Assembly: GCA_958431225.1 (NCBI GenBank)
Contig: OY288107.1
Span: 817,953-881,952 of the forward strand
DNA from: an uncultured Alphaproteobacteria bacterium
GTDB taxonomy: Bacteria > Pseudomonadota > Alphaproteobacteria > Puniceispirillales > UBA1172
Length of the DNA: 64,000 bases
Direction: 5' to 3'
Below, piece after piece: positions 1 through 64,000 of the stretch. Position 1 is the first letter of the stretch, and every line of letters starts with the position of its first letter. Below the pieces are notes generated by a model. The model saw only the letters and a program-made list of their open reading frames with translations. It was not told the origin of the DNA and searched no databases. The position numbers and the translations under genes were made by a program.

Positions 1-623
1 GCGCGGGTGAGGAAAATCTGCGGGCCTTTGGCTTCTTCGCGCACTTCTTTGATGAGGGCGCGGATGCGGTCGCCTTGTTTGGTCATTTCTTTGGGAATCA
101 TATCCTCGCGGCGAATCACCGCCTCGGCGCGCCCTAGATCCACCACGACCATATAACTTTCGGCGCGTTTGACGGTGCCGCTAACAATTTCGCCCTCGCG
201 CCCTTGATATTCGGCAAATTGGCGCGCGCGTTCGGCTTCACGCACCCGCTGTGAGATCACCTGTTTTCCCGTCTGGGCGGCGATGCGCCCGAATTCCAGC
301 GGCGGTAAAGTCTGGCGCATAAAACTGCCAATCTCCAGCGAAGCATCGTGCTTTTTGGCTTCTTCCAGCGTCATTTGCGTGTCGTCATCTTCCACGACTT
401 CCACGATTTCGGTAAATTGTTCAAGCGTAATCTCGCCGGATTTACGGTCAATATGCGCGCGAATATCGCGGTTCTGCCCATAGCGCGACCGCCCGGCTTT
501 TTGAATCGCTTGTTCCATGGCATCAATGACTTCTTCGCGGTCAATCGCGCGTTCGCGTGCCACCACATCAGCGACCTGCAACAGCTCGCTACTTGAAATT
601 TGAGACATATCCATCAGTTTCAT
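1..623 (-). CDS. nusA: Transcription factor NusA, N-terminal part (cut by window edge)
   Basis: NusA binds RNA polymerase and RNA and controls pausing, termination and antitermination. Only the first 207 residues are in the window; the usual length is about 500. The polymerase-binding N-terminal domain (about residues 1-130, with the conserved stretch GQNRDIRAHID) and the start of the S1 domain (about 133 onward, GEIVSGTVKRAESYMV) are readable in the reverse complement. The start ATG at 621-623 overlaps the rimP stop as ATGA, so the two are translationally coupled. rimP-nusA is a conserved operon head in most bacteria, which supports the call. Confidence 0.93.
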   Translation of the reverse strand, partial: MKLMDMSQISSSELLQVADVVARERAIDREEVIDAMEQAIQKAGRSRYGQNRDIRAHIDRKSGEITLEQFTEIVEVVEDDDTQMTLEEAKKHDASLEIGSFMRQTLPPLEFGRIAAQTGKQVISQRVREAERARQFAEYQGREGEIVSGTVKRAESYMVVVDLGRAEAVIRREDMIPKEMTKQGDRIRALIKEVREEAKGPQIFLTR

Positions 624-1135
624 CCTTTGCTTTTGTGCCGCCGCGCCATTATCTCATTCGGGTCAAGTTTAGCGGCTTCCACCAACCCATAATCCAACGA
701 TACCCTGCCAAAACTGGTATCTATATCAATTTTATCCGCATCCGCCGAATCAGTTGCCGAATCACCTGACAGCCCAACCAGACGCCCATGAAAGCGCCGC
801 CGCCCCTCAACCAGCTCGCGGCAGGTAATTTTAACCATCTCCCCAGCAAAGCGCGCATAATCCGCACGCCGCACCAAAGGCCGTGCCAACCCCGGCGACG
901 TCACTTCAAGGCGATATTCCGCCGAGATGGGGTCAGCTTCATCCAAAAGCACCGACACTTTGCGCGAAATCAGCGCACAATCTTCAACACGCATCTCAAG
1001 GTTTCTATCAAAAGGCTCCGCCATAATTTCCAAACAGTTGCCCTGATAACGCACCCGAATCAAATCAAAGCCCAATGCGCCAAGCACCCCACGCAACAAA
1101 ACATCCAAACGTTCCTCTAAAGCCGACGCCATCAT
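620..1135 (-). CDS. rimP: Ribosome maturation factor RimP
   Basis: RimP assists maturation of the 30S subunit in the cytoplasm. The 171-residue product has the family layout: an N-terminal alpha/beta domain (MASALEERL..., LGFDLIRVRY near residues 20-30), the motif VEDCALISRKVS near 50-62, and SAEYRLEVTSPGLARPL near 72-88, which is the family signature (YxLEVSSPGxxRPL). Length is typical. Two start codons lie side by side (MM); either works. It is the first gene of rimP-nusA, and a 204-bp gap separates it from trmB upstream, so a promoter for the operon should lie in 1136-1340, which also holds a triple 21-bp repeat. Confidence 0.93.
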   Translation of the reverse strand: MMASALEERLDVLLRGVLGALGFDLIRVRYQGNCLEIMAEPFDRNLEMRVEDCALISRKVSVLLDEADPISAEYRLEVTSPGLARPLVRRADYARFAGEMVKITCRELVEGRRRFHGRLVGLSGDSATDSADADKIDIDTSFGRVSLDYGLVEAAKLDPNEIMARRHKSKG

Positions 1136-1163
1136 TTACCCCGCCCCTTTTCGGCATATCATT

Positions 1164-1226
1164 TCGCTCCACGGCGTTCCGTGGTCGCTCCACGGCGTTC
1201 CGTGGTCGCTCCACGGCGTTCCGTGG
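1164..1226. repeat. Three exact tandem copies of the 21-bp palindromic core
   Basis: Three identical consecutive 21-bp units at 1164-1184, 1185-1205 and 1206-1226. Each holds the near-palindrome CCACGGCGTTCCGTGG after TCGCT. This is the same core that sits in the R arm of the larger palindromic element elsewhere in the window and inside mnmG; here it occurs alone, without the arm sequences, in the leader region of rimP-nusA. The array is a multiple of three in length and would be open if translated. Confidence 0.9.
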
Positions 1227-1238
1227 CTTTTTTCGGCA

Positions 1239-1277
1239 AATAAAAATGGGCATCTCCCCATCTCGGGAAGGCCCATC
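1239..1277 (-). terminator. Rho-independent terminator after trmB
   Basis: Read on the minus strand, ATGGGC...GCCCAT (1246-1251 and 1271-1276) closes an outer stem, and CTTCCC pairs with GGGGAG inside it around a GAGAT loop. The stem is followed at once by ATTTTTATTT. It lies about 65 bp beyond the trmB stop in the direction of transcription and before rimP, so it should separate trmB from rimP-nusA. Confidence 0.7.
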
Positions 1278-1339
1278 ATCAAAGTGCCGATAATGTTCGC
1301 ACCCCTTATAGCAGCCCCGCACCAATTTGACAAGCGCTT

Positions 1340-2089
1340 TTACACATCCCGCCCCCCATCGCGCCCCCCATCACATCGGCGAAAGCGCAACCAAGCCACC
1401 CGCCGCCCGGCTTTTTCGGCTTTCGCCATATAGCGTGTGCCGGGAAAATCGCGTGGGGGCAACCGCCAATCCGCCGCCTGCCGTGCCAGCCATTCAAGCC
1501 GTGCCTCCCGCCAACACGCCGCCAACGCCCAAGATTGCGCCGTAGCATCATCGGACGCCACCAACAGCTCCCCGCCCACGCGCAATTTCTGCATCAGCAC
1601 ATCCAACATAGGCGGCTCCAAAATGCGCCGCCGCGCATGCCGTGCTTTCGGCCACGGGTCAGGAAATAACAAAAACACCTCATCAAATGCGGCCGGGACC
1701 AAGAACGGCAACAACAGACGCACATCATCCCCCCAAATGCGGATATTGCTGAGATTCTGCGCCTCAATATGACGACAAAGACTCGCAACGCCATTAACAA
1801 AAACCTCAACACCAATAAAACCACGTTGAGGATATTGCGCCGCCAAAGCCGCCAAATGCTCCCCGCCGCCAAAACCAATCTCCAAAGCAATAGATTCCGG
1901 CGGGGACGCAAAAAAATCCCGCGGGTCAAGCAGCGAATCAGCGGACGCCGATGCCAACGCCGCCGCCGTAATACCAAACCGCCCCACCCCCCATTCCAAA
2001 AGCTGCTGTTGCTTGGGGCGCAATTTCCGCCCCAAACGGCGTCCGTAAAATTGCGGTTTTTCACTTGACGGCTTGGCGGATGGCATCAA
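1340..2089 (-). CDS. trmB: tRNA (guanine-N7-)-methyltransferase TrmB
   Basis: Transfers a methyl group from S-adenosylmethionine to N7 of G46 in tRNA variable loops. The 249-residue product has the SAM-binding motif [10 protein letters not shown] at residues 70-79 and the family signature [10 protein letters not shown] at 142-151. It follows metK and overlaps its 3' end by 29 bp, so the methyl donor synthetase and a user are coupled. The last residues ([10 protein letters not shown]) come from a short tandem repeat in the DNA near 1340-1380 and extend past the usual family end; they are probably not functional. Confidence 0.95.
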
Positions 2090-3224
2090 CTAAATCCGTT
2101 GCTTCCCAAGAAAAACTCCCCGCACCCGCCTCACCCACTTCACGCCCAAAATGCCCATAAGCGGCGGTAGGGGCATAAATCGGCGCATTCAACCCCAAAT
2201 GCTCACGAATCCCCCGCGGCGATAAATCCATCAGCTGCGGTAAAATTTCCGCCAAACGCGCATCCTCCACCGCCCCCGTCCCCATAGTATTGACATAAAA
2301 CGACAGCGGCTTAGAAACCCCAATCGCATAAGATACCTGCAACACACATTTTTCCGCCAACCCCGCCGCTACCACATTCTTCGCCAAATAACGCGCCGCA
2401 TAAGCCGCCGAACGATCCACCTTAGTCGGGTCCTTGCCACTAAACGCCCCGCCCCCATGCGGTGCCGCCCCGCCATAAGTATCAACAATAATCTTACGCC
2501 CCGTCAATCCCGCATCGCCATCAGGACCGCCAATGACAAATTTCCCCGTAGGATTAACATAAAAATCCGCATCATCACACATCCACCCCGCCGGCAACAC
2601 CTTTTCCACATGCGCACGCACCAGCTCCCGCACCTGCCCCCCACTACCGTCGCTATGTTGCGTAGATACCACCACACTAGCCGCGCGCACCGGCACACCA
2701 TCCTCATAAACACAAGTAATCTGCGACTTACTATCAGGACCCAAAATATCCGCATCCCCCCCATGCCGTGCCTCCGCCAAAGATTTCAGAATCTGATGCG
2801 CATAATGAATCGGTGCCGGCATCAGCTGCGGCGTCTCCGAACAAGCATAACCAAACATAATCCCCTGATCACCAGCACCCTCATCCTTGCCAGCACCACT
2901 ATCTACACCCTGCGCAATATGCACAGACTGCGCATGCAACAAATTCTCCACAACCATATCACGCCAATGATACCCATCCTGCTCATAACCAATATCCCGC
3001 ACCGCCCCACGCGCTAGAGCCTCAATCTCACCCACCTCAAACGGCACAGAACAACGAAACTCACCACCAATAATCGTGCGATTAGTCGTCGCAAAAACCT
3101 CACAAGCAACCCGCGCCTCCGGGTCTTTGCCCAACATAAAATCAACAACCGAATCAGAAATACGATCGCAAACCTTGTCAGGATGCCCCTCAGAGACAGA
3201 CTCACTAGTGAATAAATGACGCAT
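2061..3224 (-). CDS. metK: S-adenosylmethionine synthetase MetK
   Basis: Makes S-adenosylmethionine from methionine and ATP. I chose the ATG at 3222-3224 (387 residues, starting [17 protein letters not shown]) because GAAAGGG lies about ten bases upstream; an in-frame ATG 18 bp earlier lacks a ribosome site. Visible motifs are GHPDK near residue 14 and GAGDQG at about 116-121, both part of the ATP/methionine site. Length is normal. A clear promoter at 3258-3285 leaves a leader of only about 30 nt, too short for a SAM riboswitch. The plus strand over this gene is very rich in C and A, so the coding strand is G/T-rich. Confidence 0.97.
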
Positions 3225-3257
3225 GAATGAAAACCCTTTCAATGAAAATTTTTTGCC

Positions 3258-3285
3258 ATTCTAACCAACAATAATTTTAGGTCAA
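3258..3285 (-). promoter_or_regulatory. Sigma-70 type promoter of metK
   Basis: On the minus strand TTGACC (3280-3285) and TAGAAT (3258-3263) are 16 bp apart and point to metK. The -35 box abuts the outer end of the palindromic element at 3286, so the element may have been inserted directly behind the promoter. Confidence 0.6.
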
Positions 3286-3637
3286 TGGGGGATTTCACCC
3301 CCCAAACCCCCCGAGCGGGGAACGCCCCGCCGCGTTTTTTTGGCGTATGCCGTAACTGCCCGCGCCTCTTTTTTCAAAAACCGATGATCGCTTGGTAAAT
3401 GTAATTATCATGGGGGCAAGCCCCCATACCCCCATGCGCCCTTTCTTTATGGCAAGTGTTGATTTTTCAAAATTAAAATGAAAGCATCCCCCAAACTCTC
3501 GCCCCGCGAGGAATTTTTACGAATCCATAGCGCTCATCGGTTGTTGAAAAAAGAGGCGCAGTTCGCTGTGGCACGCGCCAATAAATCGCGGCGCGGCGTT
3601 CCGCGCTCGGGGGGTTTGGGGGGCGAAGCGCCCCCAT
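3286..3637. repeat. Full-length palindromic element, L arm-spacer-R arm
   Basis: Left arm 3286-3392 and right arm 3529-3637 are imperfect reverse complements of each other over about 107 bp: outer G/C tract (TGGGGG...CCCCCA), a GC palindrome, GCG...TTTTTGGCGTATGCC, then AACCGATGATCGCT at the inner end. The 136-bp spacer contains GGGGGCAAGCCCCC and GCCCCGCGAGGAATTTTTAC. The same structure is at 55778-56120 and 62081-62424. It fills the gap between metK and lnt; no gene is visible in it. It may also terminate lnt transcription through the GGGGCGAAGCGCCCC hairpin. Confidence 0.9.
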
Positions 3638-3647
3638 ATCTTCTTCT

Positions 3648-5180
3648 TCATCTTTCATCACCAATCTGCCACCTAAAAATAAATCCCAAACCGAGGCTCA
3701 TTAAAAGCACCAAAATAAACCCCGCCTCCCCCCAGCGCGCATAAAACGTTGTAGTGCGTCCGGATAACACTGCGTCCCCTGCCCCGATTTCACGATAATT
3801 TATGCGTGTGATTATTTTGCCGTAGGGGTTTATGGCTGCGGAGATTCCTGTTCCGGCGACACGCACTATTGGCAGTCCGAGTTCGGCTGCGCGCATTTGC
3901 GTCATAGCGAGGTGTTGTCGTGGTCCGAGGCTATTTCCGAACCAGGCGTCATTGGTGATATTGACGATGACATCGGCATTTTTGCTAATTTTGCGGGTAT
4001 TGGTTGGGTAGATAATTTCGTAGCAGATGAGGGGTGCGATGTGTACGATTTGTCCATTGTTGCGGGTTAGGGGGAGTTGTGTTGGTGTGTCTCCGGGGGA
4101 GAAATCGGTGGTGCTGACGAGGGCGGCGATAGCGGGTATTATTTTGCGGAATGGTGCGAATTCTCCGAATGGCACGAGGAAGCGTTTATCGTAATGTTCA
4201 ACGATATTGGCGTTGGCGTCTAGGAGGAAGGCGCTATTGAAATATTGTCCGCTTTGGTTGCGGCGGATGCTACCGATGATGAGTGCGGATTGGTGGCGGC
4301 TGATGGTGGTGAGATAGGTTTTGAGTTGTGGCAGGTCGGCTTGGGCGCGTCCGGCATAGCTGGTTTCGCCCCAAACAATCAATTCGGGGATAGGGGCATT
4401 GGTATCGCCCAGACGATCATTTAGACTGAGATCAAGATATTGTTGCAGGTGGTTGGGGCGGTGGTTGCGCGCCCATTTTTCGTGTTGCGGGATGCTCGGT
4501 TGCACGAGGCGCACGGCGAGTCCGCTAGCGGTGCTAGTTTCAAGGGGGCGGTGCGAGACGCTATACGCCAAGCCAAAACCGAGCGCGATTAGCACCGCCA
4601 ACATAGAGGCAAATCCGCGATGGCACCGCCAAGCGATGGGCAAAATTGCCAGCCAAAGCGCCACCACCCCACACCCATAGACGCCCAAAATAGATGCCAA
4701 ATCAAATCCTAGTGGCGCAAAGCCGAATAGCATCCCCGGCAGCTGCCACGGGAAGCCAGTGAGGATGATGCCGCGCAACCATTCCATCACCATCAGCCAA
4801 AAACAAAGCCCGGCGAGGCGCGCCGGGGCGCGGCTAAAACAGCACCAAACCAGCAAAAACGCGAGCCCCCAAAATAATGCCAAGCCCATCGGCAAAGCCA
4901 GCACCGCGAAAGGAATCATCCAATAAAACGCCGGCCCGCCGGTGACTAGGGCATTGGCGAGCCAGTAGAATGATACAAAAAACCAGCCAAATCCCGTCCC
5001 CCAACCGAGCCAAAACGCTTCGCGCTTACGGGTGGCTTTGAGTAATGAAGATGCCGCCACCGACAGCGCGCAAATCAACGGCAAGGCATGAATCGGCGGC
5101 AAGGCAAGGCTAGCAATGCCGCCGGCTAATATCGCGCGAATCAAGGGGCGGTCAAATAATTGGCGCAATAATTGCCTCAT
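3648..5180 (-). CDS. lnt: Apolipoprotein N-acyltransferase Lnt
   Basis: Adds the third acyl chain to the N-terminal cysteine of lipoproteins in the inner membrane. The 510 residues show several hydrophobic segments in the first 210, a nitrilase-like domain (about 222-475) and a last membrane helix near 486-502. The catalytic triad is visible: Glu272 in WGETSYAGR, Lys332 in DKRFLVPFGE and Cys386 in LICYEIIYP. It overlaps the CorC-like gene by ATGA, and lnt next to corC/ybeY/phoH/miaB is a widely conserved cluster. The codons of the C-terminal half use A/C-rich synonyms and the N-terminal half G/T-rich ones; the change is near 4600. Confidence 0.96.
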   Translation of the reverse strand: MRQLLRQLFDRPLIRAILAGGIASLALPPIHALPLICALSVAASSLLKATRKREAFWLGWGTGFGWFFVSFYWLANALVTGGPAFYWMIPFAVLALPMGLALFWGLAFLLVWCCFSRAPARLAGLCFWLMVMEWLRGIILTGFPWQLPGMLFGFAPLGFDLASILGVYGCGVVALWLAILPIAWRCHRGFASMLAVLIALGFGLAYSVSHRPLETSTASGLAVRLVQPSIPQHEKWARNHRPNHLQQYLDLSLNDRLGDTNAPIPELIVWGETSYAGRAQADLPQLKTYLTTISRHQSALIIGSIRRNQSGQYFNSAFLLDANANIVEHYDKRFLVPFGEFAPFRKIIPAIAALVSTTDFSPGDTPTQLPLTRNNGQIVHIAPLICYEIIYPTNTRKISKNADVIVNITNDAWFGNSLGPRQHLAMTQMRAAELGLPIVRVAGTGISAAINPYGKIITRINYREIGAGDAVLSGRTTTFYARWGEAGFILVLLMSLGLGFIFRWQIGDER

Positions 5181-6019
5181 GGCGCCAACGCCCCGCCGAC
5201 ACGATTGAGATGGCGAATTTTCACCATGGACACATGGCGGGGGTCGCTATCAACAATTTCAAATTCCAATCCTGACGGATGGCGAATAATTTCGCCCCGC
5301 CCGGGCACCCGCCCGGCGAGCGCAATCACTAAACCGCCGAGGGTATCAATTTCATCGCGCGCCGGTTTGCTCAAAAACCGCCCCACCGCCGCTTCTAATG
5401 TTGCAATTTCAAGGCGGGCTTCGGCTAGTGCTGTGCCATCATCGGCGATATCAAATTGCGGGGAGAGCGTGTGTTCATCTTTAATCTCGCCGATAATTTC
5501 CTCAACCAAATTTTCAATGGTAATCAGCCCATCGGTGCCGCCATATTCATCCACCACCAAAGCCAGATGCAGGTGTTTAATCCGCATCTCTTGGAGTAAA
5601 TCCAACACACGCATAGATGGGGCGATAAAAATCGCCTGACGCAATAACGGCGTCCAATCGGTTTTTTGTTTTTGCGTGTCCTGCATATCCTGCACGAGGC
5701 GCAACACATCCTTGATATGCAGAATCCCCTCAACTTGGTCAAGATTTCCGGCGACCACCGGCACACGGCTATGCCCGTCTTTGGCTATTTTTTTGAGCAC
5801 ATTATCGGGGCTATCGGTGCGGTCCACATAGGAGATATTGGCGCGCGGAATCATCACATCGGTCGCCTTAATATCCCGCAAGCCGAGCATATTGCGTAAC
5901 AGCGCGCGGGTTTGGCTATCAAAACCGCCACTAGCCGATTTTTCTAATAGTTGGGCGATTTCCTCGCGGGGTTGGCGCCGCAAAATTTTTTCTAAAATCT
6001 TTTTGATTCTCATCATCAT
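5177..6019 (-). CDS. CBS-domain protein of the CorC/HlyC family
   Basis: Cytosolic partner or regulator of Mg/Co transport by family resemblance. The 280-residue product has a basic N-terminus (MMMRIKKILEKILRR), a CBS pair (starting ATDVMIPRANISYVD near residue 53, second copy with MRVLDLLQEMRIKHLHLALV), and the C-terminal CorC_HlyC domain (about 200-275, with DTLGGLVIALAGRVP). No membrane segment is present, unlike full-length HlyC/CorC exporters. It sits between ybeY (7 bp gap) and lnt (4 bp overlap), the classical ybeY-corC-lnt order. Confidence 0.9.
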   Translation of the reverse strand: MMMRIKKILEKILRRQPREEIAQLLEKSASGGFDSQTRALLRNMLGLRDIKATDVMIPRANISYVDRTDSPDNVLKKIAKDGHSRVPVVAGNLDQVEGILHIKDVLRLVQDMQDTQKQKTDWTPLLRQAIFIAPSMRVLDLLQEMRIKHLHLALVVDEYGGTDGLITIENLVEEIIGEIKDEHTLSPQFDIADDGTALAEARLEIATLEAAVGRFLSKPARDEIDTLGGLVIALAGRVPGRGEIIRHPSGLEFEIVDSDPRHVSMVKIRHLNRVGGALAP

Positions 6020-6026
6020 TTAAGCC

Positions 6027-6533
6027 TCACGCAAATTGGAATTTTGAATAAGGGTCGCCAAACCCCAATGAAGCCAAAATCGCGCGCTCAACATTTTCCA
6101 TCGCACGCGCCGCCGCGCCGCTTTGGTGTTGATAGCCTTTGAGATGCAACACCCCATGCACCAAAAGATGCAGAAAATGCGCAAACAGGTTTTTCCCCGC
6201 CAACCCGGCATCGCGCGCTAGAATCTCATAACCCAAGGCAATATCGCCCAGATACGCCCCCTTTGCCAAATCGGGGAATGACAATACATCACTCGCCCCA
6301 TCACGCCCACGAAATTGTGCGTTAAGTGCCGCCATCCGCGCATCATCAGTCAGTAAAATTCCCAGTTCCAAAGGCGATGCCGGCATTTCCCCCGCTTCTA
6401 ACGCAAGCCGCAACGCTTCAGCAATCACCCCATGCTGTCCCGCCACAATCTCGTGCCAGCGCGCATCTTCTAAGATAAATTCCGCCGCCATGCCGTCGCT
6501 AATAGCAATCACTATATGCCCCCCCGCCTCCAT
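6027..6533 (-). CDS. ybeY: Endoribonuclease YbeY
   Basis: Metal-dependent RNase that acts in 16S rRNA 3' end processing and ribosome quality control. In 168 residues the zinc site HGVLHLKGYQH places His126, His130 and His136; the family usually has GYDH where this protein has GYQH, a small but notable substitution next to the third histidine. The motif SDVLSFP at 81-87 is the other family signature. It overlaps phoH by one base, as in most bacteria. Confidence 0.94.
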   Translation of the reverse strand: MEAGGHIVIAISDGMAAEFILEDARWHEIVAGQHGVIAEALRLALEAGEMPASPLELGILLTDDARMAALNAQFRGRDGASDVLSFPDLAKGAYLGDIALGYEILARDAGLAGKNLFAHFLHLLVHGVLHLKGYQHQSGAAARAMENVERAILASLGFGDPYSKFQFA

Positions 6534-7675
6534 TATCGCGCCTCCTTTTCATCACACGCCTCGCGCGCATCACACGCCTCGCGCGCATCATAGGCACGCA
6601 AAATCCGTGCGACAACAGGATGACGCACAATATCCCCACGGCTAAAGCGCGTGATTGCCACCCCCTCAATGCCTTCAAGCAAAGCCACCGCATCGGCTAA
6701 TCCGGATACCTGCCCCGCCAGTTGATTGGGCGGTAAATCCACCTGCCCCAAATCGCCGGTGATAACCATTTTGGAATGGTCGCCCAAACGGCTCAACACC
6801 ATTTTCATTTGAATCGGCGTCGTATTCTGTGCCTCATCAATAATAACAAAGGCTTGCGATAATGTACGCCCACGCATAAAAGCAAGCGGGGCAATTTCAA
6901 TCGCCCCCGATGCCAACATACGTTCCATTTTATCCATAGGCATCAAATCATAAAGCGCGTCATAAAGCGGGCGCAAATAGGGATCGACTTTTTCTTTCAT
7001 ATCCCCGGGCAGAAACCCCAAACGTTCCCCGGCCTCTACGGCAGGACGCGACAGGATAATGCGTTCCACGCCCCGCGTTTTCAAAGCCTCCACCGCTTTC
7101 ACCACCGCCAGATAAGTTTTGCCAGTACCCGCAGGACCAATACCAAAAATCACATTTTTGGCATCAATAGCGCATAAATAATTCTGTTGTGTCGCGCTCT
7201 TGGCACTGACGGATTTTTTCCAGCTCGTAATAGCATCAGCATTGTCAATAAAGCGGCGCATCGCTTTAGGATTCTGTGCCAAACGCAACGCATCCGCCAC
7301 TTGTGTCTCAGACACTTGTGCCGATGACAGTTGTGCCGATGATGCCCCCGATGATGCTTTAGATAAACGTTGATAAAGCGCCTCCAAAACCGCTTTAGCG
7401 ATAGCGATATTATCGTGGCTACCACTGATCTGAATGATATTGCCAAAAGAATCGAGACGCACATCCAATTCGCGTTCAATATGCGCCAAATTGCTATTGT
7501 GATGCCCATAAAGCAAAGGCAACAACTGATTATCATCAAATTCAACGCTATCTAACACCTCAGATGTGGGGGTTTGTGCGGCGGTTTGGGCAGGGTCGGG
7601 TTTCACGTTTGCTTCTTTCCTCTTCCTTTTAGGACGCCACGCATCCAGCAAGACTATTTTGATGCGCGCCAACAA
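6533..7675 (-). CDS. phoH: PhoH-family ATPase
   Basis: Cytoplasmic P-loop ATPase of the PhoH/YbeZ type, thought to work with YbeY in RNA metabolism. Of 380 residues, about 45-110 form an RNA-binding KH-like region, then the ATPase with Walker A GPAGTGKT at 180-187 and Walker [10 protein letters not shown] near 274. The C-terminus ends in a duplicated hexapeptide (DAREAC twice) made by two exact 18-bp copies at 6551-6586, likely replication slippage. The start ATG lies inside the miaB 3' end (47 bp overlap); a later start is possible because the first 40 residues are poorly conserved in the family. Confidence 0.94.
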
Positions 7676-8969
7676 TTTTTAAGGGGATTATATCACCAAT
7701 TTCGCCCGATGCCGCATGGAAATGTACCGCCTGCATCCACGGCGAGCGTCCGGCCTTTTGTCCCGCTTTGCTAGCCGGACGTTCCACCAGCACGTCCATC
7801 ACCGCCCCCAATTTGGAATGGTTGAATTTCTGCTGTTGCGCGCTGATGAGCTGTTGGAGGCTAGTAAGCCGTGCCGATTTGACCGCTTCATCAATTTGCC
7901 CGTCGTGGTTGGCGGCAGGGGTGCCCGGGCGGGGGCTATATTTGAACGAATAGGCGGAGGCATAATCCACGCGCGCGATTAAATTCAACGTATCGGCAAA
8001 ATCGCCATCGCTCTCATTAGGGAAGCCAACAATAAAATCGCCACTCAACGCTAGGTCAGGGCGCACATCACGCAAACGGTCAATAATACGCAAATAATCA
8101 TCGCGGCTATGACGGCGATTCATAGCCTTCAAAATGCGGTCAGACCCCGATTGCACCGGCAGATGCAAATACGGCATCAGTTGCGGAATTTCGGCATGCG
8201 CTTGATAAAGCGCCTCGTGCATATCCAAAGGATGCGAGGTGGTATAACGCAGACGCTTCAACCCAGATAATTCCGCCAAAGCAAATAACAACCGCCCAAA
8301 ATCCCAAACGCGCCCATCTAAACCCTCGCCGTGCCAAGCATTAACATTCTGCCCGAGCAGCGTCAATTCCACCGCCCCGCCCTTTATCAGCCTCCGCGCT
8401 TCAGCAATAATACTATCGGCAGGACGCGAAAATTCCGCCCCGCGCGTATAAGGCACCACACAAAAGCTACAAAATTTATCGCACCCTTCCTGCACCGATA
8501 AAAACGCCGCCGCCCCCCGCGGGCTTTCATTGGTGGGGAGCAGGTCAAATTTATCGGCAACAGGAAACTCCGTATCCACCACCGCTTGCCGCGAAGAAGG
8601 GTCTATTTTCCCAATTAAAGCCGGTAGGTTCTGATAAGCTTGCGGTCCAACAATAACATCCACCCAAGGCGCGCGCCGGGCAATTTCCTCGCCTTCCGCT
8701 TGCGCCACACAGCCCGCCACCACAATCACCATATCGCGCCCATGTTCCTCCATGCGCGCATTTTTGATTTTGCGCAGGCGTCCCAATTCAGAAAACACTT
8801 TTTCGGCGGCTTTCTCACGAATATGACACGTATTGATAACCACCATATCGGCATCGTCAAGCTGCGGCGTCGCACCATAGCCAAGGGGGGCAAGACTATC
8901 CGCCATGCGCGCCGAATCATAGACGTTCATCTGACAGCCATAAGTTTTGATATGAAGTTTCTTTTGCAT
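7629..8969 (-). CDS. miaB: tRNA-2-methylthio-N6-dimethylallyladenosine synthase MiaB
   Basis: Radical SAM enzyme that methylthiolates ms2i6A37 in tRNA. The 446 residues have the N-terminal UPF0004 domain with its auxiliary cluster cysteines (YGCQMN near 10-14, NTCHIRE, VAGCVAQ), the radical SAM site CDKFCSFC (CxxxCxxC), and a C-terminal TRAM domain. Ribosome site AAGGA lies eight bases before the ATG. It heads the miaB-phoH-ybeY-corC-lnt operon and may have its own promoter, since TTGACA occurs just upstream at 9000-9005 (minus strand). Confidence 0.96.
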
Positions 8970-8994
8970 ATACTATATCCTTAACACGCCAGCA

Positions 8995-9405
8995 TTATGT
9001 GTCAAGCCCCCGCCTTATCATACGTAAAGCGGACGCATCCCCATAATAATGCGCCCGTCTACCATTTTCATAAAAACCGAGCGCAGCATAAAGTCGCCGC
9101 GCCGCCACATTATCCGCCGCTACCTCTAAATGCGTCGCTACCTGCCCATATTCCGCACAAAACCGCCCCACCAGCGCGCGCCCAATACCTTGACGCCGCC
9201 AAGATTCGGCCACAGCAACATCAATAATCTCCCCGGCGCCCGCAACCGAAAACCCAGCAATATAGCCAACCACCTCCGCCTCCATCAGTGCCATATAACC
9301 CACAAAGGCTTTTTGCGTAATCAAGCCATCAGACAAGGCAGTACCCCCCAACGCCTGCACCGCCGCTAAATCCGCCACCAACAGAGGACGCAAAACCACA
9401 TTCAT
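8995..9405 (-). CDS. rimI: GNAT acetyltransferase, probable RimI
   Basis: N-acetyltransferase of the RimI type, which acetylates the N-terminus of ribosomal protein S18. The 136-residue product carries the acetyl-CoA loop RRQGIGRA at 70-77, then HLEVAADNVAARRLYAALGF, the RimI signature (LEVRxxNxxAxxLYxxxGF). It overlaps tsaB by one base; tsaB-rimI is a common pair. The name rests on this context and the signature. Confidence 0.85.
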   Translation of the reverse strand: MNVVLRPLLVADLAAVQALGGTALSDGLITQKAFVGYMALMEAEVVGYIAGFSVAGAGEIIDVAVAESWRRQGIGRALVGRFCAEYGQVATHLEVAADNVAARRLYAALGFYENGRRAHYYGDASALRMIRRGLDT

Positions 9406-10073
9406 TATCCCTTTACCCCCCCTAAAAGCGGTGCCGCATGATAGCGTGGGCTAGGCGGAAAATCCGCCATATCCGCGCCTTTTTTGAGCGCATCCGCAAT
9501 CACCCGCGCCACCATTGCGCCATCAGACTCGCCATTATGGTCGTCTTCAGGGCAATCGCTAACCCCCAACAAAGCCCCCAATTCGCGCGCCCCCGCCCCA
9601 CGAATCCGCACCAATTTCTGCCCCGAAAATTCTACTGCCAATTCTGCTAATGGTGCATCAAACACCCGACTAACCGCCTTACCATCCTCAAACATTTGCG
9701 CAAAAACCCCCCCCCGCCGCGTATCCATCAGACTCAGACTGAGCCCAGCCACACAGATGCCAGCCTCATATCCAGCTAATGCCATAAGCGACGACACCCC
9801 ATAGACCGGCACCCCCAGTGCCAGCCCATAACCCACCGCCGCCGCCAACCCCACACGAATGCCGGTAAAAGACCCGGGCCCACAGCCAACAGCTAGATAC
9901 TGCAACGCCGCATAATCCACCCCGGCCTTTTTCAGCATGGCATCAATCTTTTCGGTGAGCACACCAGCATGCCCAAAACGTGCCTCTAACCGCATAGTGC
10001 CACGACACACACCGCCATCCACCACCGCCGCCGATGCGCTATTGCCACTAGCCTCAATACCAAGAATCACCAT
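9405..10073 (-). CDS. tsaB: tRNA threonylcarbamoyladenosine protein TsaB
   Basis: TsaB is the scaffold partner of TsaD in threonylcarbamoyl-A37 tRNA modification. The 222 residues begin MVILGIEASGNSASAA, the ASKHA-fold start of the family, with GCGPGSFTGIRVGLA near 67-81, the TsaB hallmark. It runs opposite to the deacetylase gene; the 47-bp gap between their starts (10074-10120) must hold both promoters. Confidence 0.93.
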   Translation of the reverse strand: MVILGIEASGNSASAAVVDGGVCRGTMRLEARFGHAGVLTEKIDAMLKKAGVDYAALQYLAVGCGPGSFTGIRVGLAAAVGYGLALGVPVYGVSSLMALAGYEAGICVAGLSLSLMDTRRGGVFAQMFEDGKAVSRVFDAPLAELAVEFSGQKLVRIRGAGARELGALLGVSDCPEDDHNGESDGAMVARVIADALKKGADMADFPPSPRYHAAPLLGGVKG

Positions 10074-10120
10074 ATCTCCCCGCCTTTATTATTCACCCGC
10101 ATTATGTTAAAGCCTTTTGG

Positions 10121-11179
10121 ATGTGTAGGTTATTTACCACAATTTACCACCATCTCGCTAGCCTAGCCGTTGGCGCGCTATTAGCGGCGAGCTTGCTCGC
10201 ATCAGCACTGCCCGAGGCAGCAGCCAGCGACGATGCCACCATCATCATGTATCACCGCTTTGGCGAAGATAACCTCCCGGCAACCAACATTCCCCTAGAT
10301 GTATTTGACGCACATTTAGCCACCATCAAAGCCGAAGGCTGGAAAGTTCTGCCCCTACACGACCTCATCACCCGCCTCAAAACCGGCGCCAAAATTCCCG
10401 ATAAAGCCCTCGCCATCACCGTGGATGATGCGTTCCTTTCGGTCTATAGCGCGGCTTTCCCCCGCCTTAAAGCATACGGCTATCCTTTCACCATTTTTGT
10501 CGCCACCCAAGCCATCGACCAAGGACTCAAAGCCTATGCGTCATGGGAACAAATCCGCGAGATGCACGCGCACGGCGTTGAGATCGGCTCACAAAGCCAC
10601 ACGCATCCGCATCTACACCGCCTCAGCCCCGATGCCGTGCGCCAAGAAATCACCACCGCCAACGCCCGCTTTCAACAAGAACTCGGCATCACCCCCCGCT
10701 ATTTCGCCTATCCTTATGGCGAATATAATCTAGCCGTGCGCGATATGTTGGCAGATCTAGGCTTTGAAGCCGCGTTCGGGCAAGCCTCAGGCGTCGCCCA
10801 TACCAGCACGCATATTTACGAATATCCGCGCTTCGCCTTCAATGCACATTATGGCACTATAAAACGCCTCAAAACCGCCGTAGAGGCACGCGCCCTGCCC
10901 GTATCCGATATCACCAACCCATCCATGCTAGTCGCCAGCAACCCCCCCATTTTGGCTTTTAGCGTGGATGATGATATTGCAGCTTTGGATCAACTAACCT
11001 GTTTCGCCACCAATATGGGCAAGCTGGAGGTAGCTATAACGGGTCGGCGCGTAGAAATCCGCCTACCCCAAGCCATCACGGCAACACGCAGCCGCGTCAA
11101 TTGCACCGTGCCTTTGATAGAACATGGTAAAAACAGCGGACGTTTTCGCTGGTATGGTCGGCAATTTTTATTGAACTAG
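10121..11179 (+). CDS. Secreted polysaccharide deacetylase (NodB domain)
   Basis: Predicted periplasmic or secreted deacetylase acting on a polysaccharide that I cannot specify. A signal peptide with hydrophobic core and an Ala-rich cleavage region spans about 1-36. The NodB fold follows: MYHRF at 43-47, the metal/base motif TVDDAF with Asp102-Asp103, and SHTHPHL with His160 and His164 as metal ligands. The C-terminal 100 residues (after about 255) are not part of the NodB core and have no motif I recognise. It converges on and overlaps the glucosaminidase gene by 12 bp. Confidence 0.85.
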   Translation: MCRLFTTIYHHLASLAVGALLAASLLASALPEAAASDDATIIMYHRFGEDNLPATNIPLDVFDAHLATIKAEGWKVLPLHDLITRLKTGAKIPDKALAITVDDAFLSVYSAAFPRLKAYGYPFTIFVATQAIDQGLKAYASWEQIREMHAHGVEIGSQSHTHPHLHRLSPDAVRQEITTANARFQQELGITPRYFAYPYGEYNLAVRDMLADLGFEAAFGQASGVAHTSTHIYEYPRFAFNAHYGTIKRLKTAVEARALPVSDITNPSMLVASNPPILAFSVDDDIAALDQLTCFATNMGKLEVAITGRRVEIRLPQAITATRSRVNCTVPLIEHGKNSGRFRWYGRQFLLN

Positions 11180-12145
11180 CGGGGCGAGTGGGGCTAGCGG
11201 GAGTGGGGCTAATGGGGCTAATGGGAATGGGGCTAGGGGGGGTGAATGTGCGCTATTATATTGGTGCAATTGGTTTTCGCGGATAATATGCGTCAATTTT
11301 GTGAAATACACCTCGCGGGTTTCGGAATACGCCCCCAGATGCGGGATGAGGCGCAGTGCCAGTTGGCCCGGTTCTAAATGCCGATTCTGGGCGCGCACCA
11401 CCCGCCAAGCCCCATAAGCATAATGCGTATTGAGGTTATGCATATAGGTCTTCACCGAATCAAACAAAGTCGGAAAGGCACGGATAACCGCACGGCTATT
11501 GCTCGCATCAAGGGGTTTAATGCCCGCACCCTTTGACCACGCCCATTGCCCAAAAAGCGCGTTGCCTTGGCGGGCAAAACGCGATGTCCCCCAACCGCTT
11601 TCAACAATCGCTTGTGCGAGCGCCAAAGCCACCGGCACCGCATCCACGCGCAATAATAAGGCTTGATAAAGATGCGCCAAATCTTGGTCTAAATCATCAA
11701 GGCGATAAAACTCCGCCCATTGGCGCAACCGCCGCAGATTCCCCGATTCGTAATCGGCGCGGATGCGTTGGCGGCGTTGGAGCAATGCTTCATTAGCCCG
11801 CACAATATGCGGCAAAATTGTCGCAATAAATTGACGTTTGCGCATCTCCACATCAAACCCGCGCAAATCGGGCAGACGCGGCGCCAATTCGGGCAGGAGC
11901 GCCGACCAGATAGGCGTCGATGCCGGGAACAATTGCTGTTCCAACCAAGCCCGGCGTTGCGGGCTAATATCGACGCTTGCACTAGTATGGTTAGGGGGCT
12001 GATAATGCCCCGCAGGGATGGTGACATATTTCATACCGCCAAATAAAACCACAAAAGCCTGTAGTAGAATCAGCAAGGCAACCGCCGCCAATAATACCTT
12101 AGGTATTGCTTTTGGCATTGTTTTTGATAGCCAAGCCCCGCGCAT
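11168..12145 (-). CDS. Bax-like membrane-anchored glucosaminidase
   Basis: Predicted peptidoglycan N-acetylglucosaminidase. One membrane helix at about 16-36 anchors it. The catalytic domain (about 165-290) has ALAQAIVESGWGTSRFARQG with Glu182 as the likely acid, and LFGQWAW; this matches E. coli Bax more closely than FlgJ. The last 25 residues are a Pro-Leu-Ala repeat produced by a short tandem repeat at 11180-11240, which lies in the overlap region with the deacetylase. Downstream gene of the nfu-type gene, with a one-base overlap. Confidence 0.85.
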   Translation of the reverse strand: MRGAWLSKTMPKAIPKVLLAAVALLILLQAFVVLFGGMKYVTIPAGHYQPPNHTSASVDISPQRRAWLEQQLFPASTPIWSALLPELAPRLPDLRGFDVEMRKRQFIATILPHIVRANEALLQRRQRIRADYESGNLRRLRQWAEFYRLDDLDQDLAHLYQALLLRVDAVPVALALAQAIVESGWGTSRFARQGNALFGQWAWSKGAGIKPLDASNSRAVIRAFPTLFDSVKTYMHNLNTHYAYGAWRVVRAQNRHLEPGQLALRLIPHLGAYSETREVYFTKLTHIIRENQLHQYNSAHSPPLAPFPLAPLAPLPLAPLAPLVQ

Positions 12146-12711
12146 TAGACCAGCTCATCGGCTTGGACTTCCTGCACTTCAGGGATATAGTGGCGGAGTA
12201 GATTTTCAATCCCCATTTTCAAAGTAGCCCCGGCACTAGGACACCCGGCACAAGCCCCACGCATATAGAGCGTCACCACGCCATTTTCAAACGATTTGAA
12301 AACAATATCACCGCCATCCATAGCCACGGCAGGACGCACCCGCGTATCCAAAAGATGTTTGATTTGTTGCACAGTCTCGCTATCGGCACCGGTGTCGCCA
12401 GCGGCATTATCGCTGTCGCCATCGGCATTGTCTATAATCGGCATGCCGCTAGCATAATGTTCCATAATCGCCGCCAGAATCCCGGGTTTTATGGTGAACC
12501 AATCGTGGCTATCGGCTTTGGTGATAGAAATAAAATCACTGCCAAAAAACACCGCCGCCACGCCTTCCACGGCAAAGAGCCGCCGCGCCAATGGCGATGC
12601 GGACGCTTCATCAATAGCAGAAAACTGGGCACTATCAGCCCCCATAACCTCACGCCCGGGGATAAATTTCAAGCTCGCCGGATTAGGGGTATCTTCGGTT
12701 TGAATAAACAT
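12145..12711 (-). CDS. NifU/Nfu-type iron-sulfur cluster carrier
   Basis: Scaffold or carrier delivering Fe-S clusters to apoproteins. The 188 residues show the Nfu N-terminal domain (MFIQTEDTPNPASLKF... to about 87) and the NifU-like C-terminal domain (about 112-185) with the cluster cysteines Cys154 and Cys157 in GACAGCPSA. The linker at 95-111 is a D/N/G-rich low-complexity stretch. This two-domain form is the standard alphaproteobacterial and mitochondrial NFU1 type. Ribosome site AAGGAGA is near the ATG. Confidence 0.92.
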   Translation of the reverse strand: MFIQTEDTPNPASLKFIPGREVMGADSAQFSAIDEASASPLARRLFAVEGVAAVFFGSDFISITKADSHDWFTIKPGILAAIMEHYASGMPIIDNADGDSDNAAGDTGADSETVQQIKHLLDTRVRPAVAMDGGDIVFKSFENGVVTLYMRGACAGCPSAGATLKMGIENLLRHYIPEVQEVQADELV

Positions 12712-12793
12712 TTTACCATCTCCTTGCCTATAAATATAGGATGCCTATACAGATTAAGCAAGGTATTTCAATGCGGAGCAAATGCGCGCATTT

Positions 12794-13801
12794 TTAACCC
12801 AAACTATCCCCCAAAAACCCAAGATGTTCCCGAATTTCCGCCATAATCGGTTTTGTGATGGCATGCGCGCGCCTTGCCCCATCATCCAACACCGCCAACA
12901 CATGGCTTTCATCATCAAGATAATCACGCATCGCCCGCGTCACCGGCGCCAAATGTTCAACAGCCACTTCCACCAAGGCAGGCTTAAACACACCAAACCC
13001 CTTCCCCGAAAATTCTGCGAGCACCGCCTCGGCAGATTTTTCTGCTAATGCCCCATAAATCACCACCAGATTGCGTGCTTCGGGACGGCTATCCAATTCC
13101 TCCATAGTCGCCGGCAGAAGTTCGGCATCGGTTTTGGCTTTGCGGATTTTTTGCGCAATCGTATCGGCATCATCGCTCAAATTGATGCGCGCATAATCCG
13201 AAGCATCCGATTTACTCATCTTCGCCGTGCCATCACGCAGACTCATCACCCGTGTCGCCGCACCCAAAATTTGTGGTTCGGGCAGGGGGAAAAATTCCGC
13301 CCCCACCAGCGCATTAAACCCCCCAGCAATATCGCGCGCCAATTCCAGATGTTGTTTCTGGTCATCCCCCACCGGCACATGCGTGGCTTTATACGCCAAA
13401 ATATCCGCCGCCATCAAGGTAGGATAAGCAAACAGCCCAACACTAGCATTTTCGCGATTCTTCCCGGCCTTTTCCTTAAATTGCGTCATACGATTGAGCC
13501 AGCCCAGCCGTGCCACACAATTAAAAATCCACGCCAATTCGCTATGTTGCGGCACGCGGCTTTGGTTGAATAAGATCGCCCGCCCGGGGTCAATCCCCGC
13601 CGCCAGCAAACTAGCCGCGACCTCAATCGTAGAGGCGCGCAACACCGCCGGGTCTTGGGGGGCGGTAATCGCATGCAAATCCACCACGCAATAAAGCGAA
13701 TCAAATTGATGCTGCAATGCCACCCAATTTTTAATCGCGCCCAGATAATTGCCAAGATGCAGATTGCCCGTAGGTTGAATGCCTGAAAAAATCCGCTTCA
13801 T
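12794..13801 (-). CDS. trpS: Tryptophan-tRNA ligase
   Basis: Class I aminoacyl-tRNA synthetase for tryptophan. I start at the ATG 13799-13801 (335 residues, [19 protein letters not shown]) because a GGAAGGG site precedes it and the 16 extra residues of the longer frame would run into murJ. The HIGH-type motif is TGNLHLG near 10-16 and the KMSKS loop is AKMSKSDAS near residue 194. Length is normal. It is the last gene of the leftward mutS-glnD-murJ-trpS series. Confidence 0.96.
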
Positions 13802-13820
13802 TATATTTGTCCCTTCCACA

Positions 13821-15383
13821 TTAACTAGACACCTCGTGCCAGACGCCAAAAAGAAAAATCAACGGCACATAGACCGCCCCCGAAACCACCATCAGCACCA
13901 GCAAAATCTGCCAAGGCACCAACCCCGCCAGCCCAAACCGCACCGCCAGCAACGCCAAGCCCATGACGCATGATGCTAATAGAATTTTAAGCAAAGGCAC
14001 CACAACAAAAACATCAAAACGCCGCCGATGCACCAATAAAAACATAAAAATCACCGCACTCCCCCAGAGGCTCAACGACGTCGCCAAAGCCAACCCCGCC
14101 GCGCCTAAAATCTGCATCAGTAAAATGCTCAGAATGATATTGCACAGCACCGATAATATCGTCACCCGCAACGGCGTGATGGTATCGCCGGCGGCATAAA
14201 AAGCCGGCTGAAATATCTTTACCAAAATAAAAGCAGGAACACCAAGCCCATAAGCGATTAACACATGCGCGGTCGGGGCGACCATATTTTTATCAAACGC
14301 CCCATAAGCAAACAACCCGCGAATAATGTCTTCGGCAATCACGACAATCCCCACCAGCGCCGGCAGTGCCGCCAACATCCCCAACAACACCGCCCGCCGC
14401 AACACGTGGCGCACAGCCCCGACATCAAGTTTCGGTGCCTGTTCCAACTGCGACAATTTTGGCAGGAGCGCCACAGCGAGGGCAATCCCTACCACCCCCA
14501 AAGGCAGCTGTGCCACGCGGTCAGCATAATAAAGCTGCGAGATTGCCCCCACCGCCAAAATGGACGCCAGAATCGTATCCACCAAAAGATTGAGCTGCAT
14601 CCCCGCCGACCCCAGTGCCGCCGGCCAAAACCGCCGCCACAATTGCCGCCCCTCGGGGCTTAGGCGCGGGTAAAACTGCACATGCGGTAAATACCCCAAC
14701 CGCCGCAAACTCACCCCGATGACCAGCAATTTCAACACCCCCCCCAACGCCACCGCCGCGGCAATAAAATTGGCACGCTTATAGCCGAGGGCGCCTTGGT
14801 CAAATTCGGGCGATAACAGCCACACCGCCAACGCCGCCCCAATCATCACCCCATTCATCAGCATCGGCATCGCCGACCCCAACGAAAACCGCCCAAAAAC
14901 ATTACCGATAGCAATCCACAGAGCCAACAGCGAAATCATCGGCAAATAAGGCATGGTCAGCCGCGCCATAAAAATAGCACCCGCAAAACGCCCAGCATCA
15001 CCGCCAGCGAATCCCGGGGCAAGCCCGATTATGACATAAGGCATAAACAACTCAAACACGACAACAATAGCCACCAACCCCCACACCAGAATTACCTGCA
15101 TTTCGCTGGCTAATTTTTGTGCCGCGCCGATGCCTTGACGTTGTTTGATGCGCGTATAATTGGGAATAAAGGCGCTCGTCATCGCCCCTTCGGCACTGAT
15201 GCGGCGAAACAGGTTAGGCAGTTTAAAAGCGACAAAAAACGCATCGGAAACCGGCCCAATCCCCAACACCGACGCCAATAAAATATCGCGCACAAAACCC
15301 AGAATACGGCTCATCCCCGTAAAGATACTGATTCGGCTCACCGCCCCAAGCAATCCCAATGTTTTTCCCGAATTTTTTTCCAT
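13821..15383 (-). CDS. murJ: Lipid II flippase MurJ
   Basis: Moves lipid II across the inner membrane for peptidoglycan synthesis. The 520-residue protein has about 14 hydrophobic segments and the MviN/MurJ features: [17 protein letters not shown] near the N-terminus, [19 protein letters not shown] and the long [14 protein letters not shown] stretch. It overlaps glnD by one base (15383), a conserved glnD-murJ pair in Alphaproteobacteria. Confidence 0.95.
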
Positions 15384-18241
15384 TATGCCGCCACCCGCTT
15401 GCTTGGGTCGCTATCTTCAACGATTTTTAATAGCACCGCCTCAAGCGCTTTAATCCGCGCTTTAGCTTCCAATTTTAGACCAAAACTATCCTTGACATAA
15501 AACACATCCACCACACGATTGCCATAGGTGGACACGCTCGCCATTTGGATCTGCACGCCCATTTCGGCAAGCGCACCGGTCAGCCGATAGAGCAAGCCCG
15601 GCGCATCCTTGCCATTGATTTCTATCACCGTATGCGTTGGGCTAATTTGGTTGTTGATAAGCACGCGCGAAGGGGCAGCAATCCGGCGCATGCGCGCCGG
15701 GGTCGCGCGTAGGCGGGCGCGCATCGCCGTATCAATATCCAAATGACCAAACATAGATTTTTCAATATTCGTATGCAGGCGGGCTAACGCGCCCCGATCA
15801 GTAATGGCTTGGCGCGTAGCATCCTGCACCCATAGCACATCCAGCGCCAGCCCGTCTTTACGCGAGATCACCCGCGCATCAACGATATTCGCCCCGCTTG
15901 CCGCCACCCCGCCAGCAAGGCGCGCCAGCACCCCGGCATGATCCGTAACCAGCACGGCAATTTCGGTAGCATTGCGCGCTTGGTCGGGCATGATGTTGAT
16001 GCCGATAGATTTAGCAGTGCGTGTGTCTGCGACACTATATTCGCGGCACATATCGGCATGGCGCAAATACGCATCTAAATCAAAATGTGCCCAATAATTG
16101 GGATAAAACATATCAATATGCGCCTGCACCCGCGCATCATCCCAATAAGCATCGCGCCCCGTTAAAGCTTGGCGCAAGGCATCCTGTTGTCCGCCAGCGA
16201 CGACTTCATCCCCCACAAGCACCGCTAATGTCCGTGCGTATAATTCGCGCATCAACCCCGCCTTAAAGCCATTCCACACATGCGGTCCCACCGCCCGAAT
16301 ATCCGCCACGGTCAACACCAATAATAAATTGAGGCGTTCAGGCGACTGCACGATTTGGGCAAAGCGGTCAATGGTCGCCGCATCATTGAGGTCATAGCGA
16401 AATGCTGTCTCACTCATCAAAAGATGATTCTGCACCAGCCAAGCCACCGTCTCAACCGCAGCATCATCCAGCCCGAGGCGCGGGCAGAGCCGCCGCGCCA
16501 CTTCCGCCCCCAAGGTAGAATGGTCGTCCCCCCGACCTTTAGCAATATCATGCAATAATAACGCCACATAAAGCGCCGTGCGTTCGCTAATTTTCCCCAC
16601 CGCATTTGATGCCACCGGGGCAATATCCACCAGCGCCCCCGCCTCAATTTGATGCAACACCCCCAAGGCATAAATCGTATGCTCATCCACGGTATAACTA
16701 TGATACATATTGAATTGCATCATGGCGACAATACGCCCGAAATCCGGCAGAAATTTCCCCAAGATCCCGACCTCATTCATCAAGCGCAAAATACGTTCGG
16801 GATTTTTTTTGTGCGTAAGAATCGCCAAAAACGTAGCATTCGCTTCCGCGTCCCCACGAAATGCATCATCAATAAGGCGCAATTTGCGCGTGATTTGTTG
16901 TAAGGTTGTCGCATGAATTTCATAATTTTTTTCCAGTGCCAGCAAAAACACATCCAGTAATGCATTGGGATGCTCAGATAATTTTTCGTTGGGGTCAAAC
17001 AATAGATGCCGACCGCACAATAGAAAGGGTACCGGTGCCCGTGCTTGCACCCGCACGGATTCCTGCACCCGCACCGGTGCCGACACTGGTGTCAAATCAT
17101 CGGCAATCGCCCCGCAAAAAATCCGCGTGAGATTGCCAACGCTAGTCGCCGCCAGAAAATAACGGCGCATAAAAGCTTCAACGCCTTTCTGCCCCCCCCT
17201 TGCGCGAAAGCCGAATAGGGGGGCGATATCCATCTGGGCATCAAAACTGAGGCGGTCATCTTCACGCCCGCACCGCAGATGCAGATGGCAACGCAGGCTC
17301 CATAAAAATTGTTGCGCCATAGAAAACCTGCGCGCCTCGGCGGTGGTCAAAAACCCCTTTTCTATCAGCGCGGCGACAGTGCCAGCACTGGTGTCAGCAT
17401 CAAAACTATAACGCGCAATCCAAAATAGCGTCTGTAAGTCGCGCAACCCGCCTTTACCAGTTTTGATATTCGGCTCAAGCATATAACGGCGGCTATCACT
17501 ACGCGCATGGCGCACATCGCGCTCGGCAAGTTTTTCGGCAATAAAATTTTTGGCTTTAGCCGGGGTAATCTCTGCCCGAAACATAGCCATCAGCTCCGCC
17601 GATAAATCCGTATCACCAACAACATGGCGGCTTTCCAGCAAAGCGGTGCGGATGGTTAAATCATCGCCCGCCGCGCGCAAAGCCTGACGCAAACTACGGC
17701 TAGCATGCCCGACATTCAACCCCAAATCCCAAAGCAGATAAAGCATAAACGAAATCGCTTCCGCCTCGTGGCGTTTGGGTTTGATTTTCGTTAGAAATAA
17801 AATATCCAGATCCGAATGCGGGCAAAGCTCGCCGCGCCCATAACCCCCGGTCGCCAGCACCGAAAGGCGCATATCCGCCCCATAAATACGGCAGGCGCTG
17901 TCATAAATCAGCCGCACCACATCATCCAACAAAAGCGTATGCAGCCCCAAATACAGCGCCCCATCATTGCTTTCCATAAAAGCCGCCTTTAATCGCCCCC
18001 GCCCTTCCCCAAGCATGGTTTTGAGTATGCCTAAAAGCGCGGGGCGGCGTTTAAGAGGTTGTGCCAACACATTAGCGTGTTTTTTCTTAATAGAGGCATA
18101 GCCCCCCTCCCCACACATGGCGTGCACATAGTTTAGGGGCTGAAATGCCAGCATCCAATCAGGTAATGTTTTTTTATCATCGCGCATCACTTCATCCAAT
18201 ATAGCCGACCTAGCCCGCCCCTGTCTATGTTTCGTCATCAT
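15383..18241 (-). CDS. glnD: Bifunctional uridylyltransferase/uridylyl-removing enzyme GlnD
   Basis: Senses glutamine and modifies PII proteins to set nitrogen metabolism. From the ATG at 18239-18241 the product is 952 residues; the frame stays open 14 codons further up inside mutS. Domains: nucleotidyltransferase (GGYGRGELCPHSDLDIL near 150), GlnD PII-uridylyltransferase region, HD domain (LLLHDIAKGRGDDHS near 555), and two C-terminal ACT domains (about 765-850 and 880-940). A repetitive insert (VRVQESVRVQARAPVP, DNA 17020-17095) lies between the transferase and HD domains. Overlap with mutS is 17 bp. Confidence 0.95.
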   Translation of the reverse strand: MMTKHRQGRARSAILDEVMRDDKKTLPDWMLAFQPLNYVHAMCGEGGYASIKKKHANVLAQPLKRRPALLGILKTMLGEGRGRLKAAFMESNDGALYLGLHTLLLDDVVRLIYDSACRIYGADMRLSVLATGGYGRGELCPHSDLDILFLTKIKPKRHEAEAISFMLYLLWDLGLNVGHASRSLRQALRAAGDDLTIRTALLESRHVVGDTDLSAELMAMFRAEITPAKAKNFIAEKLAERDVRHARSDSRRYMLEPNIKTGKGGLRDLQTLFWIARYSFDADTSAGTVAALIEKGFLTTAEARRFSMAQQFLWSLRCHLHLRCGREDDRLSFDAQMDIAPLFGFRARGGQKGVEAFMRRYFLAATSVGNLTRIFCGAIADDLTPVSAPVRVQESVRVQARAPVPFLLCGRHLLFDPNEKLSEHPNALLDVFLLALEKNYEIHATTLQQITRKLRLIDDAFRGDAEANATFLAILTHKKNPERILRLMNEVGILGKFLPDFGRIVAMMQFNMYHSYTVDEHTIYALGVLHQIEAGALVDIAPVASNAVGKISERTALYVALLLHDIAKGRGDDHSTLGAEVARRLCPRLGLDDAAVETVAWLVQNHLLMSETAFRYDLNDAATIDRFAQIVQSPERLNLLLVLTVADIRAVGPHVWNGFKAGLMRELYARTLAVLVGDEVVAGGQQDALRQALTGRDAYWDDARVQAHIDMFYPNYWAHFDLDAYLRHADMCREYSVADTRTAKSIGINIMPDQARNATEIAVLVTDHAGVLARLAGGVAASGANIVDARVISRKDGLALDVLWVQDATRQAITDRGALARLHTNIEKSMFGHLDIDTAMRARLRATPARMRRIAAPSRVLINNQISPTHTVIEINGKDAPGLLYRLTGALAEMGVQIQMASVSTYGNRVVDVFYVKDSFGLKLEAKARIKALEAVLLKIVEDSDPSKRVAA

Positions 18242-20969
18242 GGAGCAAGGCGCGCAACGCATAAAGCTGATTGAGTGCCTCAAGGGGGGTCAGTTGGTCG
18301 GGGTTAATGTCGCGCAAATTTTCCTCAACCTTGCTTCCTTGTGCAGGCGGGGGCGGCGCAACATTAGCATCAAAAAGCGGCAATTCCTCCCCCAACCTTT
18401 CGGGGGATTTTTCTTGGCTCAACATCGCCAAAATTTCCTCCGCCCGCGCAATCACCAAAGCCGGCACCCCAGCAAGCCGTGCCACATGAATCCCATAAGA
18501 CCGATCCGCCGCCCCCGCCCCGACTTCGTGCAGAAACACAATATCCCCCTGCCATTCGCGCACACGCATAGCGTGGCAGCTGAGCGCATCAAGCCGCGCT
18601 TCAAGCGCCGATAATTCGTGATAATGCGTGGCGAAAAGCACCCGCGCGCCCACCACTTCATGCAGATGTTCCACCACCGCCCAAGCCAGCGACAGCCCAT
18701 CAAATGTGGCGGTGCCACGCCCAATTTCATCCAAAATCACTAGGGATTGCGGGGTCGCACGATTTAATATGGTTGCCGTTTCCACCATCTCCACCATAAA
18801 GGTGGAACGCCCCGAAGCCAGATCATCGGACGCCCCAACCCGGCAAAACACGCGGTCCGCCATGCTGATGACCGCCTGCGTTGCCGGCACATAAAACCCG
18901 GCCTGTGCCATAATGGTAATCAGGGCATTTTGCCGCAAAAATGTAGATTTCCCGGCCATATTCGGCCCGGTCAGCAACCAAATACGGTCATCCTGCATCA
19001 ACCGGCAATCATTAACAACAAAGCCATCCTCTTGCGCAGAAGCCAGCATTTGTTCCACCACCGGGTGCCGTCCCTCCTCAATCTCAAACACCGCGTCGGT
19101 GCCGGCACCCGTGCCGGCATCATCACCGATTGCGGTGCGAATTTCGGGACGGCAATAGCGCCATTCCGCCGCCAGTTGCGCCCCGGCGACCGCTACATCC
19201 AACTGCGCCGCCGCATGGGCTAAAGCCAATAAAGCCTCCTGTTCCGCCAGCACTTCATCCACAAGCCGGGCGAACCATTCCAATTCCACCGCCGTTGCTT
19301 GATTGACGGCATTGAGCATCGCCGCCTCCAAATCCGCCAGCTCCACCGTAGAAAAGCGCACGGCTTGCGCGGTGGTTTGGCGGTGGATATAGGTTTCATC
19401 CCCCATCAACCTATCGGCATGGGTGTTCCGCACCTCAATATGATAGCCCAAAACATTGTTATGCTTGATTTTAAGGCTAGCAATCCCCGTATCCTCCACA
19501 TAGCGTTGCTGTAATGCGGCAATCAGCCGCCGCGATTCATCGCGCAGCACCAAAAATTCATCAAGCACCGAATCAAAACCTTGACGAATAAAACCGCCAT
19601 CGCGCGCTAAATGCGGGAGTTCATCCGCAAGCGCGGCTTTGAGCCGTCCCGCCAATTCCGCACAAGCCGACAAGGTTTTGATTAAGGCGGCACATTGCAC
19701 CTCGGCAAGCAACGTATTTTGGCGCGCTTTCAGCGCCTTTGCCATTAAATTGGCGGCGGTGATGGCATTGGCGACCCCGGCCAAATCGCGCGGCCCCCCA
19801 TGCGCTAATCCCAATCGGCTCAATCCGCGTTCCAAATCGGGCATGGTTTTGAGCGCATCCCGCACCGCATCCGCCAGCACCGCCTCCCCCAGCATCAGCT
19901 CCACTAAATCCAGCCGTGCCTCAATTTCGGCTTTATTTTTGAGGGGCATAGTCAGGCGCACCGCCAACTCGCGCGCCCCGCCCGCACTCAAACTGCGGTC
20001 AATCACGGATAAAAGCGCGCCCTTTTTCTCACCGCCCAGAGTGCGCGTCAATTCCAGCGACCGCCGCGTCGCCGGGTCAATTTCCATATAGCCGGCATTG
20101 GCAACATGGCGCACGGGTTTGAGATGCAAATCGCGCCCTTTTTGCGTGTCATCAAGATAGGCAATCACCCCGCCAAGTGCGGCTAATTGCGCGCGGCCCA
20201 GCTCCGCCATTGATTCCAATGTAGCGATTTTATAAATTTCTTGGAGCCGTCTTTGCGCGAATTGGCTATCAAAATGCCGCGCCGGACGGATGCTGATGCA
20301 TAAATCCTGCGCCCCTAAACGTTGATGCAATGCTTCCTGCGCATCGCTGACCACTATTTCGGCAGGATTCAAACGCGCCAACGCATCCGCTACCTGCCCC
20401 GCCCCCCCTTGTTCCCCTTGTTCAAGAGTCTCAACAAAAATATCGCCCGTACTCAAATCCACCGCCGCCATGGCGATAGCCTCCGATGCCTCAAATAATG
20501 CCATCAAATAATTATGCGCGCGCGGGGGCAGATAGGCATCCTCCACCAAAGTGCCGGGGGTGACAATGCGCACGACATCGCGTTTGAGGGGGGCTTTGGA
20601 TTTACGTGATTTGGCGTCCTCGGCGCTTTCGCTCTGCTCGCAAATCGCCACGCGAAAACCGCGTTTGATCAGCCGTGCCATATAGGCATCCACCGCATGA
20701 AACGGCACCCCGCACATAGGAATATCCTTGCCATTGGCTTTACCGCGTTTGGTTAGGGTAATATCCAAGGCGGCGGCGGCAATTTCGGCATCGGCAAAAA
20801 ACAACTCATAAAAATCGCCCATACGATAGAATAACAGACTATCCGGGTGTTGGGCTTTGACCTCTAAAAATTGCCGCATCACCGGCGTTAGATTAGCATC
20901 ATCACCATCAGGCGATGGAGGCGCAGGCGGCGATGGCGGTGCTGGGGAGGATGGATTTTTTGTTGGCAT
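18225..20969 (-). CDS. mutS: DNA mismatch repair ATPase MutS
   Basis: Recognises mismatches and starts repair. From the ATG 20967-20969 it has 914 residues; in-frame ATGs at 20975 and 21026 would add 2 or 19. The mismatch-binding N-domain (MRQFLEVKAQHPDSLLFYR, FYELF), the connector, lever and clamp regions, and the ATPase with Walker A GPNMAGKST (about 680) and DEIGRGTATFDG are all visible. A Pro/Ser-rich repeat (PAPPSPPAPPSP) precedes domain I. First gene of the leftward mutS-glnD-murJ-trpS series; divergent from the lipoprotein gene. Confidence 0.96.
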   Translation of the reverse strand: MPTKNPSSPAPPSPPAPPSPDGDDANLTPVMRQFLEVKAQHPDSLLFYRMGDFYELFFADAEIAAAALDITLTKRGKANGKDIPMCGVPFHAVDAYMARLIKRGFRVAICEQSESAEDAKSRKSKAPLKRDVVRIVTPGTLVEDAYLPPRAHNYLMALFEASEAIAMAAVDLSTGDIFVETLEQGEQGGAGQVADALARLNPAEIVVSDAQEALHQRLGAQDLCISIRPARHFDSQFAQRRLQEIYKIATLESMAELGRAQLAALGGVIAYLDDTQKGRDLHLKPVRHVANAGYMEIDPATRRSLELTRTLGGEKKGALLSVIDRSLSAGGARELAVRLTMPLKNKAEIEARLDLVELMLGEAVLADAVRDALKTMPDLERGLSRLGLAHGGPRDLAGVANAITAANLMAKALKARQNTLLAEVQCAALIKTLSACAELAGRLKAALADELPHLARDGGFIRQGFDSVLDEFLVLRDESRRLIAALQQRYVEDTGIASLKIKHNNVLGYHIEVRNTHADRLMGDETYIHRQTTAQAVRFSTVELADLEAAMLNAVNQATAVELEWFARLVDEVLAEQEALLALAHAAAQLDVAVAGAQLAAEWRYCRPEIRTAIGDDAGTGAGTDAVFEIEEGRHPVVEQMLASAQEDGFVVNDCRLMQDDRIWLLTGPNMAGKSTFLRQNALITIMAQAGFYVPATQAVISMADRVFCRVGASDDLASGRSTFMVEMVETATILNRATPQSLVILDEIGRGTATFDGLSLAWAVVEHLHEVVGARVLFATHYHELSALEARLDALSCHAMRVREWQGDIVFLHEVGAGAADRSYGIHVARLAGVPALVIARAEEILAMLSQEKSPERLGEELPLFDANVAPPPPAQGSKVEENLRDINPDQLTPLEALNQLYALRALLHDDET

Positions 20970-21079
20970 AAGCATCTCTATAAGTTTCACGCTGACTTTA
21001 CCCCAAAAATTTGCGAAAAAGAACAAACATAATCAATGTTCATGTTGAAATATAGCCCGCACCAATATAATTTCACCCC

Positions 21080-21562
21080 ATGAGCATAAAATTAACCATG
21101 TTTAGAGGTTTAGGGGCGGTGTTCTTATTGGGCACGTTGTCGGCGTGCCCGTTTTTTGCCCCGCCCACAGCCCTGCCGACCCACATCGCCGCCGAAATAC
21201 CCGAATCAAGCCTCACCCTACTAGACACAGGCAACCTAGCCCCGCCGCCAAAACCACTGCCTAAGGCAGCGCCTCAGGCAGTGCCTAAGGCAGCCACCCC
21301 CCGCAATGCCCCCGCCAATAGCATAGGCTGGAAGCGCGCCGAATTAACCAAAATTTTCGGTGAAGCCGATTACATCCGCCAAGATGGCGTCGGCGAGGTG
21401 CATCAATACCGCCTAGAGCATTGCATCATTGATTTCACACTTTACCCGGTAGGCGCGCAGCTTGAAGTCATCGCCTGGCACGGGCGCAGTCGCCAGCAAA
21501 CAGAAGATATTGACAGCGCCGCCTGCACAAGCGACCTAGAAAACCGCCAAACCAAGCCTTAG
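21080..21562 (+). CDS. Small predicted lipoprotein of unknown function
   Basis: I do not recognise the family. The 160-residue protein has a hydrophobic signal and a lipobox LGTLSAC (Cys near residue 22), so it should be lipid-anchored. A Pro/Ala/Lys-rich linker (about 50-75; DNA repeats of CCTAAGGCAGC type at 21262-21295) leads to a small C-terminal domain with GWKRAELTKIFGEADYIRQ and YRLEHCIIDFTLYP, resembling the SmpA/OmlA-like beta folds in outline only. It is divergent from mutS and converges on nth with a 4-bp overlap. Confidence 0.75.
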   Translation: MSIKLTMFRGLGAVFLLGTLSACPFFAPPTALPTHIAAEIPESSLTLLDTGNLAPPPKPLPKAAPQAVPKAATPRNAPANSIGWKRAELTKIFGEADYIRQDGVGEVHQYRLEHCIIDFTLYPVGAQLEVIAWHGRSRQQTEDIDSAACTSDLENRQTKP

Positions 21563-22227
21563 ACACTTTTGGCACCATAGCCACATAAATCAGCAATCAA
21601 ACATGCACCACAACGGGGCTTACGCGCCACACAACAATAACGCCCATGCAGAATCAACCAATGATGCGCCGATTTTTTGGCGTGCGCCGGCACCACTTTG
21701 AGCAATTTTTGTTCCACCTCCAAAGGCGTTTTGCCGGTTGCCATACCGGTGCGATTGCCCAGACGAAAAATATGCGTATCCACAGCAATAGTCGGATGCC
21801 CAAACGCCTCATTCAACACCACATTAGCGGTTTTACGCCCAACCCCGGGCAGGGCTTCAAGTGCTTCACGTGTTGAGGGAACTTTGCCATTATGGTCGCG
21901 AATCAGCATCTCCGCCATGGCGATGAGATTTTTGGCTTTGGTGCGATAAAGCCCGATGGTTTTAATATGCCCCACCAACGCATCATGCCCCAAAGCCAGC
22001 ATATCATCGGGCGTTTTCACCAGCTCAAAAAGATTTTTGGTGGCTTTATTGACGCCAACATCGGTAGCTTGTGCCGACAGCGCCACCGCCACCAACAATG
22101 TATAGGGGTTGGTAAAATGCAATTCGGTGGCGGCACGGGGCATCGCCTCGGCAAAACGCGCAAACACCGCATCAATATCGGTCTGAGACATTTTCGGGGG
22201 AGGCATTTTTGGGGAAGGGGCGGACAT
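21559..22227 (-). CDS. nth: Endonuclease III (DNA glycosylase/AP lyase)
   Basis: Removes oxidised pyrimidines and cuts at abasic sites. The 222 residues have the helix-hairpin-helix LPGVGRKTANVVL with the catalytic Lys, VDTHIFRLGNRTG with the catalytic Asp, and the four-cysteine 4Fe-4S loop near the C-terminus (CVARKPRCGACLIADLC). The first 12 residues are a Pro/Met/Lys-rich repeat; MSQTDIDAVF could be the true start. One base separates it from dapB. Confidence 0.95.
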   Translation of the reverse strand: MSAPSPKMPPPKMSQTDIDAVFARFAEAMPRAATELHFTNPYTLLVAVALSAQATDVGVNKATKNLFELVKTPDDMLALGHDALVGHIKTIGLYRTKAKNLIAMAEMLIRDHNGKVPSTREALEALPGVGRKTANVVLNEAFGHPTIAVDTHIFRLGNRTGMATGKTPLEVEQKLLKVVPAHAKKSAHHWLILHGRYCCVARKPRCGACLIADLCGYGAKSV

Positions 22228-22228
22228 A

Positions 22229-23041
22229 CTAGACCTTCAACACATCATCCATAGCATAAAGCCCAGCATCTTGCCCCACCACCCAGACACCAGCGCGCAC
22301 CGCCCCTTGTGCAAAAATAACGCGGTCCGTGGCCCGATGCGTCAATTCCACCCGTTCCGAATCGCCATAAAAAATCACACTATGCTCGCCCACCACATTA
22401 CCCCCCCGCATCACAGCAAACCCGATATTGCCCGCAAGCCGTGCGCCTTCACGATTCATGGAGGCAACATCGCCGAGCAACACCCCGCGCCCTTTTGCCG
22501 CCGCCGCGCCTAACGCCAAAGCCGTACCCGAGGGCGCATCAATTTTATGCTTATGATGGGTTTCAACAATTTCAATATCCCACCCGGCAACCAGCTGTGC
22601 CGCCACCTGTTCCACCAGCTGACGCAATAAGGTGATACCCACCGAAGTATTGGCACAAATCATAATCGGGATTTTTTTCGCACAGGCGCTTATCACCTGA
22701 CGCTGTTCGTCATTAAGCCCGGTGGTGCCAATGACCATAGGCACCCCATGCGCCGCCGCCAATTCGGCATGCCGCACACTAGCCTCGGGGATAGTGAAAT
22801 CAATACATAATTGCGGTTTCGGTGCGAATAGATCTTCCGCCTTATCGCCAACGACTACCCCCATCTCAGCTAAATGATTATTCAACCCCAAATCCTGCCC
22901 AACCATAGCATCATCAGGGGCGGCGGTGGCACTAACAATCGTCAGCCCAGCATCGCCTGCCACCAGCCGCGTCAGCATACGCCCCATCCGCCCCGACGCC
23001 CCGGGTAGCGCAATACGAATCGGATTTAATTCAGCCATCAC
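22229..23041 (-). CDS. dapB: 4-hydroxy-tetrahydrodipicolinate reductase
   Basis: NAD(P)H-dependent step of lysine and diaminopimelate synthesis. The 270 residues contain the nucleotide-binding GASGRMGRM near residue 14, IGTTGL near 104 and the substrate motif ETHHKHKIDAPSGTAL near 160-175, all diagnostic. It lies directly upstream of nth on the same strand and downstream of dnaJ, separated from it by 43 bp. Confidence 0.96.
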   Translation of the reverse strand: MMAELNPIRIALPGASGRMGRMLTRLVAGDAGLTIVSATAAPDDAMVGQDLGLNNHLAEMGVVVGDKAEDLFAPKPQLCIDFTIPEASVRHAELAAAHGVPMVIGTTGLNDEQRQVISACAKKIPIMICANTSVGITLLRQLVEQVAAQLVAGWDIEIVETHHKHKIDAPSGTALALGAAAAKGRGVLLGDVASMNREGARLAGNIGFAVMRGGNVVGEHSVIFYGDSERVELTHRATDRVIFAQGAVRAGVWVVGQDAGLYAMDDVLKV

Positions 23042-23084
23042 TGATGCCCCCTTATGCCGTGATTGCTAATGATAACGGAAAATT

Positions 23085-24254
23085 TTAATTTTCGCCAAAC
23101 ATCTTTTTGATGCGATTGACGAAGGAATCGGATTCGGGATTTTGATTCTTACCGGCTTGTTCCATTTGCTTAAGCAGCCCCTTTTGCTTGGTGGAAAGAT
23201 TGACCGGGGTTTCCACATGGATATCCACATACATATCGCCGCGTCCGCGCCCTTGCAATCCCGGCATGCCTTTGCCTTTGAGGCGCAAACGATGCCCCGA
23301 TTGCGTGCCTTCCTCCAATGTCACCCGCGCCATTTTGCCATCAAGACTAGGGATATCCACATTACCCCCAAGAATGGCTTTGAACATCGACACCGGCATC
23401 TGTAAAAAAAGATTATTGCCCTCACGCGCAAATAATTCGTGGGGTTTTACCTGCACAAATATATAAAGGTCGCCGGCGTCCCCGCCACGCAACCCCGCCC
23501 CGCCTTCGCCCGCCAATCTAATGCGTGTGCCGGTATCCACGCCTTGGGGGATATTGACATTGAGTGCTTTATTTTTCTGCACACGCCCTTGGCCGCCACA
23601 ACTCGTACAAGGGTTGCTGATAATCTCGCCCTGCCCGTGGCATTTCGGGCAGCTGCGTTCCATGGAAAAAAATCCTTGTTGCGCCCGCACCTTGCCATGC
23701 CCGCCACAAGTTGAACAGGTTTTGGGTTGGCTACCTTTTTTAGCCCCGGTGCCGCTACACGCATCACAAGTGCTAGGAATGGGCACGGATATTTTTTCAC
23801 TGCAACCTTGAAAGGCTTGTTCTAAATCCACCGCAAGATCATAACGTAAATCTTCGCCCCGACGATTCTGTTGTCGCTGTCCCCCACGCCCCCTCCCGCG
23901 TCCGCCGCCGCCCATAAAATCGGAAAACATATCATCAAAAATATCGCTGAAACCGCCCCCAGAAAATCCTGAAAACCCGCCGCCACCACGTCCGCGTCCG
24001 CGACCACCACCACCGCCGCCATTATTGCCTTCAAACGCCCTATGTCCGAATTGGTCATAGGCGGCGCGTTTTTGGTCATCTTTCAGCACATCATAAGCTT
24101 CGGTGGCTTCACGAAATTTTTCCTCCGCCTTTTTATCATCGGGATTGCGGTCGGGATGATGCTTCATGGCAAGTTTGCGGTAAGCCGATTTAATGCTCGC
24201 CGCATCCGCACCTTTCTTCACCCCCAACACCTCATAAAAATCGCGTTTTGCCAT
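23085..24254 (-). CDS. dnaJ: Chaperone DnaJ
   Basis: Hsp40 co-chaperone that stimulates DnaK ATPase. The 389 residues show the J domain with HPDRNPDD (HPD at about 33-35), a long Gly/Arg/Phe-rich region (about 78-130, DNA with GGN repeats), four CxxCxGxG zinc motifs ([32 protein letters not shown]), and the C-terminal substrate domains. It follows dnaK by 73 bp on the same strand. Confidence 0.97.
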
Positions 24255-24327
24255 GGATGCACCAAATCAAAATAAGAGGGTCAAAATAAGAGGGCGGGAG
24301 GACGGAAGGTGCGGTGGCGCGAGGTGC

Positions 24328-26268
24328 CTACGATGATGCCGATTTCTTATCGTCGTGATCATCGGCTTCATCCACCTCGGTGAATTCAGCATCAACAACC
24401 TCATCATCAGTGGCGTCGCCACCGCCAGCATCATCGCCATCATCGCCGGCGTCAGCCTCTTGTTGTTGTTGGGCGTAAGCAGCCTCACCAATTTTCATCA
24501 TCTCAGCATTGAGGGCTTCCGATTTTTCGGTAATGGCATCGTCATCATCATCCTCAAGCGCTTTTTTGAGGTCGGCAATCGCCTCATTGGTAGCGGCTTT
24601 CGCCTCATCATCAACCTTATCATCCAAATCGCCAAGGAGTTTTTCCGCCCCATGCACCAAAGATTCAGCCTGATTGCGTGCCTCAATCCTCTCACGGCGC
24701 TTTTTGTCGTCCTCGGCATTATCTTCGGCATCCTTGACCATTTGTTCAATTTCATCATCCTTGAGTCCGCCCGATGCTTGGATTTTGATGGTCTGTTCTT
24801 TGCCGGTGGCTTGGTCTTTGGCGCTGACATTAACGATGCCATTGGCATCAATATCAAAGGTCACCTCAATCTGCGGCACACCGCGCGGGGCGGGCGGAAT
24901 CTCGGTGAGGTCAAACTGCCCGAGCAATTTATTATCCGCGGCAATTTCGCGCTCACCTTGAAACACACGGATGGTCACCGCCGGCTGGTTATCATCCGCC
25001 GTAGAAAACACTTGGCTTTTCTTGGTCGGGATGGTGGTATTGCGGTCAATCAGCCGCGTAAATACGCCGCCCAAAGTTTCAATGCCGAGCGATAGGGGCG
25101 TCACATCAAGCAACAACACATCCTTGACATCGCCTTTCAGCACGCCGCCTTGAATCGCCGCCCCGGCCGCCACCACTTCATCGGGATTGACCCCGCGATG
25201 CGGCTCTTTGCCGAAAAATTCTTGGGTTTTTTCCATAATTTTCGGCATGCGCGTCATACCGCCCACAAGAATCACCTCATCGATATCACTAGCCTTAATG
25301 CCCGCATCTTTGAGCGCGGCTTTGCACGGCTTCAACGAACGTTCCACCAAATCATCGACAAGGCTTTCCAGTTTTGCCCGCGTCAATTTGACATTGAGAT
25401 GTTTAGGCCCGGCTTGGTCGGCGGTGATAAACGGCAGATTGACCTCGGTTTGCGCGCTACTCGATAATTCAATTTTGGCTTTTTCCCCAGCTTCTTTGAG
25501 GCGTTGGAGTGCCAATTTATCCTCACGCAAATCAATGGCGTTTTCTTTCTTGAATTCATCCGCCAGAAAATCGATGACGCGTTGGTCAAAATCCTCACCC
25601 CCAAGGAAGGTATCGCCATTGGTGGCTTTGACTTCAAAAACGCCGTCGCCGACTTCAAGGATGGACACATCAAACGTCCCCCCCCCAAGGTCATAAACGG
25701 CGATGACGCCGGATTCTTTCTTATCCAGCCCATAGGCGAGCGCCGCCGCTGTCGGCTCATTGATAATCCGCAACACATCCAGCCCGGCAATTTTGCCGGC
25801 ATCTTTGGTGGCTTGGCGTTGGGCGTCATTGAAATACGCCGGCACGGTAATCACCGCCTCGCTGACGCTCTCGCCGAGATAGGCTTCGGCATCCTCTTTC
25901 AATTTACGCAGGATAAAGCCGGAAATTTGGCTAGGCGAATACGTTTCCCCCCGCGATTCCACCCAAGAATCGCCATTGTCGGCTTTGGTGGTTTTATAGG
26001 GCATCAATTTGGCAAATTTCTTCGCCGCCGCATCATCATGGCGGCGTCCAATCAGCCGTTTGATGGCATAGAGGGTATTTTCAGAATTGGTCACGGCTTG
26101 GCGTTTCGCCGCTTGCCCGACCAGACGTTCGCTATCATCGGTGAATGCCACCATAGACGGGGTGGTGCGCGCGCCTTCAGCGTTTTCAATAATTTTGGGG
26201 TCTTTCCCATCCATCACAGCAACACACGAATTGGTGGTGCCGAGATCAATACCGATTACTTTGCCCAT
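24328..26268 (-). CDS. dnaK: Chaperone DnaK (Hsp70)
   Basis: ATP-dependent protein folding chaperone. The start ATG 26266-26268 gives [17 protein letters not shown] and follows an AAAGGA site; the 11 extra upstream codons are not conserved. The 646-residue product has the nucleotide-binding domain ([25 protein letters not shown]) and the substrate domain with the acidic C-terminal tail ending [11 protein letters not shown] in place of the common EEVD-like tail. The promoter at 26372-26399 matches the alphaproteobacterial heat-shock type. Confidence 0.97.
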
Positions 26269-26371
26269 ATCAAAAAATCCTTTCTTCAAATGCCGCCACA
26301 TAATATCGTTAGCGGGTCGTTATGTGCAGAAACATGTTTTATTTCCGCACCTAGTCATCATTCTGCACTTC

Positions 26372-26399
26372 ATATAAGCGTCAAACCAATTTTTACAAG
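26372..26399 (-). promoter_or_regulatory. Heat-shock (sigma-32 type) promoter of dnaK
   Basis: On the minus strand CTTG (26396-26399) is followed after 17 bp by CTTATAT (26372-26378), a close fit to the alphaproteobacterial RpoH pattern CTTG-N17/18-CYTATNT. It is about 105 bp upstream of the dnaK ATG. Confidence 0.6.
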
Positions 26400-26438
26400 T
26401 CCAAGGCGCAAATTTTACGCATTTCCACCCTTTATGCG

Positions 26439-27173
26439 CTATTTTCCCCCGCCCTTTGCGCCTTTTGCGCCATCCCCCTTTTCGCCATTCGGGGCCTTCG
26501 CCACCCCCACCATAGCCGGGGTCAAAAGGCGGTCGTGCAACATCCATCCCGATTGTGCCACTTGCACAATCTGTCCGGGTTCGGCTTCATCGGTAGGCAC
26601 TTCAAACATGGCCTGATGTTGGCTCGGGTCAAATTTTGCGCCCAAAGGCATAATGCGGGTAATGCCATGACGCCCCAGCACCGCATCCAATTCGCGCGAC
26701 ACCATTTCCACACCAATAACCAAATTTTTAACCGCCTCATCCAGCGTATCGCGTTGTTCGGGCAGGCTTTCCACGGCACGATTGATATTTTCCACCACCG
26801 CCAGCAAATCGCGCGCAAAAGCCGTATGCCCATATTTACGCGCCTGTGCAACATCACGTTCCGCCCGCCGCCGCGTATTCTCCACCTCCGCCGCACTCCT
26901 AAGAATCTGGTCTTTGAGCGCATCACATTCGGCTTGTAGATTAGAAAGCGGGTCAAGAATATCATCCAGATTGAGACCCTCAGGGCCAAGACTCTCAGAG
27001 CCAAGACTCTCAGAGCCAAGACCCTCAGAGCCTCCGACCACATCAGAGCCACCATCAACCCCCAATCCATCCAGCCCTTCAGGGGGCGCATCCGCATTAG
27101 GCGCATCCGCATTGGGCGCATCCTCTTGAGGCACACCCTCGGGAGGGCTTTTCTCAGGGGTATCATCCATCAT
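26439..27173 (-). CDS. grpE: Nucleotide exchange factor GrpE
   Basis: Releases ADP from DnaK. The 244-residue product is longer than usual (about 200) because residues 1-70 are repeats: PNADA twice, GSESL and GPEGL units. The coiled coil (about 75-130, LQAECDALKDQILRSAAEVENTRRR) and the beta-rich head with the GrpE signature (FDPSQHQAMFEVP, GQIVQVAQSGWMLHDRLLTPAMV) follow. The tail is a GKGDGAKGAKGG repeat. Ribosome site AAAGGATGG precedes the two start ATGs. grpE-dnaK-dnaJ run together in one direction. Confidence 0.95.
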   Translation of the reverse strand: MMDDTPEKSPPEGVPQEDAPNADAPNADAPPEGLDGLGVDGGSDVVGGSEGLGSESLGSESLGPEGLNLDDILDPLSNLQAECDALKDQILRSAAEVENTRRRAERDVAQARKYGHTAFARDLLAVVENINRAVESLPEQRDTLDEAVKNLVIGVEMVSRELDAVLGRHGITRIMPLGAKFDPSQHQAMFEVPTDEAEPGQIVQVAQSGWMLHDRLLTPAMVGVAKAPNGEKGDGAKGAKGGGK

Positions 27174-27202
27174 TTTACCATCCTTTAATTGATTCGGGGC
27201 TT

Positions 27203-27231
27203 ATGTAAGCAACAAATCTACATTACGCAAG
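27203..27231 (-). promoter_or_regulatory. Heat-shock type promoter of grpE
   Basis: CTTG (27228-27231, minus strand) and CTTACAT (27203-27209) with an 18-bp spacer match the RpoH pattern with one mismatch in the -10 box. The same stretch also reads as a sigma-70 promoter TTGCGT-17 bp-TACATA. It lies about 30 bp before the grpE start. Confidence 0.5.
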
Positions 27232-27356
27232 ATGGCGGGTGAAAATTAATAAAAAAAAATTTTCAAAAAAACCGCCCCCACAAGAATAAAGGTCAATCGC
27301 CATAACCCATAAATTGTGCTAGGATGCGTTTCAACCTTATTTAGATGGATGCAAGC

Positions 27357-28097
27357 ATGAACAAAAATTTTTCCCGCCCCTCGGGTCGCCAAGATGATGA
27401 ACTGCGCAAAATTACCCTCACCGCCGGCTATGCGCGCCATGCCGAAGGGTCGTGCCTCGCCCAATTCGGCAATACGCATGTGCTCTGCACCGCCAGCCTT
27501 GGCGACAGGGTGCCGCCCTTTCTGCGCAACACCGGCAAAGGTTGGGTCACTGCCGAATATGGCATGTTGCCCCGCGCCACGCATCAGCGCACCAATCGTG
27601 AAGCGGCGGCGGGCAAGCAATCCGGGCGCACCCAAGAAATCCAACGCCTCATCGGGCGGTCCTTGCGCGCCATCACCGACCTCAATGCTTTGGGCGAGAG
27701 GCAAATCAAAATTGATTGCGATGTGTTGCAAGCCGATGGCGGCACACGCACAGCGGCCATCACCGGGGCATGGGTAGCCTTGATGGGGGCGGTGGAAACC
27801 CTTATCAGCATCGATGCCATCACCAAAAACCCCATCCAAGCCCAATGCGCCGCTATATCGTGCGGCATCATCCAACAACACGCCCTACTTGACCTTGATT
27901 ATGACGAAGACAGTACTGCCGAGGTTGATGCCAATTTCGTGCTAACCGACCATGACACCATCGTAGAAATCCAAGCCAGCGCCGAAGTCGACCCCTTCCC
28001 CCCCAGCCAATTAAACGAAATGCTCACCCTAGCACAGAAAGGCGCAAAAAAATTATTCGCCCAGCAACGCACCGCATTAGCTATGTTAAAATCATGA
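27357..28097 (+). CDS. rph: Ribonuclease PH
   Basis: Phosphorolytic 3'-5' exoribonuclease that trims tRNA 3' ends. The product (246 residues from this ATG; an ATG 12 bp earlier is possible) has RPSGRQDDELRKITLTAGY near the start, the family motif GRTQEIQRLIGRSLRA near 90-106, and DCDVLQADGGTRTAAITGA. It is divergent from grpE and overlaps rdgB by ATGA. The grpE/rph neighbourhood is usual in Alphaproteobacteria, normally with hrcA between them; no hrcA is present here. Confidence 0.95.
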   Translation: MNKNFSRPSGRQDDELRKITLTAGYARHAEGSCLAQFGNTHVLCTASLGDRVPPFLRNTGKGWVTAEYGMLPRATHQRTNREAAAGKQSGRTQEIQRLIGRSLRAITDLNALGERQIKIDCDVLQADGGTRTAAITGAWVALMGAVETLISIDAITKNPIQAQCAAISCGIIQQHALLDLDYDEDSTAEVDANFVLTDHDTIVEIQASAEVDPFPPSQLNEMLTLAQKGAKKLFAQQRTALAMLKS

Positions 28098-28732
28098 GCC
28101 GCAATTTTACCGAATCGCGCCTCATCATCGCCAGCCACAATCAAGGCAAATGCCGCGAAATCGCCGCCTATCTAGCCCCCTATGCTATTGAAATTTTGAG
28201 CGCAAGCGATCTCAACCTACCCGAACCCGACGAGACCGGCACCAGCTATCAAGCCAACGCCATAATAAAGGCGCAAGCCGCCGCGCAAGCCGCCGGACTA
28301 CCGGCATTGGCAGATGATTCGGGCTTTGAAATTTTCAGTTTAGACAGCAAGCCGGGCATTTATTCGGCACGGCTAGCCGGGGCAGATAAAAATTTCACCC
28401 GCGCCAGTGAAATGTTGCATAACGACCTTATCGCCAGCAAAAGCACCGATTTTTCGTGCCGTTTCGTCTGCGCCTTGGCATTATGTTGGGCGGACGGGTT
28501 TTGCATCACCGCCGAGGGGCATATTGACGGCACATTCATTTGGCCGCCACGAGGAAAAAAAGGTTTTGGCTATGACCCCGTATTTCAACCTGAAGGATGC
28601 GACAAAACTTTTGCCGAATGCACCCCCGCATGGAAACACGCAAATAGCCATCGCGCCAAGGCATTCGCAAAACTAATCGCCCAATGTTTTAATGACACTC
28701 CAAGAGTGACACGCCAAAATGCAAATAGATAA
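28094..28732 (+). CDS. rdgB: XTP/dITP diphosphatase (RdgB/HAM1)
   Basis: Cleanses the nucleotide pool of ITP, dITP and XTP. The 212 residues start LIIASHNQGKCREI (substrate loop SHNxxKxxE), then ALADDSGFEI with the metal Asp pair, PGIYSARLAG, and GKKGFGYDPVFQPEG, all diagnostic. Coupled to rph by a 4-bp overlap and followed by hemW with a 14-bp overlap, the common rph-rdgB-hemW operon. Confidence 0.96.
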   Translation: MSRNFTESRLIIASHNQGKCREIAAYLAPYAIEILSASDLNLPEPDETGTSYQANAIIKAQAAAQAAGLPALADDSGFEIFSLDSKPGIYSARLAGADKNFTRASEMLHNDLIASKSTDFSCRFVCALALCWADGFCITAEGHIDGTFIWPPRGKKGFGYDPVFQPEGCDKTFAECTPAWKHANSHRAKAFAKLIAQCFNDTPRVTRQNANR

Positions 28733-29894
28733 AAATATGGCGCAAGCACCCTTTGGCATCTACATCCACTGGCCGTTCTGCCAGAAAAAATGCCCCTATT
28801 GCGACTTCAACAGCCACACGCAAAAAAACATCAACCAAAGCGCCTTCACCCATGCCCTCATCACCGAACTCAATTATATGGTGCAAAGATTCGGTTTTGA
28901 AAACCGCGCATTAGCCAGCATTTTTTTCGGCGGCGGCACACCATCATTGATGGACCCCGCCATGGTGGAACGCATCCTAACCGCCATAGAAACCGCTTGT
29001 GCGGTGGGTGCCACTTGCGAAATCACGCTAGAAGCCAACCCCACCACCCTAGAAGCCAAAAAATTGGCAGGGTTCCGCAGCGCCGGCATCAACCGCCTCT
29101 CCATGGGCATCCAATCGCTCAATGACCGCAATCTAGCCTTTTTAGGACGCCAACATTCCGCACACGAAGCACAAAACGCCCTAAAAACCGCCCAAAATAT
29201 TTTTGCACGTGTTTCGGCAGATTTCATCTACGCCCTGCCAAACCAAACCCTCAAAGCGTGGCAAGAGGAGCTGAAACAAATTTTAGATTTAGGCTGCACA
29301 CATCTATCCCTATACCAACTCACCCTTGAACAAGGCACCGCTTTTTATAGTCTAGAAAAACGCGGCAAACTCACCATGCTAGACGATGCCGAGGCGGTGG
29401 AACAATTTTTATACACCCAAGAATTATGCGCGCATCACGCCCTACCCGCCTATGAAGTATCAAACCACGCCCAAGCGGGCGCACAATGCCGTCATAATTT
29501 AATCTATTGGCAAGGGGGCGATTGGCTAGGCATAGGACCCGGGGCAGTAGGACGCTTTTGCCACCAAAAAAAGCGTATAGAAACCCGCACGCGTAAATCC
29601 CCCGAAAGCTGGCGCCAAGACGTCAGCAATCTAGGACACGGCATCACCAGCACCCACAGCGAGGTAGCGGCGGATTACGCAAGCGAAATGCTGATGATGG
29701 GGTTGCGCCTCACCCAAGGCGTCGCCCTCAACCAAATCGCCACACGCACAGGATGCCGCAAAAATTGGCTCAATGACGACGCCCTAAACCGCCTCACCGC
29801 CGAAGGGCTATTAATCAAAACGGATGACAATTTACGCATAGCCCCAAAAGGCTGGCATTTGATGAACAGCATCATTGAACAATTACTAAAATAG
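28719..29894 (+). CDS. hemW: HemW, radical SAM haem chaperone
   Basis: HemW is a HemN-like radical SAM protein thought to insert haem into respiratory enzymes. The 391 residues contain the cluster motif CQKKCPYC near 25-32 followed by DFNSH, then FFGGGTPSLM and the anaerobic coproporphyrinogen oxidase-like C-terminal domain (HNLIYWQGGDWLGIGPGAVG). The start could also be the ATG at 28737, just behind the rdgB stop. Older annotations call such genes coproporphyrinogen III oxidase; the spacing of cysteines and the rph-rdgB context favour HemW. Confidence 0.92.
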   Translation: MQIDKNMAQAPFGIYIHWPFCQKKCPYCDFNSHTQKNINQSAFTHALITELNYMVQRFGFENRALASIFFGGGTPSLMDPAMVERILTAIETACAVGATCEITLEANPTTLEAKKLAGFRSAGINRLSMGIQSLNDRNLAFLGRQHSAHEAQNALKTAQNIFARVSADFIYALPNQTLKAWQEELKQILDLGCTHLSLYQLTLEQGTAFYSLEKRGKLTMLDDAEAVEQFLYTQELCAHHALPAYEVSNHAQAGAQCRHNLIYWQGGDWLGIGPGAVGRFCHQKKRIETRTRKSPESWRQDVSNLGHGITSTHSEVAADYASEMLMMGLRLTQGVALNQIATRTGCRKNWLNDDALNRLTAEGLLIKTDDNLRIAPKGWHLMNSIIEQLLK

Positions 29895-29933
29895 GCGAAT
29901 CAAAACTAACTCAATTAAAACTGACTAAGTCAG

Positions 29934-31415
29934 TCAAAAACTATCAGGCGCGCTTTGCACTAGCGTTGATTGCCCATCATGGATAACCCGCACTTCAAAT
30001 TGGCGGCGATTACTGCCATCGGCATAGAGCCGAAACACGCCGCTAAATCCGGCAAATCCCGTAGGACGCAAAAACACTTCCTCAGGGGTCTTATCGGCGG
30101 TAAGCAGGCTCGCCACTGCAACCGCATCAAAACCCAAAGGCAGTAAAGCATGCGCCGGGCTATTAAAATAACGTTGCCAGATGCTTTGAAACCGCGCATG
30201 GCGGGCGTTCGGCACGGCGGCATAGAACCCCCCTTCAAGCGAGGGTTCGTTGATGGTTTCAACACGGCTCCATTGCGATGAGCCGATAAAACGTATAGAT
30301 GCCGGGTCTAAATCATGCCAAACCAACACCGGTGCCACGCGCAAAGTAAAATCGGCATCACCGCAGATGATTACCATATCAAAAATCGGCGTCGGATTGT
30401 CATCGCTCCACTGGGCAAATTGGCGAATGCTGGCACGTAGTTCTGCCTCATCATCAAGCACCGCATCATCCAAAAGCAAACGCGATATGCGGCTAACCCC
30501 AGCGGCATTAAGATAATCCAAACTAAAATCGCGCAGATTATGCCCATAGCTATTATCATCCACAACCACGGCAACACGAATATCTTGGCGCGCAATGCCA
30601 TCAATGGCAGTAAGCGACGCCAAACCATAATTGAGCACAACCTCCAATTCCTGCTCAGGCTGCTGTCCCAAAATCCACACATTAGGCAGAGGATTAGGGC
30701 TATGATTGGAAAACGACAGCACCGGAATATCGTGGGCGTGGGCAATCGGGGCAATCGCGGCGGTCTGCCCGGAAAAAAGCGGACCAATAAATACATCCGC
30801 CCCCGCCGCCACCGCCTCCTCTGCCCCCCGCACCGCCGCATCCGCATCCGCACCCGCATCAACAAAAATCACCTCAAATTGCGGGCGGTTGAGGCTGATA
30901 ACGGCAAGATTGATGGCTTTTTGCAAATCCGCCCCTAATTGCCGATAAGCCCCAGTCAAAGGCAGTAGCACGGCGGCGCGCTGAATTTCGCTATTTTTTT
31001 GAGGAAAGCGCGCTGGCGCTGGCGAGGGCGCCAGTGCCGTTTTTGGTGCTAGTGGCGGGGCCAGTGCTAAAATTTCGGAGGTTTTTGGTGATTCGGGGGG
31101 GGGTGATTCGGGGATAGGCGTTTCGGCATCAAAAAGCCAATCCACCACCACATCAATATCATCTTGCGCATCAGGGGGTGGCAAAACCGTCAAAGGCGAC
31201 CCGCTACCGACATCAATATCAAACGCTTCATCATCAAGCACATCCAAATTCGGTGCCGCCGCCGCCGGGGCAGACGCCGGGGCATCGGCAGGCGCACCAC
31301 ACGCCGCCAACAGCACCAACAGCACCAGCCCCAAAACTAATTTTAGACCAATGCCGTCAAAAAACCCGCTTATGAGCAAAGTAAAACGCCTCAATGCGCA
31401 CATAATAAAATCCAT
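29934..31415 (-). CDS. LpoA-like periplasmic lipoprotein
   Basis: Predicted outer-membrane lipoprotein that may activate a class A penicillin-binding protein. A hydrophobic signal and lipobox LVLLAACGA put the lipid Cys near residue 39; later in-frame Met codons are possible starts. After a low-complexity Pro/Ala/Ser linker (about 45-145), a type I periplasmic-binding fold runs from about 145 to the end (AAVLLPLTGAYRQLGADLQKAINLA is its opening). It is divergent from rsmI, as lpoA (yraM) is from rsmI in enterobacteria, but it lacks the N-terminal TPR domain of E. coli LpoA. Activity on PBPs is inference. Confidence 0.82.
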   Translation of the reverse strand: MDFIMCALRRFTLLISGFFDGIGLKLVLGLVLLVLLAACGAPADAPASAPAAAAPNLDVLDDEAFDIDVGSGSPLTVLPPPDAQDDIDVVVDWLFDAETPIPESPPPESPKTSEILALAPPLAPKTALAPSPAPARFPQKNSEIQRAAVLLPLTGAYRQLGADLQKAINLAVISLNRPQFEVIFVDAGADADAAVRGAEEAVAAGADVFIGPLFSGQTAAIAPIAHAHDIPVLSFSNHSPNPLPNVWILGQQPEQELEVVLNYGLASLTAIDGIARQDIRVAVVVDDNSYGHNLRDFSLDYLNAAGVSRISRLLLDDAVLDDEAELRASIRQFAQWSDDNPTPIFDMVIICGDADFTLRVAPVLVWHDLDPASIRFIGSSQWSRVETINEPSLEGGFYAAVPNARHARFQSIWQRYFNSPAHALLPLGFDAVAVASLLTADKTPEEVFLRPTGFAGFSGVFRLYADGSNRRQFEVRVIHDGQSTLVQSAPDSF

Positions 31416-31491
31416 GCTTCAAATCCACGGCGTTTAGTCTATTATGATTCGATGCACGGGTAAAGTGGCAAGGATATATGGGAGCAAAATC

Positions 31492-32382
31492 ATGACCCCG
31501 CCAAAGCAAATGCCAAAGCAAATGCCAAACCAGATGCCAAATCAAATTCCGGGATTAACCATCACATCCACGCCGATTGGCAATCTTGACGACCTATCCC
31601 CCCGCGCCGCCCAATCGCTAAAAACCGCCGATATTATCGCATGCGAAGATAGCCGCCACACCGGCATGATGCTGAAACGCCTAGGCATCGTGCCAAAAAA
31701 ATTGCAATCCTACCACGAACATAGCCCCGCCCAAACCCGCGAAAAACTGCTCACCGCCATGCAAGACGGCAAAGCAGTGACCCTCGTCAGCGATGCCGGC
31801 ACACCGCTAATCTCCGACCCCGGCTATCGTTTAGTCAAAGCCTGCCGCACCCGCACCATCCCCATAACCGCCATCCCCGGACCATCGGCTTTGCTCGCCG
31901 GGCTAGTGACATCGGGGCTACCCACCGACCGCTTTTATTTCGCCGGCTTTTTGCCGCATACAAGCAAAAAACGCCAAACCACGCTTGCGACCCTCATGCC
32001 ACTAGATGCCAGCATTATCTGCTACGAATCAGCAAAACGCCTCACCGCCACCCTTGCCGATATCGCGTCCATTGCCCCAGATAGATTATGCTATGTCGGG
32101 CGCGAATTGACCAAACGTTTTGAGCAATCATGGCTAGAATGTGCCGCTGACCTAGCCGCACATTTTGCAGATCACGGCAACCCCAAAGGCGAGGTCGTCC
32201 TCATCATCGCCCCGCCCCCTAACGAAAAACCCGAAATCAGCGACGATGCCCTTATTGATTTATTACGCAGCGAACGCAAAAAAGGCGTGAGTCGCCGCGA
32301 TGCTGTGCGCGCAGTCGCCGCCGCCACCGCCACCAATAAAGCGCGCGTCTATACGTTGATGTTGGGGCTAGAATCCCCATGA
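31492..32382 (+). CDS. rsmI: 16S rRNA (cytidine1402-2'-O)-methyltransferase RsmI
   Basis: Methylates C1402 in the ribosomal decoding centre. I use the ATG at 31492 (296 residues), which has GGGAG eight bases upstream; the open frame begins 48 bp earlier. After an N-terminal 12-bp tandem repeat coding for KQMP/NQMP units, the tetrapyrrole-methylase-like fold is clear: STPIGNLDDLSPRA, CEDSRHTGMML, SDAGTPLISDPGYRLV and IPGPSALLAGLV. It overlaps yraN by ATGA. Confidence 0.95.
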   Translation: MTPPKQMPKQMPNQMPNQIPGLTITSTPIGNLDDLSPRAAQSLKTADIIACEDSRHTGMMLKRLGIVPKKLQSYHEHSPAQTREKLLTAMQDGKAVTLVSDAGTPLISDPGYRLVKACRTRTIPITAIPGPSALLAGLVTSGLPTDRFYFAGFLPHTSKKRQTTLATLMPLDASIICYESAKRLTATLADIASIAPDRLCYVGRELTKRFEQSWLECAADLAAHFADHGNPKGEVVLIIAPPPNEKPEISDDALIDLLRSERKKGVSRRDAVRAVAAATATNKARVYTLMLGLESP

Positions 32383-32777
32383 CCCCGCCCCATAAACGCC
32401 AAAAAGCCGAAAAACGCGGACGCCAAGCCGAACAATTGGTCAGTTGGTACTTATGGCTGAAAGGCTGGACGCCATTAGCCACCCGCTATCGCTGTGCTTA
32501 TGGCGAGATCGATCTGATTATGGGCAAAAAAGGACGCCTATTATTCGTTGAGGTCAAATATACCGCCCAGCCCGTTGGCTGCGCAACCGACCAGCAAACC
32601 GACCAGTTAGAAACCATCCTCCCGCGCCCGCACCAACAACAGCGCATCACCAACGCCGCCAAATATTTTCTCGCCGAAAATCCCCAACGTGCCGAAGACG
32701 AAATGGCATTTGTCGTCGCATTAGTCAGGCGCTGGGGGCGAATCCGCTTTATCTATGATGATTTTTCTGGTATATGA
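32379..32777 (+). CDS. yraN: UPF0102 endonuclease-fold protein YraN
   Basis: Small protein with a restriction-endonuclease-like fold; its cellular role is not established. The 132 residues show GRQAEQLVSWYLWLKGW and then CAYGEIDLIMGKKGRLLFVEV with the D...ExK type acidic/lysine arrangement (E-I-D, E-V-K). Conserved between rsmI and the BON lipoprotein gene as in E. coli (yraL-yraN-yraO/P). Confidence 0.92.
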   Translation: MTPPHKRQKAEKRGRQAEQLVSWYLWLKGWTPLATRYRCAYGEIDLIMGKKGRLLFVEVKYTAQPVGCATDQQTDQLETILPRPHQQQRITNAAKYFLAENPQRAEDEMAFVVALVRRWGRIRFIYDDFSGI

Positions 32778-32806
32778 TGCAAAACACCAGCCATCCGGAG
32801 AATCCC

Positions 32807-33388
32807 ATGAAAAAAGCATTTATCGCCCTTTCTTGTTTGTTAGCCCTAACCCTATCGGCTTGCGCGCCGGTTGTGGTAGCCGCAGGCGGGGCGGCGGTCG
32901 CGGCCGGCACCACCGAAAAAGGCCTCGCTACCAGCATCAATGACAGCCTCATCCACACCAAAATATCCGAGACCTATTTCAAAGATGATTTAGGGCTTTA
33001 TGGCGATGTCAATATTGAGGTCAATCAAGGGTCGGTATTGCTCACAGGGGCGGTACAAAACCAAGAAGATGTCAGCAATGCCGTGGGGCTCGCATGGCAA
33101 GTGCATGGCGTCGTTGAGGTGATTGACGAAATTGACGTACGCGACAAACCGGCATTCAAAGACCGCGCCAAAGATTTCGCGGCGAGCGCCGAATTACGCA
33201 CGCGATTGATTACCGATGCCGATGTGCATTCGCTCAATTTCAGCATTGATGTGGTCAGCGGCGTCATCTACCTAAGCGGCATCGCCCAATCCGAGGACGA
33301 GATGAATAAAGTCATCGCCCACGCCCAAAGCCTGCGTTTCGGCACCGAGGTGGTCAATTACATCCGCATCAACGACGACCAACGCTAG
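32807..33388 (+). CDS. BON-domain lipoprotein (YraP/DolP-like)
   Basis: Outer-membrane lipoprotein with two BON domains, by analogy with E. coli DolP (YraP), which supports envelope integrity. The ATG at 32807 follows CCGGAG and starts a classic lipoprotein signal (MKKAFIALSCLLALTLSAC, Cys19). BON domains lie at about 52-120 (IEVNQGSVLLTGAVQNQED) and 130-190 (IDVVSGVIYLSGIAQSEDE). Length 193 is normal. The rsmI-yraN-BON order supports the name. An inverted CGCTAGCG pair at 33384-33401 follows the stop. Confidence 0.92.
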   Translation: MKKAFIALSCLLALTLSACAPVVVAAGGAAVAAGTTEKGLATSINDSLIHTKISETYFKDDLGLYGDVNIEVNQGSVLLTGAVQNQEDVSNAVGLAWQVHGVVEVIDEIDVRDKPAFKDRAKDFAASAELRTRLITDADVHSLNFSIDVVSGVIYLSGIAQSEDEMNKVIAHAQSLRFGTEVVNYIRINDDQR

Positions 33389-33432
33389 CGTTCGCTAGCG
33401 TTTCGCGCAATTAACGCCCCGCAATTAAGCTC

Positions 33433-34377
33433 ATGTCCCTAAAAATCGCCTTGCAGATGGATCCAATTGAAGCGATAGATATTCGCGGCGATAGCAGTTT
33501 CGCGCTCGCCTTAGAGGCACAAAAAAGGGGCTACAACCTCTTCACCTACCACCCCGATAGCCTCGCCCTCCAGCCGGGCAAAACCCTATCGGCACAAGGA
33601 AGCTGGATCAAAGTCAAAGACGAGGCGGGCAATCACGTCAAAATTCTGCACGAAGAACGCCTAGACCTTGCGGATATGGACGTCATCCTCATGCGCCAAG
33701 ACCCGCCCTTCAACATGCACTACATCACCGCCACGCATTTACTCGAATCTATCGCCGAAAAAACCCTCATCATCAACAACCCCACTTCCGTGCGTAATGC
33801 CCCAGAAAAATTGGTCGCAACCTTATTCCCCGAATTGATGCCGCCAACATTGATTACCCGCGACCTAGACAGCATCCGCGCTTTTCGCCAAACCCATCAA
33901 GACATCATCATCAAACCCCTCCACGGCAATGGCGGGGCGGGGGTATTCTATCTCAAAGCCGCTGACAGCAACCTAGCCCCCCTGATCGAGATGATGCAAC
34001 ATTTTGACCCGGTGCCTTTGATGGCACAAAAATATCTCCCCTCCGTGCGGCAAGGCGATAAGCGGGTGATTCTCATTGATGGTGTGGCGAAAGGGGCGGT
34101 CAATCGCCTGCCGCCAAAAGGCGAAGCCCGCGCCAATTTCCACGTAGGCGGCACCGCCCAAAAAGCCGAACTAGACGCAGACGATTTCCGCATAGCCGAA
34201 ACCATCGGCCCCTACCTTAAAACCCACGGACTCCTCTTTGCCGGCATTGACGTCATCGGCGGGTTTTTGACCGAAATCAACACCACCTCCCCCACAGGCT
34301 TACGCGAAATTGAAGCTTTGAGTGGCATCAACCTAGCCGCCGAAATTTGGGACAATATCACCGCCAAACTAGGCTAA
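33433..34377 (+). CDS. gshB: Glutathione synthetase
   Basis: Joins gamma-glutamylcysteine and glycine using ATP. The 314 residues begin with the pre-ATP-grasp domain (LKIALQMDPIEAIDIRGDSS), followed by the ATP-grasp domain with MRQDPPFNMHYITATHLLE, KPLHGNGGAGVFYL and FAGIDVIGGFLTEINTTSPTG (the last shortened here). Length and motifs are standard. It ends a rightward series rsmI-yraN-BON-gshB and converges on comM. Confidence 0.96.
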   Translation: MSLKIALQMDPIEAIDIRGDSSFALALEAQKRGYNLFTYHPDSLALQPGKTLSAQGSWIKVKDEAGNHVKILHEERLDLADMDVILMRQDPPFNMHYITATHLLESIAEKTLIINNPTSVRNAPEKLVATLFPELMPPTLITRDLDSIRAFRQTHQDIIIKPLHGNGGAGVFYLKAADSNLAPLIEMMQHFDPVPLMAQKYLPSVRQGDKRVILIDGVAKGAVNRLPPKGEARANFHVGGTAQKAELDADDFRIAETIGPYLKTHGLLFAGIDVIGGFLTEINTTSPTGLREIEALSGINLAAEIWDNITAKLG

Positions 34378-34401
34378 ACTAAGCCCTAGCTAAGCTACTG
34401 G

Positions 34402-35934
34402 CTAAGCCAGTATGGGCAACCAACGATAATGCATCGCTTCCGAAATATGCGGGTGTTGCACATCGGCACTAGCTTCTAAATCAGCAATACTGCGTGCCAC
34501 GCGCATAACCCGATGAAACCCACGTGCGGAAAGGCGCAGCTGTTCGGCACTTGATTGCAAAAACGCTTTATCCGCGGCATTAAGCCCCATGACTTCATCC
34601 AACATCGCCCCATCAAGTTGTGCGTTAATAATGCCCTTGGCTTGCGGTACGCGCGCAAAACTATGCGCCCGCGCCGCAGCAATACGCGCCGCCATATCGG
34701 CACTAGTTTCAGCACCCCCCGCGCCGGCGCCCCCCGCGGTGGTGTTTTGGTTCAAAACCGCAATCGGCACTTCTGCCACCTCAATCATCATATCAAAACG
34801 GTCAAGCAGGGGTCCCGAAATTTTCGCCATATAATCCCGCCCACAACGCGGCGCCTTGGTGCAAGCCCGCCCGGGGTCGCCGAGATAGCCACAACGACAC
34901 GGATTCATCGCCGCCACCAGCTGAAAGCGCGCCGGATAGGTGACATGATGATTGGCACGGCTCACCACCGCCCGCCCGGTTTCAATGGTTTGGCGCAACG
35001 CATCGAGCTGATGCCCGGGCCATTCCGCCAGCTCATCCAAAAACAACACACCCCCATGCGCAAGGCTGACCTCGCCGGGTTTCGCCCGCGCCCCGCCACC
35101 CACCAGCGCCGCCACCGATGACGAATGGTGCGGGTCGCGGAATGGACGCGAGACAATCAACCCGCCCTTATCCAGATTCCCCGCCAGCGAATGAATCATC
35201 GTCGCTTCCAATGATTCTTGTGCCAGCATCGGCGGCAACAACCCGGCCAGGCGCGTCGCCAACATAGATTTCCCCGCCCCGGGCGGTCCCACCATCAACA
35301 GGTTATGCCCGCCCACCGCCGTAATCTGCAACGCCCGTTTCGCCATATCTTGGCCGTGCAAATCGGCAATATCGGGAAAATCGCTGCGCGTTTCTTCCAC
35401 ATGTCCTTTGGGCTCGGGCAAAACTTGTTCGCCGCGCAAATGGTTAATCAAAGCCATCAAACTAGGCGGGGCAATGATACGAATATCCCCACTCCACGCG
35501 GCTTCTGCCCCATTGGCTTCGGGACAAATAATGCCATTGCCAGTCGCCGCCGCCCCCAATGCCGCCGCCAGCACCCCATTGACGCCGGTAATATTGCCAT
35601 CAAGTGCCAGCTCGCCCATCGCAATCAGCCCATCGACACTATCCGAAGGAATCGCCCCGGTTGCCACCAACAACCCCAAGGCGATCGGCAAATCAAAATG
35701 CGAGCCTTCTTTGATGAGGTCGGCAGGGGCTAAATTGACGGCAATACGTTTCGGCGGCAGGGATAGCCCCAACGAGTTCAACGCCGCGCGCACACGTTCT
35801 TTTGATTCGGCAACGGCGCGGTCAGCCAACCCAACAATCGCCATACTCGGCAGACCATTAGATATATGCACCTGCACTTGCACCGGTATCGGTTCAAGCC
35901 CACGAAACGCCAAAGTAGAAATGGATGCTTGCAT
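34402..35934 (-). CDS. comM: Magnesium chelatase-like ATPase ComM
   Basis: AAA+ helicase-like ATPase known to promote branch migration during natural transformation in other bacteria. The 510 residues have the N-terminal Lon-protease-like domain (1-170), Walker A GPPGAGKSM near 218 and Walker B LFLDELAEW, then the ChlI C-terminal domain (CRCGYLGDPGRACTKAPRC cysteines). An Ala/Gly repeat (TAGGAGAGGAETS) is in the C-terminal part. The stop lies inside the hairpin ACTGGC-TAA-GCCAGT (34397-34411), which may end both convergent transcripts. Confidence 0.94.
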   Translation of the reverse strand: MQASISTLAFRGLEPIPVQVQVHISNGLPSMAIVGLADRAVAESKERVRAALNSLGLSLPPKRIAVNLAPADLIKEGSHFDLPIALGLLVATGAIPSDSVDGLIAMGELALDGNITGVNGVLAAALGAAATGNGIICPEANGAEAAWSGDIRIIAPPSLMALINHLRGEQVLPEPKGHVEETRSDFPDIADLHGQDMAKRALQITAVGGHNLLMVGPPGAGKSMLATRLAGLLPPMLAQESLEATMIHSLAGNLDKGGLIVSRPFRDPHHSSSVAALVGGGARAKPGEVSLAHGGVLFLDELAEWPGHQLDALRQTIETGRAVVSRANHHVTYPARFQLVAAMNPCRCGYLGDPGRACTKAPRCGRDYMAKISGPLLDRFDMMIEVAEVPIAVLNQNTTAGGAGAGGAETSADMAARIAAARAHSFARVPQAKGIINAQLDGAMLDEVMGLNAADKAFLQSSAEQLRLSARGFHRVMRVARSIADLEASADVQHPHISEAMHYRWLPILA

Positions 35935-36332
35935 CAGCCAGCCGTGCCACGGGGGCTAGCCCCCAACAATGCACCTAGCATGGCACCAAGCGGCGCCCCG
36001 CCCAACACATGCCCGTGCAGATGCGGCACTTCTTGGCCGCCATCACCGCCGCTATTGACAATAACGCGATAGCCAGCATCTGCCACCCCAGATTTCTCCG
36101 CCACCCGTGCCAATGCGCGCACCCACGCCGCCAATTCGGCATCGGAGCCACGCGCGGCAAAATCACTCAAATCCGTATAGGACCCACGCGGAATCACCAG
36201 ATGATGTTGCGGGGCTTGGGGGTTAATATCGGTAAAACTCAGATTGGTAGCATCTTCATCAATCACCGAAGCCGGCAGACGCCCATCAAGGATGCGGGCA
36301 AAAAGATTATCGGGGTCGTATGGTCTATTCAT
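35934..36332 (-). CDS. HIT-family nucleotide-binding hydrolase
   Basis: Histidine-triad protein of the HINT type, hydrolysing nucleoside phosphoramidates in characterised members. The 132 residues contain ILDGRLPASVIDED, the DINPQAPQHHLVIPR stretch and the triad HLHGHVLGG near 105-113. The C-terminus ends in a Leu-Gly-Ala repeat (GAMLGALLGASPRG). It is placed after hisE, as in many Alphaproteobacteria, and overlaps comM by one base. Confidence 0.92.
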   Translation of the reverse strand: MNRPYDPDNLFARILDGRLPASVIDEDATNLSFTDINPQAPQHHLVIPRGSYTDLSDFAARGSDAELAAWVRALARVAEKSGVADAGYRVIVNSGGDGGQEVPHLHGHVLGGAPLGAMLGALLGASPRGTAG

Positions 36333-36361
36333 CGGTTTCCTCCATTAAATTCACGCCGCGA

Positions 36362-36703
36362 CTAACGGCTTGCTTTTTCTTCGACGCCTGATTGCGCCCG
36401 CCGCCGCGCCAATTCCGCCCATAATTCGTCAAGAGGAATTTCCGCCGCCGCCAACACAACCAAGAGATGATAAACAACATCGGCGGATTCGGCTAGCAAT
36501 TCCTCACGATTGCCGGCACAAGCAGCAATAATCGCCTCGGTCGCCTCCTCGCCCAATTTGCGTGCCGGCAGTTGCGGGGCTTCAAGCAACAGCCGCGCCG
36601 TCCAAGACACTTTTGGGTCGGCATCACGCCGCGATAAAATCACATCGTAAAGTTCTTCAAGAATCGTACTAGACATATTTTTGGGCATTGGTGTCTTCGG
36701 CAT
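36362..36703 (-). CDS. hisE: Phosphoribosyl-ATP pyrophosphatase
   Basis: Second step of histidine synthesis. I start at the ATG 36701-36703, six bases after AGGAGG; the 10 further upstream codons lack a site. Product 113 residues with the MazG-like fold: SWTARLLLEAPQLPARKLGEE (cut here to its core KLGEEATEAIIAA) and ESADVVYHLLVVLA. The first residues (MPKTPMPKNM) come from a 15-bp tandem duplication, so the ribosome site is followed by two near-identical start regions. Last his gene of the leftward run. Confidence 0.94.
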   Translation of the reverse strand: MPKTPMPKNMSSTILEELYDVILSRRDADPKVSWTARLLLEAPQLPARKLGEEATEAIIAACAGNREELLAESADVVYHLLVVLAAAEIPLDELWAELARRRAQSGVEEKASR

Positions 36704-36713
36704 TGGTGTCCTC

Positions 36714-37499
36714 CTAAAGAATCCGCATTTCAATCCCGCGCGCCGCCATAACGCGTTTCACCGCATTGATTTCAAGCAGCCCGAAATGAAAAATGGATGC
36801 TGCCAGCACTGCCGAAGCATGCCCCGTCAGCACCGCATCCGCCATATCCTCCGCCGACCCGGCACCGCCCGAGGCAATCACCGGCACCGCTACTGCATCA
36901 CTGACCGCACGCGTCAATACCAAATCATAGCCGTTTTTGGTGCCATCCGCATCCATTGATGTCAAAAGAATCTCCCCCGCCCCCAATGCCGCACCTTCCA
37001 CCGCCCATTTCACCGCATCCATCCCCGTCGGCGTACGCCCGCCCTCAATCACCACCTCATACCAGCCCTCATCATGCCCTTCACTATGCCCCTCACTATG
37101 CCAGCGCGCATCAATCGCCAGCACCACACATTGCCGCCCGAAACGCGCGGCGGCTTCCTCTAACAATTTTGGGTTGCGCACGGCGGCGGAATTCACCGAG
37201 ATTTTATCCGCCCCCGCCAGCAACAGCCGCCGAAAATCTTCCGCCTCACTAACCCCGCCCCCCACGGTCAGGGGCATAAAACATTGCTCTGCCGTGCGGC
37301 TAATGACATCATAGATGGCTTTGCGCCCTTCAATACTCGCCGAGATATCCAAAAAACATAGCTCATCCGCCCCGGCATCATTATAGATACGCGCCTGTTC
37401 CACCGGGTCGCCGGCATCGACCAAATCAACAAAATTGATGCCTTTAACCACCCGCCCATCATGCACATCAAGACAGGGAATCACCCGCGCTGCTAACAT
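36714..37499 (-). CDS. hisF: Imidazole glycerol phosphate synthase, cyclase subunit
   Basis: Forms IGP and AICAR from PRFAR with ammonia supplied by HisH. The 261-residue TIM barrel shows [16 protein letters not shown] at the start with the catalytic Asp, VTGGVSE-like turn [20 protein letters not shown], and the second phosphate loop [10 protein letters not shown] short repeat [12 protein letters not shown] in the loop after VLAIDAR is coded by 12-bp tandem units at 37068-37100; this lengthens a surface loop. It overlaps hisA by 7 bp. Confidence 0.96.
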
Positions 37500-38215
37500 G
37501 GCTTCGCCCCCCCATATTTTTTTATAGCTTCTGCCAAATCAATCCGCCCCTCATAAAGCGCGCGCCCAATAATCACCCCGGCCACGGCAGTATCGGCAAA
37601 AGCCGCCACATCCGCCAAAGACGCCACCCCCCCGGAAGCAATAATCGGTATAGACACCGATTCCGCCAATTCGCAGGTCGCTTGGTGATTCGCACCCGAT
37701 AAATCGCCATCACGGCCAATATCGGTAAAAATCACCGCCGCCACCCCACAATCCTCAAACCGCCGCACCAAATCCAACAGCGAAATTTCCGAAGTCTCAA
37801 GCCAGCCCTCCGCCGCAACCATTCCGTCGCGGGCATCCGCGCCAACAACAATTTTCTCAGGAAATTCGCGCACCGCTTCCCGCACCAACGCCGGATTTTT
37901 CAAAGCGGCAGTGCCAAGAATCACCCGCGCTACCCCACGTTCTAGCCAACCCGCAATCTGCGCCATATCACGAATCCCCCCCCCCAACTGCACCTTTGCG
38001 CCGCTCGCCAAAATCGCCGCCACCGCCTCCACATTCACCGGCTTTTGCGCCACCGCCCCATCCAAATCCACCACATGCACCCACCGCGCCCCGGCATCAA
38101 CAAATTGCTGCGCTTGCGCGCCCGCATCTTCATTATAAATTTTTTTCTGGGCAAAATCCCCATGGCGCAAGCGCACACACTGCCCAGTTTTGATATCAAT
38201 CGCCGGATAGATCAT
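37493..38215 (-). CDS. hisA: ProFAR isomerase HisA
   Basis: Isomerises ProFAR to PRFAR in histidine synthesis. The 240 residues start [16 protein letters not shown] with the catalytic Asp, then [27 protein letters not shown] with the second Asp, and [13 protein letters not shown]. Length is normal. It overlaps the acetyltransferase gene upstream by ATGA and hisF downstream by 7 bp, so all are probably co-translated. Confidence 0.96.
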
Positions 38216-38751
38216 GTAATTTCCTTAAAATAATAATACCCTTTTACATATTTCCCATCAACAAAAGCATATTTTGGGTGCGTGCCAAACCGCACATACC
38301 CCGCCGCCTCATAACGTTGAATGGCGCGGGTTTGTGTAGCGCGCACATCCAAATTGATGACCTTAAAGCCTTCACTACGCGCCAGCGCCGCCGCCTCATC
38401 AAGCATTAAAGGCGCGAGCCCTTGCCCGCGCGCCCATGGGGCAACAAAAAATGTGGTGAGATTACAGCTGCGTTGCTGTGCTTCGTTATTGCGTGGGGGG
38501 CGGACAATCTGACAACTCGCACTAATCACCCCATCAATACGCCCAATAATCAACGCGCGTTCAGGAATCAGCATGACGCCCTTCCAATAATCATCCAAAA
38601 CATGACGCGGCGGCACGGTCAGCCAGCCAAAACCGCCACTTTGTTTAATCGTTTCAATCGCCGCATCGCATAACTCCACCCGATCGCCTTTGGTAAGGGA
38701 TTTAGCGGTTTCAACCGAACGCACAATTTTTCTAGTCGCGGATGTCATCAT
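38212..38751 (-). CDS. GNAT-family acetyltransferase within the his operon
   Basis: N-acetyltransferase of unknown substrate. The 179 residues carry the acetyl-CoA loop FVAPWARGQGLAPLML near 112-127, and the C-terminal INLDVRATQTRAIQRYEAAGY, typical of GNAT proteins, followed by FGTHPKYAFVDGKYVKGYYY. It lies between hisH and hisA and its stop overlaps the hisA start, so it is part of the operon. A GNAT in this slot is not a histidine enzyme; its target cannot be told from sequence. Confidence 0.85.
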   Translation of the reverse strand: MMTSATRKIVRSVETAKSLTKGDRVELCDAAIETIKQSGGFGWLTVPPRHVLDDYWKGVMLIPERALIIGRIDGVISASCQIVRPPRNNEAQQRSCNLTTFFVAPWARGQGLAPLMLDEAAALARSEGFKVINLDVRATQTRAIQRYEAAGYVRFGTHPKYAFVDGKYVKGYYYFKEIT

Positions 38752-38762
38752 CTAACCCCTTT

Positions 38763-39452
38763 TCACAATTTGATATTGAGCCAATTTTTGAGAATCATCT
38801 GCCCCACCGCTTGGCTTTTTTCCGGATGGAATTGCAAGCCAACAAAATTATCCCGCCCCACCGCACCAACAATATGCCCCCCATAAACACTCGTGGCAAG
38901 AATCTCACGCGAATCAGCACCAGTGAGATGATAACCGTGAAGAAAATACACGCGATGCGTGGCGTACTTCTCCCCCTCTAATCCCGCAAAAATCTGCCGC
39001 GCCAATGGCGAATCACCCACAATCAGCTCATTCCACCCCATATGCGGCACTTTAAGGCGTACGCCTTGTTGATTCGGGTCAAGCGCCGACACCACCCCCT
39101 TTATCCAGCCAAAGCCTTGTGTAATCTCCCCGCCCACCGCGTTCGGTGCGCCTTCATCGCCTTTTTCCGCCATCAGCTGCATACCCACACAAATCCCCAA
39201 AAACGGCATCCCCCGCACCAGCACCGCTTCATTGAGCGCATCCAACATGCCATCAAGCGCCATAAGCCCGGCACGGCAATCGGCAAACGCCCCCACCCCG
39301 GGCAACACCACATAATCCGCTTTAGCCACCGCATCAGGGTTTTCGGTGATGCTAATGCGATGGGGCAGTTGGTGCGCATCCACCGCCGCCCGAAGCGCGT
39401 TTTCCACCGAACACAAATTGCCCGAGCCATAATCAACAATCACCAGATTCAT
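38763..39452 (-). CDS. hisH: Imidazole glycerol phosphate synthase, glutaminase subunit
   Basis: Supplies ammonia from glutamine to HisF. The 229 residues start VIVDYGSGNLCSVENAL, with the class I amidotransferase nucleophile in FLGICVGMQLM and the His-x-Glu dyad in LQFHPEKSQ near the end. Length slightly over the usual 200-215. Positioned between hisB and the GNAT gene in the leftward his run. Confidence 0.95.
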   Translation of the reverse strand: MNLVIVDYGSGNLCSVENALRAAVDAHQLPHRISITENPDAVAKADYVVLPGVGAFADCRAGLMALDGMLDALNEAVLVRGMPFLGICVGMQLMAEKGDEGAPNAVGGEITQGFGWIKGVVSALDPNQQGVRLKVPHMGWNELIVGDSPLARQIFAGLEGEKYATHRVYFLHGYHLTGADSREILATSVYGGHIVGAVGRDNFVGLQFHPEKSQAVGQMILKNWLNIKL

Positions 39453-39464
39453 AAAAAATGCGCC

Positions 39465-40115
39465 TCAGCTCAACGGCTTACCGATACTACCTTTAGTAGA
39501 AGGAATTTTGTCCATCAGGCGCGCATCAATAGCAACGGCTTGTTTAAGCGCGCGTGCCAAAGCCTTAAAAATGCTTTCAATAATATGGTGCGTATTGGTG
39601 CCATAGCAATTTTCGATATGCAGGGTCAGTTCCGCCCCTTGGCTAAAGGCTTGAAAAAACTCTTGAAACACTTCGGTATCCATCGCCCCCCCCAATGCCC
39701 CTAATGTTGTGTTCGGCAAATCCACGCGCCAAATCAAATGTGGGCGCCCGGAAATATCCACCGCGACTTGGCTCAAAGCCTCATCCATAGGCAAAAGCGC
39801 CGCCCCATAGCGCGTAATTCCGCGCTTGGTGCCGAGCGCCTCAAGCACCGCCGCCCCCAACGCCCAGCCACAATCTTCAACCAAATGGTGGCTATCAATA
39901 TGCAAATCGCCCTTGGCGACCAGTTCAATATCCATCAAACTATGATGGGCAAATTGTTCAATCATATGGTCAAAAAAACCAAGCGCGGTAGCAGATTGCA
40001 CCCGCCCGCACCCATCAAGGTTAATTTTCGCACTAATCTGCGTTTCATTCGTATTACGCGTAACGCTAGATTTTCTTGCGTCCGGGCGCGCGTCTTTCGA
40101 TGTTTTCGCAACCAT
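39465..40115 (-). CDS. hisB: Imidazoleglycerol-phosphate dehydratase
   Basis: Dehydrates IGP in histidine synthesis; monofunctional form without a phosphatase domain. The 216 residues contain GFFDHMIEQFAHHSLMD, the metal motif DSHHLVEDCGWALG, and the second metal motif NCYGTNTHHIIESIFKALAR (20 shown), all typical. GGAGG lies six bases before the ATG. It heads the his run; the 88-bp gap upstream (40116-40203) has two imperfect duplications of ATCATCTAA/GCTTA type and probably the promoter. Confidence 0.95.
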   Translation of the reverse strand: MVAKTSKDARPDARKSSVTRNTNETQISAKINLDGCGRVQSATALGFFDHMIEQFAHHSLMDIELVAKGDLHIDSHHLVEDCGWALGAAVLEALGTKRGITRYGAALLPMDEALSQVAVDISGRPHLIWRVDLPNTTLGALGGAMDTEVFQEFFQAFSQGAELTLHIENCYGTNTHHIIESIFKALARALKQAVAIDARLMDKIPSTKGSIGKPLS

Positions 40116-40203
40116 TTTTGACCTCCATAGGTTTTGGCTAGGTGCTGTCTAGCAAAATCAAGGCAGTTTGGCTAGTCAGTAAGCATAATGCTGTAAGCAT
40201 CAT

Positions 40204-40569
40204 CTAAGTATCATCTAAACGTTGTTCCAACCATTCCGCCATCTGGCGCGCCTCCTCGGCACTAACTTTTGGTAGAAGCTGCGCAAAAAGATTCGCCGCC
40301 AGCACCGCCTCAACGCCTAGCCCCCGCGCATCCAACACCACGCGCGGATGCGACAAGCGCCCCAGATGTTTCAAATCTTCGGCATCTTGCCAAATCAAAC
40401 CAAACAGCGCGCAAATCTGGTCAAGCATCGCCGCGGACGGCGCCCCCCGCAACCCACGTTCCAACTGCGACAAATACGCCGGCGACAATTTCAATTCCGC
40501 CGCCATGGCCGCCATTGTGATAGCGTGTTGCCGCCGCAACGCCCGCATTTTCACCCCAAACGGTGTCAT
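40204..40569 (-). CDS. Xre-type helix-turn-helix regulator
   Basis: Predicted DNA-binding regulator, 121 residues from the ATG at 40567-40569, which overlaps the Smr stop as ATGA. The HTH (about residues 5-60) reads MRALRRQHAITMAAMAAEL and LSPAYLSQLERGLRGAPS. The rest (about 65-121) has no recognised domain. An Xre gene after the Smr gene is common in Alphaproteobacteria; its regulon is unknown. Confidence 0.88.
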   Translation of the reverse strand: MTPFGVKMRALRRQHAITMAAMAAELKLSPAYLSQLERGLRGAPSAAMLDQICALFGLIWQDAEDLKHLGRLSHPRVVLDARGLGVEAVLAANLFAQLLPKVSAEEARQMAEWLEQRLDDT

Positions 40570-41168
40570 GCTAAACGCCCCAAACGCCGCAACTGCACAT
40601 ACCAAGCCCCATCCCCCCCATGCCGTCCTTGTGCCGGATGAAACGCCACCACCGCTTCTGCTAAAGGCGGGGTTTCAAGCCAGCGCGGCAACGCCGTGCG
40701 CAACGCCCCTTTCCCCGCCACACCTTTGCCGGTAATCACCAACACATAACGATGTTTTTGGTGTTGTTTTTCAACAATAAACCGCGTCAATGCCGCATAC
40801 GCCCCAGCAAGCGTCTCGCCATGCAAATCCAGCCGCGCCGTCAAAGCAATAGCCCCGCTAGCAAGCCGCCGCGCATCCCCCCGCGAGATGCCGCCAATTT
40901 TAGACCCACGCAAATCCGCCGGTTTATGCAAAGTGCTCGGGGGCGGTTTTTCTGCAACCATAGGCGGTGATTCGCGCCGCCGTTGCGCCCCTGATTCGCC
41001 CCGCGATGATTCGCCCGGCGATGATGCGCCCCGCGATGATGCGGGTTTTGGCGGTGATTCGGCACGTGGTTTTGGCGGCTTAGGCGGTAAATGCGTCTGC
41101 TTTAACGGCTTAACCGTCGCCGCCACCCGCCCCCATAACGCCGCATCATCGTTTTTCCCCTCAGTCAT
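40566..41168 (-). CDS. Smr-domain protein
   Basis: Small MutS-related domain protein, a possible nuclease. I start at ATG 41166-41168 (200 residues, MTEGKNDDAALWGRV) after GGGG; the longer frame would run into the Tim44 gene. The Smr domain fills about 115-195: LDLHGETLAGAYAALTRFI, VLVITGKGVAGKGALRTALP and a C-terminal VVAFHPAQGRHGGDGAWYV. The linker (about 30-80) is low complexity (SSRGASSPGESSRGES), from a GATGATTCG-type DNA repeat at 40975-41070 like the one in mnmG. Confidence 0.9.
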   Translation of the reverse strand: MTEGKNDDAALWGRVAATVKPLKQTHLPPKPPKPRAESPPKPASSRGASSPGESSRGESGAQRRRESPPMVAEKPPPSTLHKPADLRGSKIGGISRGDARRLASGAIALTARLDLHGETLAGAYAALTRFIVEKQHQKHRYVLVITGKGVAGKGALRTALPRWLETPPLAEAVVAFHPAQGRHGGDGAWYVQLRRLGRLA

Positions 41169-41190
41169 AAAACGCCCCATATTTTGAATA

Positions 41191-41817
41191 TCAAGCCGAC
41201 CCAATCTGCGTTTCCACCAACAGCCAATTCGGATTTTTTGAACTAATATCACGCTCAAACACCCACTGATCCACAAACATTTCCGCCTCATCACTGCCCT
41301 CAATAATTTTCCCCGCCTCATCGCGCAGAATCTTTTTTTGCGTTGAGTGAAATTCCACCGCAATAGAGGCAATCCCCGCCTCCACCCAAGCCCGCACCAA
41401 ATCCACCCGGCTTAAATCCACCAATTCAATCGTCAGCACTTCGCCGGCTTTACGGCGGTCGCGGATGGCATCGCCGAAATCCGTTGCGATATCATAACCA
41501 AGCAAAGGTTTGAGCTGGTCCATATCCCCCTTGGCAAAAGCTTCAAGAATCATCCTATACGCCAACCCTGCCCCATCCAAAAAATCTTGCTGGCTAAAAT
41601 GTGCATCCGCCGCCACCACCGCCGCAATCCCCTCACCCGAGACCGCATCTAGCTCCTTGATGCTTGGGTCGCTTTTCTTAAACACCGCACGCTTGCCTTC
41701 ATCATCGGGCTTTTCATCAAAACCATCCCGCCGTCCCAACACCGAGCGCAGACGGAAAATGAGAAAGACCGCCAGAATCGCAAAAATAATAATATCAACA
41801 TAAGGGGCGCTAAACAT
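41191..41817 (-). CDS. Tim44-like membrane-associated protein
   Basis: Alphaproteobacterial Tim44/TimA homologue, membrane-anchored; function in bacteria is not settled. An N-terminal helix (about 6-24, YVDIIIFAILAVFLIFRL) and the Tim44-like domain (about 65-205, with LDGAGLAYRMILEAFAKGD and ending FERDISSKNPNWLLVET) are clear. Divergent from fxsA/secB, the usual neighbours. In many relatives mltA lies between this gene and Smr; here only 22 bp separate them. Confidence 0.9.
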   Translation of the reverse strand: MFSAPYVDIIIFAILAVFLIFRLRSVLGRRDGFDEKPDDEGKRAVFKKSDPSIKELDAVSGEGIAAVVAADAHFSQQDFLDGAGLAYRMILEAFAKGDMDQLKPLLGYDIATDFGDAIRDRRKAGEVLTIELVDLSRVDLVRAWVEAGIASIAVEFHSTQKKILRDEAGKIIEGSDEAEMFVDQWVFERDISSKNPNWLLVETQIGSA

Positions 41818-41933
41818 CGTAGATTTTCTCCTATTGGTTGCATGCCATGCGTTTCATAATAGCACGAAAATCATCTTGTCCCCAAGAGATAGACGCATTA
41901 TTGTAAAACGGCAAGATTCTTTTAGGAGCCATT

Positions 41934-42440
41934 ATGACAGGTTTATTGGTTTCGGGCATCATCATCGCCCTAATCGCCATTGAAATAGCCGTTTTCGGCA
42001 TCATCGGGGCGGCAATAGGCGTGTTCCTAACCATCATCGGCGTCTTTATCACCGCCATTCTAGGCATATCCCTCATGCGCACGCAAATGCTAGCTCTCCT
42101 AGCAAGCGGTGCCATCACCCGCCCCCCCCACGAAATCATGCCCAAAGTGCTCTGCATCACCATCGGCGGTATCTGCCTGCTGATTCCCGGCTATGCCAGC
42201 GATGCTTTTGGTATATTATGCTTTATCCCCGGCGTAGAACACATACTAGGACGCCTCCTATTCCAATGTTTTCCGGCTGCCCGTGCCCAAAATTTCGCCT
42301 TCTCCTACGCCAATATGCACAGGCCCGAACACCCCGAACACCCAGAACACGACCAAAACCAAGCCGCCAGCGACATGATTATTGACGGCGAAGCAGAACA
42401 TATTGACGAAAACGAAAAATATGATAAAAACAACCCGTAG
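41934..42440 (+). CDS. fxsA: FxsA-family membrane protein
   Basis: Small inner-membrane protein whose E. coli relative affects phage exclusion by F plasmid. Three or four hydrophobic segments (about 3-45, 65-90) with GGICLLIPGYASDAFGILCFIPG, the family signature, lie in the first 120 residues. The C-terminus is hydrophilic, with a HPEHPEH repeat (9-bp DNA units near 42318-42350) and an acidic tail. It is 28 bp from secB on the same strand; divergent from Tim44. Confidence 0.88.
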   Translation: MTGLLVSGIIIALIAIEIAVFGIIGAAIGVFLTIIGVFITAILGISLMRTQMLALLASGAITRPPHEIMPKVLCITIGGICLLIPGYASDAFGILCFIPGVEHILGRLLFQCFPAARAQNFAFSYANMHRPEHPEHPEHDQNQAASDMIIDGEAEHIDENEKYDKNNP

Positions 42441-42468
42441 CAATTTTTGACGGAAAGGACACACCACC

Positions 42469-43062
42469 ATGAGTGCCAAGAAAAACACCAAAGCCAACGG
42501 CGACGCAAGCAAAGCCAAAAAAACCAAAAGCGTCGAGGAAAGCAAACCCCAAGCCGCGCCAACGCCGGCAAAGGACGAGACCCAACAACAAAGGGTCTCC
42601 CCAGACCAGCAAATCGGGTTCCATAACCACTACATCAAGGATCTATCCTTCGAGAACCCGAACGCACCAACCATCTACAGCCCCAGCGAGACAACACCCG
42701 AAGTCTCCGTAGGCTTCAGCGTGGCATCAGCACCAGTCCCAGGACGCGACCGACATTTTGAGGTAGTGCTTAGCGTAAACGCAACAGCAAAACGCGGTGA
42801 CGAGACCATGTTCGTGCTAGAATTAAGCTACGGCGGCGAAGTCTCCGTCGCACCAGAAATGGACGAACGAAACATCAACCCCGTCGTCATGATAGAAGGA
42901 CCAAGATTCCTCTTCCCCTTCGCACGAGCCATCATAGCAACAATATCACGCGAAGGCGGCTTCATGCCAATCAACCTGCAACCTATAGACTTCATAAGAC
43001 TCTATAGAGCAAACCTACAACAAAAAGCAGCCCAACAAGAAAGCAGCGGCACAACTAGCTAA
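42469..43062 (+). CDS. secB: Protein-export chaperone SecB
   Basis: Keeps preproteins unfolded for Sec export. The 197 residues have a Lys/Ala-rich N-terminal extension of about 45 residues absent from ordinary SecB (about 155), then the core: HNHYIKDLSFENPNAP, VVLSVNATAKRGDETMFVLEL, and EGPRFLFPFARAIIATISREGGF (partial). GGAAAGGA precedes the ATG. Coding uses strongly A/C-rich codons toward the 3' end, next to the repeat block at 43108. Confidence 0.95.
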   Translation: MSAKKNTKANGDASKAKKTKSVEESKPQAAPTPAKDETQQQRVSPDQQIGFHNHYIKDLSFENPNAPTIYSPSETTPEVSVGFSVASAPVPGRDRHFEVVLSVNATAKRGDETMFVLELSYGGEVSVAPEMDERNINPVVMIEGPRFLFPFARAIIATISREGGFMPINLQPIDFIRLYRANLQQKAAQQESSGTTS

Positions 43063-43107
43063 AGGTTTAGGGGGGTTTAGTTAAGGTTAAGGGGGTAAAT
43101 TCTTTTA

Positions 43108-43321
43108 TGGGGGTTTCACCCCCAAACCCCCGACCACGGAACGCCGTGGAGCGAATTTTTGGCACACGCCACAACAAACTGCGCCCCTTTTTTCAGCAAC
43201 CGATGATCGCCACGGAACGCCGTGGAGCGAATTTTTGGCGTATGCCGTCACGCACGGTGCTTGTTTCTGACAGAACGACTTATTGGGAAAAGATTCGAAA
43301 AATACCTCGCGGGGCGTTTTT
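43108..43321. repeat. L arm, second core and reversed spacer block of the palindromic element
   Basis: 43108-43210 is a complete L arm (outer TGGGGGTTTCACCCCC, palindrome CCACGGAACGCCGTGG, inner AACCGATGATCGC). It is followed directly by a second core (43211-43250) and by 43265-43321 (CTGACAGAACGA..., ending ACCTCGCGGGGCGTTTTT), whose end matches the reversed spacer of the full element and which recurs at 44587-44663. Together with the R arm at 46003-46111 it brackets three accessory genes. No gene is visible in 43063-43400. Confidence 0.85.
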
Positions 43322-43336
43322 ATCACTTTAAAATAA

Positions 43337-43366
43337 TTGACCTACCATTTCAAAAAATGTTAGGCT
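43337..43366 (+). promoter_or_regulatory. Possible promoter of the secreted repeat protein gene
   Basis: TTGACC (43337-43342) and TTAGGC/TAGGCT (43360-43366) are 17-18 bp apart, 35 bp before the ATG at 43401. The -10 box is weak. Confidence 0.35.
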
Positions 43367-43400
43367 TTACCGAACGGATTGGAAATAGGGGCACTTACTC

Positions 43401-43775
43401 ATGAAAAAATCTTTTCTTTTTATTCTCTTTGCATCTCAAATAGTTTGGGCAGGCGTTGCTTATAGTCAATGTCCATATGACCATGATTGTTTGAACAATC
43501 CCTACGGTGCTGGAAGTCCCTATAAACCTGATGGCTTGCTAAATCCCCATAGTGAATACGGCTCGCCGTATTCCAACAAGTCTTGGTCTAATCCATACGC
43601 GACCGATGCCCCCAAAATTTATGATTCCCAAGGCAACTACAAAGGAAGACTTTCAACAAATCCATACGACCCCGATTCAACTTCCAATCCATATGGAAAA
43701 TATGGAAATCCATATAGCCCTGACAGCATTAACAATCCTTATTCAAATGAGGAATTTTACGTTGTTCCCCAATAA
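43401..43775 (+). CDS. Secreted NPYG-repeat protein
   Basis: Small predicted exported protein. Residues 1-22 are a signal peptide (MKKSFLFILFASQIVWAGVA). The mature part is made of five or six degenerate repeats of about 17 residues built on NPYG-x-GSPY-x-PDS (for example LNNPYGAGSPYKPDG, STSNPYGKYGNPYSPDS). I know such repeats from small proteins often found beside mobile DNA, but no function. Codon use is AT-richer than the neighbours. It lies inside the cassette bounded by element arms at 43108 and 46111. Confidence 0.7.
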   Translation: MKKSFLFILFASQIVWAGVAYSQCPYDHDCLNNPYGAGSPYKPDGLLNPHSEYGSPYSNKSWSNPYATDAPKIYDSQGNYKGRLSTNPYDPDSTSNPYGKYGNPYSPDSINNPYSNEEFYVVPQ

Positions 43776-43817
43776 ATAAGAGGCAATTATTGTTTAAGTG
43801 AAGAATGAGGAAATATC

Positions 43818-44522
43818 ATGTCCATCGACAACAGTATAAAAGAGCAGGCTGAAGCCTTTATCAATCAGCGATTCAAGAGTATCCAAGACAATAAAGGCTC
43901 TATGGAACTCCCAACCTTGTTACCCCTTCTTGTCATGCATCTTGTGCCACTTCAAGATTTTGAGGCAGGACGTGAAATTGAGGCTAGTCAAATTAGAAGC
44001 CAAGTTGAGGAGCTGTCACCGCAACATACCGAGTTCCATCTGGTAAATTCGGGTTTTCCTAAGTCAATATTCAACTCGGATGGTTACTGCGTCTATAATG
44101 GCGAAGAAATTTGCCGTGGCTATGCGCAAATTTTTCGTAATGGCGTGATTGAAGCTACCGATGCGAGTTTATTCGGGCATATCAAAATGCCTGATAGATA
44201 TTTTATAGCCGACAGGTTTCCTTATGAATTAATGATTCTGCTCAATAATTATATGCAATTATTGCGCACCCTTGGTGCAAAGACACCTGTCTTATTGCAA
44301 ATCTCATTGATGTCGGTAAAGGGAGTTAAAATGCAAACTAAATTTAGTCGCACATCTGATGTTTCTATACCCTATAAGAAAGATGTATTGAATTTACAAG
44401 CATCTGTCATCACTGAATTTAATGATGACGAAAACTATAGGTCCGATATGAAAAAGCAAATGGATTTACTCTGGAATGCTTTCGGTCTTGAGCGATGCCT
44501 CTATTTCGCTGAAAATGATTGA
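43818..44522 (+). CDS. Orphan protein homologous to the C-terminal half of the AlbA_2 protein
   Basis: No known family that I can name. The 234 residues align from end to end with residues about 160-395 of the gene at 44752: shared AEAFINQRFKSIQ/AKSFVGQRFLSIQ, LVMHLVPL, GYCVYN/GYCIYH, YAQIFRNGVIEAT/YTQIFHNGVVEAT, NNYMQLL/NDYMQGL, LLQISLM/LLQISMM, SVITEF and LLWNAFGLERC/FLWNAFGFERC. Identity looks moderate, so the copy is not recent. It lacks the N-terminal AlbA_2 domain. A ribosome site (ATGAGGAAAT) is present, so it looks like a real gene, not debris. Confidence 0.75.
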   Translation: MSIDNSIKEQAEAFINQRFKSIQDNKGSMELPTLLPLLVMHLVPLQDFEAGREIEASQIRSQVEELSPQHTEFHLVNSGFPKSIFNSDGYCVYNGEEICRGYAQIFRNGVIEATDASLFGHIKMPDRYFIADRFPYELMILLNNYMQLLRTLGAKTPVLLQISLMSVKGVKMQTKFSRTSDVSIPYKKDVLNLQASVITEFNDDENYRSDMKKQMDLLWNAFGLERCLYFAEND

Positions 44523-44544
44523 TAGTATGCCGAGCGCAACTGAA

Positions 44545-44663
44545 GCAGTGGGGGTATGGGGGCTTGCCGTCGGGGGCGGTGCTAGATTCTGACAGGACGA
44601 ACTTATTGGGGGGAATTAAAAATACCTCGCAGGACGCCACCGAACGCGGTGGGGCGTTTTTTT
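44545..44663. repeat. Spacer blocks of the palindromic element between two cargo genes
   Basis: GTGGGGGTATGGGGGCTTGCC at 44551 onward is the reversed spacer block that also follows the next gene (45960-45990); 44587-44663 repeats 43265-43321 (TTCTGACAGGACGA...ACCTCGC) but carries about 19 extra bases (GACGCCACCGAACGCGGT). These blocks occur in this order only inside the cassette, once per cargo unit. Confidence 0.75.
44635..44663 (+). terminator. Terminator after the orphan gene
   Basis: CGCCACCG-AACG-CGGTGG(GG)CG forms a hairpin with a two-base bulge, followed by seven T residues. It was created by the extra bases in this copy of the repeat block and separates the orphan gene from the AlbA_2 gene. 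Confidence 0.6.
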
Positions 44664-44692
44664 GGATTCTTTTGCCAAGGCATAGGTTAAAT

Positions 44693-44721
44693 TTGACATA
44701 AAATAATCACAACACTAAATT
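44693..44721 (+). promoter_or_regulatory. Sigma-70 promoter of the AlbA_2 gene
   Basis: Perfect -35 TTGACA (44693-44698), 17-bp spacer, -10 TAAATT (44716-44721), 30 bp before the start codon. The cargo gene therefore has its own promoter inside the cassette. Confidence 0.6.
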
Positions 44722-44751
44722 GACTTTTTAGGCGAAACATAAGGAAGCATC

Positions 44752-45957
44752 ATGCTACTTGGTAAAAATATTGATGGCGATACAATCAAATCGTTGATTG
44801 ATGGCAAAGTGCGTGAATCGGTGCATCTTGAATTTAAGCGAGAGACTTACGGCAATACGGATGCAGATAAGAAGGAATTTCTCAAAGACATTTCCGCTTT
44901 TGCCAATACTCTTGGTGGGCATCTCATAATCGGGATAGGTGAAAATGAAGGGGGCGCCGCATCGGTTGAGCCAATATTGGAAAGCGTTGACAAAGAATCA
45001 GATCGACTACAAAACATGGCGCGCACTGGCATTGAACCGCCTATCTTGGGCTTAGACATAAAACCTATTGATATCGATGATAAGAATATCATCATCATAC
45101 ATGTCCCCCGCAGTTTCAATCCACCGCATCGCGTCATCTATAAGGGAAGCAACCGATATTATGGGCGGAATTCATCTAGCGTGCATCAGTTATCGCTAGA
45201 AGAATTGCGGCAAGCATTCGGCGAGCGACGCAGCATAGAAGAACGCGCAAAATCTTTTGTCGGTCAGCGATTTTTGAGCATCCAAGCCAATGATGGCATC
45301 ATGCCACTCCCAGAAAAAAATGGGACTCTTGTCATGCATCTTGTGCCTCTTCTCAATTTCGGCATGGAACGTCGTATTGATGTTGTTAAGATTAAAGAAC
45401 TGCAGGAAGCAAAGTCATATTTCAATCGGATAGAGAGTCCCGGCTGGGGATCTCAGAGGATTAATTTGGAGGGTTATTGTATTTATCACTCTGACACTCC
45501 CTGCCAAGCCTATACGCAAATTTTCCATAATGGTGTGGTAGAAGCCACCAGCACGAGTTTATTTAAACGTTATATACACCCAGCCCCAACCAGACGTGAT
45601 AGAAGCAATTGGCGTTTTTTTAGTGGATATGATTTGCCTTTGAGTCTAATCGAAGCAATCAACGATTATATGCAAGGACTGCATGCGCTCGAAATTATGC
45701 CGCCAATTCTACTGCAAATTTCAATGATGGGGATAAAGGGGATTGAAATGGGTATCAAATTAGATGATCCATATCATGTCCCCCCATCCTATGAGCGTGA
45801 TGTGTTGCATCTGCCATCATCTGTCATTACTGAATTTCGCGCTGACGAAGACTACGAATCGGTGATGGCTGAGCAAATGCATTTTCTTTGGAATGCTTTT
45901 GGTTTTGAACGATGCAATCTTTTCAATGAAAATGATGAATGGGCTCCCCCCAACTGA
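44752..45957 (+). CDS. AlbA_2 (Schlafen-type) domain protein
   Basis: Two-part protein of 401 residues. Residues about 12-150 are an AlbA_2/Schlafen-like putative nucleic-acid-binding domain (ESVHLEFKRETYG, FLKDISAFANTLGGHLIIGIGE, VPRSFNPPHRV, YGRNSSSVHQLSLEELRQAF). The rest (about 160-395) is the domain also present alone in the upstream gene. AlbA_2 proteins occur as helicase-like regulators and in defence islands; a defence role here is inference from location and not shown. AAGGAAG precedes the ATG. The gene is AT-richer than its housekeeping neighbours and ends 46 bp before an R arm. Confidence 0.82.
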   Translation: MLLGKNIDGDTIKSLIDGKVRESVHLEFKRETYGNTDADKKEFLKDISAFANTLGGHLIIGIGENEGGAASVEPILESVDKESDRLQNMARTGIEPPILGLDIKPIDIDDKNIIIIHVPRSFNPPHRVIYKGSNRYYGRNSSSVHQLSLEELRQAFGERRSIEERAKSFVGQRFLSIQANDGIMPLPEKNGTLVMHLVPLLNFGMERRIDVVKIKELQEAKSYFNRIESPGWGSQRINLEGYCIYHSDTPCQAYTQIFHNGVVEATSTSLFKRYIHPAPTRRDRSNWRFFSGYDLPLSLIEAINDYMQGLHALEIMPPILLQISMMGIKGIEMGIKLDDPYHVPPSYERDVLHLPSSVITEFRADEDYESVMAEQMHFLWNAFGFERCNLFNENDEWAPPN

Positions 45958-45959
45958 TG

Positions 45960-46111
45960 TAGTGGGGGTATGGGGGCTTGCCCCCATTATAAAATCCACC
46001 CCAAGCGCTCATCGGTCGCTGAAAAAGGGGCGCAAAGTGCCGTGGCATAAACCAAAAATTCGCTCCACGGCGCTCCGTGGTTGGGGGGTTTGGGGGGCGA
46101 AGCGCCCCCAT
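45960..46111. repeat. Reversed spacer block and R arm of the palindromic element
   Basis: GTGGGGGTATGGGGGCTTGC... at 45960-45990 is the reversed spacer block; 46003-46111 is a complete R arm (AGCGCTCATCGGTCGCTG..., CAAAAATTCGC, palindrome CCACGGCGCTCCGTGG, outer GGGGCGAAGCGCCCCCA). It closes the cassette opened by the L arm at 43108 and lies between convergent genes. Confidence 0.88.
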
Positions 46112-46114
46112 AAA

Positions 46115-46804
46115 CTAATACTTAGACCAAATAGCATTCTTAATCTGCGTCATAAATTCCGCGTGTGCTTTCTGTTCATCTTCGCTGATAGGAAATTCGC
46201 GCAATTTGATGGGTGCGGTAGGTTTTTGCATCACGTGTTCTTCGGGTGCGGGTGTGGTTGTGGGCGTTGTGTCGTCTGCCATGAGGCTAAGTTGTCTGCC
46301 GCCGATGAGTTCTATATAGACTTCTGCGAGCAGATATACGTCTATGAGTGCGCCGTGGAGTTGGCGTTTTGCGGTATCTATATCAAAGCGGCGGCAGAGT
46401 GCGTCTAGGCTTGCGGGGCTACCGGGGAATTTTTTGCGCGCCATCAATAATGTGTCTTTGGTGCGTGCCATATTGATGGCTGTGCGCTCAATTCGCTTCA
46501 ATTCGGCATTGATGAATCCGACATCAAATTCTGCGTTATGGATAATGAGTGGGTCGTCGCCGATAAAGGCGAGGAATTCGTCGGCGATATCGGCGAAGAG
46601 GGGTTCGTGTTTGAGGCTTTCGGCGGTCATGCCGTGGACTTTGCTGGCTTCTGCATCAATGTCGCGTTCGGGGTTGATGCGCACATGGTAGTGGGTACCG
46701 GTGGGGATATAGTCATTGAGTTCGAGCGCGCCGATTTCAATGATTCGGTGGCCTTCTTCGTGTTTGAGTCCGGTGGTTTCGGTATCCAAAACAATTTCAC
46801 GCAT
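46115..46804 (-). CDS. dnaQ: DNA polymerase III epsilon subunit (proofreading)
   Basis: 3'-5' exonuclease of the replicative polymerase. The ATG 46802-46804 (229 residues, MREIVLDTETTGL) follows AAAGGAAA; the longer frame adds 19 residues. Exo I DTETTG near residue 6, Exo II HNAEFDVGFIN near 95 and Exo III HGALIDVYLLAEVY near 150 give the DEDDh set. The tail after about 170 carries TPTTTPAP and the polymerase-binding region. It overlaps coaE by 8 bp; dnaQ-coaE-maf is the usual alphaproteobacterial order. Confidence 0.96.
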   Translation of the reverse strand: MREIVLDTETTGLKHEEGHRIIEIGALELNDYIPTGTHYHVRINPERDIDAEASKVHGMTAESLKHEPLFADIADEFLAFIGDDPLIIHNAEFDVGFINAELKRIERTAINMARTKDTLLMARKKFPGSPASLDALCRRFDIDTAKRQLHGALIDVYLLAEVYIELIGGRQLSLMADDTTPTTTPAPEEHVMQKPTAPIKLREFPISEDEQKAHAEFMTQIKNAIWSKY

Positions 46805-47465
46805 GGGGGTTTCCTTTGGGGTTTGTGCCTCTGAGGGTAATGTCGTTGAGCATTTGTGCAATATACCATTTCATAGCAGTGATGCCAAAGCTTGTGGGGA
46901 TAATATAATCGGCGCGTTGGCATTTTTCGGCGTTGGGCATTTGGGCGGCGATGATTTGGTTAAAACGCGCTTCGTCCATATTTGGTCGAGCTAATGCGCG
47001 TTTTTTCTGCAGGTAGGGCGAGGTTGAAACCACTGCCACATAGTCGCATTCATTATCGGCGTTGGTCTCAAAAAGGAGAGGAATATCATAGACAATAATG
47101 GGGACAATAACGGGGTGATTCGCGCGCGCCATTTTTTCCGTCCAATGCTCGCGTTGTTGGCGGAGGCGCGGGTGGATGATGGCTTCAAGGGCGCGGCGTT
47201 TTTTTGTATCGCCAAAAATTTCCGCCCCGAGTAATTGGCGGTCAATCGCGCCTTTATTTTTGGTGGCGGCGGCGGCGGCGGGGAATTGTGCCAGCACGGC
47301 GGCGATAATGTCGGCATCTTGTGCCAGCATCGCATGCACAGCGGCATCGGCATCATACACGGGCAGGGCTAGCGTGCGGAGATGCGCCGCCACGGTAGAT
47401 TTACCCATAGCCACCGCGCCGGTCAGCCCCAATTTTATGGTATCAGTTTTCATATCAGTTTCCAT
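46797..47465 (-). CDS. coaE: Dephospho-CoA kinase
   Basis: Last step of coenzyme A synthesis. The 222 residues carry the P-loop GLTGAVAMGKSTV near 13-25, YDADAAVHAML and the LID/substrate region VYDIPLLFET. The N-terminus METDMKTD is an in-frame duplication; the second Met (47453) may be the true start. A strong G6/C6 hairpin (GGGGGGCGTCCCCCC) lies immediately before the ATG and inside the maf 3' end, and may hide or replace the ribosome site. Confidence 0.94.
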   Translation of the reverse strand: METDMKTDTIKLGLTGAVAMGKSTVAAHLRTLALPVYDADAAVHAMLAQDADIIAAVLAQFPAAAAATKNKGAIDRQLLGAEIFGDTKKRRALEAIIHPRLRQQREHWTEKMARANHPVIVPIIVYDIPLLFETNADNECDYVAVVSTSPYLQKKRALARPNMDEARFNQIIAAQMPNAEKCQRADYIIPTSFGITAMKWYIAQMLNDITLRGTNPKGNPHA

Positions 47466-48108
47466 GGGGGGACGCCCCCCTTTCCAACCGCAATCCCATT
47501 ATGCGTAAATGCGCCAAACATTCAAGCAGTGGAAACCCCATAATCGTATAAAAACACCCCTCCATTGCGGAAAATAATTGCGCGCCAAGACCTTCAATCA
47601 TATAGACGCCAGGTGTTTGCAACGCCACATCGCCGAGCATGTCCACATAATTTTCAGCAAAATCAGCATCAAGCGCGCGCATAGTCAGACGCGGTGTTTT
47701 GACCACATGCCAAAGCCGTTGCCCATCAAGCAACATCACCCCCGCCGTCACCAATTCATGGCTAGCCCCCCCGAGCATTTTGATTCGTGCCACCGCCTCA
47801 TCACGGCAAGCCGGCTTGGCATAAATCGCGCCGTCATAAACCAATAGCTGATCCGACGCCACCACCACAGCATCGGGTTGGCGCACGGATATTTTGCGCG
47901 CTTTAGCTTCGGCGAGCATCGTCGCGGTATCGGCGGGGGATAAAGAATCATGCACGGCGGCATCGCGCAAAGATTCTTCATCAACGCGCGGTGCCAGCGC
48001 CTCATATTTCAGCCCGGCATTAGTGAACATGGCTTGGCGGGCGGCACTCGCACTCGCCAAAATCAGATGCTGATGCGGCAGGGCAAATAATGCGTTAGTT
48101 GTTGGCAT
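47455..48108 (-). CDS. maf: Maf-type nucleotide pyrophosphatase
   Basis: House-cleaning pyrophosphatase for modified nucleotides. From ATG 48106-48108 it has 217 residues: LILASASAARQAMFTNAGL near 12-30 (the family SASxRR motif), ALAPRVDEE, VVVASDQLLVYDG with the catalytic Asp, and MEGCFYTIMGFPL near the end. The C-terminus (RGASPHGN) is coded by a G/C hairpin that resembles the outer tip of the palindromic element. It overlaps ppsR by 14 bp. Confidence 0.92.
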   Translation of the reverse strand: MPTTNALFALPHQHLILASASAARQAMFTNAGLKYEALAPRVDEESLRDAAVHDSLSPADTATMLAEAKARKISVRQPDAVVVASDQLLVYDGAIYAKPACRDEAVARIKMLGGASHELVTAGVMLLDGQRLWHVVKTPRLTMRALDADFAENYVDMLGDVALQTPGVYMIEGLGAQLFSAMEGCFYTIMGFPLLECLAHLRIMGLRLERGASPHGN

Positions 48109-48928
48109 GCGTCTCACGCCAAACTTGATAAAGATTGATAATTTCGGCGGCGGTTTCTTCAATAGATTTACGGCTCACATCAATCATCGGCCAGTTTTGT
48201 GCTTGAAACAGCCGCCGTGCCGCACTTAACTCGTCATTGATGGCACGAATATCCGCATAATGCACATTGCCGGCATCTTTCATACTCTCAAGCCGATTTT
48301 TACGAATTTGCGACAGCCGCCGCGCCTCTTTAATCAAACCGATGACCATAATCTTATGTTTGGTGATTTGTTCCAAAGGCGGCGCAATCCCCGGCACCAA
48401 CGGATAATTCGCCACTTTATAGCCGCGATTGGCTAGATAGATTGCGGTCGGGGTTTTGGAGCTGCGCGACACCCCCACCAACAGAATATCGGCGTCTTTG
48501 AGCGTATCCATCGCCTGCCCATCATCGTGATGCACGGCAAATTCAAGGGCTTCCATGCGTTCAAAATACGCCTCATCCATGCGGTGCTGCCCGCCAGCGA
48601 TATTGCTCGCCGGCTTACCAAGTTTTTGTGCCAAAATATGCACCGCATGATCCAAAATCCCCAAATGCGGCACTTGATGGCGGATGCAGATCTCTTCAAG
48701 CGCGCGGCGAATTTCGGGGTTGGAAACACTAAAAAACACCAGCCCGCCGACCTCAGCAATCATAGCATCCACAGCATCCAGATGCGCGCGCGTACGCACC
48801 AGAGTCCAAACATGTTCGGTCGCAACCGCATCAGGAAACTGCCCCAACGCCGCCCGTGCCAGCCCATGCGTCGTTTCCCCGGTAGCATCCGAAACCAGAT
48901 GTAGATGAATAGATTTTTTGCGCTTCAT
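48095..48928 (-). CDS. ppsR: Phosphoenolpyruvate synthase/PPDK regulatory protein
   Basis: Bifunctional ADP-dependent kinase and pyrophosphorylase that switches pyruvate phosphate dikinase or PEP synthase on and off (DUF299). The 277 residues begin HLHLVSDATGETTHGLARA, contain the P-loop GVSRSSKTPTAIYLAN near 155-170 and ANYPLVPG, and end with EETAAEIINLY. It borders the candidate oriC, reading away from it, as in many Alphaproteobacteria. Confidence 0.95.
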   Translation of the reverse strand: MKRKKSIHLHLVSDATGETTHGLARAALGQFPDAVATEHVWTLVRTRAHLDAVDAMIAEVGGLVFFSVSNPEIRRALEEICIRHQVPHLGILDHAVHILAQKLGKPASNIAGGQHRMDEAYFERMEALEFAVHHDDGQAMDTLKDADILLVGVSRSSKTPTAIYLANRGYKVANYPLVPGIAPPLEQITKHKIMVIGLIKEARRLSQIRKNRLESMKDAGNVHYADIRAINDELSAARRLFQAQNWPMIDVSRKSIEETAAEIINLYQVWRETHANN

Positions 48929-49276
48929 AATCCCCTATTAAAGCAGACCGCATTTTTTACGCAATGGATAATCCGCCTCTCCCCCAAAAATCTTGTGGAA
49001 AAAATGTGCAAATAGCGGATAAATTCTGCGGCGCACTGATTCCATCACCACAACCAAAATTCTTTCCACAAATTTATACCATAAGCAAAATTCCACCACC
49101 ACCGCACCATGAATTTTGGGGATAATTTTTTTACTAGTTGTTTTGTGGGTGATTTTTCATCTGATTCGTGCTTATATCTATGGGGATAGTTTTGGCGTTA
49201 CTGGAAATCACCTTTCCCCAACCACCAACCACTACCACAACCTTTTTTTAAAATAAAAAATTTGAAAGATGCCCAA
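48929..49276. other. Candidate chromosomal replication origin (oriC)
   Basis: A 348-bp non-coding, AT-rich gap between divergent ppsR and hemE. In Caulobacter and Rickettsia the origin lies beside hemE. DnaA-box-like words are TGTGGAAAA (48994-49002) and CTTTCCACA (49062-49070), each with one or two mismatches to TTATCCACA; GGGGATAATTTTTTTAC (49118 onward) is an AT-rich tract, and two GATTC sites (GANTC type) are at about 49038 and 49163. parA/parB and four parS sites follow 6-11 kb away. No ORF or palindromic element is in the gap. Promoters of hemE and ppsR must also be here. Confidence 0.6.
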
Positions 49277-50362
49277 ATGCGAATTCTTGATACCATCAAT
49301 GGCAATATTGGCACTGATAGCACTAGTGTCCCAATCTGGTTTATGCGCCAAGCCGGACGCTATCTACCCGAATATAAGGCTTTGCGTGCCACCACCAGCG
49401 ACTTCATCAGTTACTGCCTAGACAGCGATAAAGCGGTAGAAGCCACGTTGCAACCGATTCGCCGTTATGATTTGGACGCCGCCATCGTTTTCTCGGATAT
49501 TTTACTGATTCCATGGGCAATGGGCTACGATCTGCGCTTTGAGGAAGGCAAAGGCCCCATCCTCACCCCGCCAAAAAACCCGGCAGAAATTCCCGAAACC
49601 GCCCCCGAAGCCATAAAAACCCGCCTAGCCCCCATAGGAAAAACCATCAAAAAAACCCGCACCCAACTAGCCAAAGATAAAGCACTCATCGGCTTCTGCG
49701 GCGCCCCATGGACCGTATCCACCTACATCATAGAGGGCGGCACCAGCCGCGATTTCACCAAAACAAAAAAATGCCTCTGGCAAAACCGCCCCAATTTTAA
49801 CCACCTCATAGACGCCCTCATCACCCACTCCATTGAATTTTTGGTCATGCAAGCCCGGAGCGGTGCCGATATTTTGATGATTTTTGACAGTTGGGCCGGC
49901 ATCGTCCCGGGCGCGCACCAAAAATCCTACATTTTCGAGACCACCGCCCGCATCATCGCCGGCGTACGCGCGCGCAATATCACCGCCCCTATCATCGCCT
50001 TCCCCAAAGGCTTTTGTGGCAATTTCACCGATTACGTCCAAACCACCAAATGCGATGTTTTAGCCATAGACCACACCATCTGCCCCGCATGGCTGAACGC
50101 CCAGCTCCCCAAAAATATCCCCGTCCAAGGCAATTTGGATCCCATGGCAGTAGAAATCGGCGGCAAAACTATGCTAGAATGCGCCGCAGATATTTGCGAT
50201 GCGTTCAAAACCCGCCCGCATATCTTTAATTTAGGACACGGCATGGGGCAACACACACCCCCAGAAAACGTAGCAGAACTCGTCAATTTCCTCCGCGCCC
50301 CCGAATCAACACGCACATCAACACGCACATCAAAACGCGAATCACCAAAAGGAGAAAAATAA
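49277..50362 (+). CDS. hemE: Uroporphyrinogen decarboxylase
   Basis: Decarboxylates uroporphyrinogen III to coproporphyrinogen III. The ATG at 49277 gives MRILDTINGN (361 residues); an upstream TTG is a less likely start. Signatures PIWFMRQAGRYLPEY, FSDILLIPWAMG, GFCGAPWTVSTYIIEGG and FNLGHGMGQHTPPENV are visible. The C-terminus (STRTSTRTSKRESPK) is a tandem-repeat extension from 12-bp units at 50305-50345. It is followed directly by hemJ. Confidence 0.96.
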   Translation: MRILDTINGNIGTDSTSVPIWFMRQAGRYLPEYKALRATTSDFISYCLDSDKAVEATLQPIRRYDLDAAIVFSDILLIPWAMGYDLRFEEGKGPILTPPKNPAEIPETAPEAIKTRLAPIGKTIKKTRTQLAKDKALIGFCGAPWTVSTYIIEGGTSRDFTKTKKCLWQNRPNFNHLIDALITHSIEFLVMQARSGADILMIFDSWAGIVPGAHQKSYIFETTARIIAGVRARNITAPIIAFPKGFCGNFTDYVQTTKCDVLAIDHTICPAWLNAQLPKNIPVQGNLDPMAVEIGGKTMLECAADICDAFKTRPHIFNLGHGMGQHTPPENVAELVNFLRAPESTRTSTRTSKRESPKGEK

Positions 50363-50791
50363 ATGCTCTATCTATGGATAAAAACCATCCACATCATCGC
50401 CATCATATCATGGATGGTGGGGCTGCTCTATCTGCCCCGCCTTTATGTCTATCACAGCACCGCCCGCAAAAATTCCCGCCAAGACCACACATTCCGCCTC
50501 ATGGAAAAACGCCTGCTAAAACGCATCATGACCCCGGCCATGATCACCGCCATCCTCGCCGGCTTGACGCTGATCGCCCTAAACCCGCAGCTCCTGACGC
50601 AAATATGGCTACAAATAAAAATCGCTTTGGTGCTGGCGCTCATCGGCATCCACGGCAAATTTTCCGTCATGCGCAAAACTTTTATTAACGGCACCGCCAA
50701 AAAATCCCAAAACTACTACCGCATCTGGAACGAAGTGCCGACTGCACTCATGGTCTGCATCATCATCCTAGTTATCGTGCGTCCTTTTTAA
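50363..50791 (+). CDS. hemJ: Protoporphyrinogen IX oxidase HemJ
   Basis: Membrane protoporphyrinogen oxidase of the HemJ type. The 142 residues have four hydrophobic helices; WIKTIHIIAIISWMVGLLYLP carries the conserved His of the haem site (shown to 20: IKTIHIIAIISWMVGLLYLP), and HGKFS and YRIWNEVP are further family motifs. AAGGAG ends inside hemE and the ATG follows the hemE stop directly, so the pair is coupled. Confidence 0.93.
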   Translation: MLYLWIKTIHIIAIISWMVGLLYLPRLYVYHSTARKNSRQDHTFRLMEKRLLKRIMTPAMITAILAGLTLIALNPQLLTQIWLQIKIALVLALIGIHGKFSVMRKTFINGTAKKSQNYYRIWNEVPTALMVCIIILVIVRPF

Positions 50792-50801
50792 TAAACTGTT
50801 C

Positions 50802-50829
50802 TTGACAATCAGCAGATTTGCTGTATATG
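50802..50829 (+). promoter_or_regulatory. Promoter of rho
   Basis: TTGACA (50802-50807) and TATATG (50824-50829) with a 16-bp spacer, about 85 bp before the rho ATG. The spacer holds an inverted repeat AGCA-GATT-TGCT that could be an operator. Confidence 0.6.
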
Positions 50830-50912
50830 TCAAAATTCCTTCCCGATAAAAACACGCTGTTGTTTTTCTCCTTTACGAATCACCCTTGACGCATTGCGAT
50901 TGGCGATTACCC

Positions 50913-52172
50913 ATGAATCTGCAAGACCTGAAGAAAAAAACCCCCGCCGAACTCCTATCCTACGCCGAAGAGCTAGAGATCGAAAACGCCTCTACCTTAC
51001 GCAAACAGGATATGATGTTCGCCATCCTAAAACAGCTCGCCGAGGACGACGTGCCGATATACGGCGGCGGCGTCCTTGAGGTGCTAGCCGATGGCTTCGG
51101 CTTCCTGCGCTCGCCCGAATCAAATTACCTCCCCGGCCCCGACGACATCTACGTCTCCCCCAGCCAAGTGCGCCGCTTCAGCCTCCGCACCGGCGACACC
51201 GTGGACGGACTCATCCGCGCCCCCCAAGAAGGCGAACGCTATTTCGCCCTCCTAAAAGTAGAACAAGTCAATTTTGAAGACCCATCAGCCGTACGCCAAC
51301 GCATCAATTTTGATAACCTAACCCCCCTATATCCCCAAACCCGCATCAAGTTTGAACAACCCTACACCCCGGAAAATAAAGACTATATCCCCCGCGTCAT
51401 AGATTTAGTCTCCCCCATGGGCAAAGGCCAAAGAGGACTCATAGTCGCCCCCCCCCGCACCGGCAAAACCATGATGCTCCAATCCATAGCCCACGCCATC
51501 TCCATCAACCACCCCGAAGTCTATCTCATCGTGCTACTAATAGACGAACGCCCCGAAGAAGTCACCGACATGCAACGTTCGGTCAATGGCGAAGTCATCT
51601 CCTCAACCTTTGACGAGCCAGCAGCCCGCCACGTCCAAGTCACCGACATGGTCATAGAAAAAGCCAAACGCCTAGTAGAACACAAACGCGACGTAGTCAT
51701 CCTCCTAGACAGCATAACCCGCCTAGCCCGCGCCTATAACACCGTCGTCCCATCCTCAGGCAAAGTGCTAACCGGCGGCGTAGACGCCAACGCCCTCCAA
51801 CGCCCCAAACGCTTTTTCGGCGCGGCAAGAAACGTAGAAGAAGGCGGCTCCCTAACCATCATAGCAACCGCCCTAATAGAAACCGGAAGCCGCATGGATG
51901 AAGTCATATTCGAAGAATTCAAAGGAACCGGAAACTCCGAAGTAATCCTAGACCGCAAACTATCAGACAAACGCGTATTCCCAGCAATAGACATAACACG
52001 CTCAGGAACAAGAAAAGAAGAACTGCTAATAGAAAAAGACACACTAGCAAAAATGTGGGTATTACGCCGAATTCTCATGCCAATGGGACAAGTAGACGGA
52101 ATGGAATTCCTACTAGACAAACTAAAACAAAGCAAAAGCAACGAAGATTTTTTCCAATCAATGAACCAATAG
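50913..52172 (+). CDS. rho: Transcription termination factor Rho
   Basis: Hexameric RNA-dependent ATPase that ends transcription. From ATG 50913 it has 419 residues: [20 protein letters not shown], the cold-shock-like RNA-binding domain ([20 protein letters not shown]), Walker [10 protein letters not shown], Walker [17 protein letters not shown], and the C-terminal [24 protein letters not shown] (20 of these). The codons become strongly A/C-rich in the last 300 bp, next to the element arm at 52173. Confidence 0.97.
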
Positions 52173-52249
52173 CACGAAACGCCGTGCCGCGAATTTTTGG
52201 TTTATGCCATAACGCCCTGCGCCAATTTCTTCACCAACCGATGATCGCT
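52173..52249. repeat. L arm (inner part) at the left edge of the nuclease cassette
   Basis: Starts right after the rho stop with CGAAACGCCGTGCCGCGAATTT, the inner palindrome and core of the L arm, and ends AACCGATGATCGCTT at the inner boundary. The outer G/C tract is missing. The nuclease ribosome site begins 15 bp further on. Confidence 0.85.
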
Positions 52250-52281
52250 TGATTGAAATAAAAAAATGGAGGACTTTACCT

Positions 52282-53220
52282 ATGACTACGCAAAAATCTT
52301 ACTATCGGGTCAGGCTAGGGAAGGGGCATAAGAATGCCGATAAATGCTATCAGGGCGAGTTTTTTGGCGTACTTGATGCTGGCATTTTTGGTGATCTTTC
52401 CTATGATCTTCCTGAAGATCGGAATGTTTTTATTGAAAAATTCCGCAGTAAGTTTCTGGAACGTAACCCAACTAAAACAAAAGGTGCAGCTACTCGTGCC
52501 TGTGGCACAAATTGGAATGTCTCTAAGGGAATAAAGACAGGGGATATAGTGCTTTGTCCGAACGGAAAGGGCAAATATTGGATTGGCGAAGTCATTAGCG
52601 ATTATTTGTATGAAGCCGATAGTTTCTTCCCCCATCAGCGTAAAGTCGCTTGGTTTCCTGCACTTGTTGCACATGCTGATATGTCATTGGGACTTAAAAG
52701 GTCGGCTGGCTCTATTAAGACAGATGTCAATATTACAAAATATGCCGAAGAGATTGAGAAATTCATTTCTGGCGTATCGCCATCTCAACTGAACGCGAGC
52801 GATGAATCTGTTGAAGATGCTTCCGAGTTTGCTTTGGAGGAGCATCTTGAGGATTTTTTAGTTAAAAATTGGGCATCAACCGAACTTGGGAAGAAATATG
52901 ACATTTACGAAGAAGATGGTGAGATTATCGGACAGCAATTTCAAACTGATACGGGACCCATCGATATTCTTGCAATTAGCAAAGACAAAAAAGAGTTTTT
53001 GGTTATTGAATTAAAAAAAGGTCAAGCAAGCGATAAAGTAGTTGGGCAGATTTTGAGATACATGGATTATGTTCAAGAAGCAGAGGCAATGCGTGGAGAA
53101 AAAGTGCGCGGTGCCATTATTGCATTTGAAGACAATAAAGGTCTTGAACGCGCCCTTAGTGCCGTTGGAAACATAGATTTCTACGAATATAAAGTCAATT
53201 TCAGCCTATCCAAAAAATAA
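52282..53220 (+). CDS. NucS/Mrr-like PD-(D/E)xK nuclease with N-terminal binding domain
   Basis: Predicted DNA nuclease, 312 residues from the ATG at 52282 (GGAGG ten bases upstream). The C-terminal domain (about 180-312) has the NucS/DUF91-type core: LEEHLEDFLVKNW, Asp228 in TGPIDILAIS, Glu243 and Lys245 in FLVIELKKGQ, then GQILRYMDYV. The N-terminal 130 residues include GDIVLCPNGKGKYWIGEVI and HQRKVAWF, a PUA/EVE-like pattern often found in nucleases that read modified or mismatched DNA. Substrate is unknown. Codon use is AT-richer than in rho and ogt. It fits tightly between an L arm (15 bp) and an R arm (7 bp). Confidence 0.85.
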   Translation: MTTQKSYYRVRLGKGHKNADKCYQGEFFGVLDAGIFGDLSYDLPEDRNVFIEKFRSKFLERNPTKTKGAATRACGTNWNVSKGIKTGDIVLCPNGKGKYWIGEVISDYLYEADSFFPHQRKVAWFPALVAHADMSLGLKRSAGSIKTDVNITKYAEEIEKFISGVSPSQLNASDESVEDASEFALEEHLEDFLVKNWASTELGKKYDIYEEDGEIIGQQFQTDTGPIDILAISKDKKEFLVIELKKGQASDKVVGQILRYMDYVQEAEAMRGEKVRGAIIAFEDNKGLERALSAVGNIDFYEYKVNFSLSKK

Positions 53221-53227
53221 CCACTAA

Positions 53228-53338
53228 AGCGCGCTCATCATTCAAAAAAGAAAAGGGCGCAGAGTGCCGTGGCATAAACCAAAAACCCGCCCCGCCGCGC
53301 TCGGCGGTCGGGGGGTTTGGGGGGCGAAGCGCCCCCAT
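53228..53338. repeat. R arm at the right edge of the nuclease cassette
   Basis: Begins AGCGCGCTCATCATTC seven bases after the nuclease stop, then GGGCGCAGAGTGCCGTGGCATAAACC-type sequence, palindrome CGCCGCGCTCGGCGG, and ends with GGGGCGAAGCGCCCCCAT just before ogt. It is the mirror of the L arm at 52173. Confidence 0.88.
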
Positions 53339-53345
53339 AAATAAC

Positions 53346-53837
53346 TCAACAAAACCTTTTCTCATGCTTGATAAGCCCTTCCTTAACGGCAAGATTACGC
53401 TCATCATCGGTAGCAAGGTGGTGATAAGCCCCGAAATTTCCAAGTTTTCCGTCGCCCCGGAGTATGCGGTGGCAAGGGTAGATAATTGGTATTGGGTTAT
53501 TGGCGCAAGCGGAGCCGGCGGCGCGTGCTGATTTGCGTGAGAATCCGGCTGATTCGGCGAATTCGGCGTAGCTTAGTGTTGCGCCGTAAGGCACGCGGCG
53601 TAGTGCTTCAAGCCATTTTCTGCGTTCTTTTGTGCATTCTGTGAGTGCGATTGGCACATCAAATTCTTGGCGTTTGCCGAGGGCGTATTCGTTTAATTGG
53701 CGAAATCCTTCATCCAAAATCGCATCACTACCACCATCTGCTTGCGAATCACTAGCCCAAGTAATGTTGGTAATGGCGGTGCCATCTGATGTCATAGTAA
53801 TATCCCCGAAGGGCGTTTTTTCTGTTCTGCTTGGCAT
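53346..53837 (-). CDS. ogt: Methylated-DNA-protein-cysteine methyltransferase
   Basis: Suicide repair of O6-alkylguanine. The 163 residues have the active site PIIYPCHRILRGDGKLGNFG with Cys in PCHR near 122, VPYGATLSYAEFA, and the helix-turn-helix SARAAGSACANNP. Length is typical. Its 5' end and leader are duplicated 340 bp to the right (see 53830-53905 and 54169-54245). Confidence 0.94.
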   Translation of the reverse strand: MPSRTEKTPFGDITMTSDGTAITNITWASDSQADGGSDAILDEGFRQLNEYALGKRQEFDVPIALTECTKERRKWLEALRRVPYGATLSYAEFAESAGFSRKSARAAGSACANNPIPIIYPCHRILRGDGKLGNFGAYHHLATDDERNLAVKEGLIKHEKRFC

Positions 53838-53905
53838 TGCTATCTCCTATAAAGAAACTTGCATTGATAATTTCATGCTAGAGCAAAATTTTATGTCGGG
53901 TCAAG
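53830..53905. repeat. Direct repeat copy 1: ogt start, leader and first mnmE codons
   Basis: 76 bp from CTTGGCATTGC (ogt start codon on the minus strand) through TCCTATAAAG and TTGATAATTTCATG to ATG-TCG-GGT-CAA, which equals the mnmE start (MSGQ against MLGQ). It matches 54169-54245 with a few differences. Between the copies lies an L-R palindromic element. Confidence 0.85.
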
Positions 53906-54145
53906 CGCCGAACGCCACGGAACGCCGTGGAGCGAATTTTTGGCGTATGCCACAACATCCCGCGCCTCTTATATGTTGATGGCGATGAGCGCGCTTTAAT
54001 TTTTACCAAGAGGGCTTGCCCCCATTTTTTACGAACCATAGCGCTCATCGGTTGCTAAAAAAGAGGCACAGCGCGCTATGGCATAAACCAAAAATTCGCT
54101 CCACGGCGTTCCGTGGTCGGGGGGTGTGGGGGGCGAAGCGCCCCC
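53906..54145. repeat. Internally deleted palindromic element between ogt and mnmE
   Basis: L arm without its outer tract (53906 to about 53998), a shortened spacer keeping GGGCTTGCCCCCA and TTTTTTACGAACCATAGCG, and a complete R arm (about 54034-54145, ending GGGGCGAAGCGCCCCC). It is bracketed by the 76-bp direct repeats. Apart from these repeats, no gene is visible in 53838-54232. Confidence 0.85.
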
Positions 54146-54168
54146 GCGAATCACCAAACAAAACTTTA

Positions 54169-54245
54169 CTTGGCATTGCTATATCCTATAAAGAGTTTTG
54201 GTTGATAATTTCATGTTAGGGCAAAAATTTTTATGTTGGGTCAAG
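54169..54245. repeat. Direct repeat copy 2: ogt-like start, leader and real mnmE start
   Basis: 77 bp matching 53830-53905. On the minus strand it keeps the first four codons of ogt (MPSK) before the reading frame diverges; on the plus strand it runs into the functional mnmE start at 54233. Confidence 0.85.
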
Positions 54246-55597
54246 ATGAGACCATTTTTGCGTTAGGGACTGCGGGCGGTCGTGGTGGCATTCAGGTGAT
54301 TCGCATTTCGGGTGCGGGTGCGGGGGGTGCTTTGCGCGCGCTTGCAGGGGGTATCCCGCCCCCGCGCATGCTGCGTTTTACGGCGATTCGTGATGGGGAC
54401 GGCGCGTTGTTGGATCGTGGCATGGCGGTATGGTTCCCGCACCCGGCCTCGCCGACCGGGGAGGATTATGCGGAGTTGCATCTGCACGGCGCCCCGCAAA
54501 TTGCGCGTTTGGTTTTGGGGGCATTAGGGGCGTTGGAGGGCTTGCGTTTGGCGGAGGCAGGGGAGTTCACCCGCCGCGCCTTTCTCAACGGCAAAATGAG
54601 CCTAGACCAAGCCGAAGCCCTAGCCGATGTGATAGACGCCGACACCATCACCCAACACCGCCAAGCCATGGCACGCCTAGACGCCCCCTTGAGCCAAATC
54701 ACCGAAACATGGCGCGCACAACTCATAAACATGATGGCACAACTAGAAGCAGTGCTAGATTTCGCAGACGAAGAAATCCCGCAAAATATCCTAGACACAT
54801 TAAACCGCGAACTAAAAGAAATAACAAAAGAAATCAACGATTTAATAAAGGAAAACAAACGCGGACCCATCATAAGAGACGGCATCAACATAGTGCTATT
54901 AGGAAAACCAAATGCCGGCAAATCCACCTTCCTAAACGCCCTAGCCGGACGCGAAGAAGCCATCGTATCCGCCGAAGCCGGCACCACCCGCGACATCATA
55001 AACGTCTCCCTAGACATCCAAGGCTACGCCGTCCACATAAAAGACACAGCAGGACTCCGCCCAACCCAAAGCGCCCCAAAAAATGCTATAGAACAAGAAG
55101 GCGTCCGCCGCGCCACCAAAGCCGCCCAACAAGCCGACATCGTCGTAGCACTCATAGAAGCCAACACCCCAAACCCAAAAACCGCGCTAAACGAACTCCT
55201 AAAACAAGCAGAAATCACCAAAAAACCACCCATAATCATGCCAGTAATCAGCAAAGCAGACCTGCAAAAAAACCAAACAACACCAAAAAATTGGACAAAA
55301 ATATCCGCAAAAAACAACACAGGACTAGAAAAATGGCAACAAAAACTCAGCGAAATCATGGAAACCCTAATAGAAACCAACGAATCAGCACTAATCAGCC
55401 GCCAAAGACACCAAAACCTACTAAAAGAATGCCAAACCCGACTCACACAAGCACAAAAAATAAACCTAAATAAAAACCCAGAACTAACAGCAGAAGAACT
55501 AAGAACCGCCGCCGCCGCCTTGGGCAGAATCTCCGGAAGAATAGACGTGGAAGACGTACTAGACGCTATTTTTAAGTCGTTCTGCATCGGCAAGTAA
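54233..55597 (+). CDS. mnmE: tRNA modification GTPase MnmE
   Basis: With MnmG makes the cmnm5U34 modification of tRNA. The 454 residues show the folate-binding N-domain (ETIFALGTAGGRGGIQVIRIS is its opening, 20 shown as TIFALGTAGGRGGIQVIRIS), the helical domain with LHLHGAP and EFTRRAFLNGKMSLDQAEAL, and the G domain: GKPNAGKS 224-231, TTRD 251-254, DTAG 271-274 and G4 SKAD where NKxD is usual. The C-terminus FCIGK carries the catalytic Cys. Codon choice changes from G/T-rich to A/C-rich near 54570. Confidence 0.96.
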   Translation: MLGQDETIFALGTAGGRGGIQVIRISGAGAGGALRALAGGIPPPRMLRFTAIRDGDGALLDRGMAVWFPHPASPTGEDYAELHLHGAPQIARLVLGALGALEGLRLAEAGEFTRRAFLNGKMSLDQAEALADVIDADTITQHRQAMARLDAPLSQITETWRAQLINMMAQLEAVLDFADEEIPQNILDTLNRELKEITKEINDLIKENKRGPIIRDGINIVLLGKPNAGKSTFLNALAGREEAIVSAEAGTTRDIINVSLDIQGYAVHIKDTAGLRPTQSAPKNAIEQEGVRRATKAAQQADIVVALIEANTPNPKTALNELLKQAEITKKPPIIMPVISKADLQKNQTTPKNWTKISAKNNTGLEKWQQKLSEIMETLIETNESALISRQRHQNLLKECQTRLTQAQKINLNKNPELTAEELRTAAAALGRISGRIDVEDVLDAIFKSFCIGK

Positions 55598-55598
55598 A

Positions 55599-55614
55599 TG
55601 TTTCACGTGAAACA
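55599..55614. promoter_or_regulatory. parS site 1 (ParB-binding)
   Basis: Perfect TGTTTCACGTGAAACA, two bases after the mnmE stop. This is the canonical bacterial parS palindrome. Confidence 0.93.
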
Positions 55615-55628
55615 TTTTTTATTTTTTA

Positions 55629-55734
55629 TGGGGGATTTCATCCCCCAAACCCCCTGACCGCCGAGCGCGGCGGAGCGAATTTTTGGCGTATGCCATAACT
55701 GCCCGCGCCTCTTTTTCAAAAATCGATGATCGCT
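55629..55734. repeat. Solo L arm of the palindromic element
   Basis: Complete L arm from TGGGGGATTTCATCCCCC to CGATGATCGCT, with the palindrome CGCCGAGCGCGGCG. No R arm follows before the next full element; parS site 2 lies in between. Confidence 0.85.
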
Positions 55735-55749
55735 ATGGATTTGTAAAAA

Positions 55750-55765
55750 TGTTTCACGTGAAACA
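55750..55765. promoter_or_regulatory. parS site 2 (ParB-binding)
   Basis: Perfect TGTTTCACGTGAAACA, placed between a solo L arm and a full element in the mnmE-mnmG gap. The flanks (TAAAAATG...AATTTTAT) resemble those of site 1, so the region may be a tandem duplication of parS plus element. Confidence 0.93.
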
Positions 55766-55777
55766 ATTTTATTTTTA

Positions 55778-56120
55778 TGGGGGTTTCACCCCCCAAACCC
55801 CCTGAGCGCGGAACGCCGCGCCGCGAATTTTTGGTGCTTGCCACGGCACACTGCGCCCTTTTTTCAACAACCGATGATCGCTTGATATAATTTTATGATG
55901 GGGGCAAGCCCCCATACCCCCTTGCGCCCCTTCTTTATGGCAAGTTTTGATTTTTCAAAATTAAAATGAAAGATCCCCCAAACACGCGCCCCGCGAGGAA
56001 TTTTTACGAATCCATAGCGATCATCGGTTGTAAAAGAATGGGGCGCAGTTCGTTACGGCATAAACCAAAAATTCGCGGCGCGGCGTTCCGCGCTCGGGGG
56101 TTTGGGGGTGAAACCCCCAT
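55778..56120. repeat. Full-length palindromic element upstream of mnmG
   Basis: 343 bp: L arm 55778 to about 55886, spacer with GGGGGCAAGCCCCC and GCCCCGCGAGGAATTTTTAC, and R arm from about 56018 (AGCGATCATCGGTTG) to the outer GGGTGAAACCCCCAT. Very close to the copies at 3286 and 62081. No gene is visible in 55598-56186 apart from parS sites and these repeats. Confidence 0.9.
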
Positions 56121-56133
56121 AAAAAATAAAAAA

Positions 56134-56149
56134 TGTTTCACGTGAAACA
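56134..56149. promoter_or_regulatory. parS site 3 (ParB-binding)
   Basis: Perfect TGTTTCACGTGAAACA, 38 bp before the chosen mnmG start. An ATG in it (56133) opens the same frame as mnmG, giving MFHVKH. Confidence 0.93.
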
Positions 56150-56186
56150 TTTGACCCAAGACAAATATCCAAGTATGCTCATATCC

Positions 56187-59100
56187 ATGGCAAATTCTTT
56201 TGATATTATTGTTGTAGGTGGTGGTCATGCGGGTGTTGAGGCGGCGGCTGCTGCGGCTCGTATGGGTTCGTGTGTTGGTTTGCTTACGATGTCTCGTGCT
56301 AGCATTGGTGAGATGTCGTGTAATCCGGCGATTGGTGGTTTGGGCAAGGGTCATTTGGTTCGTGAGATTGATGCTTTGGATGGATTGATGGGTCGTGCGA
56401 TTGATGTTTCGGGGATTCAGTTTCGCATGTTGAATCGGTCGCGTGGTGCGGCGGTTCAGGGGCCGCGTGCGCAGGCGGATCGTGGTCTTTACAAGGCGGC
56501 GATTCAGCAATTTTTGGCGGAGATTCCGGGGTTGCACATTATTGAGGCGATGATTGGTGATATTATGATTGAGGGGGGTTGTTTTGCTGGGTTTATTGGT
56601 GAGGATGGTGTGGAATATCGTGCTGGTGCGGCGGTTTTGACCACGGGGACGTTTTTGGGCGGTGTGATTCATTTGGGTGCGAAGCGTGAGGCGGCGGGTC
56701 GTTTTGGTGAGGCGCCGTCGAATCGTTTAGCGGCGCGGTTAAGGGGTGCGGATTTGGGTTTAGCGATTGGTCGTTTGAAGACGGGGACACCGGCGCGGCT
56801 TGATGGTGATACGATTGCGTGGGCGCGTTTGGAGCATCAGCCGGCGGATGCGGTGCCGGTGCCGTTTTCCACTTTGACGGAGGCGATTGCGGTGCCGCAG
56901 ATTGCGTGTGGCATTACGCGCACGAATGCGGAGACGCATCGGATTATCCGCGAATCGCTGCATTTATCGGCGGTTTATTCGGGGCAGATTGGGGGGCAGG
57001 GTCCGCGTTATTGTCCGTCTATTGAGGATAAGGTGGTGCGTTTTCCGGAGCGGACGTCGCATCAGATTTTCTTGGAGCCAGAGGGGTTAGATGATACGAC
57101 AATTTATCCGAATGGCATTTCCACGAGCCTACCTGAATCTGTGCAGGATGCGTTGATTGCGTCCATTGAAGGTCTTGAAAACACGCGCATTTTGCGTTAT
57201 GGCTATGCGATTGAGTATGATTATATTGACCCGCGCGGTTTGACACGAGGGCTAGAGGTGAAAGCATTGCCGGGGCTATTTTTAGCGGGACAAATTAACG
57301 GCACCACCGGCTACGAAGAAGCCGCCGCGCAAGGGTTGATGGCCGGCATCAACGCAGCATTGGCAGCTGGAAGTGATGCGCGGGAGCGTGATTCGCGGGA
57401 GCGTGATTGGGGCGGTGATTCGGCAGGTGATAGGGGCGGGCGTGATTTGACTGATGATGGGGGCAACGATTCAGCAAGTGATTCGCAAGGTGCTACAGCA
57501 GACACCAAAAATGCGCTCCACGGCGCTCCGTGGTCGGCTGATGATGGGGGCAGTGATTCGGGCGATGACTTGCGGGGTGATAATTGGGGCGGTGATTCGG
57601 CAGGTGAGGCGCAGGGTGATTCGGCATCCGCCAAAAATGCGCTCCACGGCGCTCCGTGGTCGGCTGATGATGGGGGCAGTGATTCGGGCGATGACTTGCG
57701 GGGTGATTGGGGTGGTGATTCGGCAGGTGATTCGCGGGGTGATTCGGCATCCGCCAAAAATGCGCTCCACGGCGCTCGGCGGTCGACTGATGATGGGGGC
57801 GGTGATTCGGGTGGGCGTGATTTGACTGATGATTGGGGCGGTGATTCGCAGGGTGATTCTGCTGGCGATAGGTGGCGTGATTCGGGCGGTGATTGGGGGC
57901 GTGATTCGGCTAGTGATTCGGGTGATGATTCGCAGGATGCTACAACATCCGCCAAAAATGCGCCCCGCCGCGCTCGGCGGTCGCGGGGTGATTCGGCTAG
58001 TGATTGGGGGCGTGATTTGGCTGATGATGGGGGCGGTGATTCAGCAAGTGATTCGCCGGATGTTGCGGCATCCGCCAAAAATGCGCCCCGCCGCGTTCGG
58101 CGGTTGGCTGATGATTGGGGCGGTGATTCGGCAAGTGAGGCGGGGGATGTTGCGGCATCCGCCAAAAATGCGCTCCACGGCGCTCCGTGGTCGCAAGGTG
58201 ATTCGGCTAGTGATTGGGATGATGATTTGACAGGTGATTCGCGGGGTGATTCGGCATCTGCCAATAAACCGCCCCGCCGCGCTCATCGGTTGCTGAAAAG
58301 AGAGGCGCAGGGTGCTGTGGCATCCACCAAAAATGCGCTCCACGGCGCTCCGTGGTCGCGGCGCGGCGTTCCGCGCTCGGCTGATGATGGGGGCGATGAT
58401 TCGGGCGATGACTTGCGGGGTGATAATTGGGGCGGTGATTCGGCAAGTGAGGTGCGGGGTGATTCGGCTAGTGAGTGGGGTGGTGATTCGCATGGTGCTG
58501 TGGCATCCGCCAAAAATGCGCTCCACGGCGCTCCGTGGTCGGCAGGTGATTCGCGGGGTGATTCGGCTAGTGAGTGGGGTGGTGATTCGCATGGTGCTGT
58601 GGCATCCGCCAAAAATGCGCTCCACGGCGCTCCGTGGTCGGCAGGTGATTCGCGGGGTGATTCGGCATCCGCCAATAAACCGCCCCGCCGCGTTCATCGG
58701 TTGCTGAAAAGAGAGGCGCAGGGTGATTCGGCTGGCGATTGGTGGCGTGATTCGGCTGGCGATTGGGGGCGTGATTCATCTGGTGATTCGCAGGGTGATT
58801 CGGCATCCGCCAAAAATACGCGGCGCGGCGTTCCGCGCTCGGCTGATGATGGGGGCGATGATTTAGCAAGTGATTCGCAAGATGTTGCGGCATCCGCCAA
58901 AAATGCGCTCCACGGCGCTCCGTGGCGCGCTCGGCGGTGCGTTCTCGACCGTGCTTCTGCTTATATTGGGGTTATGATTGATGATTTGGTTACTCGTGGT
59001 GCTCCGGAGCCTTATCGTATGTTTACGTCGCGGGCGGAGTATCGGTTGTTGTTGCGGGCGGATAATGCTGATCAGCGTTTGACGGATTTGGGTATAGACA

Positions 59101-59597
59101 TTGGCGTGGTTGGTGGGGTTCGTGCGCGGGTTTGGGCGGAGAAGCGGGGGCATTTGGCGCGTGCTGAGGCTTTGTTGGACCATTATCGTTTGACGCCATC
59201 GCAATTAGCCAAGGTTGGTATTTCGGCTAGTCGTGATGGGCGGGCGCAATCGCCTCGGAAATTACTGGCGCGTGATGATGTGCGGATTCGGCATTTATTG
59301 CCTTTATGTCCGCAATTTGCGGAGATTCCGGAGAAATATCATGCGCAGATTGAGACTGATTGTCGTTATGCGGCTTATTTGGGGCGGCAGCGGGCTGATA
59401 TTGAGGCGATGCGTCGTGATGAGGCTTTGGCGATTCCATCGGCGTTGAATTATCGGCAAATTGGTGGGTTATCTGCGGAGAGTGTGGATATTTTGGTGCG
59501 GCATCGTCCGGAGACGATTGCGCATGCGAGTCGGTTGCCGGGGTTGACACCGGCGGCGTTATTGGTGCTGATTCGCCATATTCGGCGTGCCGCTTAA
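56187..59597 (+). CDS. mnmG: tRNA modification enzyme MnmG with a 525-codon repeat insertion
   Basis: FAD-dependent partner of MnmE. The start at 56187 ([20 protein letters not shown]) matches the family; the frame is open from 56133 inside parS. Length is 1136 residues against about 620-630. Residues 1-395 are ordinary MnmG ([30 protein letters not shown] part, [31 protein letters not shown]) and 921-1136 are the ordinary rest ([31 protein letters not shown], and the GidA C-domain). Residues 396-920 replace a linker of about 12 residues and consist of repeats only. No stop or frameshift breaks the frame, so a full-length protein is possible. Codons outside the insert are G/T-rich. Confidence 0.95.
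57372..58946 (+). repeat. In-frame repeat insertion inside mnmG
   Basis: 1575 bp (525 codons) made of two interleaved parts: a 9-12 bp unit around GGTGATTCGGC/GATTGGGGGC coding for [10 protein letters not shown]-type Asp/Ser/Gly/Trp repeats, and about 12 copies of the R-arm core of the palindromic element (for example 57504-57536, 57631-57662, 57754-57785, 57952-57983, 58075-58106, 58162-58193, 58510-58541, 58609-58640, 58810-58842, 58897-58936) coding for [12 protein letters not shown] or [12 protein letters not shown]. Two copies (58261-58380, 58672-58721) extend into longer R-arm sequence and add [17 protein letters not shown]. Confidence 0.93.
58462..58659 (+). repeat. Exact 99-bp tandem duplication in the mnmG insertion
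   Basis: 58462-58560 and 58561-58659 are, as far as I can read, identical; each codes for a 33-residue unit beginning [20 protein letters not shown]. The identity points to a recent unequal exchange or slippage. Confidence 0.85.
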
Positions 59598-59598
59598 A

Positions 59599-60291
59599 AT
59601 GTTTCACGTGAAACATTTGCCGCCTGATGCTTCGCCTGATGCCCTTCCGCATCTGCCGCCTGATGCCTCGCGTGAGGCTGTGCTTGCGGTTCTTGGGGCG
59701 ACGCCTGAACAAGCGGTGCGGTTGGATGCGTATGTGGCTTTGCTGATGGAGGCGCAAAAGGGGGTGAATCTCATTGGTCCGGGGACGCATGGGCAGATTT
59801 GGCAACGGCATATTTTGGATTCGGCGCAGTTGCGGGGGTATATTCTTCCTAATATTTCCCCCAATAATGGGCGCATTATGGATATGGGAAGCGGGGCGGG
59901 GTTTCCGGGGTTGGTGTTGGCGATTCTTATGGGGGATAGTGTTGAAAATCCTATTGAATTGGTGGAAGCGGATGGGCGCAAATGCCGCTTTCTTGAAGCG
60001 GTGATTGAGGCGACCCGGGCACCGGCGGTGGTGGTGCAGGCGCGGTTTGAGGATTTGCCCCCGCGTCAGCCCGATATTATTTTAGCGCGGGCGGTGGCGG
60101 GGCTTGAGGTTTTGCTGAAATGGAGTAGAAATCAGTATCATGCGGATTTGACGTGTCTTTTTATGAAGGGAAAAAAAGTAAATGAGGAATTGACCCACCT
60201 CAAAAACTATCCCAAAATAACCTGTACCACCGCACCGAGTTGCACGCATGCTGATGGGGTGATTTTATGCTTAAAGGGGTTTGGTTCTTAA
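59599..60291 (+). CDS. rsmG: 16S rRNA (guanine527-N7)-methyltransferase RsmG
   Basis: Methylates G527 in 16S rRNA. The ATG at 59599 starts one base before parS site 4, so the protein begins MFHVKH; a GTG start at 59587 is also open. A short PPDASPDALPHLPPDAS repeat precedes the domain. SAM-binding MDMGSGAGFPGLVLAI near 93-108, WQRHILDSAQL and ILARAVAGLEVLLKW are the family motifs. It follows mnmG at once, the classical gidA-gidB pair. Confidence 0.94.
   Translation: MFHVKHLPPDASPDALPHLPPDASREAVLAVLGATPEQAVRLDAYVALLMEAQKGVNLIGPGTHGQIWQRHILDSAQLRGYILPNISPNNGRIMDMGSGAGFPGLVLAILMGDSVENPIELVEADGRKCRFLEAVIEATRAPAVVVQARFEDLPPRQPDIILARAVAGLEVLLKWSRNQYHADLTCLFMKGKKVNEELTHLKNYPKITCTTAPSCTHADGVILCLKGFGS
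59600..59615. promoter_or_regulatory. parS site 4 (ParB-binding), inside the rsmG start
   Basis: Perfect TGTTTCACGTGAAACA that doubles as codons 1-6 of rsmG (MFHVKH). Overlap of a parS site with the gidA/gidB starts is known in other Alphaproteobacteria. Confidence 0.93.
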
Positions 60292-60325
60292 AGGGATTTA
60301 GTCCCGAGGGATTTGGAATTTTAAA

Positions 60326-61123
60326 ATGAAATTTTGCGAAATTATTGCGGTTAGTAACCAAAAAGGCGGGGTGGGGAAAACCACCACGGCGGTCAATCTG
60401 GCGACGGCTTTGGCGGCGTTGGGGCGGCGGGTTTTGGTGGTGGATGCTGACCCCCAAGGCAATGCTAGCACCGGTTTGGGGGTGGAACGGGATGGGCGCG
60501 CCCATGACCTCTATCGGCTGATTTCTGGGGCGATTACGCTCAAAGATGCGCTGATGCCGACTAGTGCCGAAGGCGTGGATTTGATTGCCGCCTCCGCCGA
60601 CCTGTCGGCGATTGAGTTGGAACTCGCTAGCAAAAAAACCCGCAATCATCGTATCAAAACCCTGCTGGATAAGTTGAAAAGTGATTATCAATATATTTTT
60701 ATTGATTGCCCGCCCTCATTAGGTTTGCTGACGGTGAATGCACTAGTCGCGGCGGATTCGGTGCTGATTCCCCTACAATGCGAATATTACGCCCTTGAAG
60801 GCTTGTCGCAACTGATGGAAAGCATAGAGTTGGTGCGCGGCGGGCTCAATCGGCGTCTCGGAATCAAAGGCGTGGTCTTGACCATGTATGATGGACGCAA
60901 TAATCTAGCACAGATGGTGGTGGCGGATGTGCGCGCGCATTTGGGCGCACTAGTGTATAAAACGCTGATTCCGCGTAATGTGCGGGTGTCCGAAGCCCCC
61001 TCCTATGGGGTGCCGGTACTGCTCTATGATGCAAACTCTAGCGGGGCGGAAGCCTATATCGCCCTCGCCCGCGAATTCACAAAACAGGAAGGCAAACATG
61101 ACGCAAAAAACACCAAAAAATAG
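60326..61123 (+). CDS. parA: Chromosome-partitioning ATPase ParA
   Basis: Walker-type ATPase that moves ParB-parS complexes. The 265 residues have the deviant Walker A NQKGGVGKTTTAVNLA near 10-25 with the signature Lys, Walker A' VVDADPQGNASTGLG near 42, Walker B YIFIDCPPSLGLLTVNAL and LTMYDGRNNLAQMVV. No N-terminal HTH, so this is the short chromosomal (Soj) type. It overlaps parB by 26 bp. Confidence 0.96.
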   Translation: MKFCEIIAVSNQKGGVGKTTTAVNLATALAALGRRVLVVDADPQGNASTGLGVERDGRAHDLYRLISGAITLKDALMPTSAEGVDLIAASADLSAIELELASKKTRNHRIKTLLDKLKSDYQYIFIDCPPSLGLLTVNALVAADSVLIPLQCEYYALEGLSQLMESIELVRGGLNRRLGIKGVVLTMYDGRNNLAQMVVADVRAHLGALVYKTLIPRNVRVSEAPSYGVPVLLYDANSSGAEAYIALAREFTKQEGKHDAKNTKK

Positions 61124-62072
61124 CCCCCCGGAAAATGATTCCCAAAAAAATGATTCCCCGAAAAATGATTTTGGGACAAAACGCAACCCTAATGAAAAAG
61201 GATTGGGCGAAAAAAGATTGGGGGAAAAAGGCCCAAGGGAAAAAGGATTGGGACGCGGGCTCAAAGCACTGCTCGGCGACGGTACAGCCCCTAACGCTGC
61301 TACCGACCGCATCATTGCCATTGAATACATTGAACCTAACCCCTGGCAACCCCGCCGCAACTTCCCCGAAGCCGAACTCGCCGAACTCGCGGCAAGCCTC
61401 AAACAACACGGCATGATCCAACCCCTCCTCGTACGCCCACACCCCACCAAACCTGACCATTTCCAACTCATCGCCGGCGAACGCCGCTGGCGCGCCGCAC
61501 AACTCGCCAAACAACACCAAACCCCCATCATCATCCGCAACGCTACCGATAGCGAATCAGCCGAAATCGCCCTCATCGAAAATATGCAACGACAAGACCT
61601 AAACGCCATCGAAGAAGCCGACGGATACCAACGACTCATGGACGAATTCAAATATAAACAAGAAGAACTCGCAAAAATTATCGGTAAATCACGCAGCTAT
61701 ATCGCTAACGCACTCCGCCTCCTCCGCCTGCCCCAAAAAGTCCAAACAATGCTCGCAAACGGAACCCTAACCATCGGACAAGCACGACCACTCATCGGAC
61801 ACGAAAACGCAACACAACTCGCAGAAACTATACAAAAACAAAAACTTAACGCACGACAAGCCGAACAACTCACTACCAAAAAACCAAAAAAACATACACA
61901 AGAAAACGCCAACCTCAAAGCAATCACAGCACAAGTGGAAGACGCACTTGGATTGGATGTGCGCCTGCAATTCAATGACAAAACCGAACGCGGTAGAGTG
62001 GTGCTTAATACCGAATCGCTGGAACAATTTGATGAGCTGATTCACAGACTTTGTTGGAAACAGCATAGTTAG
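61098..62072 (+). CDS. parB: Chromosome-partitioning protein ParB
   Basis: Binds parS and spreads along DNA as a CTP switch. The ATG at 61098 follows GGAAGG. Of 324 residues, 1-55 are Asn/Lys/Glu/Gly repeats (NDSPKNDF, KGLGEKRLGEKG) before the conserved GLGRGLKALLGD. Then IEPNPWQPRRNFPEAELAEL, the CTP motif GERRWRAAQLA, ENMQRQDLNAIEEA, the HTH (KSRSYIANALRLLRLP), and a C-terminal dimer domain. The four perfect parS sites within 6 kb are its targets. Codons become strongly A/C-rich in the second half. Confidence 0.96.
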   Translation: MTQKTPKNSPPENDSQKNDSPKNDFGTKRNPNEKGLGEKRLGEKGPREKGLGRGLKALLGDGTAPNAATDRIIAIEYIEPNPWQPRRNFPEAELAELAASLKQHGMIQPLLVRPHPTKPDHFQLIAGERRWRAAQLAKQHQTPIIIRNATDSESAEIALIENMQRQDLNAIEEADGYQRLMDEFKYKQEELAKIIGKSRSYIANALRLLRLPQKVQTMLANGTLTIGQARPLIGHENATQLAETIQKQKLNARQAEQLTTKKPKKHTQENANLKAITAQVEDALGLDVRLQFNDKTERGRVVLNTESLEQFDELIHRLCWKQHS

Positions 62073-62080
62073 TTTTTTTA

Positions 62081-62424
62081 TGGGGGATTTCATCCCCCAA
62101 ACCCCCTGAGCGGGGAACGCCCCGCGGCGATTTTTTGGCGTATGCCACAATGCACCGCACCCCTCTTTTCAAAAACCGATGATCGCTTGATATAATTTTA
62201 TGATGGGGGCAAGCCCCCATACCCCCATGCGCCCTTTCTTTATGGCAAGTGTTGATTTTTCCAAATTAAAATGAAAGCATCCCCCAAACACGCGCCCCGC
62301 GAGGAATTTTTACGAATCCATAGCGATCATCGGTCTTTGGAAAGAGGGCGCGGTGTGCCGTGGCAAGCACCAAAAATCCGCTCCGCCGCGTTCGGCGGTC
62401 GGGGGTGTGGGGGTGAAACCCCCG
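62081..62424. repeat. Full-length palindromic element between parB and holA
   Basis: 344 bp: L arm 62081 to about 62188, spacer with TTGATATAATTTTATGATGGGGGCAAG-type sequence, GCCCCGCGAGGAATTTTTAC, and R arm from about 62321 to 62424 ending GGGTGAAACCCCCG. It lies between two convergent genes and fills the whole 62073-62433 gap; no gene is visible in it. Its spacer is nearly identical to that at 55778-56120. Confidence 0.9.
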
Positions 62425-62433
62425 CGAAAAAAA

Positions 62434-63453
62434 TCAACGTTTCTTCACCATAAGACAAATAGCTAACATAGCTTGGGCGGTTGCTGTATTAGCTGGGATA
62501 CCTTTACGGGTTTCTGCTTCTGCTTTGTTGAGTCTTTGCAGTGCTTTGTTGGTTTTTGTTGGTGTCCATTGGTTTAGGTGTTTTGTGATGGTTGGTTTTT
62601 CTTGGAAGAATATGGGTGGTTTGAATTGGTTAATTGCGGTTGTTGCGTTTGCGCCTTGTTGCATCATTGCGAGGAGTTTGAATAGTTTTAGGAAGTAGTT
62701 TATGGCTCCGCGGAGGATGGCTTCTGGTGGTGTTGCGTCTGCTATGGCGCGGTTGAGTTGTTGGCTCATTTCGTGCGTGTTGCCGTTGGCTGCTGCTATG
62801 ATGATTTGTGTTGTGGCGATTTGGGTGCTGTCGCCGAGGGCGGTCATGGCTGTGTTTAGGTCTATGTGTCCGTTTGTTCCTGCCATGATGGCTAATTTTT
62901 CTAACTCGGAGCGGCTGATGAGGCGGTCGGCGCCTAGGTTTGCTGTGATCCAGTTTAGGGCGTCTTGGTCTGTGGTGATGTGGTGTTGGGAGAAGATTTC
63001 GTTTGCTAGTTTTGTTAGTTGTTGGGGTGTGTCGGCGTAGCAGCCGATGCTGGCGGCTTGGGGGTTGGTGTCGAGGAGTTTGACTAATTTAGCGCGGGTA
63101 TTGACGCTTTGCGAGGTCATGACGATGACGCAATCGGTGGGTGGGTTTGTTAGTAGTGTTTCGATGTGTTTGGTTGCGGTATCGGTGATGTTGTTGATGC
63201 GGATGAGGCGTTTGCCGCCCATGGGGGGTAGGGTTGATGCGCTATCAAATAGCAGGGCCGGGTCGGCGGTGATTTGCTCGCCGCTGAGGGTATTGACGCT
63301 GAAGGGGTCGTTTAGGTCGGGGACGAGTTGTTGGGCTAGGGCTAGGGCGTTTTCGTTGATGAGTCCTTGGTCTTGCCCGTAGAACAGCGCGACTAGTAGG
63401 TTTTGTGGCGGGGCTTTGATGAAGTTTTCTATGTTTTGGGCGGTGATTTTCAT
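62434..63453 (-). CDS. holA: DNA polymerase III delta subunit
   Basis: Clamp-loader wrench subunit. The 339 residues start with the family pattern NFIKAPPQNLLVALFYGQDQGL (20: FIKAPPQNLLVALFYGQDQG), then LPPMGGKRLIRINN, RLISRSELEKLAIMAG near 195-210 and the C-terminal clamp-loader domain. The coding strand is unusually A/C-rich, giving many Thr, Asn and Gln residues. It runs leftward from lptE with a 5-bp gap; leuS-lptE-holA then parB is the normal alphaproteobacterial order. Confidence 0.93.
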   Translation of the reverse strand: MKITAQNIENFIKAPPQNLLVALFYGQDQGLINENALALAQQLVPDLNDPFSVNTLSGEQITADPALLFDSASTLPPMGGKRLIRINNITDTATKHIETLLTNPPTDCVIVMTSQSVNTRAKLVKLLDTNPQAASIGCYADTPQQLTKLANEIFSQHHITTDQDALNWITANLGADRLISRSELEKLAIMAGTNGHIDLNTAMTALGDSTQIATTQIIIAAANGNTHEMSQQLNRAIADATPPEAILRGAINYFLKLFKLLAMMQQGANATTAINQFKPPIFFQEKPTITKHLNQWTPTKTNKALQRLNKAEAETRKGIPANTATAQAMLAICLMVKKR

Positions 63454-63458
63454 GATGG

Positions 63459-63914
63459 TTAGCTCGCGGTGAAATAGGCTAGCAATTTGAGGTAGATTTG
63501 CTCGGATAATTGCACGGCTAGGCGGGTTTGGGCTTGGTTGGCGGCGATGTCTTGTCCGAATAGGGATGATACCGCCCCGAAGGAGGCGCTGAGGTTGATG
63601 CGGTCGGTGATGCGGGTTTTGCCGGTTTGCTGGTCGTAGAGTTGGTAATTTAGGCGCATTGTTGTGGCGGTTTCGGATTGGGTTTGTGTGATGTTGGCAT
63701 CAAGTCGGTAGCGTGGGTGTGTTTGGGGGGTGCGGGCGAGGAGGCGTTGTAGATTCTGGCGGAAAATTTGGTGCGAACGGCTGGTGGCGGCGGTGATTTC
63801 AATCTGCCCAAGGGCGGGGATGTCATGGGGGTTGAGGCGTGAGGTCGCATCGCAACTGGTGCCAATTAGGAGCATTGCCACGCCGCATAATAGGGATGTT
63901 AGTTTGCTATACAT
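63459..63914 (-). CDS. lptE: LPS-assembly lipoprotein LptE
   Basis: Outer-membrane lipoprotein plugging the LptD barrel for LPS export. The 151 residues have a signal with lipobox LLIGTSC (Cys near 21) and a small alpha/beta domain with IEITAATSRSHQIFRQNLQR and TTMRLNYQLYDQQTGKTRI. Sequence alone is weak; the position between leuS and holA makes the call firm. It begins directly behind the leuS stop (TGATGCGATG region). Confidence 0.88.
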   Translation of the reverse strand: MYSKLTSLLCGVAMLLIGTSCDATSRLNPHDIPALGQIEITAATSRSHQIFRQNLQRLLARTPQTHPRYRLDANITQTQSETATTMRLNYQLYDQQTGKTRITDRINLSASFGAVSSLFGQDIAANQAQTRLAVQLSEQIYLKLLAYFTAS

Positions 63915-63918
63915 CGCA

Positions 63919-64000
63919 TCAAATGACCAGATTGACGATGCGGTTGGGGACGACGATGATTTTTTTGGGGGTGTCGGTGCCGAGATGTTTTTGTATGCCG
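63919..64000 (-). CDS. leuS: Leucine-tRNA ligase, C-terminal end (cut by window edge)
   Basis: The reverse complement of the last 82 bases ends in the frame IQKHLGTDTPKKIIVVPNR followed by IVNLVI and TGA at 63919-63921. This matches the C-terminus of LeuRS (KKVIxVPxRLVNLVV pattern). Only about 26 residues are in the window; upstream codons are outside it. Confidence 0.85.
   Translation of the reverse strand, partial: GIQKHLGTDTPKKIIVVPNRIVNLVI

What the first reader, a model, noticed from the sequence alone, without database searches (positions are those of the whole stretch)
43108..46111. Three-gene cassette with element spacer blocks repeated between cargo units
L arm (43108), spacer block ending CCTCGCGGGGCG (43265-43321), cargo 1 (secreted NPYG protein and orphan domain protein), spacer block GTGGGGGTATGGGGGCTTGC (44551), again the CCTCGC block (44587-44663), cargo 2 (AlbA_2 protein), again the GTGGGGGTATGG block (45960), R arm (46003-46111). 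In empty elements the same two blocks sit side by side, about 65 bp apart, in the reversed spacer. Cargo therefore entered between the two blocks, and the unit block-cargo-block was repeated in tandem, like a growing cassette array.
Basis: partly seen in the sequence, partly recalled or inferred. Interest (0 to 1): 0.88.

Follow-up and report, generated by a model that had tools for sequence, protein, structure and literature searches.

The report
Inverted-repeat elements carrying phage-defence gene cassettes
The three genes sit inside a 3-kb insert with inverted-repeat ends between two housekeeping genes; about 20 gene-less elements with the same ends dot one-fifth of this chromosome, and ten other places carry foreign genes between such ends, mostly anti-phage defence genes, so the repeats look like a carrier for swapping in defence genes.

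Summary
Confirmed: a 3.0-kb insertion (43108-46111) with inverted arms splits secB and dnaQ, which are adjacent and convergent in every relative where both could be placed (22 genomes). Two homologous units, blkA-cargo-blkB, lie in tandem inside it; both blocks recur in about 20 gene-less elements. The cassette picture is only partly right. Cargo between blkA and blkB is clean only here. Across the genome the constant is the inverted arms; what lies between is variable. Eleven arm pairs (this one included) bracket genes: two S02 candidate nucleases, a PD-T4-3 protein, a TmtA-like ATPase, an EcoRI-type methylase + GmrSD/HNH + AbiTii cluster, two further methylase loci, and here a Schlafen/AlbA_2 protein with a tandem paralogue of its C-terminal domain. 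Sixteen cargo genes have GC 35-47%, against 50-59% for 50 window genes (no overlap); 7/16 hit PADLOC models at E<=1e-40 against 0/50. No element holds a transposase; two transposase families tested are absent from the genome, and the arms are absent from congeners. Best explanation: mobile insertion cassettes (transposase-less elements moved in trans), specialised in defence cargo and sharing ends with their empty MITE forms. Movement, the enzyme and strain variation were not shown.

The parts
43108..43216 (+). L arm (outer hairpin TGGGGGTTTCACCCCC, stem CCACGGAACGCCGTGG + AATTTTTGG, inner part ..CCGATGATCGC)
   Evidence: inverted match to R arm; arm-HMM hit 861059-861162
43212..43270 (+). second, truncated L arm (arm positions 33-91)
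   Evidence: arm-HMM hit 861163-861221
43243..43316 (+). 5' block of unit 1 with blkA (CCTCGCGGGGCG 43305-43316); variant also seen in the empty element at genome 1157281-1157560
   Evidence: 79% to 44565-44636
43401..43775 (+). cargo 1a: 124-aa NPYG-rich protein with a signal-peptide-like start; no family hit; GC 40%
43818..44522 (+). cargo 1b: 234-aa stand-alone copy of the C-terminal domain of the AlbA_2 protein; relative fused to a TIR domain on a Planococcus plasmid
44548..44567 (+). blkB of unit 1 (GTGGGGGTATGGGGGCTTGC)
44565..44652 (+). 5' block of unit 2 with blkA (CCTCGCAGGACG 44625-44636) and a terminator-like hairpin 44637-44652
44752..45957 (+). cargo 2: 401-aa Schlafen/AlbA_2 protein (AlbA_2 at residues 22-147) with the shared C-terminal domain
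   Evidence: PF04326 E=1e-19; PDB 9ylu E=2e-5; PDC-S50 E=5e-6
45962..45981 (+). blkB of unit 2
46005..46111 (-). R arm
52171..53337 (+). second gene-bearing element of the window, between rho and ogt: 323-aa PDC-S02 nuclease (52249-53220) bracketed by arms
3285..3636 (-). empty element (arms, blkA, SEG, blkB)
53915..54145 (+). empty element between ogt and mnmE, degenerate spacer
55777..56120 (-). empty element (arms, blkA, SEG, blkB)
62080..62423 (-). empty element (arms, blkA, SEG, blkB)

Best explanation
The 43108-46111 segment is a mobile insertion cassette: two inverted element ends with passenger genes and no transposase, inserted between secB and dnaQ. It belongs to a family in which about 20 gene-less copies (280-350 bp, MITE-like) and ten other gene-bearing copies share the same ends, and the passengers are mostly phage-defence genes of foreign composition. 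Shown: the arms, the insertion, foreign GC, defence-type cargo, absence of a transposase in the elements. Inferred: the ends are (or were) recognised by a transposase supplied in trans, elements pick up and spread cargo as ends-plus-passenger units, and arm hairpins followed by T-runs help insulate neighbours so that inserts are tolerated, mostly in convergent gaps. Within this element the unit blkA-cargo-blkB was duplicated (or captured twice) and the first copy had its AlbA_2 nuclease domain replaced by an NPYG gene, leaving the C-terminal domain as a separate gene. The AlbA_2 protein most likely acts as a Schlafen-type RNA nuclease effector whose C-terminal domain senses or regulates (inferred).
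For: secB and dnaQ adjacent in all 22 relatives where both were placed, 3.05 kb apart here; rho-ogt and ogt-mnmE, tight in G006 and G007, also hold an element here. 101 arm hits in the stretches read; an arm-core pattern gives 93 genome hits against 2 for the reversed control. Eleven arm pairs bracket genes. Cargo families: TmtA-like 4e-53, PDC-S02 1e-157 and 1e-126 (its only two copies in the genome), PDC-S42 2e-67, PD-T4-3 1e-89, EcoRI methylase 4e-131, GmrSD/HNH 2e-117, AbiTii 3e-27, two more methylases. PADLOC E<=1e-40: 7/16 cargo against 0/50 window proteins, p=1.5e-5; E<=1e-20: 8/16 against 3/50, p=2.5e-4. GC: no overlap with 50 window genes, p=1e-9. Gene-bearing elements in convergent gaps 6/8 against 27/148, p=7e-4. 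AlbA_2: PF04326, bacterial Schlafen-like structure 9ylu, and the same C-terminal domain next to TIR on a Planococcus plasmid.
Against: No transposase identified: Y1 and IS630-type DDE_3 are absent, other families untested. No consistent target-site duplication. Several arms are truncated (808, 870, 757, 1074 loci), so some copies may no longer move. The C-terminal domains are 44-47% identical while the blkB copies are 94% identical, so a simple recent duplication does not fit. 'Defence' rests on HMM names, some only candidate families. The control genes lie in one housekeeping-rich stretch near the probable origin. Three gene-bearing elements carry proteins with no clear defence link.
Confidence: 0.62

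Rival explanations
1. Landing pads: empty MITE-like elements came first and foreign defence genes later entered them by illegitimate or repeat-mediated homologous recombination after DNA uptake. The elements do not move with cargo; they are tolerated insertion sites.
For: Empty and filled elements share ends; the blkA-blkB interval is variable (0, 47-65 bp or genes); arms and blocks retained differ from locus to locus; no transposase found; filled ones sit mostly in convergent gaps.
Against: Arms differ by 10-25% between copies, poor substrates for homologous recombination; at several loci no element DNA but the outer arms is left, so the cargo edge is not at one entry point.
Confidence: 0.22
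2. A dedicated cassette system: an unidentified recombinase recognises the arms or blocks and inserts and exchanges defence units there, as in an integron but with inverted-repeat units.
For: Tandem units with more conserved blocks here; repeated L half-ends, and four tandem R half-ends with blkB, at 976461-977186; strong defence bias.
Against: Only one element has clean block-cargo-block units; no integrase lies in any element; no attC-like array was seen.
Confidence: 0.1
3. Chance bracketing: independent MITE insertions on either side of pre-existing foreign genes in a repeat-rich region.
For: Arms are numerous and clustered in about 450 kb.
Against: Each flank is a half element in inward orientation, not two whole elements; inward pairs read here hold only spacer or AT-rich genes, while outward pairs flank housekeeping genes; at secB/dnaQ and rho/ogt the arms lie within about 50 bp of both neighbours.
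Confidence: 0.05

Closest known systems
Mobile insertion cassettes (MIC231 of Bacillus cereus, described in PMC3913671; mic elements with qnrD or qnrS2, PMC3913671 and PMC5444012)
   Same: Passenger gene between two inverted repeats, no transposase in the element; proposed mobilisation in trans.
   Different: Here many copies in one genome, long (about 108 bp) hairpin-rich arms, empty MITE forms with the same ends, defence cargo, tandem units in one element; no matching IS and no clear target-site duplication found.
Bacterial MITEs and Rickettsia palindromic elements (review PMC10969869)
   Same: Short multicopy palindromic intergenic repeats; arm repeats also occur in frame inside mnmG, as RPEs do in genes.
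   Different: MITEs are usually gene-less; the review text contains none of the words phage, restriction, passenger or cargo.
Neisseria minimal mobile elements (from memory; papers found were not read)
   Same: Alternative small cassettes, often restriction-modification genes, between conserved housekeeping genes.
   Different: Those are defined by conserved flanking genes and transformation, not by shared inverted-repeat arms.
Sedentary chromosomal integrons with defence cassettes (papers listed; from memory)
   Same: Arrays of small, self-contained adaptive or defence genes in a shared DNA frame.
   Different: Direct attC repeats at one locus with an IntI integrase; here inverted arms, dispersed loci, no integrase in the elements.

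Membership tests
Mobile insertion cassette (MIC) | passenger gene(s) bracketed by terminal inverted repeats | tested here: met
   eleven gene-bearing elements
Mobile insertion cassette (MIC) | no transposase gene inside | tested here: met
   cargo proteins searched against Pfam, PADLOC, PHROGs, NCBIfam:
Mobile insertion cassette (MIC) | target-site duplication | tested here: inconclusive
   T-rich/A-rich flanks with AT or TA at many ends, no consistent duplication
Mobile insertion cassette (MIC) | mobilised in trans by an IS with the same ends | not testable with these tools
   needs an IS match or an assay; Y1_Tnp and DDE_3 absent from the genome, other transposase families not tested
MITE (empty copies) | short, multicopy, terminal inverted repeats, non-coding, intergenic | tested here: met
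   19 aligned copies of 227-352 bp, intergenic
Integron | direct attC array next to an IntI integrase | tested here: not met
   inverted arms, dispersed loci, no integrase in the element
Schlafen / AlbA_2 (PF04326) | domain score above the curated cut-off | tested here: met
   71.7 bits against 25.3
PADLOC PDC-S50 candidate defence protein | full-length match to the model | tested here: inconclusive
   only the N-terminal domain matches, E=5e-6

The most novel reading that the evidence does not exclude
A genome-wide defence-cassette carrier: one species-specific family of transposase-less inverted-repeat elements, spread around the probable replication origin, that acquires, tandem-duplicates and recombines phage-defence modules, with empty elements serving as vacant slots.
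Probability: 0.25. Interest if true: 0.88.

Novelty: new variant of a known kind. Interest (0 to 1): 0.72.

Why it matters
Defence genes are usually explained by islands, prophages, plasmids and integrons. Here single defence genes are scattered among housekeeping genes, each inside the same small inverted-repeat frame. If these frames move or trade cargo, it is a simple route for turnover of bacterial immunity that island-based surveys would miss, and the repeat ends become a search handle for new defence genes, such as the unassigned 124-, 172-, 207- and 225-aa cargo proteins.

Tried and rejected
Structure of the AlbA_2 protein from a two-row alignment: pLDDT 32, unusable, no fold search made. 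Exact 24-mer of blkB in genome contigs and viral contigs: 7 stretches in unrelated taxa without our arms, judged convergent hairpins. IS200/605 or RAYT (Y1) and IS630 (DDE_3) as movers: absent. R-M-like genes at 937639-941221 near a lone arm at 942443: not bracketed, so excluded. Promoter and terminator scan of the element: numbers no better than shuffles. Organism not identified.

Full report
The observation. The arms, the two blocks and the three genes are real. The 5' blocks match at 79% over 75 bp (E=3e-10) and the blkB copies at 30/32 (E=1e-9).

It is an insertion. secB (42469-43062, +) and dnaQ (46115-46861, -) converge. In all 22 relatives in which both genes could be placed they are neighbours with a gap of a few tens to a little over a hundred bases; here the gap is 3.05 kb. 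Two further sites in the same block, rho-ogt and ogt-mnmE, are tight in a congener (G006) and in a complete genome of the same family (G007), and hold an element here; the first carries a nuclease gene, the second is empty.

The element family. A profile of the arms finds 101 hits in the stretches read, mostly as inward pairs. An arm-core pattern gives 93 genome-wide hits against 2 for the reversed pattern, most of them between 705 and 1158 kb of a 2.33-Mb chromosome. Nineteen closely spaced pairs (227-352 bp) were aligned. Most read L arm, blkA (CTATGGATTCGTAAAAATTCCTCGCGGGGCGCGTG), a 47-65-bp segment or nothing, blkB (GTGGGGGTATGGGGGCTTGCCCCCAT), R arm. The segment is flanked by a 9-bp direct repeat GGGCGCRTG. 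The arms are not found in six congeners or 34 other relatives.

Gene-bearing elements. Besides the finding, ten inward pairs enclose genes: 119209-120155 (PD-T4-3 / LEM-3 GIY-YIG protein, arms more diverged), 703262-705795 (PDC-S42 protein, a DNA methylase and a possible partner ORF), 713069-713987 (172-aa membrane protein), 715930-719168 (EcoRI-type methylase, GmrSD/HNH nuclease, AbiTii), 757843-761252 (TmtA-like sacsin ATPase), 808535-809715 and 870123-871289 (PDC-S02 nucleases, 65% identical, the only two in the genome), 962017-964095 (methylase and putative restriction enzyme), 976461-978789 (SepA-family protein, with four tandem R half-ends) and 1074784-1075936 (207-aa protein). Outward-facing neighbours flank housekeeping genes or tRNAs.

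Statistics. GC of sixteen cargo genes is 34.7-47.4%; of 50 other window genes 49.9-58.9%. At PADLOC E<=1e-40, 7/16 against 0/50 (p=1.5e-5); at 1e-20, 8/16 against 3/50, the three controls being matches of the DnaQ/endonuclease-III kind (inferred from family names). Eight gene-bearing elements were classed by position: six lie in convergent gaps against 27/148 for all neighbouring ORF pairs in the stretches (p=7e-4); empty ones do not differ clearly.

The cargo of the finding. Gene 3 is a Schlafen/AlbA_2 protein (PF04326, E=1e-19) and matches a solved protein named CbCash (9ylu, E=2e-5) and, with a profile, vertebrate Schlafens. Its 230-residue C-terminal domain follows AlbA_2 in scattered Alphaproteobacteria (7 of 384 other genomes hold the domain; one as two stand-alone genes) and is annotated with a TIR domain on a Planococcus plasmid. 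Gene 2 is that domain alone, 44-47% identical. Gene 1 is an NPYG-rich protein with a signal-peptide-like start and no family. Units 1 and 2 align from the start of the shared domain to blkB and at the 5' block, but not across NPYG/AlbA_2: a tandem unit whose effector part was exchanged, or two related captures.

How it probably works. Shown: the frame, the insertion, foreign and defence-biased content, no transposase inside. Inferred: ends recognised in trans; cargo carried as a unit; arms as terminators. The mover is unknown; Y1 and DDE_3 transposases are absent and no clean target duplication is seen. By anatomy it is closest to mobile insertion cassettes (PMC3913671); a 2024 MITE review does not mention phage, restriction or cargo.

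Limits. The genome-wide arm list is not exhaustive: 40 of 79 first-look candidates were scored. Only one genome of the species is held. PADLOC candidate families (PDC) are predictions. That the origin lies in this window (hemE/ppsR, parS-like sites, GC-skew turn) is inference.

Noticed in passing
56133-59597 (repeat array 57478-58925): mnmG/gidA is a 1154-aa ORF: Pfam GIDA domains at 24-412 and 997-1146 are separated by an in-frame insertion of about 500 residues made of arm-derived repeats (..[17 protein letters not shown]..), like Rickettsia palindromic elements but as a long array.
   Followed up: partly
about 55580-55780: parS-like TGTTTCACGTGAAACA occurs on both sides of a solo L arm, next to mnmE and mnmG; an element sits between two parS-like sites near the probable origin.
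   Followed up: no
whole genome G000, 705-1158 kb: Most arm hits lie in about one-fifth of the chromosome, around the probable replication origin.
   Followed up: partly
1163-1227: Tandem 21-bp hairpin units CCACGGAACGCCGTGGAGCGA without the rest of the arm; the same unit is iterated inside several arms.
   Followed up: no
L016:10462-11187 (genome 976461-977186): Four tandem copies of the R half-end with blkB, beside a SepA-family gene; gaps between them carry short repeats with TTTACATATG.
   Followed up: no
L077:4260-6245: An exact blkB 24-mer flanks, in inverse orientation, a reverse-transcriptase-like gene in Desulfobacterales HSG16; arms unrelated, probably a convergent hairpin.
   Followed up: partly
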